A stretch of DNA of 64,000 nucleotides from Williamsia sp. 1135. Lineage in GTDB: Bacteria; Actinomycetota; Actinomycetes; Mycobacteriales; Mycobacteriaceae. The notes beneath the pieces were generated by a model that saw only the letters and a program-made list of their open reading frames with translations, was not told the origin of the DNA and made no database searches. The first letter of the stretch is position 1; the number at the start of each line of letters is the position of its first letter. The translations under genes were made by a program, and so were the position numbers. The DNA lies in contig NZ_MJEI01000107.1 of the NCBI RefSeq assembly GCF_002095395.1, positions 310,001 to 374,000 on the forward strand, written 5' to 3'. Below are positions 1 to 64,000 of the stretch, piece by piece.

Positions 1-1
1 C

Positions 2-748
2 GTTGCTGCTCAGAACATGCTGAAACGCGCCGAGCGGATGATCGACAACCTTGACGATGAGCGGGTGGCCGATCGCACCGCCAAGATCAGATTCCCGGAT
101 CCGGCGTCGTGCGGTAAGACCCCGCTGATGGCGTCGGGGCTGACGAAGATGTACGGATCGCTCGAGATCTTCGCCGGCGTCGACCTCGCCATCGACAGGG
201 GGAGCCGCGTGGTCGTCCTAGGTCTGAACGGCGCGGGCAAGACCACGCTGCTCCGACTGCTGGCAGGTGTCGAAACCGCCGAGCGGGGCACGCTGGAACC
301 CGGATACGGTTTGAAGATCGGCTATTTCGCGCAAGAGCACGAAACGCTCGACGATCAGGCCAGCGTCTGGGACAACATCCGCCACGCTGCGCCCGACGCG
401 GGTGAGCAGGACCTGCGAGGGCTTCTCGGCGCGTTCATGTTCACCGGTCCGCAGCTCGATCAGCCCGCAGGCACGCTTTCGGGTGGTGAGAAGACCCGTC
501 TGGCGCTGGCGGGGTTGGTCTCGTCGGCGGCCAATGTGCTGTTGCTGGACGAGCCCACCAACAACCTCGATCCGATCTCGCGCGAGCAGGTCCTCGACGC
601 GCTCCGCAGTTACAAGGGTGCCGTGGTCCTCGTGACCCACGATCCGGGTGCGGCGGCGGCGCTCGATCCGCAACGCGTGATCTTGCTGCCCGACGGCACC
701 GAGGACCACTGGTCGGCGGACTACCAGGAGATCATCGAACTGGCCTAG
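2..748 (+). CDS. ABC-F family ATPase, C-terminal part (5' truncated)
   Basis: Only the last 248 residues are present, and the frame is open to the left window edge. This is the second nucleotide-binding domain of a soluble, duplicated ABC-F ATPase. Walker A GLNGAGKTT lies at about nt 221-247, the LSGGE signature at about 476-490, Walker B LLLDEPTNNLD near 536-570, and the switch histidine in VTHD near 633. The NNLD extension of Walker B is typical of ABC-F proteins, which act on ribosomes and have no membrane domain. The neighbouring acn-ripA order matches M. tuberculosis Rv1473. A role in ribosome protection or translation is family knowledge; the substrate is not visible here. A palindromic repeat follows the stop. 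Confidence 0.9.
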   Translation, partial: VAAQNMLKRAERMIDNLDDERVADRTAKIRFPDPASCGKTPLMASGLTKMYGSLEIFAGVDLAIDRGSRVVVLGLNGAGKTTLLRLLAGVETAERGTLEPGYGLKIGYFAQEHETLDDQASVWDNIRHAAPDAGEQDLRGLLGAFMFTGPQLDQPAGTLSGGEKTRLALAGLVSSAANVLLLDEPTNNLDPISREQVLDALRSYKGAVVLVTHDPGAAAALDPQRVILLPDGTEDHWSADYQEIIELA

Positions 749-749
749 T

Positions 750-813
750 CCGATCTTGGTGGGTTTTGGTGAGCGCGACCTGCGGAAACGCTCACCAGAA
801 CCCACCAAAACCG
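750..813. repeat. Palindromic intergenic element, copy A (convergent junction)
   Basis: An inverted repeat with arms at 756-775 and 789-808 (19 of 20 bases pair) and a 13-nt loop containing ACCTGCGG. It lies between the convergent ABC-F and acyl-CoA synthetase genes. The same architecture and loop word recur at 21177-21245, 27297-27363 and 53630-53694. It probably acts as a bidirectional terminator, because it has no long T tract but sits exactly between two stop codons. Confidence 0.75.
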
Positions 814-823
814 GGAGTTCGGG

Positions 824-2350
824 TCAGGTGTAGCGCGCCTGGAGCTCGCGTTTGACGAGTTTCCCGGTCGGTGTGCGCGGCAGAGAATCCACGAAGTCGA
901 TACTCTTCGGCACCTTGTAGTGCGCCAGCCGTGACCGCGCGAAATCGGTCAGTTCTGTCGCCAACTCATCGGTCGCCTCGATCCCCGGCTCGAGCTGGAC
1001 GCACGCCTTGGCGACCTCACCCAGGTCCGGATCGGGTATCCCGATGATGCCGATGTCGAACACCGCGGGGTGCCCGATCAAGATGTTCTCGGCTTCCTGC
1101 GGATAGATGTTGACGCCACCGGAGATGATCATGAACGACTTGCGGTCGGTCAGATAGAGAAAGCCCTCGGCGTCCACGTACCCGACGTCCCCACTCGTGG
1201 TCCAGGCGGGATGCACGGGATGCTGTGCTTCCTTTGTCTTCTGGGGATCGTTGTAGTACTCGAAAGGCAACTCGTCGCGCTCGAAGTACACCGTGCCGAT
1301 CTCGCCGACCGGCAATTCGGTGCCGTCATCGGCGCAGATGCGGATGACGCCCAGCAGCGGCTGACCCACCGAACCGGGATGGGCGAGCGCCTGCTCGCTG
1401 TTGATGAAGGTGGCTCCCGAACCCTCGGTCGACGCGTAGTACTCGTGAATGACCGGGCCCCACCAGGCGATCATCGCCTGTTTGACCTCCGGCGGGCACG
1501 GAGCGGCCGCGTGGATGGCGATCTTGAGGCTGCTGACGTCGTACTTGGTGCGGACCTCTTCCGGAAGTTTGAGCATCCGGATGAACATTGTCGGCACCCA
1601 CTGGCTATGGGTCACCTTGTACTCGTCGATCAACTCCAGGGCCGTTTCGGCGTCGAAGCGGTCCATCATGACGACGGTCCCGCCCACGGAGTTGACCATC
1701 CCGCAATAACGCAGTGGTGCAGCGTGATACAGCGGCGCCGGGCAGAGGTAGACGCACTCCTGGTCGAAGCCGTAGATGAGGGAGAAGACCGCGGTGTAGG
1801 GATCGGAGATCTCGTTGACCTGGCCGTCCTGCAACGGCACCTTGATGCCCTTGGGACGTCCCGTCGTCCCGGACGAATACAGCATGTCCTGGCCGCGCGG
1901 TTGATCGTCGAGCGGCGCATCCGAGGCGGCGGCGAGGATCTCGTCGTACGACTCGAAGCCCGCGAGGTCGCCGGCCCACGCGATGCGATGGGTGACCGTG
2001 GGTACCTGGTCGACGGCGGAGACCGCGTCGGCGACCTCGGCGGAGGCGAACAGCGCGACGGCCCCGCAGTCGCCGAGGATGTAGTTGGTCTCGTCCGGGG
2101 TCAGATGGTTGTTGATGGCGGTCACGTACATGCCTGAACGTACTGCCGCCCAATAGATCACGAGCATCCGGATGTCGTTGGTCGACACCATGGCCACGCT
2201 GTCGCCGCGACCGAGACCGAGATCGCGAAGGTATCGGGCGACCTTGGTCGAGTCCCGATCGAGTTCGGCGTACGTGATCGACTCGCCCGTCGCGGGTCGC
2301 ACGACCGCGACCTTGTCAGGTGTGGTTGCGACAAAATTGCCCGGGAACAT
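824..2350 (-). CDS. Acyl-CoA synthetase (AMP-forming ligase)
   Basis: A 508-residue protein of the ANL superfamily that activates a carboxylic acid as acyl-AMP and then as the CoA thioester. The P-loop YSSGTTGRPKG is at residues 158-168. The adenylation motif appears as YYASTEG. The hinge/A8 region is TSGDVGYVDAEG then LTDRKSFMIISGG. The catalytic lysine motif PTGKLVKREL is at the C-terminus. The start at 2350 was chosen because GGAGGT lies 5 nt upstream; a longer frame to 2392 has no such site. It resembles mycobacterial FadD-type enzymes, but the chain length or substrate cannot be read from sequence. It follows acnR on the same strand after an 84-bp gap. Confidence 0.92.
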   Translation of the reverse strand: MFPGNFVATTPDKVAVVRPATGESITYAELDRDSTKVARYLRDLGLGRGDSVAMVSTNDIRMLVIYWAAVRSGMYVTAINNHLTPDETNYILGDCGAVALFASAEVADAVSAVDQVPTVTHRIAWAGDLAGFESYDEILAAASDAPLDDQPRGQDMLYSSGTTGRPKGIKVPLQDGQVNEISDPYTAVFSLIYGFDQECVYLCPAPLYHAAPLRYCGMVNSVGGTVVMMDRFDAETALELIDEYKVTHSQWVPTMFIRMLKLPEEVRTKYDVSSLKIAIHAAAPCPPEVKQAMIAWWGPVIHEYYASTEGSGATFINSEQALAHPGSVGQPLLGVIRICADDGTELPVGEIGTVYFERDELPFEYYNDPQKTKEAQHPVHPAWTTSGDVGYVDAEGFLYLTDRKSFMIISGGVNIYPQEAENILIGHPAVFDIGIIGIPDPDLGEVAKACVQLEPGIEATDELATELTDFARSRLAHYKVPKSIDFVDSLPRTPTGKLVKRELQARYT

Positions 2351-2434
2351 TCTTGACCTCCGGCTCTGGGAGCGCGATCGACCTGACCGCATATGTTAAC
2401 CAGAACTATCACATGGCCAGGCGCCCGCGAGGGC

Positions 2435-3001
2435 TTATTGAGGTCGGCGAACCGACGCTTCGACGAGGTCGAGTACCGCGTGTAGATCGTCTGTCGCCGC
2501 GCCCGTGGCCAAACGAGTGGTCAGGCCGTCGAGGATCAGATCGAGATAGGCGACCAGCACCGTCGTGGGGATGTCGTCGCGCAATCGGCCGGCCGTGCGC
2601 TGGCGTTCCAGTCGCGCCAGTGTCGCCGACTCGAGCTCTGCGGACCTGGCCTTCCACTCAGTACGAAAACCGGGGTCCGTCCGCAACTTTCGTGCGATTT
2701 CCAGCCGGGTACCCAGCCAGTCGAAATCTTCCGGCCGGTTGAGCATGTCGCGCATGACCTGAACAAGACCCTGATTGGCCGCGACGTCAGCCATCCTCTC
2801 GGCGTCTTCGTGCGCCAGCGCGAGGAACAACGCCTCTTTGTCCCGGAAGTGATGGAAAATCGCACCCCGGGACAGGGACGTTGCCTCCTCGAGCCGGCGC
2901 ACGGTGGCGCCGTCGTAGCCGAACTCGGCAAAACAACGGCGCGCACCGTCGAGGATCTGATGTCGCCGGGCTTCCAGGTGGTCTTGGCTTACCTTCGGCA
3001 A
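2435..3001 (-). CDS. acnR: TetR-family repressor of aconitase
   Basis: A 188-residue TetR regulator with an N-terminal helix-turn-helix at about residues 10-55 (ATVRRLEEATSLSRGAIFHHF). It corresponds to Rv1474c and to C. glutamicum AcnR. The TTG start lies 17 nt after the acn stop, so acn-acnR is an operon. TTG was chosen because the conserved N-terminus, LPKVSQDHLEARRHQIL, begins there. AcnR represses acn in corynebacteria and responds to citrate with Mg2+ and to iron status (family knowledge). An exact match to the AcnR operator consensus sits in the acn promoter at 5962-5977, which supports both the name and negative autoregulation. The exact start is less certain than the identity. Confidence 0.9.
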   Translation of the reverse strand: MPKVSQDHLEARRHQILDGARRCFAEFGYDGATVRRLEEATSLSRGAIFHHFRDKEALFLALAHEDAERMADVAANQGLVQVMRDMLNRPEDFDWLGTRLEIARKLRTDPGFRTEWKARSAELESATLARLERQRTAGRLRDDIPTTVLVAYLDLILDGLTTRLATGAATDDLHAVLDLVEASVRRPQ

Positions 3002-3017
3002 CGCCCCTGGTCCTCGG

Positions 3018-5867
<2,850 letters not shown>

Positions 5868-5954
5868 TCATTGTTTTCGGCGTTGTCACCGGCTGTGTCG
5901 CCGGTGTCGTCGCCTTGTCGCATCGACGGGCTGCCTCGATGCGTACTGCTGTCG

Positions 5955-5982
5955 ATTCTAGCAGTACAAGCGTACTGGTAAA
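5955..5982 (-). promoter_or_regulatory. acn promoter with AcnR operator in the spacer
   Basis: On the minus strand, a -35-like TTTACC (5977-5982) and a -10 TAGAAT (5955-5960) are separated by 16 nt. The spacer and its edge are filled by CAGTACAAGCGTACTG (5962-5977), which matches the corynebacterial AcnR consensus CAGNACnnncGTACTG at every fixed position. A further half-site at 5943-5950 forms a second inverted repeat (GTACTGCT/AGCAGTAC) that encloses the -10. A repressor bound here would block RNA polymerase directly. Confidence 0.85.
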
Positions 5983-6070
5983 AACTCAGGCCTCCCCGGC
6001 ATGTCCCGGTTGTGGTGGACAGGCGAGGCGGTACGTCGAGCCACTTCGATTCTGTCGTATTGTGCTGCCA

Positions 6071-6076
6071 TAGGTT
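6071..6076 (+). promoter_or_regulatory. Candidate -10 element of the Rv1476-type gene
   Basis: TAGGTT on the plus strand, identical to the -10 proposed for fabG1. It would start a transcript near 6083, giving a leader of about 35 nt to the ATG at 6119. The divergent region 5835-6118 (284 bp) otherwise holds only the acn promoter and operator. Confidence 0.4.
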
Positions 6077-6118
6077 GGCTACGCGATCAAAAAGTTGGAA
6101 CGGAGATCTGACGGACCC

Positions 6119-6700
6119 ATGGCACCGACGCCTCTCATGACGATCGTTCCGCCGGACGTGAACATCCCCGATCTCCAGGCCGGCCTCGCGGACGACGGCG
6201 TGGTGGCACCGCCCGAGATGACGCCGAAGATCCTGCAGGTCGTTGCCGAGGGCCGCGACAAGGGCTATGACCTGCACTTCGTGGTAACCGACAAGGTTTA
6301 TCCGCGCATCACGTACTACCGGGATATCGCCACCGAGCTCCAGCAGGAAACGGGCGGCACCGTCATTGTTCTGGGCGGCAATTACATCGGGTCCGCGAGC
6401 GATGAGTTCAGTCGCGTCCAATTGGAACAGACGACTGACAACCTGGCCATTTCCAATCCGCCGTTGGCGGCTGAGCAGATGCTCGACCGGATGACCGAAC
6501 AAACGCAGGTCCCGTGGACCGTGGTGACCCTGGTTCTCATCCTCGTGGTCGCGGTGGGAGCCGCAGTCGCTCGCAAGCTGCAGCTGCGCAAGGGAACTGC
6601 CCCACGCCCGGTGGTTTCACCCGCCGCCGACACCGTCGCGGCGACCGCCACGCCAGGGCGCGCAGGAGTCGAATCCTCCGAGGACGACATTCACGACTGA
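6119..6700 (+). CDS. Rv1476-type single-pass membrane protein (DUF6676-like)
   Basis: A 193-residue protein with a soluble N-terminal domain and one strong transmembrane segment near residues 138-158 (WTVVTLVLILVVAVGAAVA), followed by a short basic tail. Its place between acn and ripA matches Rv1476. The soluble part (VVTDKVYPRITYYRDIATEL) resembles the extracytoplasmic domains of small actinobacterial proteins with no known role. The ATG at 6119 has GGAG 13 nt upstream; a TTG at 6095 in the same frame is possible. The function is unknown. Its constant linkage to ripA and moxR suggests an envelope role (inference). Confidence 0.75.
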   Translation: MAPTPLMTIVPPDVNIPDLQAGLADDGVVAPPEMTPKILQVVAEGRDKGYDLHFVVTDKVYPRITYYRDIATELQQETGGTVIVLGGNYIGSASDEFSRVQLEQTTDNLAISNPPLAAEQMLDRMTEQTQVPWTVVTLVLILVVAVGAAVARKLQLRKGTAPRPVVSPAADTVAATATPGRAGVESSEDDIHD

Positions 6701-6717
6701 ACTACAATTGTGTAGTT
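6700..6717. terminator. Short perfect inverted repeat after the Rv1476-type gene
   Basis: AACTACA-ATTG-TGTAGTT directly after the stop codon: 7-bp arms and a 4-nt loop, with no T tract. It could be a weak terminator or a protein-binding palindrome upstream of ripA. Confidence 0.4.
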
Positions 6718-6730
6718 CGCCAATATCCAA

Positions 6731-6952
6731 TTTGTGACCTTCGTCATTTGTCGAGTTCACAGCGTTTCCGCAGGGTAATGACCTCAATGTAATTTGTGAC
6801 TCATGTTTCTTTCGGGGTTGTAGTGACGTACGGTTCGTATGTCATCGGTGGTGCTTATGGGGAAGTTGATCACTGTCGTGGCGATGGCCGAAGGAGCGAC
6901 CGAAAGGTTGCCGTCGGCGCAATGCCAGATCTGCGAGGGAGTCATTTGTGAG
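6731..6952 (+). promoter_or_regulatory. ripA upstream region with repeated TTTGTGAC words (possible MtrA sites)
   Basis: The 247-bp region before ripA contains TTTGTGAC at 6731-6738 and 6793-6800, TTCACAGCG at 6756-6764 and TTTGTGAG over the ripA start at 6945-6952. These words resemble the GTCACA(GCG) repeats bound by the essential response regulator MtrA, which controls ripA in mycobacteria (family knowledge). Spacing is irregular, so this is a candidate only. No c-di-AMP riboswitch signature was found in the leader. Confidence 0.35.
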
Positions 6953-8441
6953 TCGAGGAATGGCATTCATGCCGCGTCGACGTGGCGTTCGGTTGTCCTC
7001 CGCCGTTGCTCTGCTGGCCGCCCTGGCGGTGGCCGGTGCGCAACTCTCTGCGGGTATGGCAGTCGCGGAACCTCCGAGCAGCGCTGACAAGATCGCCACG
7101 CTGATCAATCAGATCGCCGATACAAACCAGAACATGGCCAACCTCGACGGCGACGTCGCAGTGAAGCGAGAGGCCGTCAACCGCGCCCTCGTGGATCTGC
7201 AGAACGCCAGGGAATCGGAGCGGCTCGCCGCTGTCGCCGTACGAGGCGCTCAGGAGTCCCTCAAGCTGGCCACGGGCGCAATTGCGCTGGCCGAGAAGGA
7301 TTTCGACGGCTTCATCCGCAGTCTGTACACGCAGGGCAACAGCCAGGACTCGATGGGGAGCTATCTCTCGGGCGAGCCCGGGGCGGTGTTGGATCGGGCT
7401 TCGGTGATCGATCAGCTCAGCAAGGATCAGCAGGCGACGATCACCCGTTTGCAGCAGGCCCGCAATGAAGAGGCCAACCGCGCCTCCACGACGCAGGCCA
7501 CGCAACAGCAGGCCGCCTTCGCCACTGCGACCGCGGAAACGCGGCAGGCCGACGCGCAGACGGCCATCGCCGAGGCGACAGCGGCAGTGAAAGCGGAGCA
7601 GTCCCGCCGGGCGATGCTCGAGAAGGACCGCGCCGCCGCGCAAGAGGAGCTGAACAAGCTGCGTGGCCAGCCGGCGCCCGCTCCGCCCACCGAAGGGGGT
7701 GGGCAGGTTCCCATCCTGCCCGAGCAGCAAGCTGCCATCGAGCAGCAGGCGCACCAGGACGCGCTGCGCGCCGCCGGCGACGCGGCCGGAAAGCTCGCAC
7801 TGAACACCGCCCAGCAGACTCTCGCGGCCATCGTCGGTTCACTGACTGCGCCGCATACCGACATCGACGGCGCCACGCCTCCGCCGACCACGACGCCGAC
7901 CGATCCGAATGCGCCGCTCGACCCGACCCTGCCCGCCGATCCGGACGAGCCGTTCGACCCGACCCTGCCCACCGAGCCCACCACGCCGGCGCCGGGAACG
8001 GTCGATCCGGGGCTTTCCGGTTCCGCCGCGGTCGAGGTCGTCGTGAATCGCGCACTCTCTCAACTCGGGGTCACGTATTCGTGGGGCGGCGGCGACGCCA
8101 ACGGTCCGACGCTGGGTATCAGGGACGGTGGGGTCGCAGACTCCTACGGTGACTACAACAAGGTCGGTTTCGACTGTTCCGGCCTGATGATCTACGCCTT
8201 CGCCGGTATCGGCGTCTCGCTGCCGCACTACACCGGATATCAGTACACGTCCGGGCCGCAGGTCCCGTTGTCCCAGATGCAGCGTGGCGACATGATCTTC
8301 TACGGCCCGAATGCCAGCGAGCACGTTGCCCTGTATCTCGGCGACAACACGATGGTGGAGGCACCGCAGTCCGGCGACGTCGTCAAGATCTCGCCGCTGC
8401 GTACCAGCGGCGCGATGCCGTACGTGGTCCGACTGACCTGA
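6948..8441 (+). CDS. ripA: NlpC/P60 peptidoglycan endopeptidase RipA
   Basis: A 497-residue secreted protein with a signal peptide (about 1-42, cleavage near AVAEPP), an alpha-helical coiled-coil region (45-235) that auto-inhibits the enzyme in M. tuberculosis, a Pro/Asp/Thr linker with a duplicated DPTLP module (about 318-350), and a C-terminal NlpC/P60 domain. Cys410 (FDCSGL) and His459 (EHVALYLG) are the catalytic pair. It cleaves the D-Glu-mDAP bond for septum splitting. The GTG start has GAGGGAG 7 nt upstream. M. tuberculosis has ripB next to ripA; here moxR1 follows directly. MoxR1 and VWA partners downstream may assist its folding or export (known linkage, inferred role). Confidence 0.95.
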   Translation: MSRGMAFMPRRRGVRLSSAVALLAALAVAGAQLSAGMAVAEPPSSADKIATLINQIADTNQNMANLDGDVAVKREAVNRALVDLQNARESERLAAVAVRGAQESLKLATGAIALAEKDFDGFIRSLYTQGNSQDSMGSYLSGEPGAVLDRASVIDQLSKDQQATITRLQQARNEEANRASTTQATQQQAAFATATAETRQADAQTAIAEATAAVKAEQSRRAMLEKDRAAAQEELNKLRGQPAPAPPTEGGGQVPILPEQQAAIEQQAHQDALRAAGDAAGKLALNTAQQTLAAIVGSLTAPHTDIDGATPPPTTTPTDPNAPLDPTLPADPDEPFDPTLPTEPTTPAPGTVDPGLSGSAAVEVVVNRALSQLGVTYSWGGGDANGPTLGIRDGGVADSYGDYNKVGFDCSGLMIYAFAGIGVSLPHYTGYQYTSGPQVPLSQMQRGDMIFYGPNASEHVALYLGDNTMVEAPQSGDVVKISPLRTSGAMPYVVRLT

Positions 8442-8576
8442 CGCCGGCCCCGGTATGGCACCGCGGGAATGTCGATTCATCGGCGGTTTACCGACGCGGC
8501 CGTCGTCGTCCCCCTCCAGGGGCCAGTACCCTCGGTGCAGTCAGTACAACGATCGAACAGACCCCGGAGGGTATCG

Positions 8577-9761
8577 GTGACCTCAGCGACCGACGACAGC
8601 AAGGCCTCAGCAGAGGTATTCAAGCTCACCCAGGCCGATGTCGCCTTGCTCGAGAAGGCAATGTTCGAGGTCAAACGAGTGATCGTTGGACAGGACCGGC
8701 TCGTCGAGCGGATTCTGGTCGGCCTCCTCGCTCGCGGGCACATCCTCCTCGAGGGCGTACCCGGTGTTGCCAAGACCCTCGCGGTGGAGACCTACGCCAC
8801 GGTGATCGGCGGTAGCTTCTCGCGCGTCCAGTTCACCCCGGATCTCGTGCCGACCGATCTCATCGGTACCCGTATCTACCGCCAGGGCCAGGAGGCGTTC
8901 GACACCGAGCTCGGTCCGGTGGTCGCCAACTTCCTGCTCGCGGACGAGATCAACCGCGCGCCCGCAAAGGTGCAGTCGGCGTTGCTGGAGGTGATGGCCG
9001 AGCGGCAGGTGTCGATCGGCGGCACCACCTATCCGATGCCGGATCCGTTCCTGGTGATGGCCACGCAGAACCCCATCGAGAACGAGGGTGTCTACCCACT
9101 GCCCGAAGCGCAGCGCGACCGGTTCCTGTTCAAGGTTCTCGTCGACTACCCCGCTGTCGAAGAGGAGCGGGAGATCGTCTACCGCATGGGCAACAAGCCG
9201 CCCAAGGCGTCGCCGATCCTGGACCCGGTGACGATGGTCCGTCTGCAGGACACCGCCGCGAACGTCTTCGTACATCACGCACTCGTGGACTATGTCGTCC
9301 GGGTCATCAACGCGACCCGTCGTCCTGCCGAACTCGGTATGCATGACGTCGCGGGCTGGTTGTCCTATGGTGCATCGCCGCGTGCGACCCTCGGCATCAT
9401 CGCGGCCTCACGTGCTCTCGCCCTGGTCCGAGGCCGTGATTACGTGATCCCGCAGGACGTGGTCGAGATCATCCCCGACGTCCTGCGCCACCGTCTGGTC
9501 CTGAGTTACGACGCGTTGGCGGACGAGGTCGACGCCGACGCCGTCATCACCCGGGTCCTGCAGACGGTCGGACTGCCGCAGGTCAGCGCGCAACCGCTGG
9601 CCACCCCTCCGGCTCCGCAGCCTCAGGGCGGATTCCCGCAGCAGCCGAATGGTCTGACCAAACCTCCTGCGCCGCAGCATAATCCAGCTCCGTCACAGGG
9701 GTATCAGGCTGCTTCGCAGGCGAATCCGGCGCAGGGCAACCAGTCGCACTATGGCGGATAA
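8577..9761 (+). CDS. moxR1: MoxR-family AAA+ ATPase
   Basis: A 394-residue AAA+ protein. Walker A is GVPGVAKT, Walker B LLADEIN, sensor 1 ATQNP, followed by a C-terminal lid domain. It also carries a Q/P-rich disordered tail of about 50 residues. The GTG at 8577 was chosen because GGAGGG lies 6 nt upstream; the longer frame from 8469 has no site. MoxR ATPases work with VWA-domain proteins as metal-insertion or maturation chaperones. The next two genes overlap in the order moxR-DUF58-VWA, the classic set, equivalent to Rv1479-Rv1481. The substrate is not known; RipA next door is a natural candidate. Confidence 0.95.
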   Translation: MTSATDDSKASAEVFKLTQADVALLEKAMFEVKRVIVGQDRLVERILVGLLARGHILLEGVPGVAKTLAVETYATVIGGSFSRVQFTPDLVPTDLIGTRIYRQGQEAFDTELGPVVANFLLADEINRAPAKVQSALLEVMAERQVSIGGTTYPMPDPFLVMATQNPIENEGVYPLPEAQRDRFLFKVLVDYPAVEEEREIVYRMGNKPPKASPILDPVTMVRLQDTAANVFVHHALVDYVVRVINATRRPAELGMHDVAGWLSYGASPRATLGIIAASRALALVRGRDYVIPQDVVEIIPDVLRHRLVLSYDALADEVDADAVITRVLQTVGLPQVSAQPLATPPAPQPQGGFPQQPNGLTKPPAPQHNPAPSQGYQAASQANPAQGNQSHYGG

Positions 9762-10692
9762 CGGCGCACTGCCGTCGTTCGGCGCGGGCACCCTGGAAGA
9801 CCCCAAGCTGACCGCGGCCCTCAAGACGCTCGAGATCGTGGTGCGGCGCAAGCTCGACGGTGTCCTGCAGGGTGATCATCTCGGTCTGATCCCCGGCCCC
9901 GGCAGCGAGCCGGGGGAGGCACGCGAGTATCAGCCGGGCGACGACGTACGGCGGATGGACTGGTCGGTGACCGCGCGGACCACCCATCCCCATGTGCGAC
10001 AGATGGTCGCCGATCGCGAACTGGAGACCTGGCTGGTCGTCGACATGTCGGCGAGTCTGGACTTCGGCACGGTCAACACGACCAAACGTGATCTGGCCGT
10101 CGCCGCCTGTGCCGCCATCGCGCATCTGACGCTCGGCGGCGGCAACCGGATGGGCGCCGTCGTCTGCACGGGAGATCAGGTTGTCCGCATACCCGCCCGT
10201 AGCGGGCGTGCGCACGCGCTCAACACGCTCAAGACGATCGCGACCACCACCCGCGCCACCGATGGTGTCCGCGGCGATCTCTTCGCGGGTATCGACGCAT
10301 TGCGCAGGCCTGAGCGCCGCCGCGGCCTCGCGGTCGTGGTCAGCGATTTCCTGGGCCCGATCGATTGGGACCGGCCGCTGCGGGCGGTCGGCGGGCACCA
10401 CGATGTGCTCGGTGTCGAGGTGCTCGACCCCCGCGACATGGAGCTGCCCGATGTCGGCGACGTCATGCTGCGGGATGCGGAATCGGGCCAGGTGCGCGAG
10501 CTGACCATCACCGACAAGGTGCGGGCCGACTTCGCGCGCGCCGCAGAGGCTCACCGGATGGAGGTGCAGCGGACCCTGCGCAAGTGCGGCGCTCCGACCC
10601 TCGCGTTACGCACGGATCGAGACTGGATCGCCGACGTGGTCCGCTTCATCGCCCAGCGCCGCCGCGGCATGAATGCGGGGGCCACCCGATGA
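9751..10692 (+). CDS. DUF58 domain protein (MoxR partner)
   Basis: A 313-residue protein with the DUF58 core: the signature RRMDWSVTART near residues 69-79, followed by a VWA-like fold (VVDMSASLDFG near 95-105). No transmembrane segment is seen. The ATG overlaps the end of moxR1 by 11 nt and its own stop overlaps the next ATG, so the three genes should be translated together. It corresponds to Rv1480. DUF58 proteins form complexes with MoxR ATPases (family knowledge), but their biochemical activity is undefined. Confidence 0.93.
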   Translation: MADNGALPSFGAGTLEDPKLTAALKTLEIVVRRKLDGVLQGDHLGLIPGPGSEPGEAREYQPGDDVRRMDWSVTARTTHPHVRQMVADRELETWLVVDMSASLDFGTVNTTKRDLAVAACAAIAHLTLGGGNRMGAVVCTGDQVVRIPARSGRAHALNTLKTIATTTRATDGVRGDLFAGIDALRRPERRRGLAVVVSDFLGPIDWDRPLRAVGGHHDVLGVEVLDPRDMELPDVGDVMLRDAESGQVRELTITDKVRADFARAAEAHRMEVQRTLRKCGAPTLALRTDRDWIADVVRFIAQRRRGMNAGATR

Positions 10693-11669
10693 GCTTCTTC
10701 GACCTCGCCTCCCCATGGTGGCTGCTGGTACTGCTCGGTGTCGCCGGACTGGTCGGCGGCTACATATACATGCAGCGCCGGCGCAAGGAACGGGCGCTCA
10801 AGTTCGCCAATCTCGATCTGCTCAACACGGTCGCTCCCAAGACCCGGAACCGCAGTCAGCACGTTCCGATCGCGTTGATGATCATCGCGTTGATCGTGTT
10901 GACCGTGGCCATGGCGGGACCGCAGGCCGATCGCAAGGTGCCGCGCAACAAGGCGACCGTGATGCTGGTGATCGATGTGTCTCGATCGATGGATGCCACG
11001 GACGTCGCGCCCTCGCGCCTGAAGGCCGCGCAGGAGGCCGGCAAGAAGTTCGCCGACGAACTCACCGAGGGGATCAACCTCGGGCTGATCTCGTACGCGG
11101 GCACCGCGACCACACTGGTCTCGCCCACCCCCGACCGGGCGGCCACCAAGGCGGCGATCGACAAGCTCCAGCTCGACGACAAGACCGCCACCGGCGAGGG
11201 AATCCTGGCGGCGGTGTCGCAGATCAAGACGCTCAATGCCGTGCTCGGTGGGGACGCCGGTGCCCCGCCCGCCCAGGTGGTACTGCTCTCGGACGGCAAG
11301 GAAACGGTGCCCGACGATCCCGACGATCCGCGCGGCGCCTTCACCTCCGCCCGGAAGGCGAAGGAAGAGCAGATACCGGTCAACACGATCTCGTTCGGGA
11401 CCCGCGGCGGCACCGTGGACCTCGAGGGCGACCGCATCCCGGTCCCCGTCGATGACGATTCCTTGCGCCGGATCGCGCAGTTGTCCGGCGGCAAGTTCTT
11501 CACGGCGTCGAGTCTGGACGAGCTCAATCAGGTCTACGAGAACCTGCAGAATCAGATCGGCTACGAGACCAGGCGTGGGGACGCGTCACGGCCCTGGCTG
11601 ATCGCCGGAACTCTGCTGGTGCTGCTCGCCGTCATCAGTGCGGTGGCCATCAACAGGCGCCTGCCCTGA
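10689..11669 (+). CDS. VWA-domain membrane protein (BatA-like)
   Basis: A 326-residue protein with an N-terminal hydrophobic segment (WWLLVLLGVAGLVGGYIYM), a second one (ALMIIALIVLTVAMAG) near residues 58-75, a von Willebrand A domain with an intact MIDAS motif DVSRSMDATD, and a C-terminal transmembrane helix (LIAGTLLVLLAVISAVAI). The start ATG at 10689 overlaps the DUF58 stop (ATGA). The frame stays open 324 nt further upstream, but that part is antisense-like noise over the DUF58 gene. It corresponds to Rv1481 and probably anchors the MoxR-DUF58 complex to the membrane with its VWA domain facing the protein client. Confidence 0.93.
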   Translation: MSFFDLASPWWLLVLLGVAGLVGGYIYMQRRRKERALKFANLDLLNTVAPKTRNRSQHVPIALMIIALIVLTVAMAGPQADRKVPRNKATVMLVIDVSRSMDATDVAPSRLKAAQEAGKKFADELTEGINLGLISYAGTATTLVSPTPDRAATKAAIDKLQLDDKTATGEGILAAVSQIKTLNAVLGGDAGAPPAQVVLLSDGKETVPDDPDDPRGAFTSARKAKEEQIPVNTISFGTRGGTVDLEGDRIPVPVDDDSLRRIAQLSGGKFFTASSLDELNQVYENLQNQIGYETRRGDASRPWLIAGTLLVLLAVISAVAINRRLP

Positions 11670-12443
<774 letters not shown>

Positions 12444-12504
12444 CGTCGGCGTTCTCGCCGGCTCCGCACGCACCAACGATTCGACCGACTGCGAGGAGCA
12501 GACA

Positions 12505-13329
12505 TTGAGCGGGATTCTCGACGGTAAGACGGTTCTGGTCACCGGGATCATCACCGATTCTTCCATCGCTTTCCATGCCGCCGCGATGGCGCAGGAGCAG
12601 GGCGCCCGGGTGATCATCACCGGCTTTGATCGGCTGCGGCTGATCGACCGGATCGCCCAGCGTCTGCCCAAGGAGGTGCCACCCGCGTTGGAGCTCGACA
12701 TCACCAACGAGGAGCACCTGGGCACTCTTGCTGACCGTCTCAAAGAGGTTGCGCCCGAGGGCATCGATGGCGTGTTGCATTCCATCGCTTTCGCGCCCCG
12801 CACCCTGATGGGCCCCGATGCCAAGCCGTTCCTGGAAGGCCCGGGTCCGGATGCCGCGCAGTCCTTCCAGGTGTCGGCATGGAGCTACGCCGCGCTCGCG
12901 CGCGCGGTGCTCCCCGCCATGAACGAGGGCGGATCGATCGTCGGTATGGACTTCGATCCCCGGACGTCCATGCCGTTCTACAACTGGATGGGTGTGGCGA
13001 AGGCCGCGCTCGAATCGGTGAACCGCTATGTTGCCCGCGAGGTCGGCGCCGCCAAGAGGATCCGGTCGAACCTCGTTGCGGCAGGACCGATCAAGACGTT
13101 GGCGGCCAAGGCGATCGCGGGAACCGCGACCGGTGATGCGAAGAAGCTGAATCAGCTCAACGAGTACTGGGATGGTGCCTCGCCCATCGGCTGGAACGTC
13201 GACGACCCCACCGTGGTCGCGAAGTCGATCTGCGCGTTGCTCTCGGACTGGCTGCCCGGCACCACTGGTTCGATCGTCTACGTCGACGGCGGCGCAAGCC
13301 ACAACACCTGGTTCCCGGAAGAGTTCTGA
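12505..13329 (+). CDS. inhA: Enoyl-ACP reductase (NADH), FAS-II
   Basis: A 274-residue divergent SDR that reduces 2-trans-enoyl-ACP in mycolate elongation. The N-terminus [11 protein letters not shown]-type motif ([15 protein letters not shown]) is characteristic of InhA. The serine equivalent to M. tuberculosis Ser94 is kept (LHSIAF), as are the catalytic Tyr and Lys in YNWMGVAK. The TTG start has GAGGAG about 7 nt upstream. The C-terminus HNTWFPEEF differs from the mycobacterial one. It is cotranscribed with fabG1, and hemH begins 5 nt after the stop. Confidence 0.97.
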
Positions 13330-13334
13330 CCGCG

Positions 13335-14384
13335 GTGACGTCGGTGGGAGACGGATTCGACGCCGTCATGGTGCTGTCGTTCGGTGGGCCGGACAAGCCC
13401 GCCGATGTCCGGCCGTTCCTCGAGAACGTGACCCGTGGACGCGGTGTGCCGCCCGAACGTCTCGACGAGGTGGCGAAGCACTATCACCACTTCGGTGGGG
13501 TGTCGCCGATCAATGCACTCAACAAGCAGATCATCGGTGCCCTCGAGTCGGAGCTCGACCGGACGGGCATCGAGTTGCCGGTGTACTTCGGCAACCGTAA
13601 TTGGCACCCGATGATCGAGGAGACGCTCGCGCGGATCCATGCTGACGGTCACCGCCGTGTCCTGGTGTTCCCGACTTCGGCGTGGGGCGGTTACTCGGGT
13701 TGCAGGCAGTACGACGAAGACATCCGCCGTGGGCTGCAAGCCATTGGCGACAAGGCTGATTCGATGGTGGTGCGCAAGCTGCCGCAGTACTGGGACCATC
13801 CGGCGATGACCGCTTCGTGGGCTGATTCGATCAGGGCGGCGAGCGCGGAACTCCCGCCGCAACTACGAGACGATGCCCGACTGATCTTCACGGCCCACTC
13901 GATCCCGGATTCGGCCGACAGGGCCGCTGGGCCGCCGCAGGAGGGTGGACGGCTCTACAGCCGTCAGGTGGCGGACGCGTCCCGGCTGGCAGCGGAGGCG
14001 GCCGGCTTCTCGTCTTTCGATCAGGTGTGGCAGTCCCGTTCGGGACCTGCCCGGATTCCCTGGCTCGACCCTGACATCTGCGACCACCTCGACGATGTTG
14101 CAGCGCAAGGTGTTCGTGCGGTGATCGTCTGCCCGATCGGGTTCGTCTCCGACCACCTCGAGGTGGTCTGGGATCTCGACAACGAAGGTCTGGAGAAGGC
14201 GCAGGAGCTGGGCCTCGGTTACGCACGGGCCAAGACGGTGGGGACCGATCCACGGTTCATCGCGATGATCGCGGAGTTGATCGCCGAGCAGCTCGCGGGA
14301 ACAGTCCCGTTCCGGCAGGGCATGACCGACAACGGCGCGCCGTGCGCCCTCGGATGTTGCGAACCGGTCCGCAGGCCGGCCTGA
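13335..14384 (+). CDS. hemH: Ferrochelatase (coproporphyrin III type) with four-Cys cluster site
   Basis: A 349-residue enzyme that inserts Fe2+ into (copro)porphyrin; actinobacteria use the coproporphyrin-dependent route (CpfC). Conserved blocks include LSFGGPDKPADVRPFLENV, FTAHSIP with the metal-binding His, and the SDHLEVVWDLD region. Four cysteines match those that bind [2Fe-2S] in the mycobacterial enzyme: one in YSGCRQY and three in the C-terminal PCALGCCEP. The GTG start lies 5 nt after the inhA stop, so translation is probably coupled. The inhA-hemH link matches Rv1484-Rv1485. Confidence 0.96.
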   Translation: MTSVGDGFDAVMVLSFGGPDKPADVRPFLENVTRGRGVPPERLDEVAKHYHHFGGVSPINALNKQIIGALESELDRTGIELPVYFGNRNWHPMIEETLARIHADGHRRVLVFPTSAWGGYSGCRQYDEDIRRGLQAIGDKADSMVVRKLPQYWDHPAMTASWADSIRAASAELPPQLRDDARLIFTAHSIPDSADRAAGPPQEGGRLYSRQVADASRLAAEAAGFSSFDQVWQSRSGPARIPWLDPDICDHLDDVAAQGVRAVIVCPIGFVSDHLEVVWDLDNEGLEKAQELGLGYARAKTVGTDPRFIAMIAELIAEQLAGTVPFRQGMTDNGAPCALGCCEPVRRPA

Positions 14385-14404
14385 GGGTCCACCAGCGGCT
14401 GTAC

Positions 14405-15220
14405 TCAGACCTTGTTGCCGTGCAACAGTTCTGAGATCACCGCGTTCGTCGCACTCATCCGCGCCACCCGCACGGTCCTGCCCAGTTCACGCAGGGCCCC
14501 GTCGCCGGTGTGCTGCCCGGCGGCGTTGATACCGAAGTCCGGTGCGGCGGCGGCGGCGACCGCCAGGATTGCCGCGACGTGGGCTGCCTGTTCGAGGATT
14601 CGTTCGGCGCGTGTGTTGACATTCGGGGGCAATTGCGTGGCGGCGAGGGCGGTGAGTTCGGCAACTTTCGCGCGGGGATCGGGAAACGGCGCCGACCGCG
14701 GCAGTCGCAGATCGCCGAGAATGTCTGCTGCCGAGCGAATGCTCTCGCGCAGTTCGTATTCCACCTCGCCGAGGGGCAGGGTGATGGGGACCGTGGGCGC
14801 CTCGATGGTGTGGGCACCCCACCCCACCGTGTACCGATCCAGTCGGCGGGGGACCAGCGCGTGACGGCCCGGTACGACGAGGAGCTCGCCGGCGTCGAGG
14901 GCTGCGGTGGTGACCGGACTTCGCGGCGGGAGGCCGAGCATATCGCCGGGAGCCACGAGCAGGATGGCCAGGCCACGTGGTGATCCCTCACGGACCAGCC
15001 GCAGCAGGGCGTCGCTCTCCTCGCCGTCCGCCTCGAGCGAGAGCGCCTGTGCAGCAGCTCTGTCCGCAGGAATCACGCGGTGTCTCGGACTCCACCGACT
15101 CAGCACGTCGAGTACGTCGTCCGGCGAGCAACGGCCCGACTGCCACGCAGCACCCCACGCACCCAGGGCGCCACTGAGGCCCTGGGCGTCGCTCGGATAC
15201 TCGAAGTCCGTGTCAGTCAT
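14405..15220 (-). CDS. Conserved actinobacterial protein (Rv1486c homologue)
   Basis: A 271-residue protein without signal peptide or transmembrane helix. Position and size match Rv1486c. The C-terminal half is rich in alanine helices (AAHVAAILAVAAAAAPDFG) and ends ATNAVISELLHGNKV. The start ATG has AGGGA 5 nt upstream. It converges with hemH with only a 20-nt gap and no hairpin. No catalytic motif could be recognised and the function is unknown. Confidence 0.85.
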   Translation of the reverse strand: MTDTDFEYPSDAQGLSGALGAWGAAWQSGRCSPDDVLDVLSRWSPRHRVIPADRAAAQALSLEADGEESDALLRLVREGSPRGLAILLVAPGDMLGLPPRSPVTTAALDAGELLVVPGRHALVPRRLDRYTVGWGAHTIEAPTVPITLPLGEVEYELRESIRSAADILGDLRLPRSAPFPDPRAKVAELTALAATQLPPNVNTRAERILEQAAHVAAILAVAAAAAPDFGINAAGQHTGDGALRELGRTVRVARMSATNAVISELLHGNKV

Positions 15221-15309
15221 CCATTCCCTTTGTTCCGTTTTCTCCGGGCCACTCTAGCGCCGAAACCCGATCCACGGCGTGGCAAGTCCCGGGCCCGTTG
15301 ACTGAGCCC

Positions 15310-15322
15310 TAACGTGGTTGCG
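15310..15322 (+). promoter_or_regulatory. Leaderless promoter -10 of the DUF3097 gene
   Basis: TAACGT (15310-15315) ends 7 nt before the GTG at 15323. No Shine-Dalgarno is present for this GTG or for the alternative GTG at 15314. Confidence 0.6.
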
Positions 15323-16156
15323 GTGAACAGCAATGGCTCCGATCGCTATGGCAGAGATGTGCTTTCCGGGCCTCGTCGCAGCGCCCGACCGGCGACGCCC
15401 GAGGTCGTCGCCGAACGCGACCTGGTCGTAGAAGACGCAGCATCCGGTTTCTGCGGCGCGGTGGTCGGCTTCGAGCGCAGTTACGACGGTGAGTTCGTCC
15501 GGCTGGAAGACCGCCGTGGTCTGACCAGGATCTTCGCGCTGCGTCCCGCGGCGTTCCTGATCGACGGTGCGCCGGTGACCCTGACAAAGCCGGTCTCGAA
15601 GCCGCCCGCGGCGCCGGCCCGAACTGCCTCTGGATCGCGGACCGTGGCGGGACAGCGGGCCCGTGTCGCACGAGCCAGCCGACTCTTCGTGGAGGGCGTG
15701 CACGACGCCTCGCTGATGGAGCGGATCTGGGGTGACGACCTCCGGGTGGAGGGCGTGGTGGTCGCCAGTCTCGACGGACTCGACAATCTCGACGAGGCTC
15801 TTGCCGAATTCGAGCCGGGCCCCACCCGTCGCGCAGGCATCCTCGTCGATCACCTGGTCGCCGGATCCAAGGAGTCCCGGCTCACGGAACGGGTCGGGGA
15901 GCACGTGCTCGTCTGCGGGCATCCGTACATCGATGTCTGGGAGGCGGTGAAGCCTGCCGCAGTGGGGATCAAGGCCTGGCCGAAGATCCCTCGCGGCACC
16001 GACTGGAAGACGGGCGTCTGCGCGGAGTTGGGTTGGGGGACACCGCGGGAGGGTTGGCGCAGGGTCAACAATTCGGTCTCCAGCTTCCGTGACATCGAGG
16101 TCCCACTGATCAGGGCGGTGGAAGAGCTCATCGACTTCGTCGCGGCGGCCGAATGA
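15323..16156 (+). CDS. DUF3097 family protein
   Basis: A 277-residue actinobacterial protein. The middle block RLFVEGVHDASLMERIWGDD has the look of a TOPRIM-like acidic motif (EG..D, then a later D.LV), so a nucleic-acid role is conceivable but unproven. The C-terminal region contains CGHPYIDVWEAVKP and WKTGVCAELGW, both well conserved in DUF3097. The GTG at 15323 was preferred over 15314 because a TAACGT hexamer lies exactly 7 nt upstream. It is divergent from the Rv1486c homologue and followed by nfeD after 22 nt. Confidence 0.85.
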   Translation: MNSNGSDRYGRDVLSGPRRSARPATPEVVAERDLVVEDAASGFCGAVVGFERSYDGEFVRLEDRRGLTRIFALRPAAFLIDGAPVTLTKPVSKPPAAPARTASGSRTVAGQRARVARASRLFVEGVHDASLMERIWGDDLRVEGVVVASLDGLDNLDEALAEFEPGPTRRAGILVDHLVAGSKESRLTERVGEHVLVCGHPYIDVWEAVKPAAVGIKAWPKIPRGTDWKTGVCAELGWGTPREGWRRVNNSVSSFRDIEVPLIRAVEELIDFVAAAE

Positions 16157-16178
16157 ACAAACGTGGCAGACTCGAAGT

Positions 16179-16607
16179 ATGGGAGCACTGTTATGGCTCG
16201 TAGCCGGGTTGATCCTGATCGGTGCTGAAGCACTCAGCGGCGATCTGATCCTTCTCATGCTGGCCGGCGGTGCACTGTCGGCAGCCGGCGTCAGCGCCAT
16301 ATTCGATCCACCGTTGTGGGTCGATGGTGTCGTGTTCGCCGTCGTGTCGTTGCTGTTGTTGTTCACTGTTCGGCCGGTCGCAAAACGCCACATGTTCAGT
16401 AGGCCCCGTCTTGCGACCAACACAGAGGCTTTGGTGGGTCAGCATGGTGTGGTGGTCGCGGCGATCACCGAAGACGGTGGTCAGGTCAAGTTCAGCGGTG
16501 GGATCTGGTCGGCCCGGGCCGCGCATCCCGGTGATCGATTCGACGAAGGTGAAGCAGTGACGGTATTGGAAATCGACGGCGCCACCGCTGTCGTGTGGAA
16601 AGGATGA
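16179..16607 (+). CDS. NfeD-like membrane protein
   Basis: A 142-residue short NfeD: two to three transmembrane helices (LLWLVAGLILIGAEALSG; LILLMLAGGALSAAGV; WVDGVVFAVVSLLLLFTV) followed by a C-terminal OB fold (GQHGVVVAAITEDGGQVKFSGGIWSARA). It corresponds to Rv1487. NfeD proteins pair with SPFH proteins in membrane microdomains, and here the SPFH gene starts at the overlapping ATGA. The start has no clear Shine-Dalgarno; CAGACT 6 nt upstream may be a weak leaderless -10. Confidence 0.92.
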   Translation: MGALLWLVAGLILIGAEALSGDLILLMLAGGALSAAGVSAIFDPPLWVDGVVFAVVSLLLLFTVRPVAKRHMFSRPRLATNTEALVGQHGVVVAAITEDGGQVKFSGGIWSARAAHPGDRFDEGEAVTVLEIDGATAVVWKG

Positions 16608-17824
16608 GCAGCGCAATGTTGGTCGGTCTGATTGTCGTCATCGTGCTGGTTCTTCTGGTGGCGGTGATCCTGGCCAAGTCAGTGGCCCTGATCCCGCAGG
16701 CCGAGGCGGCGGTGATCGAGAGGCTCGGCCGGTACACCAAGACGGTGTCCGGTCAGCTGACGTTGCTCGTTCCGTTCGTCGATCGCATTCGGGCGCGCAT
16801 CGACCTGCGAGAGCGCGTTGTCTCGTTCGCTCCGCAGCCGGTGATCACCGAGGACAACCTCACCGTGCTCATCGACACCGTCGTGTACTTCCAGGTGACC
16901 ACCCCGCACTTCGCGGTCTACGAGATCAACGATTACATCGTCGGTGTCGAGCAGTTGGCCACGACCACACTGCGAAACGTTGTCGGCGGCATGACCCTCG
17001 AAGAGACGCTGACCTCGCGTGATTCGATCAATGCTCAGCTTCGCGGGGTGCTCGACGAGGCGACCGGTCGCTGGGGTCTGCGCGTCGCGCGGGTCGAGTT
17101 GAAGAGCATCCTGCCGCCACCGTCCATCCAGGAATCGATGGAAAAGCAGATGAAGGCCGACCGCGAGAAGCGGGCCACCATCCTGACCGCCGAAGGCCAG
17201 CGGGAGTCGGCGATCAAGACGGCCGAGGGCAACAAGCAGAGCCAGATCCTCTACGCCGAAGGCGCCAAACAGGCGGCCATCCTGACCGCCGAGGGCGATC
17301 GGCAGTCCCGCATCCTGCAGGCGCAGGGTGACCGGGCCGCGCAGTACCTGCGGGCGCAGGGTGAGGCGAAGTCGATCCAGAAGGTCTTCGCCGCGATCAA
17401 GTCAGCGAAACCGACGCCGGAACTGCTGGCGTATCAGTATCTGCAGCAGCTGCCAGAGATGGCCAAGGGTGAGGCGAGCAAGGTGTGGGTCGTGCCCAGC
17501 GACTTCGGTTCTGCCCTACAGGGTTTCGCGAAGTCGTTCGGAGTGCAGTCCGACGACGGCGTCTTCCGGTACGAGGCGCCTGCCGATGACGGCACAACTG
17601 AGGTGGACGAGTCCGACATCGAGGATTGGTTCACCACCGCGACCGATCCGAAGGTGGCACAGGCGGTCGCCGAAGCGGAAGCGGTTGCCAGGACACCCGT
17701 GTCGGAGCAGCCGCCGCTGTCTGCTCGGCGCGCCGATACCGCATTGGACAAAGGGCCGTACAACTCGCCCGCGACACCGGGATGGCAGGCGCCGGATTCC
17801 GAGCCGGATTCACTGCAACAGTAG
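16604..17824 (+). CDS. SPFH/band-7 protein (stomatin-like, Rv1488 type)
   Basis: A 406-residue membrane-anchored protein. An N-terminal helix (LIVVIVLVLLVAVILA) is followed by the SPFH domain (about 35-190, with YTKTVSGQLTLLVPFVDRI and the LPPPSIQ turn) and an alanine/glutamate-rich coiled coil of repeated ILTAEG/QRES-like units (about 190-265). A low-complexity acidic tail follows. Stomatins oligomerise and organise membrane rafts with NfeD. The ATG at 16604 overlaps the nfeD stop; the ATG at 16616 is an alternative. The last 15 nt overlap the convergent gene's end. Confidence 0.93.
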   Translation: MSSAMLVGLIVVIVLVLLVAVILAKSVALIPQAEAAVIERLGRYTKTVSGQLTLLVPFVDRIRARIDLRERVVSFAPQPVITEDNLTVLIDTVVYFQVTTPHFAVYEINDYIVGVEQLATTTLRNVVGGMTLEETLTSRDSINAQLRGVLDEATGRWGLRVARVELKSILPPPSIQESMEKQMKADREKRATILTAEGQRESAIKTAEGNKQSQILYAEGAKQAAILTAEGDRQSRILQAQGDRAAQYLRAQGEAKSIQKVFAAIKSAKPTPELLAYQYLQQLPEMAKGEASKVWVVPSDFGSALQGFAKSFGVQSDDGVFRYEAPADDGTTEVDESDIEDWFTTATDPKVAQAVAEAEAVARTPVSEQPPLSARRADTALDKGPYNSPATPGWQAPDSEPDSLQQ

Positions 17825-18370
17825 GTACCCGGTGCCCGCTGCTGCCGCGGCCCACAGCACCGATGCCAGGGTTCCGATGATGAACTGCTCGGCCGCGCCC
17901 GACTCCCGTAATTCGGGATAGCGTCCGAGTCCCTTGACCGCCAGCACGATGGCGATCGCCTCCGGCCAGCGAAGTCCCAGTGCGGCGACCACCGCAATCC
18001 TCTCGAGGTAGCCGATGACGCGGCCGCCACGGAGTGGTGTCGGATCCGGTGGCGCGTTGTCTGCTCCGCCCGGCGCGGGTGGCGGGGAGTCGAGCTGCCA
18101 GGGTTCGATCCCGCCGAGCAGCAGGGCGCCGCGGACCAGCAGAGTGCCGCCGGTGACCGCGGTGACGACCGTCAGGACATGGACAAACACCTCGAGTCTT
18201 CCGGTGGCCGGGTCGGCAGCCAACGCAAGTAGCGCGACCACTCCGAGCAGGACGGGTGTGGCTGCCGCGGCGGCGATGTTCGCCCTCATCCCGTGGCCGA
18301 CCGGTACCCGACCGAGGATCAGCGGAAGGACTGCGGTCGCGCAGAAGGCGATCAGTGCCGCGACGATCAT
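17810..18370 (-). CDS. Membrane protein, partner of SatD-like gene (DUF3307-like C-terminus)
   Basis: A 186-residue protein with four to five hydrophobic segments. The C-terminal block GYLERIAVVAALGLRWPEAIAIVLAVKGLGRYPELRESGAAEQFIIGTLAS resembles the conserved end of DUF3307 proteins that accompany satD genes; quoted here only to identify it by its GYLERI and EQFIIGTL cores. The ATG overlaps the satD stop (ATGA), so the two are a translationally coupled operon. The membrane function is unknown. The 3' end overlaps the SPFH gene by 15 nt. Confidence 0.75.
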   Translation of the reverse strand: MIVAALIAFCATAVLPLILGRVPVGHGMRANIAAAAATPVLLGVVALLALAADPATGRLEVFVHVLTVVTAVTGGTLLVRGALLLGGIEPWQLDSPPPAPGGADNAPPDPTPLRGGRVIGYLERIAVVAALGLRWPEAIAIVLAVKGLGRYPELRESGAAEQFIIGTLASVLWAAAAAGTGYLLLQ

Positions 18371-18945
18371 CGGGCGTCCGCCAGCAAGCGGGTGACGAGC
18401 ATTCGGGTGTCCTCCTCGAGATACCAGTTGGCGGCGCGAAGCCGTTGTGACATCGCCTGGGGTGTGACACCGAGTGTGGCAGCCGCCTCTGACTGTGTGC
18501 GTTCTCGCCGCATCTCCCGGACAGCCGCCCGTCCGGCCTCCGACCGTTCCCCGACCAGGAGGACGAGCAGCCGTGCTGCGGTCTGGGCGGACGACGCTGT
18601 CTCCGGATCTGCACCGACCACGGCCACGGGGTGAGGGGCGCGTTTGGCGTCGGTGACCGCGATGCGAGCTCGTTCGAAGGCGGCGCCGCGGCCCGCCCGG
18701 GTCTGCGTGGGGAGCGGTCGCTCGACGTCGCCGATCCCGATTCCGATGCTCCAGGGGCCGAGTTCGGCGAGGATGACTATGGCGTCGGTGAGGGCGCCCG
18801 GTGAGTCGAAGACCGCCTGGAACTCATCTCCGGCGGTGCGATCGAACGACCGTATGGTCGGGATGGCCGAGAGTGCGGCGACTGCCTCGGGAACCCGATC
18901 GACGTCGCGGCGGCTCTGACGCTGGTCTGTCGTCATCACGAACAT
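18367..18945 (-). CDS. SatD-like DNA-binding protein
   Basis: A 192-residue protein. The N-terminal part has the SatD-type core DRTAGDEFQAVFDSP and GPWSIGIGIGDVE followed by GRGAAFERARIAV, which looks like a degenerate nucleotidyl-cyclase-like fold. The C-terminal part ends in a helix-turn-helix (TQSEAAATLGVTPQAMSQRL). The ATG at 18945 has AGGGAG 7 nt upstream. It probably senses a small molecule or signal and regulates its own operon: a promoter with repeated ATCAAG half-sites lies just upstream. The family's biological role is not established in actinobacteria. Confidence 0.72.
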   Translation of the reverse strand: MFVMTTDQRQSRRDVDRVPEAVAALSAIPTIRSFDRTAGDEFQAVFDSPGALTDAIVILAELGPWSIGIGIGDVERPLPTQTRAGRGAAFERARIAVTDAKRAPHPVAVVGADPETASSAQTAARLLVLLVGERSEAGRAAVREMRRERTQSEAAATLGVTPQAMSQRLRAANWYLEEDTRMLVTRLLADAR

Positions 18946-18988
18946 GCGGGACTCCCTGCTCTCGGGTCAATCTCTCAACCTGGATCTG

Positions 18989-19041
18989 ACAGTATCAAGT
19001 CATATGGCTTTATATCAACCAATCAAGCTAAGTGACTTGAT
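18989..19041 (-). promoter_or_regulatory. satD promoter with clustered ATCAAG inverted half-sites
   Basis: On the minus strand, TTGATA (19013-19018) and TACTGT (18989-18994) are spaced 18 nt apart, a good sigma-70 type promoter. ATCAAGTCA (18994-19002) and its inverse TGACTTGAT (19033-19041) bracket it. A third half-site at 19022-19027 makes ATCAAG-8-CTTGAT. The patch is markedly AT-rich for this genome. It probably binds the SatD-like helix-turn-helix protein. The rest of 18946-19202 shows nothing else. Confidence 0.55.
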
Positions 19042-19202
19042 CGACCCGAAGATCCGTCGGCTGAAAGAGCTCGTCGCCCTATTCCTGGGAGAATCACGCT
19101 GCATCTATCCCTGTCGCCGACGTCTCCGGCTTCGTACGCTCGCCCGCGGGCGGCACGGTGAACCGTGGCCCGACGTTCGGGTGAGATGAGAGGCGTGGAG
19201 AA

Positions 19203-19902
19203 GTGGCTGACGAGATCAGGGTTGAACGGTGGGGTTCGGGAGACCGTGATGCGGTCCTGATCCACGGTCTCGGCAATTCGTCCGAATCGTGGTGGGAGGT
19301 CGGCCCCGCGCTCGCCGACCGTGGTTACTCGGTGCATGCGGTCGACTTGCCTGGCCACGGACGCAGCGCAGCACTGGTCGACTACTCGGTCGAGTCGCTC
19401 GTCGACGCCGTCGTCGGGGCGGTACCCACAAAGCCGGAGCTGGCGATCGGCCACTCGCTCGGCGGACTGGTACTGGCGCACGCGCTGGACCGCCTGGCAC
19501 CCCGACTCGCGGTGTTCGAAGATCCGGCGTGGACGGTGGCCATCGCCCCCGAGGTCGTGGAAGCATTTCGCGCGCAGAAGAAGTGGACGATCGACGACGT
19601 CAATCGCACATACCCCCGGTGGAGTGATTGAGAGCCGCCGCCGCAAACTCGAAGCCCTGGCCGAGTGGGATGAGTCGATTCTCGACGACCTGTCGCACTT
19701 CACGCCGGCCACGATCACGACTCCGCAGGTGCCGACGGCGGTGATCCTTGCCGATCCGAGCGCACTCGTATCCGCCGAACGCGCCGATTCCCTGCGGCAG
19801 AGCGGCTTTCATGTGCTCACGGTTCCGGGCGCCGGGCACGTGGTCCATTTCGACGACATCGACGGGTATCTGCGCGCGCTCGACGAGGCGATCGCCCGAT
19901 GA
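19203..19902 (+). pseudogene. Alpha/beta hydrolase with internal frameshift
   Basis: The first frame (GTG 19203, GGAG just upstream) encodes an alpha/beta hydrolase N-terminus: the oxyanion region HGLGNSSESWW and the nucleophile elbow GHSLGG. It stops at 19631. The remainder (about 93 codons, IESRRRKLEAL onward to AGHVVHFDD, with the catalytic His) is in the +1 frame and ends at 19902, overlapping the next ATG. The shift occurs at or near a run of five C at 19613-19617. All catalytic elements survive across the two frames, so this is a recent lesion or a one-base sequencing error. It is the first gene of an operon with the flavin monooxygenase. Confidence 0.8.
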
Positions 19903-21185
19903 CCGGGCGACGCCGGCCACTCAAGACGGTCACCGGGGTCAGTGGGGGTACGGACGTCTACGACGCCGCGATCAATCCGGCCCGATCGACGCTCGCGTCG
20001 GCCGTCGAGGTCGCGCAGATCGCCGAGACCCACAAGATCGACGCACTTTTCGCTGCCGACCTCCTCGCGTTCGGGGCCCAGGGTGCGATCGGCGCCCAAG
20101 AGCCCCTCATGTACCTCGCTGCGCTCAGCGCGGTCACATCCGATGTCGGGCTGATAGCGACCGTGACCACGACGTTCCATCACCCGTACAACCTCGCGCG
20201 GCTCTTCGGGACCCTTGACCACATCAGCAACGGCCGGGCGGCCTGGAACGCGGTGACCTCGTCTCTCGGTGAGGAGAACTACAGCGATCTGGAACTGCCG
20301 AGCCCTGAGGAGCGATACGCGCGGGCGACCGAGTCGCTCGAGGTGGTCGCCGCGCTGTTCGACAGCTGGCGGCCCGGAGCGTTGAGTCCGGGAACCGACG
20401 GCGCCGTGCTCGATCCGGATCTGGTCCGGCCCATCGACCATCGCGGCACCTACTTCACGGTGCGCGGTCCCCTCAACATCCCGTCGCTGCCCCAAGGCCG
20501 CCCCGTCCAGTTCCAGGCCGGGCAATCGGCCGGCGGCGTAGAACTCGGAGCCCGATTCGCCGAAGTCGTCTTCACATCCCTCGCGACCATCGAGGATGCC
20601 ACCACCTACGCGAAGACGATCCGGTCACGCGCTGCCGAGCTGGGACGGGACCCGCAGCTGCCCCTCATCTTCAGCTCGCTCCACGCGACGTACGGCTCCA
20701 CCGAGGCCGAGGTCCGGGCGCTGGTCAAGGAGAGGGAGGAGTCGATCGACCTGACAGCGGCACGGGCCGGTCTCGAAGACATGCTCGGCGGTGGGGTCGA
20801 CTTGTCGGAGTTGCCGCTGGACAAGCCGATTCCGGAGTCGGTGCTGCCTGACCCGCGCACGGTGAACCGGCGTCGCGGTCGGGTCGAGATCTTCAGCGCC
20901 CTGGCACGTCAGGGTAAGACGTTACGAGAGTTGATCGTCGCCGCGCAGGACACCGGGCACTGGGCGGAGTCCGGTACTCCGGAACAGATCGCCGACGCGA
21001 TCGTCGAACGATATGACGCCGGGGTGCTCGACGTCGTCAGCCTCGGCGGGCTCGCCGATCCGATCAGCCGGGACTTCGTCGTCAACGGGCTACTGCCCGA
21101 ACTGCGCCGTCGGGGAGTCGTCGGAAACGATTACGTCGGCGGCACGTTCCGCGAAAACCTCGAACTCCCGCCCCTACCCCGATAA
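19899..21185 (+). CDS. LLM-class flavin-dependent monooxygenase (NtaA/SnaA/DszA group)
   Basis: A 428-residue FMNH2-dependent oxygenase with the TIM-barrel pattern of the NtaA/SnaA/DszA group: FAADLLAFGAQG, LIATVTTTFHHPYNLARLFGTLDHISNGRAAWN-type block (TTFHHPYNLAR, then SNGRAAWN) and FQAGQSAGGVELGARFAE. Members oxidise organosulfur or amine compounds using reduced FMN from a partner reductase; none is nearby. The N-terminus is shorter than most members, starting near the first strand. The ATG overlaps the stop of the broken hydrolase (ATGA). Its TAA stop is supplied by the end of palindromic repeat copy B. The substrate is unknown. Confidence 0.9.
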   Translation: MTGRRRPLKTVTGVSGGTDVYDAAINPARSTLASAVEVAQIAETHKIDALFAADLLAFGAQGAIGAQEPLMYLAALSAVTSDVGLIATVTTTFHHPYNLARLFGTLDHISNGRAAWNAVTSSLGEENYSDLELPSPEERYARATESLEVVAALFDSWRPGALSPGTDGAVLDPDLVRPIDHRGTYFTVRGPLNIPSLPQGRPVQFQAGQSAGGVELGARFAEVVFTSLATIEDATTYAKTIRSRAAELGRDPQLPLIFSSLHATYGSTEAEVRALVKEREESIDLTAARAGLEDMLGGGVDLSELPLDKPIPESVLPDPRTVNRRRGRVEIFSALARQGKTLRELIVAAQDTGHWAESGTPEQIADAIVERYDAGVLDVVSLGGLADPISRDFVVNGLLPELRRRGVVGNDYVGGTFRENLELPPLPR

Positions 21186-21245
21186 TGGGTCGTTCTGGCG
21201 AACAAACATGCAGGTGACGACCGCCAAAGCAGCACATCATCGGGG
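21177..21245. repeat. Palindromic intergenic element, copy B
   Basis: The ends CCCCGATAATGGG and CATCATCGGGG (arms 21177-21201 and 21221-21245) are imperfect inverted repeats around AACAAACATGCAGGTGACG. The monooxygenase stop codon (TAA, 21183-21185) lies inside the left end. It sits at the convergent junction with the TVP38 gene. Confidence 0.75.
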
Positions 21246-21257
21246 ATGCCGGGGGAG

Positions 21258-22001
21258 TCAGGTGGCGCGGGGGGAAAGTTCATCGGTCGGCTTGTCGGAG
21301 TTCGCAGCCTCGTCATCGACTGTTTCCACGTCGTCGGCGGCCGACGGCACCCCGAGCCGGGCATCGAGGATCAATCCGATCACCCCGAGACTGAAGAGGG
21401 AGGCCGAGAGAGCGAGCGCGCCGACGCTGCCTTCGCCGGCGAGTGCGTTGCCCAGGATGACGATCGCCGCCGTGCCGGGCATGACACCGATGACGGTGGC
21501 CACCGCGTAGGGGACGAACTTGATCGACGAGAGCGCCGCGACGTAGTTGGTGACGGAGAACGGGAACGCCGCGATCAGACGTAGTGAGCCCACCGCCAAC
21601 CACCCGCGGTGTTCCATCCGCAGTTCGACCGCCCGCGCCGCCGGATGGCGCAGGTACGGCCTCGCGATCCTCCGGCCGTAGCGCCGGACCAGCACAAACG
21701 CCATGATCGCAGCAAAAGTGGTCGCAAGCATCGCACCGATGAAACCGACCAGGGGACCGAAGAGCACACCGGAGGCGACGGTGAAGGCCGACCGGGGAAC
21801 CGGGAAGATGGCGATGATGGCGTAACCGATGAAGAAGATCCACACGAAACCCGGCCCGAAAGAGTCGGCCCAGTCACGTAACCGGGCCACCGAGGGCACC
21901 GGTATGAGGTACGCGCAGAGCAACACGACGAGTACGACGACCAGTCCCGCGAGCGCCCGGATCACGGCCTTACGCCGGGTCAGTCGGCCACTGGTTTTCA
22001 C
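21258..22001 (-). CDS. TVP38/TMEM64 family membrane protein
   Basis: A 247-residue polytopic protein of the SNARE-associated/DedA-like superfamily, corresponding to Rv1491c. Five to six hydrophobic segments are seen, with the family block FPVPRSAFTVASGVLFGPLVGF and the re-entrant GSLRLIAAFPFSVTNYVAAL. The tail is acidic and soluble. Members may scramble or transport lipids (family knowledge). The GTG at 22001 is preferred because TATGGT lies 7 nt upstream; the in-frame ATG at 22013 is inside that hexamer. Confidence 0.88.
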   Translation of the reverse strand: MKTSGRLTRRKAVIRALAGLVVVLVVLLCAYLIPVPSVARLRDWADSFGPGFVWIFFIGYAIIAIFPVPRSAFTVASGVLFGPLVGFIGAMLATTFAAIMAFVLVRRYGRRIARPYLRHPAARAVELRMEHRGWLAVGSLRLIAAFPFSVTNYVAALSSIKFVPYAVATVIGVMPGTAAIVILGNALAGEGSVGALALSASLFSLGVIGLILDARLGVPSAADDVETVDDEAANSDKPTDELSPRAT

Positions 22002-22014
22002 GTCCACAACCATA
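22002..22014 (-). promoter_or_regulatory. Leaderless promoter -10 of the TVP38 gene
   Basis: TATGGT on the minus strand (22009-22014), 7 nt before GTG 22001. The upstream ATG at 22013 would be removed from the mRNA if this is the -10. Confidence 0.55.
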
Positions 22015-22164
22015 CGGCTGATATCTGCATGCCGATGTGCTCGATACCACTGCGGCAGTACCCACCTCCTTGCTCGGCCCGAGCGTTTGATCGGCTACTG
22101 TCGATCCACGTCCAGATGCGACAGACATCACGACGTCACCAGCTGATCGAAGGGCTCACGACGA

Positions 22165-24048
22165 ATGCCGGATACCGGACCAGACTTCCAAGACCTGGAG
22201 GCGAACTACGAGCAGTGGTCCGCCGCCGCTGCGCAGGTACTTGCGAAGTCCAAGCGTGTTGACGTCTCGGATCTTCACGACACCCCTGAGGCGTTGCTTT
22301 CGACGATCACGCCTGACGAACTCGTCATCAAACCGCTGTATACGCGGCGCGACGAACTCGACGAGCCCGGACTGCCGGGTACCTATCCGTTCGTCCGGGG
22401 TAGCGATCCGACGCGCGATGTGAACATGGGTTGGCGGGTCACCGAGCGTTTCGGTGATCCGACCGGCGAACCCCAGGATCCGGCCGCACTCAACTCGGCG
22501 ATCCTCGACGCGTTGAACAACGGTGCCAGCGGCCTGTGGCTGGCGGTAGGGCCTGATTCCATCGCCCCAGAACAGCTCACCCAAGTCCTGGACGGTGTGC
22601 TGCTGGACCTCGTCCCGGTCACACTCGATGCCGGCGCGGACGGCGTCGCTGCTGCCGACGCAGTCACCCCTCTTCTGCCGGACACGGCTTCGGTCGGCAC
22701 GGTGTCGTCCTTCGGACTCTCGCCGCTGACTGCGGGGTACTCCGGTCGTCCGACTGTCGATCTCGATGCCGCGGTGAAGGTTGCGGTGGCGGCCGGGTCC
22801 GGAGTGCGTGCGATCCGGGTGGACGGCACCGACTTCGCGCTCGGCGGTGCGACCGATGTGCAGGAGTTGGCACTGGTCACCGCGGCGGGCGTCGAGTATC
22901 TGCGCGCTCTGACCGAGGCCGGGCTCGATGCCGACAAGGCGTTGGCGCAGTTGACCTTTGCGTTGTCGGCCACAGATGACCAGTTCGGCACGATGGCCAA
23001 GTTCCGGGCGATCCGGCGTTTGTGGGGCAGGGTCGCCGACGTCACCGGCGCACCGGAGGCCGGCGCTGCCGTGACCCACGGCATCACCGCGCTGGGCATG
23101 ATGAGTCAGCGCGATCCCTGGGTGAACATGCTCCGGGTGACCACGGCGACGTTCGGCGCGGGCGTCGGCGGTGCCGATCAGATCACAGTGCTGCCGTTCG
23201 ACGCCGCCTTGGCGCCGTCGGACCGCACCACCAATCCGAGTTTCTCGCGACGGATGGCCCGCAACACCCAGTTGTTGCTGCTCGAGGAGTCCAACGTCGC
23301 CAAGGTCATCGACCCGGCGGGCGGCGCGTGGTTCGTCGAATCGCTGACCGACGATCTGGCCGTGTCCGCGTGGGCACTCTTCCAGGAGATCGAAGCCAAG
23401 GGCGGTTACCGCCGGGCTCTCGCCGACGGCTGGATCGGTGAGCAGATCGCTACCGCGTTGGCCGCCCGCGACAAGGCCGTCGCGCATCGCGCCACGGCGC
23501 TCACCGGGATCAACGAGTTCCCGAACCTGGCCGAGAAGCCACTGGGTACCGAAGGGTCCGCCGACTTCGCGGATCTGCCCTCGGCAGCTCCCAACCTGGC
23601 GCGGATCGCCCGCCCCTTCGAGCGTCTGCGCGATCGATCCGATGCCTATCTCGCAGCCCACGGTCGGCGCCCCCTGGCGATCATGCTTCCGCTGGGTTCG
23701 GTGGCCGAACACAACGGCCGGACGACCTTCGTTGCGAACCTGTTGGCGGCCGGCGGCATCGAGACCGTCAATCCCGGTCCGCTGGATGGAGCGTCGGTTC
23801 CCGCCGCCGTCGACGCTGCCGGAGGGCTTGCCGTCGCCGTGTTGTGCGCCGCCAATCCCCGGTATGAAACCGATGGCGGCGCCGCGCTCGCCGCCGCCCG
23901 TGCCGCCGGTGTGGGAACTGTACTGCTGGCCGGACCGCCGAAGGCGTGGACCGACTCGGCGGATACCCCGGACGGATTCCTGCAGATCGGGATCGACGCC
24001 ATCTCCACGCTGACCGAACTACTCGACACCATCGAGGCGAAGAGCTGA
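22165..24048 (+). CDS. mutA: Methylmalonyl-CoA mutase, small (beta) subunit
   Basis: A 627-residue subunit with the mutase TIM-barrel fold ([53 protein letters not shown]) and a degenerate C-terminal cobalamin-like domain that lacks the DxHxxG histidine. It is therefore the structural, non-catalytic subunit, as in Rv1492. The ATG has GAAGGG about 9 nt upstream. A TACTGT at 22096-22101 is a possible -10. mutB starts 2 nt after the stop and meaB follows. The operon links propionate, odd-chain or cholesterol carbon to succinyl-CoA. Confidence 0.97.
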
Positions 24049-24049
24049 C

Positions 24050-26296
<2,247 letters not shown>

Positions 26297-26308
26297 CCGT
26301 ATTCGCAC

Positions 26309-27295
26309 ATGCCTAGGCCCCCACTGGATCTGGCCGCGATGGCCGATGCCATACGTGCTGACAAACGTGCCGATCTGGCGCGTGCGATCACGTTGGTCGA
26401 ATCGACGCGGGCCGATCATCGAGCCCAGGCACAGGAATTGCTCCTGTCGCTGGGTGCCGACGCCGGCGATTCCTACCGCGTAGGGATCACCGGTGTGCCC
26501 GGGGTCGGCAAGTCGACGACCATCGAGGCGCTTGGGATGTACCTAATCGAGCAAGGTCACAAGGTCGCAGTCCTGGCCGTCGATCCGTCCTCGACTCGCA
26601 CCGGCGGCTCGATCCTGGGGGACAAGACCCGGATGGGTCAGCTCTCTGTGCACCCCCGCGCGTACATCCGCCCGTCACCCACGTCGGGCACGCTCGGCGG
26701 TGTCGCGAAGGCGACCCGCGAGACCATGGTGTTACTCGAGGCGGCGGGTTTCGACGTCGTCCTCGTCGAGACCGTGGGTGTCGGGCAGTCAGAGGTCACC
26801 GTTGCGAACATGGTCGACGTCTTCTGCTTCCTGACCCTGGCCCGCACCGGGGATTCGTTGCAGGGCATCAAGAAGGGCGTCCTCGAACTCGCCGACATCG
26901 TCGTCGTCAACAAGGCCGACGGCAAATATCAGCGGGAAGCCCAGAACGCGGCGCGCGAACTGCAGGGCGCGCTCAAGCTCCTCACGCCTCACGAGGCGAT
27001 CTGGCGGCCTCCGGTGCTGACGATGAGCGCCATCGAGAACACCGGGGTCAAGGAATTCTGGGAGACGGTTCTCAGGCACAAAGAAGTTCTCCGTGAGGCG
27101 GGGGAGTTCGAGGCCCGCCGCAATCGTCAGCAGGTCAACTGGATGTGGGCGATGGTCACCGACCAATTACTCCGCCGGCTCGATGCCAACCCGGAAGTCC
27201 GCGGGATCCGTGACCGAGTCGAAGACGACGTCCGGGCCGGCACCCTCACACCGGCCTTGGCCGCGGCCGAGATCGTGAAGGCCTTCGACGAGTAA
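26309..27295 (+). CDS. meaB: MeaB-type GTPase chaperone of methylmalonyl-CoA mutase
   Basis: A 328-residue G3E-family GTPase that gates adenosylcobalamin delivery and protects the mutase. Walker A GVPGVGKST is near residue 60; SSTRTGGSILGDKTRM forms the switch/ base region; ETVGVGQSE and NKADG complete the G motifs. The ATG at 26309 is the only good start; a GTG overlapping the mutB stop is out of frame. The gene ends 2 nt before palindromic repeat copy C. It corresponds to Rv1496. Confidence 0.96.
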   Translation: MPRPPLDLAAMADAIRADKRADLARAITLVESTRADHRAQAQELLLSLGADAGDSYRVGITGVPGVGKSTTIEALGMYLIEQGHKVAVLAVDPSSTRTGGSILGDKTRMGQLSVHPRAYIRPSPTSGTLGGVAKATRETMVLLEAAGFDVVLVETVGVGQSEVTVANMVDVFCFLTLARTGDSLQGIKKGVLELADIVVVNKADGKYQREAQNAARELQGALKLLTPHEAIWRPPVLTMSAIENTGVKEFWETVLRHKEVLREAGEFEARRNRQQVNWMWAMVTDQLLRRLDANPEVRGIRDRVEDDVRAGTLTPALAAAEIVKAFDE

Positions 27296-27296
27296 T

Positions 27297-27363
27297 CCCG
27301 ATGATGGGTTGTTTTGGCGACGCTCACCTGCGGGTTTGTTCGCCAAAAGGGCCCATTATCGGG
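27297..27363. repeat. Palindromic intergenic element, copy C
   Basis: The best-defined copy: arms 27297-27320 and 27340-27363 match at 20 of 24 bases, with ends CCCGATGATGGG and CCCATTATCGGG, and a loop including CACCTGCGGG. The right end contains the TAA stop of the nucleoside hydrolase read on the minus strand (27356-27358). Confidence 0.8.
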
Positions 27364-28393
27364 CGGTGGTGTGGGCACGGGCAAACGCAGCAACGCGCTC
27401 GATCAGGTCGTCGAAGAAGAGTTCGGGGTCGGTGCTGGTGGCGATCTCGGCGTTGACCGGGCGACCCCAGAATTCACGTTCGTCGGCGACCGTGGTCCCT
27501 CGTGTCAACGAGCCGACGGTCTCCACGTCGACGCAGGCTGAGCGCGTCACCGCGATCGAGGGGTCGATGGCGACAGCCGCGGCGAACGGATCGTGCATGT
27601 GGGCGATGTAGCCCTCGGACTGGGATTCGTGGAATTCGAAGTAGAAACGCACCGCGTCGACGAGGTGTCGGATGATGACGTTGCTCGTGGTCGAACGAGT
27701 TCCGGGTTCGTCGTCGGGGCCGGGTTGTTCGACCGGGCTCGATTCGGCCTGTGCTGCAAGACGTCCGACGTGGTCCGGCGTCATCCGGATGGTCTCGGTG
27801 AGGTCGAGGGGGCAGACGATGGGGCGTGGGGCACCGTCGACTCCGAACGCGGCGAACACTTCTTTGGCGGCCTCGGGATCGACGGCGATGTTCCACTCGC
27901 TGGTGGGTGTGGTGTTGCCGCCGTGGTGGAACACCCCGCCCATGATGATGAGTCGGCGAAGCCGGGACGGCAGTAAGGGATCACGGCGGATCGCAAGCGC
28001 CAGGTTCGTCAGCGGGCCGGTGACGAGGCCCACGATCTCTCCGGGTTTCTCGGCAGTGATCTCGATCCAGGCATCCGCGGCGTCGCGGGACGACTTGGTA
28101 GAGATCGGTGTCGGGAGTTGTGCATAGCCGATACCGAGTGGGCCGTGCGTGTCCTCGGTGGTCATCAAAGGCGACTCGAGTGGTCCGTCGGCACCCAGGC
28201 ACACCTCGATATCGTCTCGGCCGCACAGCTGCAGCCACGCGAGGTTGTTGCCGCAGACCACATCGGTGGGTACGTTCCCGCCGGTCGAGAGCACGGCGCG
28301 AACATCGGCGCCGGGATGGGCGAGGAGGTAGACGAGGGCGAGGGAGTCGTCGATACCGGTGTCACAGTCGAAGATCAGGGGCACGGAGAGCAT
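27356..28393 (-). CDS. Inosine-uridine preferring nucleoside hydrolase
   Basis: A 345-residue N-ribohydrolase that splits nucleosides to base and ribose. The Ca2+ site DCDTGIDDSLAL is at residues 9-20. Further conserved elements are the VTGPLTNLALA block, the IMGGVF strand, the EWNIAVDPEAA block and a late HDPFAAA that carries an active-site residue. Salvage of ribonucleosides is the likely role; the exact substrate is unknown. The ATG at 28393 is 6 nt from a TACGGT hexamer and has no Shine-Dalgarno. Its stop lies in repeat copy C. Confidence 0.94.
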   Translation of the reverse strand: MLSVPLIFDCDTGIDDSLALVYLLAHPGADVRAVLSTGGNVPTDVVCGNNLAWLQLCGRDDIEVCLGADGPLESPLMTTEDTHGPLGIGYAQLPTPISTKSSRDAADAWIEITAEKPGEIVGLVTGPLTNLALAIRRDPLLPSRLRRLIIMGGVFHHGGNTTPTSEWNIAVDPEAAKEVFAAFGVDGAPRPIVCPLDLTETIRMTPDHVGRLAAQAESSPVEQPGPDDEPGTRSTTSNVIIRHLVDAVRFYFEFHESQSEGYIAHMHDPFAAAVAIDPSIAVTRSACVDVETVGSLTRGTTVADEREFWGRPVNAEIATSTDPELFFDDLIERVAAFARAHTTAR

Positions 28394-28405
28394 TTGTTGA
28401 CCGTA
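28394..28405 (-). promoter_or_regulatory. Leaderless promoter -10 of the nucleoside hydrolase
   Basis: TACGGT on the minus strand (28400-28405), 6 nt before ATG 28393. Confidence 0.6.
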
Positions 28406-28467
28406 GTGGATCCGTGAATTGGAGTGATCGGCCAGTGAAATTGCTACACGTTCTCATCAAGATCTGC

Positions 28468-28473
28468 TAATCT
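28468..28473 (+). promoter_or_regulatory. Candidate -10 of the MpaB-family gene
   Basis: TAATCT, giving a leader of about 28 nt that includes GGAGGG before ATG 28508. No clear -35 was seen. Confidence 0.4.
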
Positions 28474-28507
28474 GACCACATACGTTTCCTGATGGAGGGT
28501 TGCAGAC

Positions 28508-29494
28508 ATGACCATTGCTGAGTCGGCTCCGCTACAACGAGCGACCACGCCCGGCGAGGGTGAGGACTCCCTTTTCAACAATTCCGACGCCGAGATCGAG
28601 TTGGTTCCACCGGACTCGATCACCGCCGAACAGACCGGTCGTTTCACATTTCTTCCGGTCAATGGAGCCGCCTTTGTGATGCAGGTGATGCATCCGGTCA
28701 TCGGGGATGTCGTCGGTAAGTACTCGGTTTTCCGGACCGACCCGGGCGGGCGCGCGATCCGCTCGATCGACTCGGTACTGCGCTGGGTCTACGGTGGCGA
28801 GGAAGCGCTCGCCGAGGGCAAGCGTCTTCGCAAGATGCATCAGCCACTCCAGATGAAGAACGCAGCGGGCAAGCACATCAGCGCACTCAATCCCGAGGCC
28901 TATCAATGGGTCATCGCGACCGCGTTCCCCACCACACTGTCCGCGGGACCGCTCCTGATCGGGCGCGACTTCACCGCCGATGAGCAACAAGAGATCTTCC
29001 GTGACAACCGCCGGATCGCGAAGATCGTCCAGGTGCCCATGAAGGGGTATCCCGAGTCGATCGGTGAATTCCACGAGTACTTCGACGATTTCATCAACAA
29101 CAAGTTGGTGGCCCACCCCGTTGCGCTCGAGCTCATCGGCCAGATGCGGCAGGCTCCGCCGATTCCCGACGCGGTGCCCGCACGGCTGCGGCCGGCGGCG
29201 ATCAAGGCTGCGGAGATCGCCACCGCCCCTCTCCAGAACCTGAACTATCTGACGACGGTGGGCGTGATGGATCCGCGGGTCCGCGAGATCCTGGGCCTGA
29301 GCTGGAGCGACAGGGAACAGCGAGATCTGGAGCGGATGCACAAGGTCATCCGCGGTTCCTACAAGGTGTTGCCCGACCGACTGACCTACTTTCCGCTGGC
29401 CTATCACGCCCGGCGCCACCATGCCGCCATCCAGGCGATGAAGAAACGCGAAAACGCGGGCGCCGCTTACCACGTGCGGGAGCGTCAGGCCTGA
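28508..29494 (+). CDS. Oxygenase MpaB family protein (DUF2236)
   Basis: A 328-residue DUF2236 protein. The family is related to fungal MpaB and to the Lcp rubber oxygenase fold, with a haem coordinated by a conserved histidine. Recognisable blocks are the N-terminal FLPVNGAAFVMQVMHPVIG, RIRSIDSVLRWVYGG-type segment (RAIRSIDSVLRWVYGG) and the C-terminal LTYFPLAYHARRHH. GGAGGG lies 8 nt before the ATG. The substrate is unknown. The 3' end overlaps the convergent DinB-like gene by 10 nt. Confidence 0.85.
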   Translation: MTIAESAPLQRATTPGEGEDSLFNNSDAEIELVPPDSITAEQTGRFTFLPVNGAAFVMQVMHPVIGDVVGKYSVFRTDPGGRAIRSIDSVLRWVYGGEEALAEGKRLRKMHQPLQMKNAAGKHISALNPEAYQWVIATAFPTTLSAGPLLIGRDFTADEQQEIFRDNRRIAKIVQVPMKGYPESIGEFHEYFDDFINNKLVAHPVALELIGQMRQAPPIPDAVPARLRPAAIKAAEIATAPLQNLNYLTTVGVMDPRVREILGLSWSDREQRDLERMHKVIRGSYKVLPDRLTYFPLAYHARRHHAAIQAMKKRENAGAAYHVRERQA

Positions 29495-29967
29495 GTCAGT
29501 AGATCCCGCGTCAGTTCGAGTTGGCCCAGATGCTGGGCCAACTCGCGCTGAATGTGTACCAACACCCACTCGGGGGTCGCGGTGGCCGCATCCGATCGGG
29601 TCGAGCCGCGGGCGGATCGATCCCTGATCCCTTCGCGGACAGCGACATCCACCCACTCGACCAAACTCGTCCGCACTTGCTCGACCTTGCCGATCAGGCC
29701 GTCGACCGGTCCGGATGCCGTGAACTCGGCATCGCGATCCCGGGGGATGGCGAGCCCGGCGATGACCGATCCCGCCCAATGCTCGAGCATCCCGACACAG
29801 TGGAAGACGATCGCGTACGGACTGTTCGCGCCCGGCAGAGACGGCCGTCGATTGGCGAGGTCGTCGCCCAGCTCGGCAAGAATCCGGGTCATCGCGTCGA
29901 GGCACTCACCGCCGATGGCGAGGACCGCGTCTGCCAAACGCGGGGATGCGGTCTCTTCAGCAGCCAT
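29485..29967 (-). CDS. DinB/DUF664 family protein (mycothiol-dependent type)
   Basis: A 160-residue four-helix-bundle protein. FHCVGMLEHW and HIQRELAQHLGQLELTRDLL place metal-ligand histidines in the pattern of the DinB/YfiT superfamily, whose actinobacterial members include mycothiol S-transferases. It is the last gene of an operon with the zinc-ribbon SDR (6-nt gap) and the membrane protein. A detoxification role is plausible, but no substrate can be assigned. Confidence 0.8.
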   Translation of the reverse strand: MAAEETASPRLADAVLAIGGECLDAMTRILAELGDDLANRRPSLPGANSPYAIVFHCVGMLEHWAGSVIAGLAIPRDRDAEFTASGPVDGLIGKVEQVRTSLVEWVDVAVREGIRDRSARGSTRSDAATATPEWVLVHIQRELAQHLGQLELTRDLLTQA

Positions 29968-29973
29968 GGCACG

Positions 29974-31470
29974 TCACCACGGGTACGGCTCGAAATCCTT
30001 GAGGAAACATCCGTAGAGGTCGACTCCTGCTTCCCCCTGGACCACCGGGTCGTAAACCCTGGCCGCGCCGTCGACGAGGTCGAGCGGGGCTCGAAAACCC
30101 TCTTCGGCGAGACGCACCTTGCTGGTGTGCGGCCGTTCGTCGGTGATCCAACCGGTGTCGACTGCCGTCACCAGGATCCCGTCGTTGAACAGCTCGCCGG
30201 CACTGGTCCGGGTCAGCATGTTCAGGGCAGCTTTGGCCATGTTGGTGTGCGGGTGTCCCGGCCCCTTGTACCCACGGGAGAAGACCCCTTCCATCGCCGA
30301 GACGTTGACCACGTACTTGCGCCGGGCCGGCGAGGCCCGGAGTGCAGGCGTCAGCCGCGACAAGAGGATGAACGGCGCCACACTGTTGCAGAGCTGTACC
30401 TCGAGGAGCTCCAACGGATCGACCTGGTCGACCGTCTCGACCCAGCTGTTGCTGTCCACGAGGTCGGGCAGGAGTCCGCCGGCGTCGATGGCGGTGCCGT
30501 CGGCGATCCGGTCGACGGTTGCGGAGCCAGCGGTCATCGCCAGCGCGGCGAGCGCTTTTGCGGCGGAATCGGAATCGCCGCCGGACGCGAGGGCCTGCGG
30601 ATGGAGTTCGCTGCTGTCGCCCATCGTCAGCACCGGCACGGTCGCGGCGGCGCCGGTCAACGGAGCCAGTTCGGCATCGGCCAGAGAACTGTAGGCGCCG
30701 GGGGAGCGCCGCACGGTTTGCGCCGCGTTGTTGATGAGGATGTCCAGCGGGCCCTCGGAGGCAACCGCATCGGCCAGATCGGTGACCTGGGCGGGATCGC
30801 GAAGGTCGATTCCGACGATGTGCAGGCGGTGGAGCCAGACGTCCGAATCGGGTTGCCGGGCGAACCGCCGGGCGGCGTCGCGCGGAAACCGCGTGGTGAT
30901 CGTGAGATCTACGCCATCACGCAGCAGCATCAACGCGATGTACATGCCGATCTTGGCGCGGCCGCCGGTCAAGAGCGCCCGACGGCCGGTCAGGTCCGCG
31001 TGCTGGTTGCGCTTCTCGCGGTTCTCGGCGGCGCACGCCGGACAGAGCTGGTGATGGAAGGCGTCGACCCGGGTGTACTCCTGCTTGCAGATGTAGCAGC
31101 TCTGCGGCCGGATGAGGGTTCCCGCGCTGGAACCCGGCGCTCCGGTGAGGGGCAGCCCCGCCGTCTCGTCGTCGATTCGGTCCGGAGATCCGGTTGCCGT
31201 GGCGGCCAAGACCTTTCGGTCGGCGTCGAGGCGTAATTGGTGCTTCTGCCTCCGCCGGTTGCGCTTCGCCTTTTTGAACATATGGGCGACGGCGCGCTGG
31301 ACCTCGATCGAGTCGGAGTGCCCGGCGTCGAGTTCGCTCGCCTGATCGAGGACACGGCGGAAGATCGCCATGTCGGCAGGATCGATCGACTCGCTGGGCA
31401 CATTTCGCACGCTTGGCAGTGTAATGGCCTCCGGACCCCACTCGGTTCGGCCACGGTCTGCGGCGGACAT
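29974..31470 (-). CDS. Zinc-ribbon SDR fusion protein
   Basis: A 498-residue protein. The N-terminal third is helical and basic (KKAKRNRRRQKHQ). A zinc-ribbon-like motif CYICKQEY...CPAC sits at about residues 124-144, directly before a short-chain dehydrogenase domain whose cofactor loop is TGGRAKIG, with NNAAQTV as the NAG equivalent. The usual YxxxK reads TNMAK, so the catalytic tyrosine is replaced. The ATG at 31470 overlaps the stop of the membrane gene (TGATG); a longer frame to 31695 is out-of-frame noise over that gene. The function is unknown; loss of the tyrosine suggests binding or sensing rather than ordinary reduction. Confidence 0.8.
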   Translation of the reverse strand: MSAADRGRTEWGPEAITLPSVRNVPSESIDPADMAIFRRVLDQASELDAGHSDSIEVQRAVAHMFKKAKRNRRRQKHQLRLDADRKVLAATATGSPDRIDDETAGLPLTGAPGSSAGTLIRPQSCYICKQEYTRVDAFHHQLCPACAAENREKRNQHADLTGRRALLTGGRAKIGMYIALMLLRDGVDLTITTRFPRDAARRFARQPDSDVWLHRLHIVGIDLRDPAQVTDLADAVASEGPLDILINNAAQTVRRSPGAYSSLADAELAPLTGAAATVPVLTMGDSSELHPQALASGGDSDSAAKALAALAMTAGSATVDRIADGTAIDAGGLLPDLVDSNSWVETVDQVDPLELLEVQLCNSVAPFILLSRLTPALRASPARRKYVVNVSAMEGVFSRGYKGPGHPHTNMAKAALNMLTRTSAGELFNDGILVTAVDTGWITDERPHTSKVRLAEEGFRAPLDLVDGAARVYDPVVQGEAGVDLYGCFLKDFEPYPW

Positions 31471-31997
31471 CAGGTCGTGGGCGCCCCGGCTGCAGGTTCC
31501 TCGGTCGGTGGGATCTCGCGCCGCGGTGTCATCGCCACGAACCAGGCTTCCTGGGCTCCGAGGATCACGATGATCGTCAGCAGCAGGCCCTCGACCTCGA
31601 TCGGTTTCAGCGTCAGGCCGTCGACGACCGCCGGAAAGAGCGCCACCACAAAGACCAGGATGTACAGGGGCACGCCGGCACCGGCCAGTATCCACGGCAT
31701 GATCCGGCTGTCGGTGTTCGCTCGAAACGCAGCTGCCAGGAGTACGACGCCGGTCGCCCCGATCAATCCTGCCAAGGCGAAACCGGTCCGCCAGATCGCG
31801 GCGATATCCGGCGCAACCTGCGCGAACAGCGACACCGCCGCGGCCACCAGGAACTGCAGGGACACCAGATAGGCCATCTGCCCGCCGCGTCCGTCCTTAC
31901 CCGTCAGGTCGTCGCGGTCCTTGATCGCGACCCACCACAGGCCGAGCAACGTGAAGTTCGTTGCCGCGACGACGCCGTAGAACGCGGATTGGTCCAT
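31470..31997 (-). CDS. Small multi-pass membrane protein
   Basis: A 175-residue protein with about five hydrophobic segments, including YLVSLQFLVAAAVSLFAQ, GFALAGLIGATGVVLLAAAF, WILAGAGVPLYILVFVVALF and GLLLTIIVILGAQEAWFVA. No family was recognised. It is the first gene of a three-gene operon (membrane protein, zinc-ribbon SDR, DinB-like). The ATG is leaderless by the TATCGT-6-ATG arrangement. Confidence 0.75.
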   Translation of the reverse strand: MDQSAFYGVVAATNFTLLGLWWVAIKDRDDLTGKDGRGGQMAYLVSLQFLVAAAVSLFAQVAPDIAAIWRTGFALAGLIGATGVVLLAAAFRANTDSRIMPWILAGAGVPLYILVFVVALFPAVVDGLTLKPIEVEGLLLTIIVILGAQEAWFVAMTPRREIPPTEEPAAGAPTT

Positions 31998-32009
31998 GAC
32001 AGAACGATA
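31998..32009 (-). promoter_or_regulatory. Leaderless promoter -10 of the membrane-protein operon
   Basis: TATCGT on the minus strand (32004-32009), 6 nt before ATG 31997, and 44 nt downstream of the tRNA terminator. Confidence 0.6.
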
Positions 32010-32052
32010 ATCCCAGGTCGGGGCCGGTGCAGGGTGCTTTCCGAAGACAACG

Positions 32053-32089
32053 AAAAAACCGTAGCCGACATGTTCGTCGACTACGGTTT
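32053..32089 (-). terminator. Intrinsic terminator of tRNA-Leu
   Basis: On the minus strand AAACCGTAGTCGAC pairs with GTCGGCTACGGTTT across a 6-nt loop and runs into six T. This is a strong Rho-independent terminator and one of the few in the window with a U tract. Confidence 0.85.
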
Positions 32090-32094
32090 CTGTG

Positions 32095-32180
32095 TGTCCG
32101 AGGGGGGACTTGAACCCCCACGTCCGTTAATAGGACACTAGCACCTCAAGCTAGCGCGTCTGCCATTCCGCCACTCGGAC
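32095..32180 (-). tRNA. tRNA-Leu (anticodon GAG)
   Basis: An 86-nt class II tRNA. The acceptor stem GTCCGAG/CTCGGAC, the D-arm with GGCAGACGC, the anticodon arm CTAGC-TTGAGGT-GCTAG, a long variable arm and the T-loop GGTTCAAGTCC are all visible. The 3' CCA is not encoded. It reads CUC/CUU codons. It sits at the junction between the two M. tuberculosis-like syntenic blocks. Confidence 0.95.
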
Positions 32181-32296
32181 CCGAGACACTGTCAGGATCG
32201 AACCTGCCAGCGCCGGATAACATTAACCGACCACGTGCCCGCAACCCAAATCGCCAGGCAGCCCCATCGGCCGGGATCATTTGCTACGAATTCCTG

Positions 32297-33121
32297 ATGG
32301 ACTCTGCGGTCGTCATCTGCCGAACCTGCGCCGTCGAACACGCGGGCCCTCTACCCGTGCAGTGTCGGATCTGTTCTGACGAGCGGCAGTACCTTCCGCC
32401 GGACGGCCAAATGTGGGCGTCGCTGGATCAGCTGGCGTCCGAAGGGCAGACGGTCGTCGTCGACGAACTCGAACCCGGTCTGCTCGAGCTGTACGCGTCT
32501 CCGGGAGTGGGGATCAATCAGCGCAGCAAACTGGTCTGCACCGAAGCGGGCAACCTCCTGTGGGATCCGATCGGACTCATCGACGAGGCGGCGATTGCCG
32601 ACATACGCCGACAAGGTGAGGTCGTCGCGATAGCCGCGAGCCATCCGCACATGTTCGGCGTCCAGGTCGAGTGGAGTCACGCTCTGGGACGGGTGCCGGT
32701 ATTGGTCGCCGAAGCCGACATGACCTGGGTGGCGCGGCCCGACCCGGTCATCGAACCGTGGGCGGGTGACCTCGCGGTGCTACCCGAGGTGACCCTGACG
32801 CAGCCCGGCGGGCACTTTCCCGGGAGCGCGGTCGCCCACTGGAGTGCCGGCGCCGAAGGTCGGGGAGTTCTGCTGGCCGGCGACACTGTGTTGCCCAACC
32901 CCGACCGGGCGAGCGTGAGCTTCATGCGCAGCTATCCGAATCGGATACCCCTCTCGGCCGCAGTCGTCGAGCGCGTCGCAGCGCACCTGGAGCGGTTCGA
33001 TTTCGATCGCCTGTACGGCAACTTCGCCGACTACCTCGACGCCGATGCGAAGGGGATCGTCCGTCGCTCGGCGGATCGCCACAAGGGTTGGGTGCAAGGT
33101 GATTTCGACCATCTGACCTGA
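32297..33121 (+). CDS. Zinc-ribbon MBL-fold-like hydrolase
   Basis: A 274-residue protein. Residues 8-27 hold CRTC...CRIC, a zinc-ribbon-like pair. The rest resembles a metallo-beta-lactamase fold: HPH at about residue 116 stands where HxHxDH is expected, GGHFPGS gives the next His and LLAGDTVLP the bridging Asp. The Asp-His half of the first motif is missing, so only one metal may bind. The ATG has no Shine-Dalgarno; TACGAA 6 nt upstream may be a weak -10. Substrate unknown. Confidence 0.75.
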   Translation: MDSAVVICRTCAVEHAGPLPVQCRICSDERQYLPPDGQMWASLDQLASEGQTVVVDELEPGLLELYASPGVGINQRSKLVCTEAGNLLWDPIGLIDEAAIADIRRQGEVVAIAASHPHMFGVQVEWSHALGRVPVLVAEADMTWVARPDPVIEPWAGDLAVLPEVTLTQPGGHFPGSAVAHWSAGAEGRGVLLAGDTVLPNPDRASVSFMRSYPNRIPLSAAVVERVAAHLERFDFDRLYGNFADYLDADAKGIVRRSADRHKGWVQGDFDHLT

Positions 33122-33186
33122 TCGGATCAGCTTCATGCCAGTGTCTTCGGCCCCGTTTGACCCCTGTCGGGTGGTAGGAATGACCA

Positions 33187-34548
33187 GTGAATGAGAAAGC
33201 AACGACATGTGGTGCGAGCTCCGGCCCGGCTGCGGTCGACGAGGTGGTCGGCCTGGTCAGCAGGCTCATCCAATTCGACACCAGCAACACCGGCGAACTG
33301 GAGACCACCAAAGGCGAGGCCGAGTGCGCGCGCTGGGTACAGCAGCAGCTCGAAGAGGTCGGTTTCGAGACCGAATATCTGGAATCGGGTCAGCCGGGGC
33401 GCGGCAATGTGTTCGCGACGCTGCCCGGAGCCGATCGCGGTCGCGGCAAACTGTTGCTCCACACCCACCTCGACGTGGTCCCGGCGGAGCCCGCCGACTG
33501 GAGCGTGCACCCGTTCTCGGGCTCGGTGAAGGACGGCTACATCTGGGGCCGTGGGGCCATCGACATGAAAGACATGGTCGGTATGGCGCTCGCGCTCGCT
33601 CGCCAGTTCAAGCAGCAGGGCACCGTGCCGCCTCGCGACATCGTGTTCGCGTTTCTGGCGGACGAAGAGGCCGGGGGCAAATGGGGGTCGCACTGGCTGG
33701 TCGCCAACCGCCCCGATCTCTTCGAAGGTGTCACCGAGGCCGTCGGAGAGGTGGGCGGGTTCTCGCTGACGGTCGACCGCCCCGACGGCACCCAGAAGCG
33801 GCTCTATCTCGTCGAGACGGCCGAGAAGGGCATCGCGTGGATGAAGCTGACCGCGACGGCCACCGCGGGCCACGGTTCGTTCCTGCACGACGACAACGCC
33901 GTGACGATCCTGTCCGAAGCGGTGGCGAAACTCGGCAGGCACCGCTTTCCCCTCGTCATGACCGAATCGGTGTCTCAGTTCCTTGCGGCGGTGTCCGAGG
34001 AAACCGGTCTGGAACTCGATCCCGACACCCCAGATCTGGAGACCGTGCTGTTCAAGATCGGCAGCATCGCGCGGATCATCGGCGCGACGTTGCGCGATAC
34101 TGCCAACCCGACGATGCTGCAGGCCGGTTACAAGGCCAACGTCATCCCGCAGACCGCCACGGCTGTCGTCGACTGCCGGGTGCTGCCGGGCCGCCAAGCG
34201 GCGTTCGAAGCCGAGGTCGATGAACTCATCGGACCGGCGGTCACCCGGGAATGGGTGACAAAGCTGGACTCGTACGAGACGACGTTCGACGGCGACCTCG
34301 TCGACGCGATGAACAATGCGATTCTGGCCCACGATCCGCAGGGCCGGACCGTGCCTTACATGCTGTCGGGTGGCACCGACGCCAAAGCCTTTGCCCGTCT
34401 TGGTATTCGGTGCTTCGGGTTCGCCCCCCTGAAGTTGCCGACCGACCTCGACTTCGCCGCACTGTTTCATGGCGTCGACGAACGGGTACCGGTCGAGTCG
34501 TTGTTGTTCGGGACAGAGGTTCTCGAACATTTTCTGCTACACAGCTGA
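33187..34548 (+). CDS. M20-family metallopeptidase (DapE2/Rv2141c type)
   Basis: A 453-residue zinc peptidase. The metal ligands lie in HTHLDVVP, GRGAIDMKD and ADEEAGG, with a dimerisation lid in the middle and a final His in LFHGVDERV. It corresponds to Rv2141c and belongs to the M20 dipeptidase or acetyl-deacetylase group rather than to true DapE. The GTG start lies after a TAGGAAT stretch and may be leaderless. It opens the second syntenic block and is followed by the PEBP gene. Confidence 0.93.
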   Translation: MNEKATTCGASSGPAAVDEVVGLVSRLIQFDTSNTGELETTKGEAECARWVQQQLEEVGFETEYLESGQPGRGNVFATLPGADRGRGKLLLHTHLDVVPAEPADWSVHPFSGSVKDGYIWGRGAIDMKDMVGMALALARQFKQQGTVPPRDIVFAFLADEEAGGKWGSHWLVANRPDLFEGVTEAVGEVGGFSLTVDRPDGTQKRLYLVETAEKGIAWMKLTATATAGHGSFLHDDNAVTILSEAVAKLGRHRFPLVMTESVSQFLAAVSEETGLELDPDTPDLETVLFKIGSIARIIGATLRDTANPTMLQAGYKANVIPQTATAVVDCRVLPGRQAAFEAEVDELIGPAVTREWVTKLDSYETTFDGDLVDAMNNAILAHDPQGRTVPYMLSGGTDAKAFARLGIRCFGFAPLKLPTDLDFAALFHGVDERVPVESLLFGTEVLEHFLLHS

Positions 34549-34616
34549 ACCGGTGCATCAGCGCGGCCACCTGACGCATGATGAAGTGGCCACCTACGGA
34601 AAGGACGCGAACAACG

Positions 34617-35159
34617 ATGTCGAGGTACAACCCGTACGACGCACTACCTTCTCTGCCCACGTTCACCCTCACCTCCGAGAGCATCACCGACAACTCCTCG
34701 CTCACCACCCCCCAGGTGTCGGGGATCATGGGCGCAGGCGGCGAAGACGTGTCGCCCCAGTTGAGCTGGTCCGGATTCCCCGAGGAGACCAAGAGTTTCG
34801 CGGTGACGGTCTATGACCCCGAAGCGCCGACCGCCTCGGGCTTCTGGCATTGGGCCGTCGCAGACATCCCGGCCTCGGTGACCTCCCTGGCCCCAGGTGT
34901 CGGAGACGGGTCCGAGGGCGCGTTGCCCTCCGGTGCGGTGGCGCTCAACAATGACGCATCCCTGCCGCGGTTCATCGGGGCCGCGCCCCCGCCCGGTCAC
35001 GGCGTTCATTACTACTACACGGTCGTGCACGCGGTCGACGTCGAAAGTCTCGGTCTGCCGGACGGTGCGACACCGGCGTATCTGGGGTTCAACCTGTTCT
35101 CCCACGCAATCGCGCGGGCCATCATCACCAACACCTACGAGCGTCCCGACGGCGACTAG
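34617..35159 (+). CDS. YbhB/YbcL-type phosphatidylethanolamine-binding protein
   Basis: A 180-residue PEBP-fold protein with the family motifs [13 protein letters not shown] and [14 protein letters not shown]. It corresponds to Rv2140c, a lipid-binding protein whose role is not settled. The start at [11 protein letters not shown] is the conserved N-terminus, with AAAGGA about 12 nt upstream; the longer frame from 34578 is rejected. It converges on pyrD across a long hairpin. Confidence 0.93.
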
Positions 35160-35171
35160 TCCGGACTGAAC

Positions 35172-35243
35172 CACAAACCCAGCCCGTTCAGGCAGAACCA
35201 GGTGTTGTGAGACCTGGTGGTGCCTGGACGGGCTGGGTTTGTG
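35172..35243. terminator. Bidirectional hairpin between the PEBP gene and pyrD
   Basis: Arms 35172-35203 and 35212-35243 pair at 29 of 32 positions around an 8-nt loop; the outer words are CACAAACCCAGCCCG and CGGGCTGGGTTTGTG. It lies exactly between two convergent stop codons. Its sequence is unrelated to the four-copy palindrome family. Confidence 0.8.
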
Positions 35244-35246
35244 AGA

Positions 35247-36353
35247 CTACCGTTTCGCTGCTGCACTACCCACGGCGTCGGAGATCGAACCGTAACCGGC
35301 TTCTCGCACCCGCTGGGCGAGTCCTCGGTGTATCTGCTTGGTCCACAACGGACCTCCGTAGATGAAGCCGGTGTAGCCCTGGATCAGGGAGGCGCCTGCG
35401 CAGATGCGCTCCCAAGCCTGCTCTGGCGTCTCGATCCCGCCGACGCTGATCAATGTCATGCGGGTACCGACTCGGGCGTACAAGCGACGCAGCACCTCGA
35501 GTGAGCGGTCCGCAAGGGGCGCACCGGACAACCCGCCTGCTCCATGACGTTGCACGTCCGAGGGCGCTGTTGCGAGTCCGTCGCGGCTGATCGTCGTGTT
35601 CGTGCAGACGATGCCGGCGAGGCCCAACTCAAGTGCGAGATCGGCGATTTCGTCGATGTCCTCGTCGACCAGGTCCGGTGCGATCTTGACCAGTACGGGG
35701 ATGTCGACCGCGTCCAGTACCGCTGCGAGCAGCGGTCTCAACGATTCGACCGCCTGCAGGTCGCGAAGTCCGGGAGTGTTCGGTGAGCTGACGTTCACCA
35801 CCAGAAACTCGGCGAGTGGCGCGAGCAGACGCGCACTGATCAGGTAGTCGGCGATCGCGTCGCTCGCCGGGACTGCCTTGGTCTTCCCGATGTTGGCGCC
35901 GATCGGCACCATCGTTGTGCTCGCCTTCCGCTGCTTGAGCAGATTGGCCGCGGCACCGGCTCCGTGGTTGTTGAAACCCATCCGGTTGACGAGAGCCCTG
36001 TCCTGCGGCAGCCGGAACAGACGCGGTGCCGGATTTCCTGGCTGTGCCTCGCCGGTGACCGTGCCCACCTCGGCGAAACCGAAGCCGAGCGCGCCCCACG
36101 CGTCGACGGCCTCGGCGTTCTTGTCGAACCCGGCGGCGAGCCCGAGCGGGGCGGGGAAGTCGATGCCGAAGACGCGGGTACGCAACACGGGATCGTCGAC
36201 GACGAGCACACGAGCGACGAGTGTGCGCAGCAGGTTGATCCGGCCCACCAAGCTGATCAGCCGCGCCATCGCCCGGTGGATCCGTTCGGGTGGAATCCGG
36301 AACATCAGAGCCAGTAGCGCGCCGTAGAGCCGCCGGTACAGCGGATCCATCAT
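35247..36353 (-). CDS. pyrD: Dihydroorotate dehydrogenase (quinone), class 2
   Basis: A 368-residue FMN enzyme of pyrimidine synthesis that passes electrons to the quinone pool. The N-terminal amphipathic membrane-associating helices ([20 protein letters not shown]) mark class 2. The catalytic base is Ser in NVSSPNTPG, and FMN contacts lie in KIAPDL, CTNTT and SVGGI. Either of two adjacent ATGs (36353, 36350) could start it; both overlap the stop of the DUF5703 gene, so the two are coupled. It corresponds to Rv2139. Confidence 0.97.
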
Positions 36354-36610
36354 GCGCTCATCTCCGTGTTCGGCTGGTCGGTCGACGCCAGGCGCGGACG
36401 TCGTCTAAGGAGCAGTACTTTTCGGCTGCCATCGGCGTACAGGCGTACGCGGGACAGCTCCCAGCCACCGAATTCCGCCTGGATCGACAGCCGCATCGAT
36501 GCCGAGACGCGGGTGACGTCCGGGGGGAGGCGCAGCGGGATGTACTCGTAGTCATCCGCTGACATATCCCATTCCCGTGGAAAACCTCGGGTTCGCTTAC
36601 CTGCCACCAT
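36350..36610 (-). CDS. DUF5703 family small protein (Rv2137c type)
   Basis: An 86-residue protein. The core [22 protein letters not shown] followed by [25 protein letters not shown] is typical of this actinobacterial family. AAGGG is 5 nt before the ATG at 36610; a GTG at 36616 and an ATG at 36565 are alternatives. It overlaps pyrD. The function is unknown. Confidence 0.8.
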
Positions 36611-36639
36611 GACCACCCTTCACTGCCGCGAATGCCGCC

Positions 36640-37656
36640 TCACTGCTGGTCGGCGTCGATGACCTGCAGGCCCTCACCCCGGGCCGAGAGCAGGTAAACC
36701 GTGCCTCTGTCTGGATCCACCACCATGGAGTCGGCTTGACCGACCGTCGTGAACTGTCGCGTCTGGACCGGGGTCCCGGAGGCCAGTTCGTAGGCTGTCA
36801 CCTTGTTGTCGCCGGTGGTCGCGACCCACGCCAGGTTGTGTGTGTCGTCATAGCCTACGGCGTAGGGGCCGAAGGCCACCGGATAGCGGAACTTGTTGAC
36901 GAGCGGGTCGCCGCTGAACGCGAGGAACTCGCCTCCCTTGGTGTCTGTGCTCAGGAAACGCCCGAAGTGGTCGACTGTGAGGTTTGTCGCACCGTCGCCG
37001 GATCGCAGGGCCACACCCAGATCGCCGTCGGCGATGTCGACCTGTGTGACCGACGACTGCGCCCGGTCGAGCGCGACGACCTGGCCGGCGTGTTCGGCGA
37101 GGGCATCGACGCGAACGAGGCCGGAGATCGTCTTCTCAATGCCCCCCTCGGCGTTGATGACGGCGATCTGGCCGAGGTCGTTGCCCACCAACGTCTGGCC
37201 CTGGGAGGTCAGCACCGCCGACAGCGGTGTTCCCGGCAGATCGGTTCTGACCACGTCGCCGGTGGCCGAGTTCACCGTGAGCAGGGCATGGGGAATGAGG
37301 ACCTGCAGCACGCCGTTTGCGAATGTTCCGAACCCGGATGCCTTGTCGCTCAACCCGACTGTGCGCGTCGGCGTCGAGAGGGCCGCCGTCGGGCGGAACT
37401 GCACCGACCGGCCGTCTGCCGACAGGACGGCCACTTGCTCGGTGCTCGAGCAGTACGCCAGGGCGCCGCCGGCGTCGGGCATGGAGACGACCTGGCCGGC
37501 GGGTGCACCGGCCTCGACGGCGGGTGCCGCGATCGGCGTCTGAGGCGCGATCGTCGGGACGTCGGGAGTGTCCCCAGAATCGGAACATCCCGCCAGCAGA
37601 GCCACCACCGCAGCTGCCGCCACCGTCACCACACCAGCTCTTCCGCGCACATTCAT
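36640..37656 (-). CDS. lppL: Lipoprotein LppL-like, beta-propeller fold
   Basis: A 338-residue lipoprotein. The signal peptide ends in the lipobox LLAGC at about residue 24, followed by a Pro/Ala linker and repeated four-strand units (VNSATGDVVRTDLPG; VINAEGGIEKTISG; YELASGTPVQTRQF; VDPDRGTVYLLS), as in a seven-bladed propeller. It corresponds to Rv2138. The ATG at 37656 has CAAGAT 7 nt upstream and no Shine-Dalgarno; an ATG 9 nt earlier is possible. The role is unknown, and it is divergent from uppP. Confidence 0.85.
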   Translation of the reverse strand: MNVRGRAGVVTVAAAAVVALLAGCSDSGDTPDVPTIAPQTPIAAPAVEAGAPAGQVVSMPDAGGALAYCSSTEQVAVLSADGRSVQFRPTAALSTPTRTVGLSDKASGFGTFANGVLQVLIPHALLTVNSATGDVVRTDLPGTPLSAVLTSQGQTLVGNDLGQIAVINAEGGIEKTISGLVRVDALAEHAGQVVALDRAQSSVTQVDIADGDLGVALRSGDGATNLTVDHFGRFLSTDTKGGEFLAFSGDPLVNKFRYPVAFGPYAVGYDDTHNLAWVATTGDNKVTAYELASGTPVQTRQFTTVGQADSMVVDPDRGTVYLLSARGEGLQVIDADQQ

Positions 37657-37741
37657 GAGACCCATCTTGCTGGTTGCCGCGCGCTGCGCCGAAATCCGGT
37701 GCGTCAGAGGTGTCAGAGGGGGAGTGGACGGCGGATTCCAG

Positions 37742-37754
37742 TAGCATCTGCGCG
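37742..37754 (+). promoter_or_regulatory. Leaderless promoter -10 of uppP
   Basis: TAGCAT (37742-37747), 7 nt before GTG 37755. It selects the GTG that gives VTDTMSWAQ over the internal ATG at 37767. Confidence 0.65.
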
Positions 37755-38597
37755 GTGACGGACACGATGAGTTGGGCCCAGTCGATCGTCTTGGGGGCCG
37801 TTCAGGGACTGACCGAATTCTTGCCCGTGTCGTCGTCCGGACATCTGCGGATCGTTTCCGAGATCTGGTTCGGGGAAGATGCCGGTGCATCGTTCACGGC
37901 GGTGACCCAGCTCGGAACCGAAGCAGCAGTCCTGGTGTTCTTCGCGAAGGACATCATCCGAATCATCGCGGCGTGGTTCCGTGGCCTGTTCGACGCCGGC
38001 AAACGCGACCTCGATTATCGAATGGGCTGGTACGTGATCATCGCCACCATTCCGATCGGCATCCTGGGATTCCTATTCAAAGATCAGATCCGCACCGGTG
38101 CTCGGAATCTCTGGCTGGTCGCGGCGATGCTCATCTTCTTCTCGATCGTCATCGCCGCGGCCGAGCACTTCGGGCGCAAGGAGCGTCCGATCGAGAAGCT
38201 GACCACACGGGACGGTCTCGTGATGGGCTTCGCGCAGTGTCTCGCGCTGATCCCCGGGGTCTCGCGTTCCGGCGCCACCGCCAGCGCAGGTCTGTTCATG
38301 GGCCTCAAACGCGAAGCGGCGGTTCGTTTCTCGTTTCTCCTGGCGATCCCAGCGGTGACCGCGTCCGGCTTGTTCAGCCTGCCCGATGCGTTCAATCCCA
38401 GCGGTGACGGCATGGAGGCGCCCGGACCCCAACTGCTGGTCGCCACGGCGATCGCGTTCGTGGTCGGTTACGCAGCCATCGCCTGGTTGCTGAAGTTCGT
38501 CGCGAACCACTCCTTGTACTGGTTCGTGGGGTATCGCGTGATCCTTGGCATCGTGGTCATGGGGCTGCTCGCCGGTGGAGTCATCAGCGCGACCTGA
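37755..38597 (+). CDS. uppP: Undecaprenyl-diphosphate phosphatase
   Basis: A 280-residue polytopic enzyme (BacA type) that recycles the cell-wall lipid carrier undecaprenyl pyrophosphate; its overproduction gives bacitracin tolerance in other species. The catalytic motifs are [15 protein letters not shown] near the N-terminus and PGVSRSGAT in the middle, with about eight membrane helices. The GTG at 37755 fits a leaderless promoter and the Rv2136c N-terminus, which also carries a short extension before MSWW. It starts a same-strand series reaching mshC. Confidence 0.95.
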
Positions 38598-38675
38598 CGG
38601 TCCCGGCCGTCGTGCCCTGAGCACTCCTGCTGCCCTTCTGACCTGCGCCACCCCAGGCCGGTGCGCACTTCCGCA

Positions 38676-38688
38676 TAAGGTGAAATAC
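38676..38688 (+). promoter_or_regulatory. Leaderless promoter -10 of the phosphoglycerate-mutase-like gene
   Basis: TAAGGT (38676-38681), 7 nt before GTG 38689. The AAGG could also act as a Shine-Dalgarno, so the two readings compete. Confidence 0.5.
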
Positions 38689-39387
38689 GTGACGGTCATA
38701 TTGCTACGCCACGGACGCTCGACAGCGAACACCTCAGGTGTGCTGGCCGGCCGGACCCCAGGGATCGATCTCGACGATCACGGTCGTTCGCAAGCGGCTG
38801 CGCTGATCGAGCGGATCGCGGCTTCGGGTCCCTTGGCAGCCGTCGTCAGGTCTCCGCTTCAACGCTGCGAGCAGACTGTGCTTCCGCTGGTCCAGCACCT
38901 GGGTGTCGAGGAGATCGTCGACGAGCGGCTCATCGAGGTCGACTACGGGCAGTGGTCCGGTCGCCCCATCAAGGAATTGCTTTCCGAACCGCTGTGGCGG
39001 GTCGTGCAACAGCAGCCGTCTGCCGCGATCTTCCCCGGCGGTGAAGGCCTCGCGCAGGTGCAGGCGCGGGCGGTTGCCGCGGTCCGTGAGCTCGACGCCC
39101 GGTTCTCGGGCGAAGACGGTGCAGGTGTCTGGGTGGCGTGCTCCCACGGCGACGTCATCAAGGCGGTACTCGCCGACGCGATGGGGATGCACCTCGACTC
39201 GTTCCAGCGGATAGTCGTGGAGCCCGCATCCATGAGTGTCGTCCGCTACAGCGTCGCGCGGCCCTATGTGCACGCGGTGAACTGCACGTCCACATTGCAG
39301 AAGTTGGGGTCGGCACCGAAGCACGAAGCCAAGACCGAAGACAAACAAGCCGACGAAGCCGTCGTCGGCGGTTCGACCGGGACCTGA
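38689..39387 (+). CDS. Histidine phosphatase / phosphoglycerate-mutase-like protein
   Basis: A 232-residue member of histidine phosphatase branch 1, corresponding to Rv2135c. The phospho-acceptor is in LLRHGRST and the second catalytic His in CSHGDVIK. It probably dephosphorylates a small metabolite rather than acting as a glycolytic mutase. Its tail of about 25 residues is charged and disordered (KHEAKTEDKQADEA). It sits with uppP, DUF3090, SCO1664-type and mshC genes, a linkage conserved in actinobacteria. Confidence 0.9.
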   Translation: MTVILLRHGRSTANTSGVLAGRTPGIDLDDHGRSQAAALIERIAASGPLAAVVRSPLQRCEQTVLPLVQHLGVEEIVDERLIEVDYGQWSGRPIKELLSEPLWRVVQQQPSAAIFPGGEGLAQVQARAVAAVRELDARFSGEDGAGVWVACSHGDVIKAVLADAMGMHLDSFQRIVVEPASMSVVRYSVARPYVHAVNCTSTLQKLGSAPKHEAKTEDKQADEAVVGGSTGT

Positions 39388-39489
39388 ACGACAAGCAGGA
39401 TCTGCTCCGGCGCGCCGGTCGCGGAACGTCCATGGTGTGGGCGAACCCGCCCCGAATGGGGATAATCAATTTCGAAGAACGGAGGTGCC

Positions 39490-40152
39490 ATGGCCAGAGC
39501 GATACACGTCTTCCGCAGTCCGGACCGTTTCATCGCCGGAACGGTCGGCCAACCCGGTGACCGGACCTTCTACCTGCAGGCCATCCACGAGACCCGCGTG
39601 ATCAGCGTGATGCTCGAGAAGCAGCAGGTGCAGATACTCGCCGATCGAATCGGAGCGCTGCTGGAGGAGGTGCACCGCCGGTTCGGTACACCGCTGCCCG
39701 CGGAGCTCGCGCGGGTCGAAGATCTCAGTCCGCTGGTGATGCCCGTGGACGCCGAGTTCCGGGTCGGGACGATGGGTCTCGGGTGGGATTCGGAGTCCGA
39801 GGCGGTGGTGGTCGAACTGCTCGCCATCACCGAGGGTGAGTTCGATGAGAGCGTCGTCCTCGACGACACCGAGGACGGGCCAGATGCGGTCCGGGTGTTC
39901 TTGAGCACGGGCGCCGCCCGCGAGTTTGCGACGAGATCCTCCAGCGTCATCTCTGCGGGTCGTGAACCGTGCCCTCTGTGCGGTGACCCGCTTGATTCGG
40001 CCGGCCACATCTGTGTCCGCACGAACGGCTATCGGCGCGACGCCGAGTTCGGGCCATCGCTCGAGTTCGTCGATCCCGACCTCTTCGACGACCCGAGCCT
40101 CGAAGGCGACGATGACACCGACGAGGATCCGACCGCAGGGCCGGACAGGTAG
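39490..40152 (+). CDS. DUF3090 family protein (Rv2134c type)
   Basis: A 220-residue protein. The N-terminus is HVFRSPDRFIAGTVGQPGDRTFYLQA. A CPLC...C cluster (EPCPLCGDPLDSAGHIC) near residues 160-176 suggests a structural zinc, and the tail is acidic. GGAGGT is 4 nt before the ATG. It is translationally linked with the next gene, and the pair is conserved in many actinobacteria, but the function is unknown. Confidence 0.9.
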   Translation: MARAIHVFRSPDRFIAGTVGQPGDRTFYLQAIHETRVISVMLEKQQVQILADRIGALLEEVHRRFGTPLPAELARVEDLSPLVMPVDAEFRVGTMGLGWDSESEAVVVELLAITEGEFDESVVLDDTEDGPDAVRVFLSTGAAREFATRSSSVISAGREPCPLCGDPLDSAGHICVRTNGYRRDAEFGPSLEFVDPDLFDDPSLEGDDDTDEDPTAGPDR

Positions 40153-40159
40153 CGATCAC

Positions 40160-40996
40160 GTGAGTGCAACAGCGCCCGAGCGTGAACCGCTCGACGTGGC
40201 GCAGATTCTCGCCGATGGCGACCTCGAACTCATCGGACAGATCCGCTCGGCGAGCAACGCCACCCTGGTGTGCGACGCCGTCCTCGGGGACGACCGCGTT
40301 CGATGCGTGTACAAACCCGTCCGGGGTGAGCAACCGCTGTGGGACTTCCCGGACGGCACCCTGGCCGGCCGTGAGGTCGCCTCGTTCCTCATCTCCGACG
40401 CGCTCGGATGGTCGGTGGTGCCGGTGACGCTGTTGCGAGACGGTCAGTTCGGGCCCGGCATGGTGCAGCGGTGGATCGACACGCCCGAACCCACCGACGC
40501 GTTGCCTGCGCGCCTGGATCTGGTCGACCTGTGTTCGCCGGACCTGATCCCCGAAGGATGGAAGCTGATCCTGTCCGCGATAGACGGTCGCGGCGAGGAC
40601 GTGGCGTTGGTCCACGCAGACGACCCGCGGTTGCAGCGGATGGCCGTCCTGGACGTCCTCATCAACAACGCGGACCGCAAAGGTGGCCACGTCCTCGAAG
40701 GACTCGATGGCCAGGTCTACGGCGTCGACCACGGAATCTGCCTGCATACCGAGGACAAGTTGCGAACCGTGCTGTGGGGCTGGGCGAACCAACCGGTGCC
40801 TGCACACCTCATCGACGATGTCGAAGGCTTGGTGCGGTCGCTCGAGCAGGCGTCGTCGCCACTTCGCGACCGGTTGACCGAGCTCATCACACCCGCCGAG
40901 ATCGATGCCCTGACCGAGCGGGCGATGGTGATGGTGGCTGATCCGGTGATGCCCGACGCGAACCGGTCCCGGCCGATTCCCTGGCCCGCATTCTGA
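40160..40996 (+). CDS. SCO1664 family protein (PI3/4-kinase-like fold)
   Basis: A 278-residue protein. DVLINNADRKGGH and GVDHGICLHTEDKLRTVLWGW match the catalytic and metal loops of phosphatidylinositol-kinase-like folds (D..N and DHG). It corresponds to Rv2133c. The GTG start lies 7 nt after the DUF3090 stop. Its substrate is not known; the persistent link to mshC and the Rv2134c-Rv2135c pair suggests a shared metabolic process. Confidence 0.9.
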   Translation: MSATAPEREPLDVAQILADGDLELIGQIRSASNATLVCDAVLGDDRVRCVYKPVRGEQPLWDFPDGTLAGREVASFLISDALGWSVVPVTLLRDGQFGPGMVQRWIDTPEPTDALPARLDLVDLCSPDLIPEGWKLILSAIDGRGEDVALVHADDPRLQRMAVLDVLINNADRKGGHVLEGLDGQVYGVDHGICLHTEDKLRTVLWGWANQPVPAHLIDDVEGLVRSLEQASSPLRDRLTELITPAEIDALTERAMVMVADPVMPDANRSRPIPWPAF

Positions 40997-41046
40997 TACG
41001 ACGGGGATTCCGGCAGCCCTGACAGCAGTCGCTGCCGGCGTCGCCT

Positions 41047-41059
41047 TAAGGTGGTGTTC
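41047..41059 (+). promoter_or_regulatory. Leaderless promoter -10 of mshC
   Basis: TAAGGT (41047-41052), 7 nt before ATG 41060. The same hexamer precedes the genes at 38689 and 42322. Confidence 0.6.
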
Positions 41060-42310
41060 ATGCAGTCGTGGTCTGACACCGTCGTTCCGCCCGTGCCCGG
41101 TCGGGGCCCGGCATTGAGGCTTTTCGACACCTCTGATCGGCAGGTACGCCCCGTCGTCCCCGGCCCCACCGCAACGATGTATGTGTGCGGCATCACCCCC
41201 TACGACGCAACACATCTCGGCCACGCTGCGACGTATCTCGCGTTCGACCTCGTGAACCGGATCTGGCGTGACCTGGGTCACGATGTCCATTACGTCCAGA
41301 ACATCACCGATGTCGACGACCCGTTGTTCGAGCGCGCCGAGCGGGACGGGATCGATTGGGTAGACCTGGGGCAGCGGGAGATACAACTCTTCCGCGAGGA
41401 CATGGCCGCATTGCGGGTGTTGCCGCCTCGCGACTACATCGGCGCGGTCGAATCGGTGGACGAGGTCGTCGAGGTGGTCGGCAAACTGGTTGCCTCCGGC
41501 GCCGCATACATCGTCGACGATGCCGACCACCCCGACATCTACTTCCGGACCGACGCAACCGAACAATTCGGCTACGAGTCGGGATACGACTTGCCGCAGA
41601 TGCAGAAGTTCTTCGCCGAGCGCGGCGGCGACCCGGACCGACCGGGTAAGCGAGACCCGCTCGACGCCCTGGTCTGGCGAGCAGCTCGCGACGGGGAACC
41701 ATCGTGGGACTCGCCTCATGGCCCCGGCCGCCCTGGATGGCACATCGAATGTGCGGCAATAGCTTTGAACCGGATCGGTACCGGTTTCGACGTGCAGGGT
41801 GGGGGCAGCGACCTGATCTTCCCGCATCACGAGTTCTCTGCAGCACACGCCGAGGCGCTGACCGGTGACCGCCGGTTCGCCAAGCACTACGTGCACACCG
41901 GGATGATCGGACTCGACGGCGAGAAGATGTCGAAGTCGCGAGGAAACCTGGTCTTCGTCTCCAAACTGCGTGCGGCACAGATCGATCCGGCCGCGATCCG
42001 GCTCGGTCTGTTCGCCGGGCACTACCGGCAGGACAGAGCATGGACAGATGACGTCCTCGACGACGCCGTCAGCCGCCTCGACCGGTGGCGTCGTGCCGCG
42101 GCCCGGAACTCCGGACCGGCGTCGGCGGCGACGATCGAGCGTCTGCGTCAGCACCTGGCCGACGATCTCGACACTCCCAAAGCGATTGCCGCCATTGACG
42201 CCTGGGCCGGTGACGCGCTCGACGGGTTGGGCTCGGACACCGATGCCCCCGGCGAGATCGCCGCGGCGGTCGACGCGTTGCTGGGCGTCCCGTTGACCGG
42301 GTCCCGGTAA
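41060..42310 (+). CDS. mshC: Cysteine:glucosaminyl-inositol ligase (mycothiol synthesis)
   Basis: A 416-residue class I aminoacyl-tRNA-synthetase-like enzyme that joins cysteine to GlcN-Ins in mycothiol synthesis. The signature HLGH is in [16 protein letters not shown] is intact (EKMSKSRGN), and the Zn/Cys site YVCGITPYD and WHIECAA are present. The start at MQSW matches Rv2130c. Unlike CysS it lacks the tRNA-binding C-terminal extension. In M. tuberculosis cysQ is next to it; here it is absent. Confidence 0.96.
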
Positions 42311-42321
42311 GGTCTCTCACC
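42308..42321 (+). promoter_or_regulatory. Leaderless promoter -10 overlapping the mshC stop
   Basis: TAAGGT (42308-42313) uses the mshC stop codon TAA as its first three bases and lies 8 nt before GTG 42322. Confidence 0.5.
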
Positions 42322-42630
42322 GTGGCGAACGTTGAGGAGATCGACCCCGGTACGGCACAGGGCGTGTGGACAGTGTTGACGCGCACCTCGACCTATCTGC
42401 TCGACTTCGGTGAGATGACGCTACTGCGCGCGCCCGGAGTCGGTGGTACGGACGACGAGTCCTGGTCGGTGAGTCGGCTCCGGCGGGACTCGGAGGATAT
42501 TCCGCTGCTCGGTGTGAAGTCGTGCCGCGTAGGTGAGTCCGCCCAGTTCTGGGTGCGCGCCGCGGACGACCCCGATGTCCGGACCTGGCGAATCACCACC
42601 CCGGTCGTGTCGATCGAGCGGATCTCCTAG
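42322..42630 (+). CDS. Small conserved protein of unknown function
   Basis: A 102-residue protein rich in beta strands (GVWTVLTRTSTYLLDFGEMTLLRAPG; SAQFWVRAADDPDVRTW). No signal or transmembrane segment. It follows mshC by 11 nt and converges on nirD with a 62-bp gap that shows no hairpin. The family was not recognised. Confidence 0.65.
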   Translation: MANVEEIDPGTAQGVWTVLTRTSTYLLDFGEMTLLRAPGVGGTDDESWSVSRLRRDSEDIPLLGVKSCRVGESAQFWVRAADDPDVRTWRITTPVVSIERIS

Positions 42631-42692
42631 CCGACGACTGCCACCGTAGGGGCCCACTCGAGGTCGAGGAAGGCCCGGTCAGCGTCATCTCA

Positions 42693-43007
42693 TCAGACCC
42701 AGAGGTGGATCCGGCCGTCGTGTAACTCGGCCTTGAAGACCGGTAGCGGCTCGATGTCGCCGTTGGTACAGGCACCGTCCGTGAACGAGAAGGTGTACTG
42801 GTGCAGCGGACACATCACCTTCGTCGCGTCGGTCTGCCCATCTGCGATGGGACCGCCCCGATGCGGGCACCGGGCACCGAGGGCGCGCAACGTCCCGTCG
42901 CCCAGCAGGAACACCGCGACCTGCTGGCCGTTCACCACGTAGGTACGGCCCTCGCCAACGGTGAGGTCCGTGACCGACCCCACGACACTCGACGTCGGCG
43001 CGCTCAT
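42693..43007 (-). CDS. nirD: NADH-dependent nitrite reductase, small Rieske subunit
   Basis: A 104-residue Rieske-type ferredoxin domain. [2Fe-2S] ligands are CPHRGG and CPLHQYTFS. The ATG at 43007 overlaps the nirB stop (ATGA); the open frame continues upstream inside nirB and is not coding. It supports electron transfer in assimilatory nitrite reduction to ammonia with NirB. Confidence 0.94.
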   Translation of the reverse strand: MSAPTSSVVGSVTDLTVGEGRTYVVNGQQVAVFLLGDGTLRALGARCPHRGGPIADGQTDATKVMCPLHQYTFSFTDGACTNGDIEPLPVFKAELHDGRIHLWV

Positions 43008-45496
43008 CGGACCGGAACCAATGGCAGCTTGATGAGCGGCAACGACGGGCTGAACTGCGCCGGAGACTTCGGTTCGAGCCGTTCTTTCCAGGGGTCGGTG
43101 TAGGCGGCGGCCGAAGCGTTGATGCGCTCGGTCAACCCGTCCACCAACCCGTCGCGGTCGTCGATCAGGATCGCCTTCAGCTCGTCGATGCCCACCCGGG
43201 GAACCCACGCATACGTGCGTTCGAGCCACTTGGCCTGCTCGCGGTAGTACTGGATGAACACGCCGCAGATTCGGATGACCTCTTCGGCGCCCTGAGCGGT
43301 CGCGAGCAGGTCGCCCTTGCGAATGTGGGCCCCGGCCGCGCCGCCGACGTAGATTTCCCACTTCCCATCGCCCACGGCGACAACGCCGAAGTCCTTGCAC
43401 AGCGCTTCGGCGCAATTTCGCGGACACCCGGTGACCGCCAGCTTCAGCTTTGCGGGCGACTCCAGACCCTGGTACTTCTCCTCGATGGCGATCCCGAGAG
43501 CAGTGGAGTCGTCGAGACCGAAACGGCAGAAGTCGAGTCCGACGCAGGTCTTGACCGTGCGGAAGCTTTTCCCGTACGCGTAACCCGACGGCATGTCGAG
43601 ATCGGCCCACACCTTCGGCAGATCTTCCTTCTTGATCCCCAGCAGGTCGATCCGCTGTCCGCCGGTGACCTTCACCATCGGAATGTCGTACTTTTCCGCG
43701 ACGTCGGCGATGCGTCGCAGTTGAGCCGGGTTCGTCACGCCGCCCTTCATCTGCGGTACGACAGAGAACGTGCCGTCGCGCTGGATGTTCGCGTGTACGC
43801 GGTCGTTGATGAACAGAGCCCCGCGTTCGTCCTCCCAGTCGGCGCCCCAGATGATGCGGAGCAGCGACGCGATCGGCATCTTGGCCGTCACGTCATCGCC
43901 CTCGGGCGCGAGTTCGCCCAGGACCGCCGATACCGACCGCAAATTGCGTTCCTTGATCTGGGCCATCAGTTCGGGCTTGTCCATCGGGATCGCTGGGACA
44001 TACCAGTCGGCCGACGGGTCGAGGGCGAGGTCGCCGCCGGCCGCGCACGCCACGATGTCACCCACGAGACCTTTGCAAGAGCCGCAACCCTTACCGGCCC
44101 TGGTCTGTGCAACCACGTCGCCGACGGTCTTCGCACCCGCGTGCACGCAGGCCACGATGTCGCCTTTCGTGACGCCGTTGCAGTTGCAGACCTGCACGTC
44201 GTCGGCCAGCTCTGCGGCGCCGGTTTCCGCGCTGGGTGTACCCATGTCGAACAACATGCTGATGCGTTCATCAGGCAGCGGCACCTTGTCATCGAATGCC
44301 TGGGTCAAGAAGTTGACCTTGCTGATGTCGCCGAGCAACATCGCACCGATCAGCTTGTTGTCGCGCACCACGACCGATTTGTATGTACCGCTGCGGGGTT
44401 CGTAGAACTGGACGAACTCATCGGTGTCGCGTTCTGGTCCCTTGACGCCCATCGCCGCGACGTCGACCCCGGCGACCTTCAGTTTCGTCGTCAAACGCGA
44501 ACCGTGATACGCGGCGGTGGGATCGGCGCCGGTGAGCACGTCGGCGAGTACGACGGCCTGCTCCCAGAGCGGCGCGACGAGTCCGTAGACCTCGCCGCGG
44601 TGCTGGCAGCATTCGCCGACCGCGTAGATGGAACCCTCGTCTTCGCAACGCATCTGGTCATCGACGACGATGCCGCGTTCGATCACCAGTCCGCCGGCTC
44701 TGGCCAGTTCGACGTTGGGTCGGATACCGGCGGTGACCACGATCATGTCCGCGGGCAGTGAGGTGTCGTCGTTGAACCCGACGCCCTCGACATTGCCTGC
44801 GTCGTTCCGCAGCACCGTGGTGGTGCGTTTGGACGTGTACACCCCGACACCGAGTTCTTCGATCTTGTTGCGCAGCACCCGTCCGCCGCGTTCGTCGAGT
44901 TGCTGGTTCATCAGGTGTCCGGGGGAGTGGACCACGTCGACGTCGATGCCCTGGGTGCGCAGTCCATAGGCTGCCTCCAGACCCAGTAGACCGCCGCCGA
45001 TGACGACCGCGCGCATGTCGTCACGCGACAGCGCCATCTGGAGCATGCCGTTGGTGTCTTCGATGGTCCGGAAACCGAACACCCCGCGTGCCAGGCGTCC
45101 GTCGGGCTCGCGGAGCCCGTCCATGTTGGGGAAGAAGGTGTTGCTACCGGTGGCGATGATCAAGGTGTCGTAGTCGATGACGCGGCCGCTTTCGCAGGTG
45201 ACCGACTTCGCGAATCGGTCGATCTGCATCGCTCGATCACCTGAGAACAGCCTCACATCGTTCTCGCGGTACCACGCCATCGGATTGAGCATGAGGTCGT
45301 CGTCGTCGATCGAGTTCTCGCCTGCCAGGACGTGCGAGAGCATGATGCGGTTGTAGTTGCCGTACGGTTCGTCACCGATCATCGTGATCTCGAACCGGGA
45401 GCCGCCGCCGCGCGACAGGATCTCCTCGACCGTGCGGGCACCGGCCATACCGTTGCCTATGACGACGAGGCGGTCTAGTTGCGTCTGGTCCGTCAT
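43004..45496 (-). CDS. nirB: NADH-dependent nitrite reductase, large subunit
   Basis: An 830-residue flavo-sirohaem enzyme. N-terminal FAD/NAD domain starts VVIGNGMAGARTVEE; the BFD-like [2Fe-2S] domain carries CNCNGVTKGDI and GKGCGSCKGLV; the C-terminal sirohaem/[4Fe-4S] ligands are CVGLDFC and CPRNCAEA. It reduces nitrite to ammonium. The ATG at 45496 overlaps the stop of the upstream 115-residue gene and has GGAG 5 nt upstream. No nitrate reductase or transporter lies nearby. Confidence 0.96.
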   Translation of the reverse strand: MTDQTQLDRLVVIGNGMAGARTVEEILSRGGGSRFEITMIGDEPYGNYNRIMLSHVLAGENSIDDDDLMLNPMAWYRENDVRLFSGDRAMQIDRFAKSVTCESGRVIDYDTLIIATGSNTFFPNMDGLREPDGRLARGVFGFRTIEDTNGMLQMALSRDDMRAVVIGGGLLGLEAAYGLRTQGIDVDVVHSPGHLMNQQLDERGGRVLRNKIEELGVGVYTSKRTTTVLRNDAGNVEGVGFNDDTSLPADMIVVTAGIRPNVELARAGGLVIERGIVVDDQMRCEDEGSIYAVGECCQHRGEVYGLVAPLWEQAVVLADVLTGADPTAAYHGSRLTTKLKVAGVDVAAMGVKGPERDTDEFVQFYEPRSGTYKSVVVRDNKLIGAMLLGDISKVNFLTQAFDDKVPLPDERISMLFDMGTPSAETGAAELADDVQVCNCNGVTKGDIVACVHAGAKTVGDVVAQTRAGKGCGSCKGLVGDIVACAAGGDLALDPSADWYVPAIPMDKPELMAQIKERNLRSVSAVLGELAPEGDDVTAKMPIASLLRIIWGADWEDERGALFINDRVHANIQRDGTFSVVPQMKGGVTNPAQLRRIADVAEKYDIPMVKVTGGQRIDLLGIKKEDLPKVWADLDMPSGYAYGKSFRTVKTCVGLDFCRFGLDDSTALGIAIEEKYQGLESPAKLKLAVTGCPRNCAEALCKDFGVVAVGDGKWEIYVGGAAGAHIRKGDLLATAQGAEEVIRICGVFIQYYREQAKWLERTYAWVPRVGIDELKAILIDDRDGLVDGLTERINASAAAYTDPWKERLEPKSPAQFSPSLPLIKLPLVPVR

Positions 45497-45843
45497 CAGA
45501 ACTCCGCGAATCCGAAGTCGACGACTATGTCGCCTGTGCATCCCTCGGGCGCCGCGAAAACCAATTCGAGCAGGGTGTCGGAATCGACGTCTTCGACAAC
45601 GCGCAAGGGGACGTTCACCGAGGACTTCGCTCCCATGGGGAACCAGCGCATCGGCTGTTGGTCGCGGAGCAGTGTCACGTACACCAACTCGTCACTGCTG
45701 TTGCCGCCACGGAAGTAAAGCGGCTGAACGGTCATGCCGGCCGGGACCTGGTAGGCCAGCGAGGGGTCCAAGGGGGCTGCCTTGGTCAATCCGGTGCCGG
45801 TGAAGGAGAAGACACCCTGCAAGAACTTCGGGGTACTGGACAT
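45496..45843 (-). CDS. Unknown first gene of the nirBD operon
   Basis: A 115-residue soluble protein predicted mostly beta (MTVQPLYFRGGNSSDELVYVTLLRDQ; VNVPLRVVEDV; DIVVDFGFAEF). Its stop overlaps the nirB ATG, so it is probably translated with the reductase and may be an accessory or maturation factor. No family was recognised. No Shine-Dalgarno precedes its ATG. Confidence 0.7.
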   Translation of the reverse strand: MSSTPKFLQGVFSFTGTGLTKAAPLDPSLAYQVPAGMTVQPLYFRGGNSSDELVYVTLLRDQQPMRWFPMGAKSSVNVPLRVVEDVDSDTLLELVFAAPEGCTGDIVVDFGFAEF

Positions 45844-45888
45844 GGGAGTCAGTGAACGGCAGCCGGATGAACCGCTACTTGCAGCCGC

Positions 45889-45904
45889 GTTACGAACCGA
45901 TTGT
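45889..45904 (-). promoter_or_regulatory. Weak GlnR-like box upstream of the nir operon
   Basis: On the plus strand GTTAC-GAACCG-ATTGT; reversed, ACAAT-6-GTAAC, with one good half of the GlnR pattern (GTAAC) and one poor half. It is 46-61 bp before the first gene. GlnR controls nirBD in mycobacteria (family knowledge). Confidence 0.25.
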
Positions 45905-45937
45905 CAGGTACTCACCGTGCACCTGAACCCGGGGTGA

Positions 45938-46819
45938 TCACGCCCCGAAGCTGCCCCCGGGACCGCGGCGGCGTAGATAGCGTTCGAACTCCGCTGCCAG
46001 GGCGTCGCCGTCGATTTTCGACAGGGTCTCGTCCACACTCACCTCGGCGTCGCCGCGTTCTTCGAGGCCGCGGACGTAGTCGGCGATCTCTTCGTCGTCT
46101 TCCGTCATCTCGGTCACGGCCCGTTCCCACTCCTCGGCCTGTTCCGGCAGCTCTCCGAGGGGGACCTCGACATCGAGGACCTCCTCGAGATGACTGAGCA
46201 ACGCGGCAGACGCCTTGGGGTTCGGTGGTGTGGACACGTAGTGGGGGACCGCGGCCCAGAAGGAGATCGCCGGGATCCCGGCTCTGACGCATTCGTCTTG
46301 CAGAACCCCGGTGATGCCGGTGGGGCCCTCGTACCGGCTCTCCTCGAGTTTGAACTGTTTGGCCGACTCGCCGCTGTATGCGGCGCCGGTGACCGGGACC
46401 GGTCGAGTGTGTGGGGTGTCGGCCAGCAGCGCGGCAAGGATGACAACGGTCTCAACCTGCAGCTCACGGGCAATCTCGAGGATTTCGTTGCAAAATCCTC
46501 GCCACCGCATATTCGGTTCGATTCCCCGGAGGAGGACGATGTCTCGGTCCGCACCGGGCGGCGTACAGTACGAGATCGAGGTGGTCGGCCAATCGATCCT
46601 TCGGGTGACGCCATCGATCTGCTTGATCATGGGCCTGTTCACCTGGAAGTCGTAGTAGTCGTCGGAATCGATTTCGGCAAGAGGTACGGCGTCCCAGACG
46701 AGCTCGAGATGTTCTACAGCTCCGCTGGCCGCATCGCCGGCGTCATTCCACCCCTCGAAGGCAGCAACAAGCGTGGGGCGGCGCAAGCGTGGAAGGTTTG
46801 CGCTCTGCTCAGCGTTCAC
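45938..46819 (-). CDS. PAC2 family protein (Rv2125 type)
   Basis: A 293-residue protein of the PAC2 fold, related to proteasome-assembly chaperones. Core blocks are LVAAFEGWNDAGDAAS, LLRGIEPNMRWRGFCNEI and AISFWAAVPHYVSTPPNPKA. The GTG start is 6 nt from a TAGGCT hexamer. It is divergent from metH; the two predicted start sites lie 51 bp apart, back to back. Function unknown. Confidence 0.9.
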   Translation of the reverse strand: MNAEQSANLPRLRRPTLVAAFEGWNDAGDAASGAVEHLELVWDAVPLAEIDSDDYYDFQVNRPMIKQIDGVTRRIDWPTTSISYCTPPGADRDIVLLRGIEPNMRWRGFCNEILEIARELQVETVVILAALLADTPHTRPVPVTGAAYSGESAKQFKLEESRYEGPTGITGVLQDECVRAGIPAISFWAAVPHYVSTPPNPKASAALLSHLEEVLDVEVPLGELPEQAEEWERAVTEMTEDDEEIADYVRGLEERGDAEVSVDETLSKIDGDALAAEFERYLRRRGPGGSFGA

Positions 46820-46831
46820 TGAACCAGCCTA
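46820..46831 (-). promoter_or_regulatory. Leaderless promoter -10 of the PAC2 gene
   Basis: TAGGCT on the minus strand (46826-46831), 6 nt before GTG 46819. Confidence 0.6.
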
Positions 46832-46857
46832 CGACCGAACACCGAGTGAGAGCGAAC

Positions 46858-46870
46858 TACCCTGATAACC
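46858..46870 (+). promoter_or_regulatory. Leaderless promoter -10 of metH
   Basis: TACCCT (46858-46863), 7 nt before ATG 46871. With only 51 bp to the divergent start, no B12 riboswitch can fit. Confidence 0.65.
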
Positions 46871-49800
46871 ATGTCGTCAGCCACTTCACCAACATTCGAT
46901 TCGGGATTGCTCACCGCCATGAGTAAACGCGTGTTGATCGGTGACGGGGCCATGGGCACCATGTTGCAGGCGGCAGACCTCACCCTCGACGATTTCATCG
47001 GTCTCGAGGGTTGCAACGAGATCCTCAACGACACCCGACCCGATGTGCTCAAGGAAATCCACCGCGCGTATTTCGCGGCGGGCGCCGACGCGGTCGAGAC
47101 CAATACATTCGGCTGCAACCTGTCGAACCTCGGCGACTACGACATCGCGGATCGCATCCGGGAGCTGGTCTATAAGGGCACCAATTTGGCGCGTGAGGTC
47201 GCCGACGAGTTCGGCCCCAGTGCTGACGGGACCCCGCGGTTCGTCCTCGGCTCGATCGGCCCGGGCACCAAACTCCCGACCCTCGGTCATACGACGTTCG
47301 GCGTGATCCGGGATGCGTACAAGGAATGTGCTCTCGGAATGGTGGACGGCGGTGCCGACGCGATCCTGATCGAGACCTCGCAGGACCTGCTCCAGGTGAA
47401 GGCCGCGATCCTGGGCTCACAGCAGGCGTTCGAGGAATTGGGTCGCCGCATCCCGATCATCGCCCACGTGACGGTGGAGACCACCGGCACGATGCTGCTC
47501 GGTTCGGAGATCGGAGCCGCTCTCGCCGCGCTGGAGCCGCTCGGTATCGACATGATCGGCCTGAACTGCGCCACGGGTCCCGCGGAGATGAGCGAGCATC
47601 TGCGCTATCTGACCAAGCACGCCCGGATCCCGGTCTCGGTGATGCCGAATGCCGGCCTGCCGCAACTCGGGCCGAATGGCGCCGAGTACCCGTTGACGCC
47701 CGAGGAACTGGCCACAGCCCTGAGCGGGTTCGTGTCCGAGTTCGGCCTCTCCTTCGTCGGAGGCTGCTGTGGCACGACCCCCGAGCACATCCGGCAGGTC
47801 GCCGAAGCGGTACGCGATGCCTCCAAGGCCCAGCGCACGCCCGAGCACGAGGCCGAGGTCTCGTCGCTCTACAGTTCCGTCCCGTTCGCGCAGGACGCCA
47901 GCATCTTGATGATCGGTGAGCGCACCAACTCGAACGGTTCCAAGGCCTTCCGCGATGCGATGCTGGCGGAGGACTACCAGAAGTGCCTCGACATCGCGAA
48001 GGATCAGACTCGCGACGGTGCGCACATGCTCGATCTCAACATCGACTACGTGGGGCGCGACGGTGCCGCGGACATGTCCGCACTGGCCAGCCGCCTGGCG
48101 ACGTCCTCGACCTTGCCGATCATGCTCGACTCCACCGAACCCGAGGTGATCGAAGCCGGTCTCGAGCACCTCGGTGGTCGCTGTGCGGTGAACTCGGTGA
48201 ACTACGAGGACGGTGACGGTCCCGATTCCCGCTTCACGAAGATCATGAAGCTGGCGAAGAAACATGGCGCCGCCGTGGTGGCCCTCACCATCGACGAGGA
48301 AGGCCAGGCCCGGACCGCGGAATGGAAAGTTCGTGTCGCCGAGCGGCTCATCACCGACATCGTCGACAACTGGGGCATGGAAGAAGAGGACATCATCATC
48401 GATGCCCTCACCTTCCCGATCTCGACCGGTCAGGAAGAGGTGCGGCGGGACGCGATCGAGACGATCGAGGCGATCCGCACCCTCAAGGAGCGTCACCCCG
48501 ACCTGCACTTCACGCTGGGTATCTCGAACGTCTCGTTCGGACTGAATCCGGCCGCACGCCAGGTACTGAACTCGGTGTTCCTCAACGAGTGTGTGCAGGC
48601 CGGTCTCGACACCGCCATCGTGCACGCGTCCAAGATCTTGCCGATGGCGCGGATCCCCGACGAGCACCGCGAGATCGCGCTCGACCTGGTCTATGACCGC
48701 AGGCGTGAGGGCTACGATCCCCTGCAGAAGCTGATGCAGCTGTTCGAGGGTGTCTCCGCCGCATCGGCGCGCGAGTCGCGAGCGCAAGAACTGGCCAAGC
48801 TACCTCTGTTCGACCGGCTGGAACGGCGCATCGTCGACGGCGAGCGGGCGGGACTCGAGGACGATCTCGACGAGGCCATGACCCAGGTTCCTCCGCTGGA
48901 CATCATCAACAAGACATTGCTGTCCGGGATGAAGACCGTTGGTGAGTTGTTCGGGTCCGGCCAGATGCAGCTTCCCTTCGTGCTGCAGTCGGCCGAGGTC
49001 ATGAAGACAGCGGTCGCGCATCTCGAACCGCACATGGAGGCCACCGGCGAAGACGGCAAGGGCCGAATCGTGCTCGCGACGGTCAAGGGCGACGTTCACG
49101 ACATCGGCAAGAACCTGGTCGACATCATCCTGTCGAACAACGGCTACGAAGTCGTCAACATCGGTATCAAGCAACCGATCGCGACCATCATCGAGGTTGC
49201 ACAGGACAAGAACGCCGACGTGATCGGTATGTCCGGGTTGCTCGTGAAATCGACCGTCGTGATGAAGGACAACCTCAAAGAGCTCAACACGCGGGGACTC
49301 GCCGAGAACTACCCGGTGCTGCTCGGTGGTGCAGCGCTGACCCGGTCGTATGTCGAGAATGATCTGAGCGAGACCTACGAGGGTGACGTGCACTACGCGC
49401 GTGATGCCTTCGAAGGTCTGCGACTGATGGACGACATCATGCAGACCAAGCGCGGCGGCGGACCGGACCCGGACAGCCCCGAGGCGATTGCCGCCGCCGA
49501 GAAGACCGCCGAGCGCAAGAAACGTCACGAGCGGTCGAAGCGGATCGCCGAGAAGCGGAAGGCCGAAGCCGAACCGGTCGTGGTACCGGAGCGGTCGGAT
49601 GTCGCGGCGGGACTACCTGTTCCGACGCCTCCGTTCTGGGGCTCGCGGATCATCAAAGGTGTCCCGATCGCGGAATACCTCACCCTGCTCGACGAACGCG
49701 CCTTGTTCCTGGGGCAGTGGGGACTTCGCGGAGCACGGGCCGGCGAAGGACCGAGCTACGAGGACCTCGTCGAGACCGACGGCAAACCGCGGTTGCGGTA

Positions 49801-50449
49801 TTGGATCGACCGGCTCACGTCCGAGAACATCCTGCAGCACGCCGCCGTCGTCTATGGCTACTACCCGGCGGTCAGCGAGGGTGACACGGTCCACGTGCTC
49901 ACCGAACCGCGCCCCGACGCCCCGATCAGGCACAGCTTCGAGTTCCCGCGGCAGCAGCGGAGTCGATTCCTGTGCATCGCGGACTTCATCAGACCACGAT
50001 CCGAGGCGATCGAGACCGGGGTGGTCGACGTCCTGCCGTTCCAGCTCGTGACGATGGGGCAGCCGATCGCCGACTTCGCAAACGTGCTCTTCGCAGAAGA
50101 CGCCTACCGCGATTATCTCGAGGTGCACGGCATCGGGGTTCAGCTCACCGAGGCGCTCGCCGAGTTCTGGCATCAGCGGGTTCGCGAGGAACTGCGGTTC
50201 GGCGACACGGCGATGGCTGCCGAAGACCCCGACAACGCGCAGGACTTCTTCGACCTCAAGTATCGCGGCGCGCGATTCTCGTTCGGCTACGGCGCCTGCC
50301 CGAATCTCGAGGACCGGGCCAAGATGATGGACCTGCTCGAGCCCGAGCGTATCGGTGTGGAGCTGTCGGAAGAGCTGCAGCTTCATCCGGAGCAGTCGAC
50401 GGATGCCTTTGTGCTGCACCATCCCGAGGCCAAGTACTTCAACACCTGA
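46871..50449 (+). CDS. metH: Cobalamin-dependent methionine synthase
   Basis: A 1192-residue four-module enzyme: homocysteine domain (1-330, Zn ligands in NTFGCN and GGCCGTTPEHI), pterin domain (about 345-610, IGERTNSNGSKAF), cap plus B12 domain (about 640-880, base-off motif DVHDIGKN near residue 740, SGLLVKST) and the AdoMet reactivation domain (about 930-1190, FSFGYGACPNL). It methylates homocysteine using methyl-THF. It corresponds to Rv2124c. The absence of a riboswitch upstream is notable, since several actinobacterial metH/metE genes are B12-regulated. Confidence 0.97.
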   Translation: MSSATSPTFDSGLLTAMSKRVLIGDGAMGTMLQAADLTLDDFIGLEGCNEILNDTRPDVLKEIHRAYFAAGADAVETNTFGCNLSNLGDYDIADRIRELVYKGTNLAREVADEFGPSADGTPRFVLGSIGPGTKLPTLGHTTFGVIRDAYKECALGMVDGGADAILIETSQDLLQVKAAILGSQQAFEELGRRIPIIAHVTVETTGTMLLGSEIGAALAALEPLGIDMIGLNCATGPAEMSEHLRYLTKHARIPVSVMPNAGLPQLGPNGAEYPLTPEELATALSGFVSEFGLSFVGGCCGTTPEHIRQVAEAVRDASKAQRTPEHEAEVSSLYSSVPFAQDASILMIGERTNSNGSKAFRDAMLAEDYQKCLDIAKDQTRDGAHMLDLNIDYVGRDGAADMSALASRLATSSTLPIMLDSTEPEVIEAGLEHLGGRCAVNSVNYEDGDGPDSRFTKIMKLAKKHGAAVVALTIDEEGQARTAEWKVRVAERLITDIVDNWGMEEEDIIIDALTFPISTGQEEVRRDAIETIEAIRTLKERHPDLHFTLGISNVSFGLNPAARQVLNSVFLNECVQAGLDTAIVHASKILPMARIPDEHREIALDLVYDRRREGYDPLQKLMQLFEGVSAASARESRAQELAKLPLFDRLERRIVDGERAGLEDDLDEAMTQVPPLDIINKTLLSGMKTVGELFGSGQMQLPFVLQSAEVMKTAVAHLEPHMEATGEDGKGRIVLATVKGDVHDIGKNLVDIILSNNGYEVVNIGIKQPIATIIEVAQDKNADVIGMSGLLVKSTVVMKDNLKELNTRGLAENYPVLLGGAALTRSYVENDLSETYEGDVHYARDAFEGLRLMDDIMQTKRGGGPDPDSPEAIAAAEKTAERKKRHERSKRIAEKRKAEAEPVVVPERSDVAAGLPVPTPPFWGSRIIKGVPIAEYLTLLDERALFLGQWGLRGARAGEGPSYEDLVETDGKPRLRYWIDRLTSENILQHAAVVYGYYPAVSEGDTVHVLTEPRPDAPIRHSFEFPRQQRSRFLCIADFIRPRSEAIETGVVDVLPFQLVTMGQPIADFANVLFAEDAYRDYLEVHGIGVQLTEALAEFWHQRVREELRFGDTAMAAEDPDNAQDFFDLKYRGARFSFGYGACPNLEDRAKMMDLLEPERIGVELSEELQLHPEQSTDAFVLHHPEAKYFNT

Positions 50450-50519
50450 TATCAGCGCAGTTGGATTCACCATGAATGGAACTGGTGCCTTCGACGTGAG
50501 GGTGACCAACACTCGTGCC

Positions 50520-51734
50520 ATGACAATCACAACTGCTGCCACCACCGGTTCGGTCACCGACGCGGAACTCGACGCACGCTTCCGTCCGGTCTTCGACGCC
50601 ATCGCCGGCGATGCGACCCAACGGGAAGTCGACCGTCGGCTCGCGCACGACGAGGTACACAAACTCCGGGAGGCCGGACTGGGAGCCCTGCGGGTGCCCG
50701 TGGAGTTCGGTGGGCTGGGAGCCTCTGTGCGTCAACAGTTTCGGCTGCTGATCGACCTCGCCGCCGCCGAATCGAACCTGCCGCAGGCGCTTCGCGTGCA
50801 TTTCAGCTTCGCCGAGGACCAGCGGCTCGCCGAACCGAGTGCCGAGCGCGACACCTGGCTGCGGGCGGTGGCCGGGGGAGTTCTCGTCGGCAACGCCATC
50901 ACCGAGCCCGGGGTCGGAGCTGTCGACCGCTATCAGACGCGTCTCACCCCCAAGGGCGACGGTTGGGTGCTGAGCGGGACCAAGTACTACAGCACGGGAT
51001 CCCTGTATTCGAACTACATCCTCGTCGCCGCAGACAAGGACGGGGAGCGCGTGTCCGTCCTTGTCGACGCGGACGCCGACGGCATCACGCAGCACGATGA
51101 CTGGGACGGATTCGGACAGCGGCTCACGGCCAGTGGCACAACAGAATTCAATGACGTCGCCGTCACCGCCGACCGGATCCTCGGCCCGGGGTACGGGGGA
51201 GCGGGCAAGACCTATGCCACCTCATATCTTCAACTCGTCCAGCTGGCCGTGCTCGCGGGTATCGCTCAGCGAGCGACCGACGACACGGCACAGTGGGTGC
51301 GCGACCGTACCCGCTCCTACACCCACGCGGCAGCTGACCTGCCGCGAGAGGATCCACTGGTCCAGCAGGTGATCGGGAAACTGTCTGCGGCAGCGTTCAC
51401 CGCGCGGACCGCGGTTCTCGCCGTCGCCGACATCCTCGATGAGGTGCTGGTAGACGCGACCACCGCTGTCGACCCGGAGTTGCTCGACCGCGCAGAACTG
51501 GCCGCCGCCCAGGCCCAGCTCACCGTGATCGATCTGGTACTGCGCGCCACGAACGATCTCTTCGAGGTCGGTGGCGCATCGATCACCTCGGAGAGCTTGC
51601 GGCTCGACCGCCACTGGCGCAACGCGCGGACGATCTCCGTGCACAACCCGACGATATTCAAGAGCCAGGCCATCGGCGCGAACGTACTCAACGGCACCGA
51701 GCTTCCCTTTGCCTGGAGCGCCGGCAACCGCTAG
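50520..51734 (+). CDS. Acyl-CoA-dehydrogenase-fold monooxygenase (DszC/SfnC-like)
   Basis: A 404-residue flavoprotein of the group-D monooxygenase/acyl-CoA dehydrogenase fold. VGNAITEPGVGAVDRYQTRLTPKGDGWVLSG-type core (NAITEPGVG; GWVLSGTKYYSTG) and LFEVGGASITSESLRLDRHWRNARTIS-type end (DLFEVGGAS; LDRHWRNART) resemble DszC and SfnC rather than true acyl-CoA dehydrogenases; the catalytic Glu base of the latter is not evident. Members oxidise sulfur or alkane compounds with reduced flavin. The start at 50520 is a choice between this ATG and one at 50472. It follows metH by 70 nt. Confidence 0.82.
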   Translation: MTITTAATTGSVTDAELDARFRPVFDAIAGDATQREVDRRLAHDEVHKLREAGLGALRVPVEFGGLGASVRQQFRLLIDLAAAESNLPQALRVHFSFAEDQRLAEPSAERDTWLRAVAGGVLVGNAITEPGVGAVDRYQTRLTPKGDGWVLSGTKYYSTGSLYSNYILVAADKDGERVSVLVDADADGITQHDDWDGFGQRLTASGTTEFNDVAVTADRILGPGYGGAGKTYATSYLQLVQLAVLAGIAQRATDDTAQWVRDRTRSYTHAAADLPREDPLVQQVIGKLSAAAFTARTAVLAVADILDEVLVDATTAVDPELLDRAELAAAQAQLTVIDLVLRATNDLFEVGGASITSESLRLDRHWRNARTISVHNPTIFKSQAIGANVLNGTELPFAWSAGNR

Positions 51735-51787
51735 CTCGACGTCTGTGCACCACCGATTTCGGTTGGCGGTCCCCGGTCGGCAAGTAT

Positions 51788-52486
51788 GTGGGGGTGACCG
51801 ATCTACCGAAAGCCGCGTTGTTCGACATGGACGGAACCCTTCTGGACTCCGAAAAGCTCTGGGACATCGCGATGGGCGATCTCGCCGCCGACCTGGGCAT
51901 CGTGATGACCCACGAACTCCGGGAATCCACGCTCGGCAACTCGATGAACGACGCGCTGACGAAAGTGTTCACGGCAGCCGGGGTGCCTGCCGACGACAGG
52001 GATTATCCCGGCCGCGGGGCTTGGTTGCGCGACCGGGTGTCGACGTTGTTCGCAGCCGGGATCCCGTGGATGCCGGGCGCTCGAGATGCCCTGGACATGA
52101 TTGCCGCCGAGGGCATTCCACTCGCGCTGGTGACCAACACCGAACGTGTGTTGACCGAGCAGGCGCTCGACACCATCGGTCGGGACCGGTTCGCGGCGAC
52201 GGTCTGCGGCGACGAGGTAGCGGCGGGCAAACCCGCGCCGGACCCGTATCTGCGGGCAGCGGGTCTGTTGGGGGTCGCAGCCGCCGACTGCTTGGCGTTC
52301 GAGGATTCACCGACGGGCACCGAGGCTGCGACCACAGCCGGATGTGCCGCGATCGTCGTACCGTCCGCGGCTCCGGTCCCGGACGGCCCGCGACGCACGA
52401 CTCGTCGAAGTCTCGTCGGGCTGACCCTCGCTGAGGTCGCGGCTGCCTTCAATGGGAGAATTGGGCACCGTGAAGACCTTCGATGA
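51788..52486 (+). CDS. HAD-superfamily phosphatase
   Basis: A 232-residue HAD hydrolase of the beta-phosphoglucomutase-like group: DxD motif in [10 protein letters not shown], Thr in VTNTER, Lys in AGKPAPDPY, and acidic pair in FEDSPTG. The GTG at 51788 or 51794 starts it; AAGTAT 6 nt before 51794 could be a leaderless -10. hisE begins inside its 3' end (35-nt overlap), so it is part of the his transcription unit here, where it may act as a phosphatase of unknown substrate. Confidence 0.85.
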
Positions 52487-52733
52487 GCTGTTCGCCGAAC
52501 TGACCGACAAGGCCGCTACCCGACCCGAGGGCAGTGGCACGGTCGCGGCCCTGGACAAGGGCGTGCACACCCTCGGCAAAAAGATCATCGAGGAAGCCGG
52601 CGAAGTGTGGCTCGCAGCCGAGCACGAATCGTCCGAGGCGCTGGGTGAGGAGATATCTCAGTTGCTCTACTGGCTTCAGGTGATGATGATCAAACGCGGT
52701 CTGACGACCGACGATGTCTACAAGCATCTGTGA
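52452..52733 (+). CDS. hisE: Phosphoribosyl-ATP pyrophosphatase
   Basis: A 93-residue MazG-like all-alpha enzyme, second step of histidine synthesis. [12 protein letters not shown] and [12 protein letters not shown] carry the metal ligands. The ATG at 52452 gives the same length as Rv2122c (M + 5 residues before VKTF); a GTG at 52470 is the alternative. hisG follows after 50 nt. Confidence 0.95.
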
Positions 52734-52783
52734 TCGCGATCCACCCCAGCACCTGACTCAACCCCTGCCGATAGGACCCACCC

Positions 52784-53629
52784 ATGCTGCGCGTTGCCGT
52801 TCCCAACAAGGGGGCGCTCTCCGAGTCGGCCGCCGAGATCCTCAGTGAGGCCGGCTATCGTCGCCGTTCGGACTCGAAGGATCTGACCGTTCTGGATCCG
52901 GCCAACGAGGTCGAGTTCTTCTTCCTCCGCCCGAAAGACATCGCGATCTACGTCGGTTCCGGTGAGCTCGACCTCGGTTTGACCGGTCGCGACCTCGCGC
53001 TCGATTCCGGCGCCGACGTCGAGGAATGCCTCGCCCTCGGGATCGGGACCTCGACCTTCCGGTACGCGGGACCGAACGAGCGGGAATGGACGGTGGCAGA
53101 TCTCGCGGGCAAGCGCATCGCCACCTCCTACCCGAATCTGGTCCGTGCCGATCTTGCCGATCGCGGCATCGAGGCGACGATCATCCGGTTGGACGGCGCC
53201 GTAGAGATTTCCATCCAGCTCGGCGTGGCAGATGCCATCGCCGATGTCGTGGGTTCGGGTCGGACCCTGAAGCAGCACCAGCTGTCGGCGTTCGGCGAAT
53301 CGCTCTGCGATTCGGAAGGTGTTCTGGTGCAGCGTGCGGGCGCTGACCGAACGAAGGCCGCGCAGCGCTTCATCGCCCGCGTCCAGGGTGTCGTCTACGG
53401 GCAGCGTTACGTCATGCTCGACTACGACTGCCCCAAGTCGCTTCTCGAAGCGGCGATGAAGATCACTCCCGGTCTCGAATCACCCACCGTCGCACCGATG
53501 GCGGATGACAATTGGGTGGCCGTCCGGTCACTGGTACCGCGTAAGCAACACCAGAATCTGATGGACGAGCTGTCCGAGCTCGGCGCCAAGGCGATCTTGG
53601 CCTCCGACATCCGCTCCTGTCGCTTCTGA
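52784..53629 (+). CDS. hisG: ATP phosphoribosyltransferase (long form)
   Basis: A 281-residue first enzyme of histidine synthesis. The N-terminal catalytic domain starts [15 protein letters not shown]; the phosphate loop is in [19 protein letters not shown]; the C-terminal 70 residues ([20 protein letters not shown]) form the ACT-like domain that binds histidine for feedback inhibition. hisE-hisG order is that of Rv2122c-Rv2121c. It ends at palindromic repeat copy D. Confidence 0.97.
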
Positions 53630-53694
53630 CCGGAGTTGGTGGGCTTTGGCGAGCGTTTCCGCAGGTCGGGGCCGCCAGAACCCACCATTATCGG
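53630..53694. repeat. Palindromic intergenic element, copy D
   Basis: Inverted arms 53630-53654 and 53671-53694 share TGGTGGGYTYTGGCG and flank CGTTTCCGCAGGTCG, the reverse of the loop in copy A. The right end (ATTATCGG) holds the TAA stop of the thioesterase-family gene (53688-53690, minus strand). Confidence 0.75.
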
Positions 53695-54527
53695 GGCTGG
53701 ATCGGGCGGATGAGCAACGTCTGCGCCGAGCGCGCCACAGCACCTGATTCATCGAACAGGTCCGCGCCGGTCATCCCGTAACCGCCGGGTCCGACGGCCA
53801 TCCGGGCATCGATTCCGGTCCAATCGCCGACGGGCTGGCGGTACAGGTGGACGGTGGTGTCGGTGTTCATGAACGACCATTTGCCGAACTCGAGCCGCGA
53901 TCCCACCCCATTGGCGACGTCGAGCACGGTGAAGAACTTTTCGGCGTCGGTGGTCTGCTCACCTGCGACCAGCGGTAACAGTGGACGGACCCACACCTGG
54001 CGCCCGTCGCCGCCGTTGTCCGGCAGAGTCCGGCTTTCGAGCGTCCCGACGAAACCCTTCGTACCCCAGTCGCCGGTCAACGGGCCCAGCCCGGAGAAGC
54101 CGATGGTGCCCTCGAGATCCTGCGGCCCGGGGGCCAGGCCCCCGGTCGGGTAGTGCTCGACCACCGAGATGTCGTCGGTGGCCAGCCGCCAGCCCTGTGC
54201 CCGCGCCACCGGCCGGAACGATCCGTCGGATCTGCGTACCGACAGTTCGCTCTGCAACAAGCTGATCTGGCGGCCGGGCCGGAGCACGGTCGTCTCGACC
54301 CGGTTCTCGCCGAGGCCGATCGCGCCGAGGATGTCGACGGTGATCCGCGAGAACTCGTGGGCGGGGTCCGGGTTGTGCCGAAACAGGGCGCGGGCCAACA
54401 ACCCGATCGGGGGGCCGCCGTGCTGTAGTTCGTCGCCCCACACGCTTACGGTGTTCTCGGTCGGTGTGAAGTGTTCGTGAGCCCCGTCGCGACCCAACGG
54501 AAGGTAATAGGCACGTTCGTCAGACAT
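53688..54527 (-). CDS. Thioesterase family protein (acyl-CoA, double hot-dog)
   Basis: A 279-residue protein with two hot-dog repeats of the TesB/4HBT_3 type: HGGPPIGLLARAL carries the N-terminal helix and RITVDILGAI a conserved strand; the second half has FMNTDTTVHLYRQPVGDW. It probably hydrolyses acyl-CoA. The ATG lies 7 nt after TAGAGT with no Shine-Dalgarno. Confidence 0.85.
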   Translation of the reverse strand: MSDERAYYLPLGRDGAHEHFTPTENTVSVWGDELQHGGPPIGLLARALFRHNPDPAHEFSRITVDILGAIGLGENRVETTVLRPGRQISLLQSELSVRRSDGSFRPVARAQGWRLATDDISVVEHYPTGGLAPGPQDLEGTIGFSGLGPLTGDWGTKGFVGTLESRTLPDNGGDGRQVWVRPLLPLVAGEQTTDAEKFFTVLDVANGVGSRLEFGKWSFMNTDTTVHLYRQPVGDWTGIDARMAVGPGGYGMTGADLFDESGAVARSAQTLLIRPIQPR

Positions 54528-54540
54528 TTGCCTGACTCTA
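54528..54540 (-). promoter_or_regulatory. Leaderless promoter -10 of the thioesterase gene
   Basis: TAGAGT on the minus strand (54535-54540), 7 nt before ATG 54527. Confidence 0.65.
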
Positions 54541-54545
54541 ACGAC

Positions 54546-56407
<1,862 letters not shown>

Positions 56408-56572
56408 CGTCGGAAAACCTTGTGGCGACGCACATTTAACATGGCTACAACAACGTGGTCCGCGAGGTGCAGGGCGAGGCTGCCGATTCGCCGGTAACCT
56501 CGGGAGACGGGTTCGACCGTACGAACACCACAAGGTGGTGGCGACGAGTCGACTCGGGGAGAGGAGTCAGAA

Positions 56573-58354
56573 ATGACGGAATCCAGCAGTGACGAGCCTC
56601 GGAACCGTAGCGGTCAAGAAGACACCGCTGCGGTAGCCGAATGGGGTTCGGCCTCGACCCGGTCTGCCAAGGCGGGCCCTACCTCTGACACCGGCTCGCT
56701 CGGCAAGTCAGTGGACCCTGACCTCCAGGCCCGCCTGGACACCCTGACCACACGTAACGCGAAGTTGCTCGAGACCCTCAAAGAGGCTCGCCAGCAACTC
56801 ATCGCCCTGCGCGAAGAGGTCGACCGTCTCGGTCAGCCGCCCAGTGGCTACGGCGTCTTGCTCGGCATCTTCGAGGACTCCACGGTCGACGTGTTCACGT
56901 CCGGTCGCAAAATGCGGTTGACGTGCTCGCCCAACATCGACCTCGACACCCTCAAAAGAGGTCAGTCGGTCCGCCTGAACGAGGCTCTGACGATCGTCGA
57001 GGCCGGTGATTTCGACTCTGTAGGGGAGATCAGTACCCTGCGCGAGGTGCTCGACGACGGGCACCGTGCGCTGGTGGTCGGACACGCCGACGAAGAACGC
57101 GTCGTCTGGCTGGCCGAACCGCTCAGCGAGGCGTTTCTCGCCGAGATCGAGGGCAACCGCAAGCTTCGTCCGGGTGACTCGCTCCTCATCGACACCAAGG
57201 CCGGGTTCGCCTTCGAGCGCGTGCCCAAGGCCGAAGTCGAGGATCTGGTGCTCGAAGAGGTGCCCGATGTCAACTACGAGGACATCGGTGGTCTCGGTCG
57301 CCAGATCGAGCAGATCCGCGATGCCGTGGAGTTGCCGTTCTTGCACAAGGACCTTTTCCGGGAGTACGACCTGCGTCCCCCCAAGGGTGTGCTGCTGTAC
57401 GGCCCTCCCGGTTGCGGTAAGACGCTGATCGCAAAGGCGGTGGCCAACTCGCTGGCCAAGAAGATCGCCGAAGTTCGCGGGGACGATGCCCGCGAGGCCA
57501 AATCGTTCTTCTTGAACATCAAGGGTCCAGAACTGCTCAACAAGTTCGTCGGTGAGACCGAGCGACACATTCGGTTGATCTTTCAGCGCGCCCGAGAAAA
57601 GGCCTCTGAAGGCACCCCGGTGATCGTGTTCTTCGATGAGATGGACTCGATCTTCCGGACCCGTGGGTCAGGAGTGTCCTCCGACGTGGAGACCACGGTC
57701 GTGCCTCAGCTGCTCAGTGAGATCGACGGTGTCGAGGGGCTCGAGAACGTGATCGTGATCGGCGCCTCCAACCGTGAGGACATGATCGATCCGGCCATCC
57801 TCCGGCCGGGCCGTCTCGATGTGAAGATCAAGATCGAGCGACCGGATGCCGAGTCGGCGATGGACATCTTCTCCAAGTACCTCGTCCCGACGCTTCCGAT
57901 CCATCCCGACGACATCGACGAGTTCGGCGGTGATCGTGGTGCGTGCGTCAAGGCGATGATCGAGCGCGTGGTGGAGCGGATGTACGACGAGACCGATGAC
58001 AACCGTTTCCTGGAGGTCACCTATGCCAATGGTGACAAAGAGATCATGTACTTCAAGGATTTCAACTCCGGTGCGATGATCCAGAACGTCGTCGACCGGT
58101 CGAAGAAGTACGCGATCAAGTCTCAGTTGGAGACCGGCCAGTCCGGCCTGCGGATTCAGCATCTCTTCGATTCGATCCTCGACGAGTTCGCTGAGAACGA
58201 GGATCTGCCGAACACCACCAACCCAGACGACTGGGCTCGTATCTCGGGCAAGAAGGGCGAGCGGATCGTGTACATCCGCACGCTCGTCACCGGCAAGAGC
58301 GCCGGCGCAAGCCGCGCGATCGACACCGAGACGAACACCGGCCAGTACCTGTAA
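56573..58354 (+). CDS. mpa: Proteasome-associated AAA+ ATPase (Mpa/ARC)
   Basis: A 593-residue unfoldase that binds pupylated proteins and feeds the 20S proteasome. An N-terminal coiled coil (about 48-90) recruits Pup; two OB folds follow; the AAA module has Walker A GPPGCGKT near residue 277 and Walker B VFFDEMD near 355, with SNREDMID sensor. It ends GQYL, keeping the penultimate Tyr that docks into the proteasome. GAGGAG is 7 nt before the ATG. Confidence 0.98.
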
Positions 58355-58367
58355 GGACGCATCGTCG

Positions 58368-58404
58368 GCGGCGGCGCCGGAGCACATTGCTCCGGCGCCG
58401 CCGC
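58368..58404 (+). terminator. Perfect 17-bp GC hairpin after mpa
   Basis: Arms 58368-58384 and 58388-58404 are perfectly complementary with a CAT loop and are followed by a T-rich stretch (TGTCGTTTGTGT). It is a strong terminator that separates mpa from the FHA-ABC gene. Confidence 0.85.
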
Positions 58405-58503
58405 TGTCGTTTGTGTCGTCCGCGGCCGATGCCCGGGTTCCCGATGTCCTCCGACCGGTTGATCATCGCGCCTGCAATGGGGGTCGTCCGATCATGGGCA
58501 GAC

Positions 58504-58518
58504 TAAAGTGATGCGTTA
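58504..58518 (+). promoter_or_regulatory. Near-leaderless -10 of the FHA-ABC gene
   Basis: TAAAGT (58504-58509), 9 nt before ATG 58519; the predicted start would leave a leader of about 2-3 nt. No Shine-Dalgarno. Confidence 0.45.
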
Positions 58519-60984
58519 ATGAATGCATCCCCAACGCCGCTGCGGATCTGGGTGGACGGCACCGAGCAGAGGTTGCGTCCGGCCGGACGGTTCACCATCG
58601 GCCGAACGCCGGACAACAACATCGTCATCATCCATCCACTGGTGTCCCGGCAACATCTGGCGATCGAGTGGCATGGATCGTTCTGGAGCGCTGTCGATCT
58701 GGGCAGCACCAACGGCTTGTACCTCGATGGCGTCCGGATGCGTGGTCTGGAACTCCGCAGCAACCAGCGCATCCGGCTGGGGGACGCGACCACCGGCCCG
58801 CTGATCGATATCGCGGTCACCGCACCGGTCGCGCCCGGTGGCCGGCCGATGGCCGGTGTCCCGTCGGGTCCGATGAACTTCTCGGGTCCGATGAGCCGAC
58901 CCGCGCAGTCACCTCCGCCATCGCCCCGGCAACCGTATCCGGCGTTCAGCGGCGCCGCGGGCGCACCTCATCTGCAGGCGCTGCACCAGAACATGTCCGC
59001 GGTGTACCAGGTCAGCCCCGACGGGCAGATCCACCCGCAAGCCGTACCGCATCGCCAGGCGATCGACATGGGGGGCTCCGCGCGCCTGAGTATCGGACGC
59101 ACGCCCGACAACGACATCGTCGTCAACGACGTGCTGGCATCCCGGCGTCACGCCCGGTTGCTCTCCACCCCACAGGGTCTCGCGATCGAAGATCTGCAAT
59201 CGGTGAACGGCACCTACGTCAACGGGCAGCGGATCAGCCGACAGATGCTGGCCGAGGGTGCGGTGGTCACCATCGGCAACAGCGACTTCGTGGTGTCGGG
59301 CGGCACCCTCATCCGCGGGCAGGCCCAGGCAGCGGTCGCCGACGGGCTGCACGTCCATACGATCGGGCTGAACATCGACGGCAAACAGCTGCTCCACGAT
59401 GTGGAGTTCGCGGCCGGCCCCGGAACACTGACGGCTGTGATCGGGCCATCCGGGGCCGGAAAGTCGACCGTCTCGAAGATCGTGGCGGGCGCGGCCAATC
59501 CATCGACCGGCAGTGTCACCTTCGAGGGTCGCAGCGTGCACGCCGAGTACGAGGCGTTGCGTACCCGAATCGGCATGGTGCCTCAAGACGACGTCTTGCA
59601 CCGCCGGCTCACCCTGCGCCAGGCCCTGCGGTACGCCGCGGAACTGCGTCTGCCGCCGGACATGAGCAGGTCCGACCGCGACAATGTCATCACCGGAGTG
59701 CTGGCCGAACTTCAGCTCACCGAACACCTCGACACCCGCGTCGACAAACTCTCAGGCGGCCAACGCAAGCGTGCGTCGGTTGCCATGGAGCTCTTGACAG
59801 GTCCGTCGCTGCTCATCCTCGACGAGCCCACCTCCGGTCTCGACCCCGCGTTGGACCGTCAGGTGATGTCGACGCTCCGGCGCCTTGCCGACGCCGGTCG
59901 TGTGGTGATCGTCGTGACCCACTCGCTGACCTACCTGTCGATGTGCGACCAGGTGCTGTTGCTCGCGCCGGGCGGTAAGACAGCGTTCTGCGGTCCTCCG
60001 GCGGCAGTCGGTGCGGCGATGGGGACCGAGGACTGGGCGGAGATCTTCGCGTTCGTCGCAGATCAGCCCGACGCTGCCCACCACCGCTACCGCTCGCGCA
60101 ACCAACGTCCGCCGAACCGACCACCCAGCCTGCGCACCGGTTCACCGGTTCGGCCGCCCCAGACGAGCTTCGGCCGGCAGACCTCCACCGTGTCCAGGCG
60201 GCAGGTTCGGCTGATACTCGCCGACACCGGCTATCTGGCGTTCCTGGTGCTGCTGCCGATCGTTCTGGGTGCGTTGTCGCTGGTGATACCGGGTAAGGCC
60301 GGGTTCGGTCTCAACAACGACGACAGCCTCGGCGAGACCGTCCAGATCCTCGTCGTGCTGGTGGTCGGGGCAAGTTTCATGGGCGCCGCGCTCACCGTGC
60401 GGGACCTGGTGGGCGAACGGGCGATCTTCGTGCGTGAACGCGCCGTCGGCCTGCGCCCCGGGGCGTACCTGCTGGCGAAGATGGTGGTGTTCTTCGTCGT
60501 TTCGGTTCTGCAGTGTGCGGTGATGATCGCCATCACTTACTCCGGCAAGGGGACACCGGGTCCTGGATTGTTGACCTCGGGCGCGATCGAACTCTTTGTC
60601 GCCGTTGCCTTCCTGGCCTGCGTGAGCACATTGATAGGTCTGGCGATCTCGGCGGCGGTCAATTCGAGCGAACAGACGATGCCGCCACTCGTGGTGGTCG
60701 TCATGGTGCAGCTCGTCTTCTGTGGGGGCTTGTTCCCGTTGGCGGGGCGACCGGGGCTGGAACAATTGTCCTGGATCTTTCCGGCCCGCTGGGGATACGC
60801 CGCGGCCGCGGCCGCAGTAGATCTACGTCAGGTGTCACCGGGCTCACCATCGACGCAAAAGGAAACCATCTGGGACCAGACCGCGGCAAACGTGGCCCTG
60901 GCCTATGGCGCGATGACCGTCATAGGTCTACTGCTGGTCTGGTTCACCTATCGCCGGTTGGTTCTCAAGAAGAAGACACTCTAG
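58519..60984 (+). CDS. FHA-domain ABC exporter (Rv1747 type)
   Basis: An 821-residue single-chain ABC exporter. FHA1 occupies about residues 1-100 (GRFTIGRTPDNN, LVSRQH), FHA2 about 170-265 (SARLSIGRTPDND, LASRRH, VNGTYVNGQ). The ATPase has Walker A GPSGAGKST near 310, LSGGQRKRAS near 412 and LLILDEPTSGLD near 434. Six or so membrane helices fill 550-821. Both FHA domains keep Arg, Ser and His for phosphothreonine binding, so a Ser/Thr kinase should regulate it. In M. tuberculosis that is PknF, encoded beside Rv1747; no kinase is seen here. Rv1747 exports cell-wall lipid oligosaccharides. Confidence 0.93.
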   Translation: MNASPTPLRIWVDGTEQRLRPAGRFTIGRTPDNNIVIIHPLVSRQHLAIEWHGSFWSAVDLGSTNGLYLDGVRMRGLELRSNQRIRLGDATTGPLIDIAVTAPVAPGGRPMAGVPSGPMNFSGPMSRPAQSPPPSPRQPYPAFSGAAGAPHLQALHQNMSAVYQVSPDGQIHPQAVPHRQAIDMGGSARLSIGRTPDNDIVVNDVLASRRHARLLSTPQGLAIEDLQSVNGTYVNGQRISRQMLAEGAVVTIGNSDFVVSGGTLIRGQAQAAVADGLHVHTIGLNIDGKQLLHDVEFAAGPGTLTAVIGPSGAGKSTVSKIVAGAANPSTGSVTFEGRSVHAEYEALRTRIGMVPQDDVLHRRLTLRQALRYAAELRLPPDMSRSDRDNVITGVLAELQLTEHLDTRVDKLSGGQRKRASVAMELLTGPSLLILDEPTSGLDPALDRQVMSTLRRLADAGRVVIVVTHSLTYLSMCDQVLLLAPGGKTAFCGPPAAVGAAMGTEDWAEIFAFVADQPDAAHHRYRSRNQRPPNRPPSLRTGSPVRPPQTSFGRQTSTVSRRQVRLILADTGYLAFLVLLPIVLGALSLVIPGKAGFGLNNDDSLGETVQILVVLVVGASFMGAALTVRDLVGERAIFVRERAVGLRPGAYLLAKMVVFFVVSVLQCAVMIAITYSGKGTPGPGLLTSGAIELFVAVAFLACVSTLIGLAISAAVNSSEQTMPPLVVVVMVQLVFCGGLFPLAGRPGLEQLSWIFPARWGYAAAAAAVDLRQVSPGSPSTQKETIWDQTAANVALAYGAMTVIGLLLVWFTYRRLVLKKKTL

Positions 60985-61003
60985 AGCCAGCGCCGGTGGT
61001 CGG

Positions 61004-63592
61004 TCACTGATGCGCAAAGGTGACGACACCCAGTTCGGCGTTGCTGGTGAGGAATCGGTGTCGTGGCATGACCCGCACGGTGTATCCGATCGGTCCGGTC
61101 ATCGGTAGCGGGATCGCGACTTCGAAGATGGGCTCGCCCGCCGGGCCGACCCGGTCGTCGACCAGAGGCATCGTCGTCGTTGCGATCTGTGTCAGGTTCT
61201 CTTCGTCGTCGACCCGTCCGATCACCGCCTGCACCAGCACCTGATCTGGATGGAGCCCGGCCAGATCGATGTGCGCGGTGAGTGTCATCGTGGACCCGAG
61301 CAACGGGGTGTCCTCGAGGCCCGCGCTGTCGACGTCGAGTACCTTCACCCCGGGCCAGGCCGTCTCGACCTGCCGGCGGAACAGTGCGAGTTCCCTTGCG
61401 CCGGCGTAGTTGTCGGCGGTGACCTGTCGTCCGGAGAGCGCGGCAGGCGCGTAGTAACCCTCGGTGTAGTCGCGCACCATCCGCGAGGCCAGCACTTGCG
61501 GACCAAGGGTGTGCAGTGTGTGGCGGACCATCTCCACCCATCGGGTCGGAATGCCGTCCGAACCGGCGTCGTAGAACTTCGGCACCACGACGTTCTCGAG
61601 CAACTCGTACAGCGCAGCCGCCTCGAGGTCGTCGCGCCGAGCATCGTCGGTCACGCCGTCGGCGGTGGGGATCGCCCATCCGTTCTCGGTGTCCGACATC
61701 TCATCCCACCAACCGTCGAGGATCGACAGGTTCAGGCCGCCGTTGAGGGCCGACTTCATGCCGGACGTTCCGCAGGCCTCCATCGGCCGCAGGGGGTTGT
61801 TCAGCCACACATCGCAGCCGCCGTAGAGGAAGCGCGCCATCGACATGTCATAGTCCGGCAGGAACACGATTCGGTGCCGGACGTCGTTGGCGTCGGCGAA
61901 CCGGACGATCTTCTGGATGAGCGCCTTGCCGCCGTCGTCTGCCGGGTGTGCCTTACCGGCGACGACGAGTTGCACGGGACGTTCTTTGTCGAGCAACAGG
62001 GCCTTCAGTCGCTCGGTGTCGCGCAGCATCAAGGTCAGACGTTTGTAGGTCGCGGCGCGGCGGGCGAATCCGATCGTCAACACCCGCGAGCTGAACACCC
62101 CGGCGGTCCACCCCAATTCGGCAGCCGAGAAACCGCGCTCGAGGCCGGACCGGCGTAGTCGGCGCCGGACCTCGGCGATCAATTCGGTACGAAGCAGATT
62201 TCGGGTCGCCCAGAGCTGTTGCGCCGGAACATTTTTCATTGCTGCCAGCGTGTCCGCTTCGTCCGGCGTCCCGGCGTGACCCACGGCGGCCAGTTCGGTC
62301 CAGCGGCGCGACGACCACGTCGGGGCGTGCACCCCATTGGTGACGGAGCCGATGGGCACCTGTGCGGCATCGAAACCCGGCCACAGCGGGCCGAACATCT
62401 CGCGACTGACCGCGCCGTGCAGTTTGGACACGCCATTGGTTCGCTGCCCGAGGCGAAGTCCCATGTGCGCCATGTTGAATACACCGGGATCGCTCTCGCT
62501 GCCCAGTTCCAGGATTCGGGACAACGCGAGCCCGGGCAGCAACGTCGATTGCCCCTGCTCGTCTCCGAAATAATGGCGCACCATGTCGAGCGGAAAGCGA
62601 TCGATACCCGCAGGGACAGGTGTGTGCGTCGTGAACACGGTCGAAGCACGCACTGCGGCGAGCGCGGTGTCGAAGTCGAGACCGGCTCCGGCCGGAGATA
62701 CGAACTCACGAATACGTTCCGCACCGAGGAAGCCGGCGTGACCTTCGTTCATGTGGAAAACGTCGGGATCGGGTAGGCCCTGGATCCGGGTGTATTCGCG
62801 TACCGCGCGCACGCCGCCGACCCCGGCCAGGATCTCCTGTTTGATGCGATGGTCTTGGTCGCCGCCATAGAGCCGGTCGGTGACGCCACGCAGATCGGTG
62901 TCATTGTCTGGAATGTCGGAGTCGAGGAGCAGCAACGGGATTCGTCCCACATCGGCCACCCACAGGCGGGCCCGCAAAACCCGGTTGTCGGGCATCGGGA
63001 CCCGAACGGTGACCGGGTTGCCGTCCGCGTCGTTGACCGTACGAACCGACAACCCCTGCGGATCCAGGTTGGGGTACCGCTCGGTCTGCCAACCATCGGC
63101 GGTGAGCGATTGCCGGAAGTAGCCACTGCGATAGAGCAGGCCGACGCCGATCAGCGGCAGTCCGAGGTCGGACGCGGCCTTGAGGTGGTCACCGGCAAGT
63201 ATCCCGAGGCCACCCGAATAGATGGGTAATACCTCCGAGACGCCGAACTCCATCGAGAAGTACGCGATACCGGTAGGGAAGCGGTGTCCGGAAGCCACCT
63301 GCTGTTGGAACCATCTGGGCTCCTCCAGGTAGGCGTCGAGGTCCGCGGCAAGTTCATCGAGCCTGCTCAAGAAGCCGTCATCATCGGCAAGTTCTTGCAG
63401 GCGAGCGGGCCCGATGTCACCCAGCAGTCGCAGTGGATCCCTCGATCCGGCCCACAGGTCCGGGTCGATGGAGGCGAAGAGATCTTGGGTCGGCGGGTGC
63501 CAGGACCAACGCAGATTGGTCGACAGATCCGCCAGGGCTTGGAGGGGCTCGGGGAGGTGGGCGCGGACGGTGAAGCGGCGCAGTGCTTTCAC
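61004..63592 (-). CDS. glgP: Alpha-glucan phosphorylase
   Basis: An 862-residue GT35 enzyme with the DUF3417 N-terminal domain (Rv1328 type). Pyridoxal phosphate binds Lys in EACGTSGMKSALNGG (about residue 612); EFGVSEVLPIYSGGLGILAGDHLKAASD-type entrance is present (as SMEFGVSEVLP and GGLGILAGDHLK). It releases glucose-1-phosphate from glycogen or related glucans. The GTG start lies 7 nt after TAGGGT with no Shine-Dalgarno. Its location inside the mpa-dop interval is unusual. Confidence 0.95.
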   Translation of the reverse strand: MKALRRFTVRAHLPEPLQALADLSTNLRWSWHPPTQDLFASIDPDLWAGSRDPLRLLGDIGPARLQELADDDGFLSRLDELAADLDAYLEEPRWFQQQVASGHRFPTGIAYFSMEFGVSEVLPIYSGGLGILAGDHLKAASDLGLPLIGVGLLYRSGYFRQSLTADGWQTERYPNLDPQGLSVRTVNDADGNPVTVRVPMPDNRVLRARLWVADVGRIPLLLLDSDIPDNDTDLRGVTDRLYGGDQDHRIKQEILAGVGGVRAVREYTRIQGLPDPDVFHMNEGHAGFLGAERIREFVSPAGAGLDFDTALAAVRASTVFTTHTPVPAGIDRFPLDMVRHYFGDEQGQSTLLPGLALSRILELGSESDPGVFNMAHMGLRLGQRTNGVSKLHGAVSREMFGPLWPGFDAAQVPIGSVTNGVHAPTWSSRRWTELAAVGHAGTPDEADTLAAMKNVPAQQLWATRNLLRTELIAEVRRRLRRSGLERGFSAAELGWTAGVFSSRVLTIGFARRAATYKRLTLMLRDTERLKALLLDKERPVQLVVAGKAHPADDGGKALIQKIVRFADANDVRHRIVFLPDYDMSMARFLYGGCDVWLNNPLRPMEACGTSGMKSALNGGLNLSILDGWWDEMSDTENGWAIPTADGVTDDARRDDLEAAALYELLENVVVPKFYDAGSDGIPTRWVEMVRHTLHTLGPQVLASRMVRDYTEGYYAPAALSGRQVTADNYAGARELALFRRQVETAWPGVKVLDVDSAGLEDTPLLGSTMTLTAHIDLAGLHPDQVLVQAVIGRVDDEENLTQIATTTMPLVDDRVGPAGEPIFEVAIPLPMTGPIGYTVRVMPRHRFLTSNAELGVVTFAHQ

Positions 63593-63605
63593 GGCGCAAA
63601 CCCTA
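63593..63605 (-). promoter_or_regulatory. Leaderless promoter -10 of glgP
   Basis: TAGGGT on the minus strand (63600-63605), 7 nt before GTG 63592. Confidence 0.65.
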
Positions 63606-63712
63606 CCGACGAGCGGGCTACCGCGCGAGCGCGACGGTCAGATGTACATCTGGCTGTAATCAGCCGAGTCCTGCGGCGAGGAGCGCGCGACATGGCCGTG
63701 CGGTCGCACAGC

Positions 63713-63724
63713 TAGGCTCGGGGC
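63713..63724 (+). promoter_or_regulatory. Leaderless promoter -10 of dop
   Basis: TAGGCT (63713-63718), 6 nt before ATG 63725. Confidence 0.6.
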
Positions 63725-64000
63725 ATGCAACGCATAATCGGAACCGAAGTCGAGTACGGGATCTCGGCACCGAACGATCCAGGTGCCAACCCGATCATGA
63801 CCTCGACCCAGGCTGTTCTCGCCTACGCGGCGGCCGCCGGCGTTCCCCGTGCGAAGCGGACACGCTGGGACTATGAGGTCGAGTCGCCGTTGCGCGATGC
63901 CCGCGGGTTCGATCTGGGCCGCAGCTCCGGCCCGGCTCCCATCATCGATGCCGACGAGGTCGGCGCCGCCAACATGATCCTCACCAACGGTGCTCGGCTG
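63725..64000 (+). CDS. dop: Pup deamidase/depupylase, N-terminal part (3' truncated)
   Basis: The first 92 residues of Dop, running off the right edge. [14 protein letters not shown] with the catalytic acidic pair, [13 protein letters not shown], and [16 protein letters not shown] are nearly identical to M. tuberculosis Rv2112c. Dop deamidates the C-terminal Gln of Pup and also removes Pup from targets. Pup, the core protease and PafA are expected to the right but are not in view. Confidence 0.97.

Follow-up and report, generated by a model that had tools for sequence, protein, structure and literature searches.

A genus-specific, REP-like family of palindromes behind stop codons in Williamsia, probably acting as bidirectional 3′-end hairpins

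Palindromic repeats and hairpins at bacterial gene ends

REPs are the closest described counterparts of the repeat family reported here. They are reported to sit chiefly 3′ of coding regions, in the spacers of unidirectional or convergent gene pairs, and GTAG REPs often supply the stop codon (PMC3733652); they are linked to RAYT genes and keep their palindrome through complementary changes (PMC2817692), and they serve as targets of insertion sequences (PMC1525189). For mycobacteria, a reporter study describes hairpins without a U-tract that lowered downstream expression in vivo and cites another study in which the mycobacterial polymerase needed a U-tract in vitro (PMC5335608); the mRNA 3′ ends of M. 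tuberculosis are described as being defined by Rho (PMC5379054).

The family from Williamsia sp. 1135 shares with REPs a high copy number and an extragenic, 3′-biased position (the 1.11 Mb sampled contain 24 copies, of which 23 lie 3′ of a gene), residence between convergent and unidirectional genes, the occasional donation of a stop codon, complementary changes in the arms and the presence of an insertion sequence within a W. soli copy. It differs in that its copies measure about 66–74 bp, whereas REPs span 20–40 bp and are often paired (BIMEs/REPINs), and in that the 48 ends of the 24 sampled copies bear GTAG in no case and CGTC in three. A Y1 (HuH)/RAYT transposase (PF01797) was found in none of nine genus genomes by a search that was positive in 5 of 14 controls, and such an enzyme was rejected as the mover. 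We regard the repeat as working like a REP and, because tag, size and RAYT differ, refrain from classing it as one. With REPs already reported between convergent and unidirectional genes, downstream and giving stops (PMC3733652), the distinct class envisaged in an earlier note on this DNA was an overstatement.

Like the mycobacterial ‘I-shaped’ terminators, as outlined in PMC5335608, the element is a long hairpin directly behind genes that usually lacks a U-tract; unlike them, its copies form one dispersed family with common arms, loop, ends and invariant bases. Like DUS/USS pairs it consists of repeated words that make hairpins at gene ends, but its arm words never occur singly outside the palindromes in 1.11 Mb. 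No description of such a family in Williamsia or its relatives was found in the open-licence literature.

Size, sequence and placement of the family

The window, a stretch of 64,000 nucleotides at C58:310001–374000 of the Williamsia sp. 1135 genome, holds four copies (A–D, Table 1), of which A and C were also picked up by a mechanical inverted-repeat search. Much of what the earlier note had said of them was confirmed: all four near-palindromes carry the loop word ACCTGC (plus strand in A and C, minus strand in B and D), A and D are opposite in orientation, sequence comparison separates the A/D subfamily, with the arm TGGTGGGTT, from B/C, and gene calls agree that each lies between convergent 3′ ends. 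Nor is there a further copy in the window, where the covariance model described below scores A–D at 60.6–88.7 bits on the better strand and elsewhere finds only one 13.5-bit match at chance level. Copy A lies 2 nt past one gene end (748) and 9 nt short of the end of the ligase gene (824), B reaches into the 3′ end of the monooxygenase gene and gives it its TAA (21183–21185), and C and D provide the TAA of the minus-strand nucleoside hydrolase (27356–27358) and thioesterase (53688–53690) genes, respectively. The site of D is occupied also in W. soli, W. limnetica and Williamsia sp. 1138. With short flanks, the four copies have a predicted folding energy of −32.8 to −49.7 kcal/mol on either strand. 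In an Rfam scan of the window tRNA alone reached threshold and the palindromes matched no family; in five further 20-kb loci with copies, the only Rfam match was a cobalamin riboswitch overlapping one copy's edge.

Table 1. Copies A–D of the repeat and a different long hairpin in the window
Feature	Position	Strand	Convergent neighbours	Remarks
Copy A	750..814	+	ABC-type ATPase / AMP-binding ligase	First subfamily; 26-nt arms, 13-nt loop, ACCTGC on + strand
Copy B	21177..21245	−	Luciferase-like monooxygenase / VTT-domain protein	Second subfamily; loop on − strand; orthologous copy in W. soli
Copy C	27297..27363	+	MeaB / nucleoside hydrolase	Second subfamily; element of the earlier note
Copy D	53630..53694	−	HisG / acyl-CoA thioesterase	First subfamily; loop on − strand; directly 3′ of hisG
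Different long hairpin	35160..35246		Kinase-inhibitor-like (YbhB-like) gene / pyrD	Convergent gap

Used as a DNA query, copy A returned 56 two-strand matches in its own genome, far beyond chance. A covariance model with rough E-values, R1, was built from an alignment of 32 copies, namely B, C and those retrieved with A as query, and divergent members may escape it. Across the whole genome R1 yields at least 148 two-strand matches at no fewer than 98 distinct places, both figures being lower bounds because they rest on 150 scored of 5991 candidates. As an unbiased sample we took contigs C58, C48 and C35, which include the window and amount to 1.11 Mb or 19% of this one 5.98-Mb, 107-contig genome; here R1 finds 24 copies at 47 bits or more, three matches of 17–21 bits being excluded from all counts. 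Extrapolated from these 24, the genome would hold about 130 copies, and the family probably exceeds a hundred.

A copy is an imperfect palindrome with a directional loop and typically reads CCGA, a variable part, TGGTGGGTTYTGGCGA, a 19-nt loop with ACCTG, TCGCCARAACCCACCA, a second variable part and TCGG. Unvarying bases within stem and loop include T12, G13, T20, G23, G24, A33, C34 and G37, which suggests recognition of the sequence beyond what a generic terminator would need. The 12-nt arm word occurs 16 times in the 1.11 Mb, each time within one of the palindromes, and none of the 24 sampled copies forms an adjacent pair with another. Because no pair among 50 copies compared within the genome exceeds 94% identity, the value of the closest pair, there is no sign of a recent burst among them. 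One copy (C35:219404–219516; L115:19404–19516) has 39 additional loop bases relative to W. soli, an insert that resembles, by eye, another GC-rich repeat near some copies.

Placement was judged from the gene calls of a simple script that took its codon usage from the window, and not from those of a published gene finder, and the orientations at C58:398592 and L059 were set by reading the ORFs, against the script's calls. On this basis a sampled copy is present in 15 of the 153 convergent gaps, in 8 of the 548 tandem gaps and in none of the 154 divergent ones; the 24th was called within an ORF with a wrong gene start and in fact lies between divergent genes. With that copy counted as one divergent case, Fisher's test gives p = 6e-6 for convergent against tandem and p = 2e-4 for convergent against divergent gaps. 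The bias towards convergent 3′ ends proposed in the earlier note thus stands as an enrichment, but confinement to them, and with it the claim that copies are always at bidirectional terminators, does not: a third of the sampled copies (8 of 24) lie between tandem genes and one of 24 between divergent ones.

All eight sampled tandem copies begin no more than 6 nt from the upstream stop codon, and only 5.5% of possible tandem-gap positions fall within 16 nt of one. A set of 38 high-scoring copies, made up of the 30 best of the copy A search and eight of R1's first 30 and overlapping the sample in 10, was called 24 convergent, 13 tandem (with C48:129267, which the sample tally counts as convergent) and one divergent, the last being in fact tandem, with its own sequence providing the upstream gene's TGA. 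The distance to a called stop is at most 10 nt for 33 of them and 18–74 nt for four. Because tandem copies abut stops, 33 of the 38 lie near one and B–D themselves provide stops, the rule is better put as ‘directly behind the stop codon’. Insertion targeted to CTAG was considered and rejected, since TAG is not favoured beside elements (TGA 22, TAA 6, TAG 5, against TGA 595, TAG 169, TAA 61 elsewhere). The only clear divergent copy (L085:4592–4665) is situated between cobG and cobN, as named from their translations, and overlaps the edge of a cobalamin riboswitch; it is kept in W. soli, and W. limnetica has, by eye, the same loop with other arms.

Convergent gaps of this genome commonly hold long hairpins, and among the sequences that form them the repeat family is the most frequent. 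When gaps of 60–160 nt lacking a copy were searched for inverted repeats of at least 13 Watson–Crick pairs with one mismatch allowed, a hairpin was present in 16 of the 29 convergent gaps, in 8 of the 93 tandem gaps, in a single one of the 54 divergent gaps and in none of 528 shuffles. Unsupervised clustering of intergenic DNA (gaps of 30–600 nt) returned the repeat family as the largest cluster, with 23 gaps (14 convergent, 7 tandem and 2 divergent; 21 with a counted copy), the remaining eight clusters having two to five gaps each. The different hairpin of Table 1 belongs to a cluster of four gaps in the 1.11-Mb sample, all convergent, and is unrelated in sequence to copies A–D. Because hairpins of other sequence fill many convergent gaps, it is the hairpin at the gene end that looks selected, the family being one solution.

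The repeat family is genus-specific. All nine Williamsia genomes searched, this one and eight others, have between 59 and at least 80 two-strand matches each; under strict filters, two genomes among 28 that represent further genera of the same taxonomic family have one weak match each (E 1.2e-6 and 9.6e-4) and none of 24 genomes from other families of the order has a match to the repeat. Among 12 named genomes, W. soli, Williamsia sp. 1138 and W. limnetica have at least 144–150 two-strand matches each, W. faeni 88, the record of Kitasatospora arboriphila NRRL B-24581 64, W. muralis 60, a Williamsia metagenome bin 10 and W. maris 2, with 0 in W. herbipolensis, W. serinedens, Gordonia hankookensis and Jongsikchunia kroppenstedtii. 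The name of the Kitasatospora record is at odds with its content: the genome bears the Williamsia repeat, and its meaB end and following gap (L125) are nearly the same as in W. muralis. Carriage by phages or plasmids was rejected, copy A having no match in 50,697 phage and 72,556 plasmid records.

Covarying stems and turnover at individual sites

The stems covary, which suggests that their shape is under selection. In 50 copies of the genome, in counts that are inflated by copy kinship and by a structure drawn from the copies' own consensus, 83.3% of 1350 pair cells hold standard pairs (78.1% when shuffled), 17 of 27 stem pairs have changed on both sides (12.8 in shuffles) and 85 cells carry a double change (47.0 in shuffles). 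None of 500 shuffles reaches the observed value of any of these measures, and shifting the partner by 1–3 columns lowers pairing to 34–46%. A comparison free of copy-kinship inflation is offered by the arms of orthologous copies in this genome and W. soli. Leaving out the row of C48:194414, 16 sites provide 256 pairs, among which there are 32 single changes and 6 double changes against 1.9 expected, with the pair retained in five of the six; without the two flipped sites discussed below, there are 3 double changes against 1.2 expected, two of the three being paired.

Because the stems contain mismatches, a strict inverted-repeat count gives the copies arms of 5 to 19 pairs. Of the marks of an intrinsic terminator, the element has the GC-rich stem-loop just 3′ of the coding region, but four or more Ts within 8 nt past the core stem are found on 8 of 48 strands only. 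Since the U-tract is mostly absent, it is not a canonical intrinsic terminator.

Most sampled sites are occupied in W. soli too, where the state could be read at 23 of them, C35:260142 lying beyond the stretches compared. An orthologous copy is present at 18 of the 24, unbroken at 17 and split at one. The split copy, at C58:402413, is interrupted in its loop by a 1.4-kb insertion with an HTH_38/rve transposase (L220:4670–6160 in G002:C18), and the loop word CCTGCGG is found on both sides; from its domains we read the transposase as IS30-type, and the repeat may be an insertion-sequence target, as REPs are. At C48:247330, two W. soli copies flank a 60-kb segment (G002:C19, about 237.7–298.0 kb), and the genome studied here has one copy and no such segment between the flanks; we propose that the 60 kb were deleted or inserted through recombination between copies. 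Four sites are empty or otherwise filled in W. soli (C35:102376, C35:214633, C58:40725 and that of copy C), meaning that those gene ends can do without a copy, and at C35:102376 the remnant CCAAGATCGG left in W. soli points to deletion. Seen from the other side, the 20 copies that R1 finds in the W. soli stretches compared comprise 17 shared ones, the two bounding the 60-kb segment and one private copy (C24:236358), in place of which the genome studied here has a 1.4-kb open reading frame.

Around copy C, the MeaB encoded in the window is 98% identical to that of W. soli, and the 12 kb surrounding meaB align to W. soli at 93%. At the site itself there is no family copy in W. soli, W. limnetica, Williamsia sp. 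1138 or W. faeni; downstream of the stop the first three have a different sequence in common, and another palindrome (CCACCCGTTTTCGC...) is carried by sp. 1138 and W. faeni. Because the relatives have other sequence there, copy C was probably gained in the lineage of Williamsia sp. 1135. The second type of palindrome has T-runs on both strands (CCCACCCGTTTTCGC...GCGATTTTGGGTGGG) and is present in about three tandem copies in sp. 1138 (L122, about 8020–8280) and as a single related copy in W. faeni.

The loop is flipped relative to W. soli at 2 of 17 shared sites, those of copy A and C58:277095. When the W. soli orthologue was compared with the best other copy among the 50 at 15 sites, two of unequal length being excluded, the orthologue was closer to the resident copy at ten, equally close at two and less close at three, and these three include both flipped sites. 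In-situ inversion of the loop was therefore rejected as the sole cause of the flips, a paralogue being nearer to the resident copy than the orthologue at both, and for the same reason replacement is at least as likely; the two flipped sites look like replacements. As to the mobility that the earlier note had ascribed to the repeat, the apparent gain of copy C speaks weakly in its favour, and sites empty or otherwise filled in W. soli amount to 4 of 24; against it stand the 18 orthologous sites, the lack of any pair above 94% identity among 50 copies and the absence of a Y1/RAYT transposase from nine genus genomes.

Function and rival explanations

We hold it probable, with somewhat better than even confidence, that the palindromes are an old, genus-specific, REP-like family of bidirectional 3′-end hairpins held in place by selection. 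An element behind a stop would be transcribed from one side between tandem genes and from both between convergent ones, and either RNA would form a long hairpin at which the mRNA ends or by which its end is marked. Such a hairpin may aid the transcription stop, be it alone as a U-tract-poor ‘I-shaped’ structure or by pausing the polymerase for Rho, and/or it may block 3′-to-5′ exonucleases and thereby protect the mRNA end; from sequence and position we infer an RNA function in termination, pausing and/or end protection. Because the element would work in both directions, the orientation of its loop should be free, and the flips at two shared sites with retention of the place count in favour of a 3′-end hairpin, just as the divergent copy beside the cobalamin riboswitch counts against it. 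Selection would act on place and shape, the occupants of sites being exchanged slowly; we infer that ectopic recombination or template switching carries copies from one site to another, with no dedicated transposase.

A selfish miniature element, REP/REPIN- or MITE-like, could leave much the same picture if it inserted widely and survived only behind stops, where it does least harm, its hairpin serving its own mobility and not the host. The high copy number, common loop and ends, genus restriction and one apparent lineage-specific gain (C) are what such an element would produce, and covariation and invariant bases are also expected from recognition by a transposase. We nevertheless think this rather unlikely: inert survivors should scatter through long tandem and divergent spacers, whereas all eight sampled tandem copies abut a stop and a single copy is found across 154 divergent gaps, and neither the ceiling of 94% identity among 50 copies, the lack of a Y1 transposase in nine genus genomes (in a search covering the Y1 family) nor the failure of copy A to match phage and plasmid collections is in keeping with it.

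Quite improbable, in our view, is a double-stranded DNA site, that is, a palindromic target of a nucleoid, topology or replication protein, located between convergent genes and tolerated or needed where positive supercoiling accumulates. Arms that covary instead of holding one sequence argue against it, as do the third of sampled copies that are tandem and an adjacency to stops stricter than topology requires, even if the invariant positions in arms, loop and ends and the convergent-gap bias would suit a bound site and REPs are discussed both with supercoiling between convergent genes (PMC1525189, PMC3733652) and as protein binding sites (PMC2817692). The least probable explanation by a wide margin is a DNA-uptake-type signal that forms a terminator when paired, in the manner of Neisseria or Haemophilus. 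Words of that kind should occur one at a time and be dispersed within genes. None of the 16 arm words in the 1.11-Mb sample lies outside a palindrome, for which reason uptake words were rejected and the idea is close to refuted, despite closely spaced uptake signals being reported to form terminator hairpins (PMC2267715).

A bolder form of the 3′-end hairpin reading, which we consider unlikely, supposes that genes are followed by fixed ‘terminator slots’. The occupants of these slots would be swapped without a dedicated transposase, and their hairpin sequence would be recognised by a 3′-end factor; exchange would proceed via ectopic conversion or via hairpin-driven template switching able to flip the loop. 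If this were true, unrelated gene ends would share one genus-specific hairpin.

Williamsia is thus an actinobacterial genus with high-copy REP-like palindromes but without the RAYT to which REPs are tied. The many orthologous sites between close species allow loss, replacement and loop inversion to be counted site by site, and the roughly 130 natural variants of one hairpin that a single genome is extrapolated to hold constitute a ready test set. The family is thereby relevant to the way in which mRNA ends are set by U-tract-poor hairpins in mycobacteria-like bacteria.
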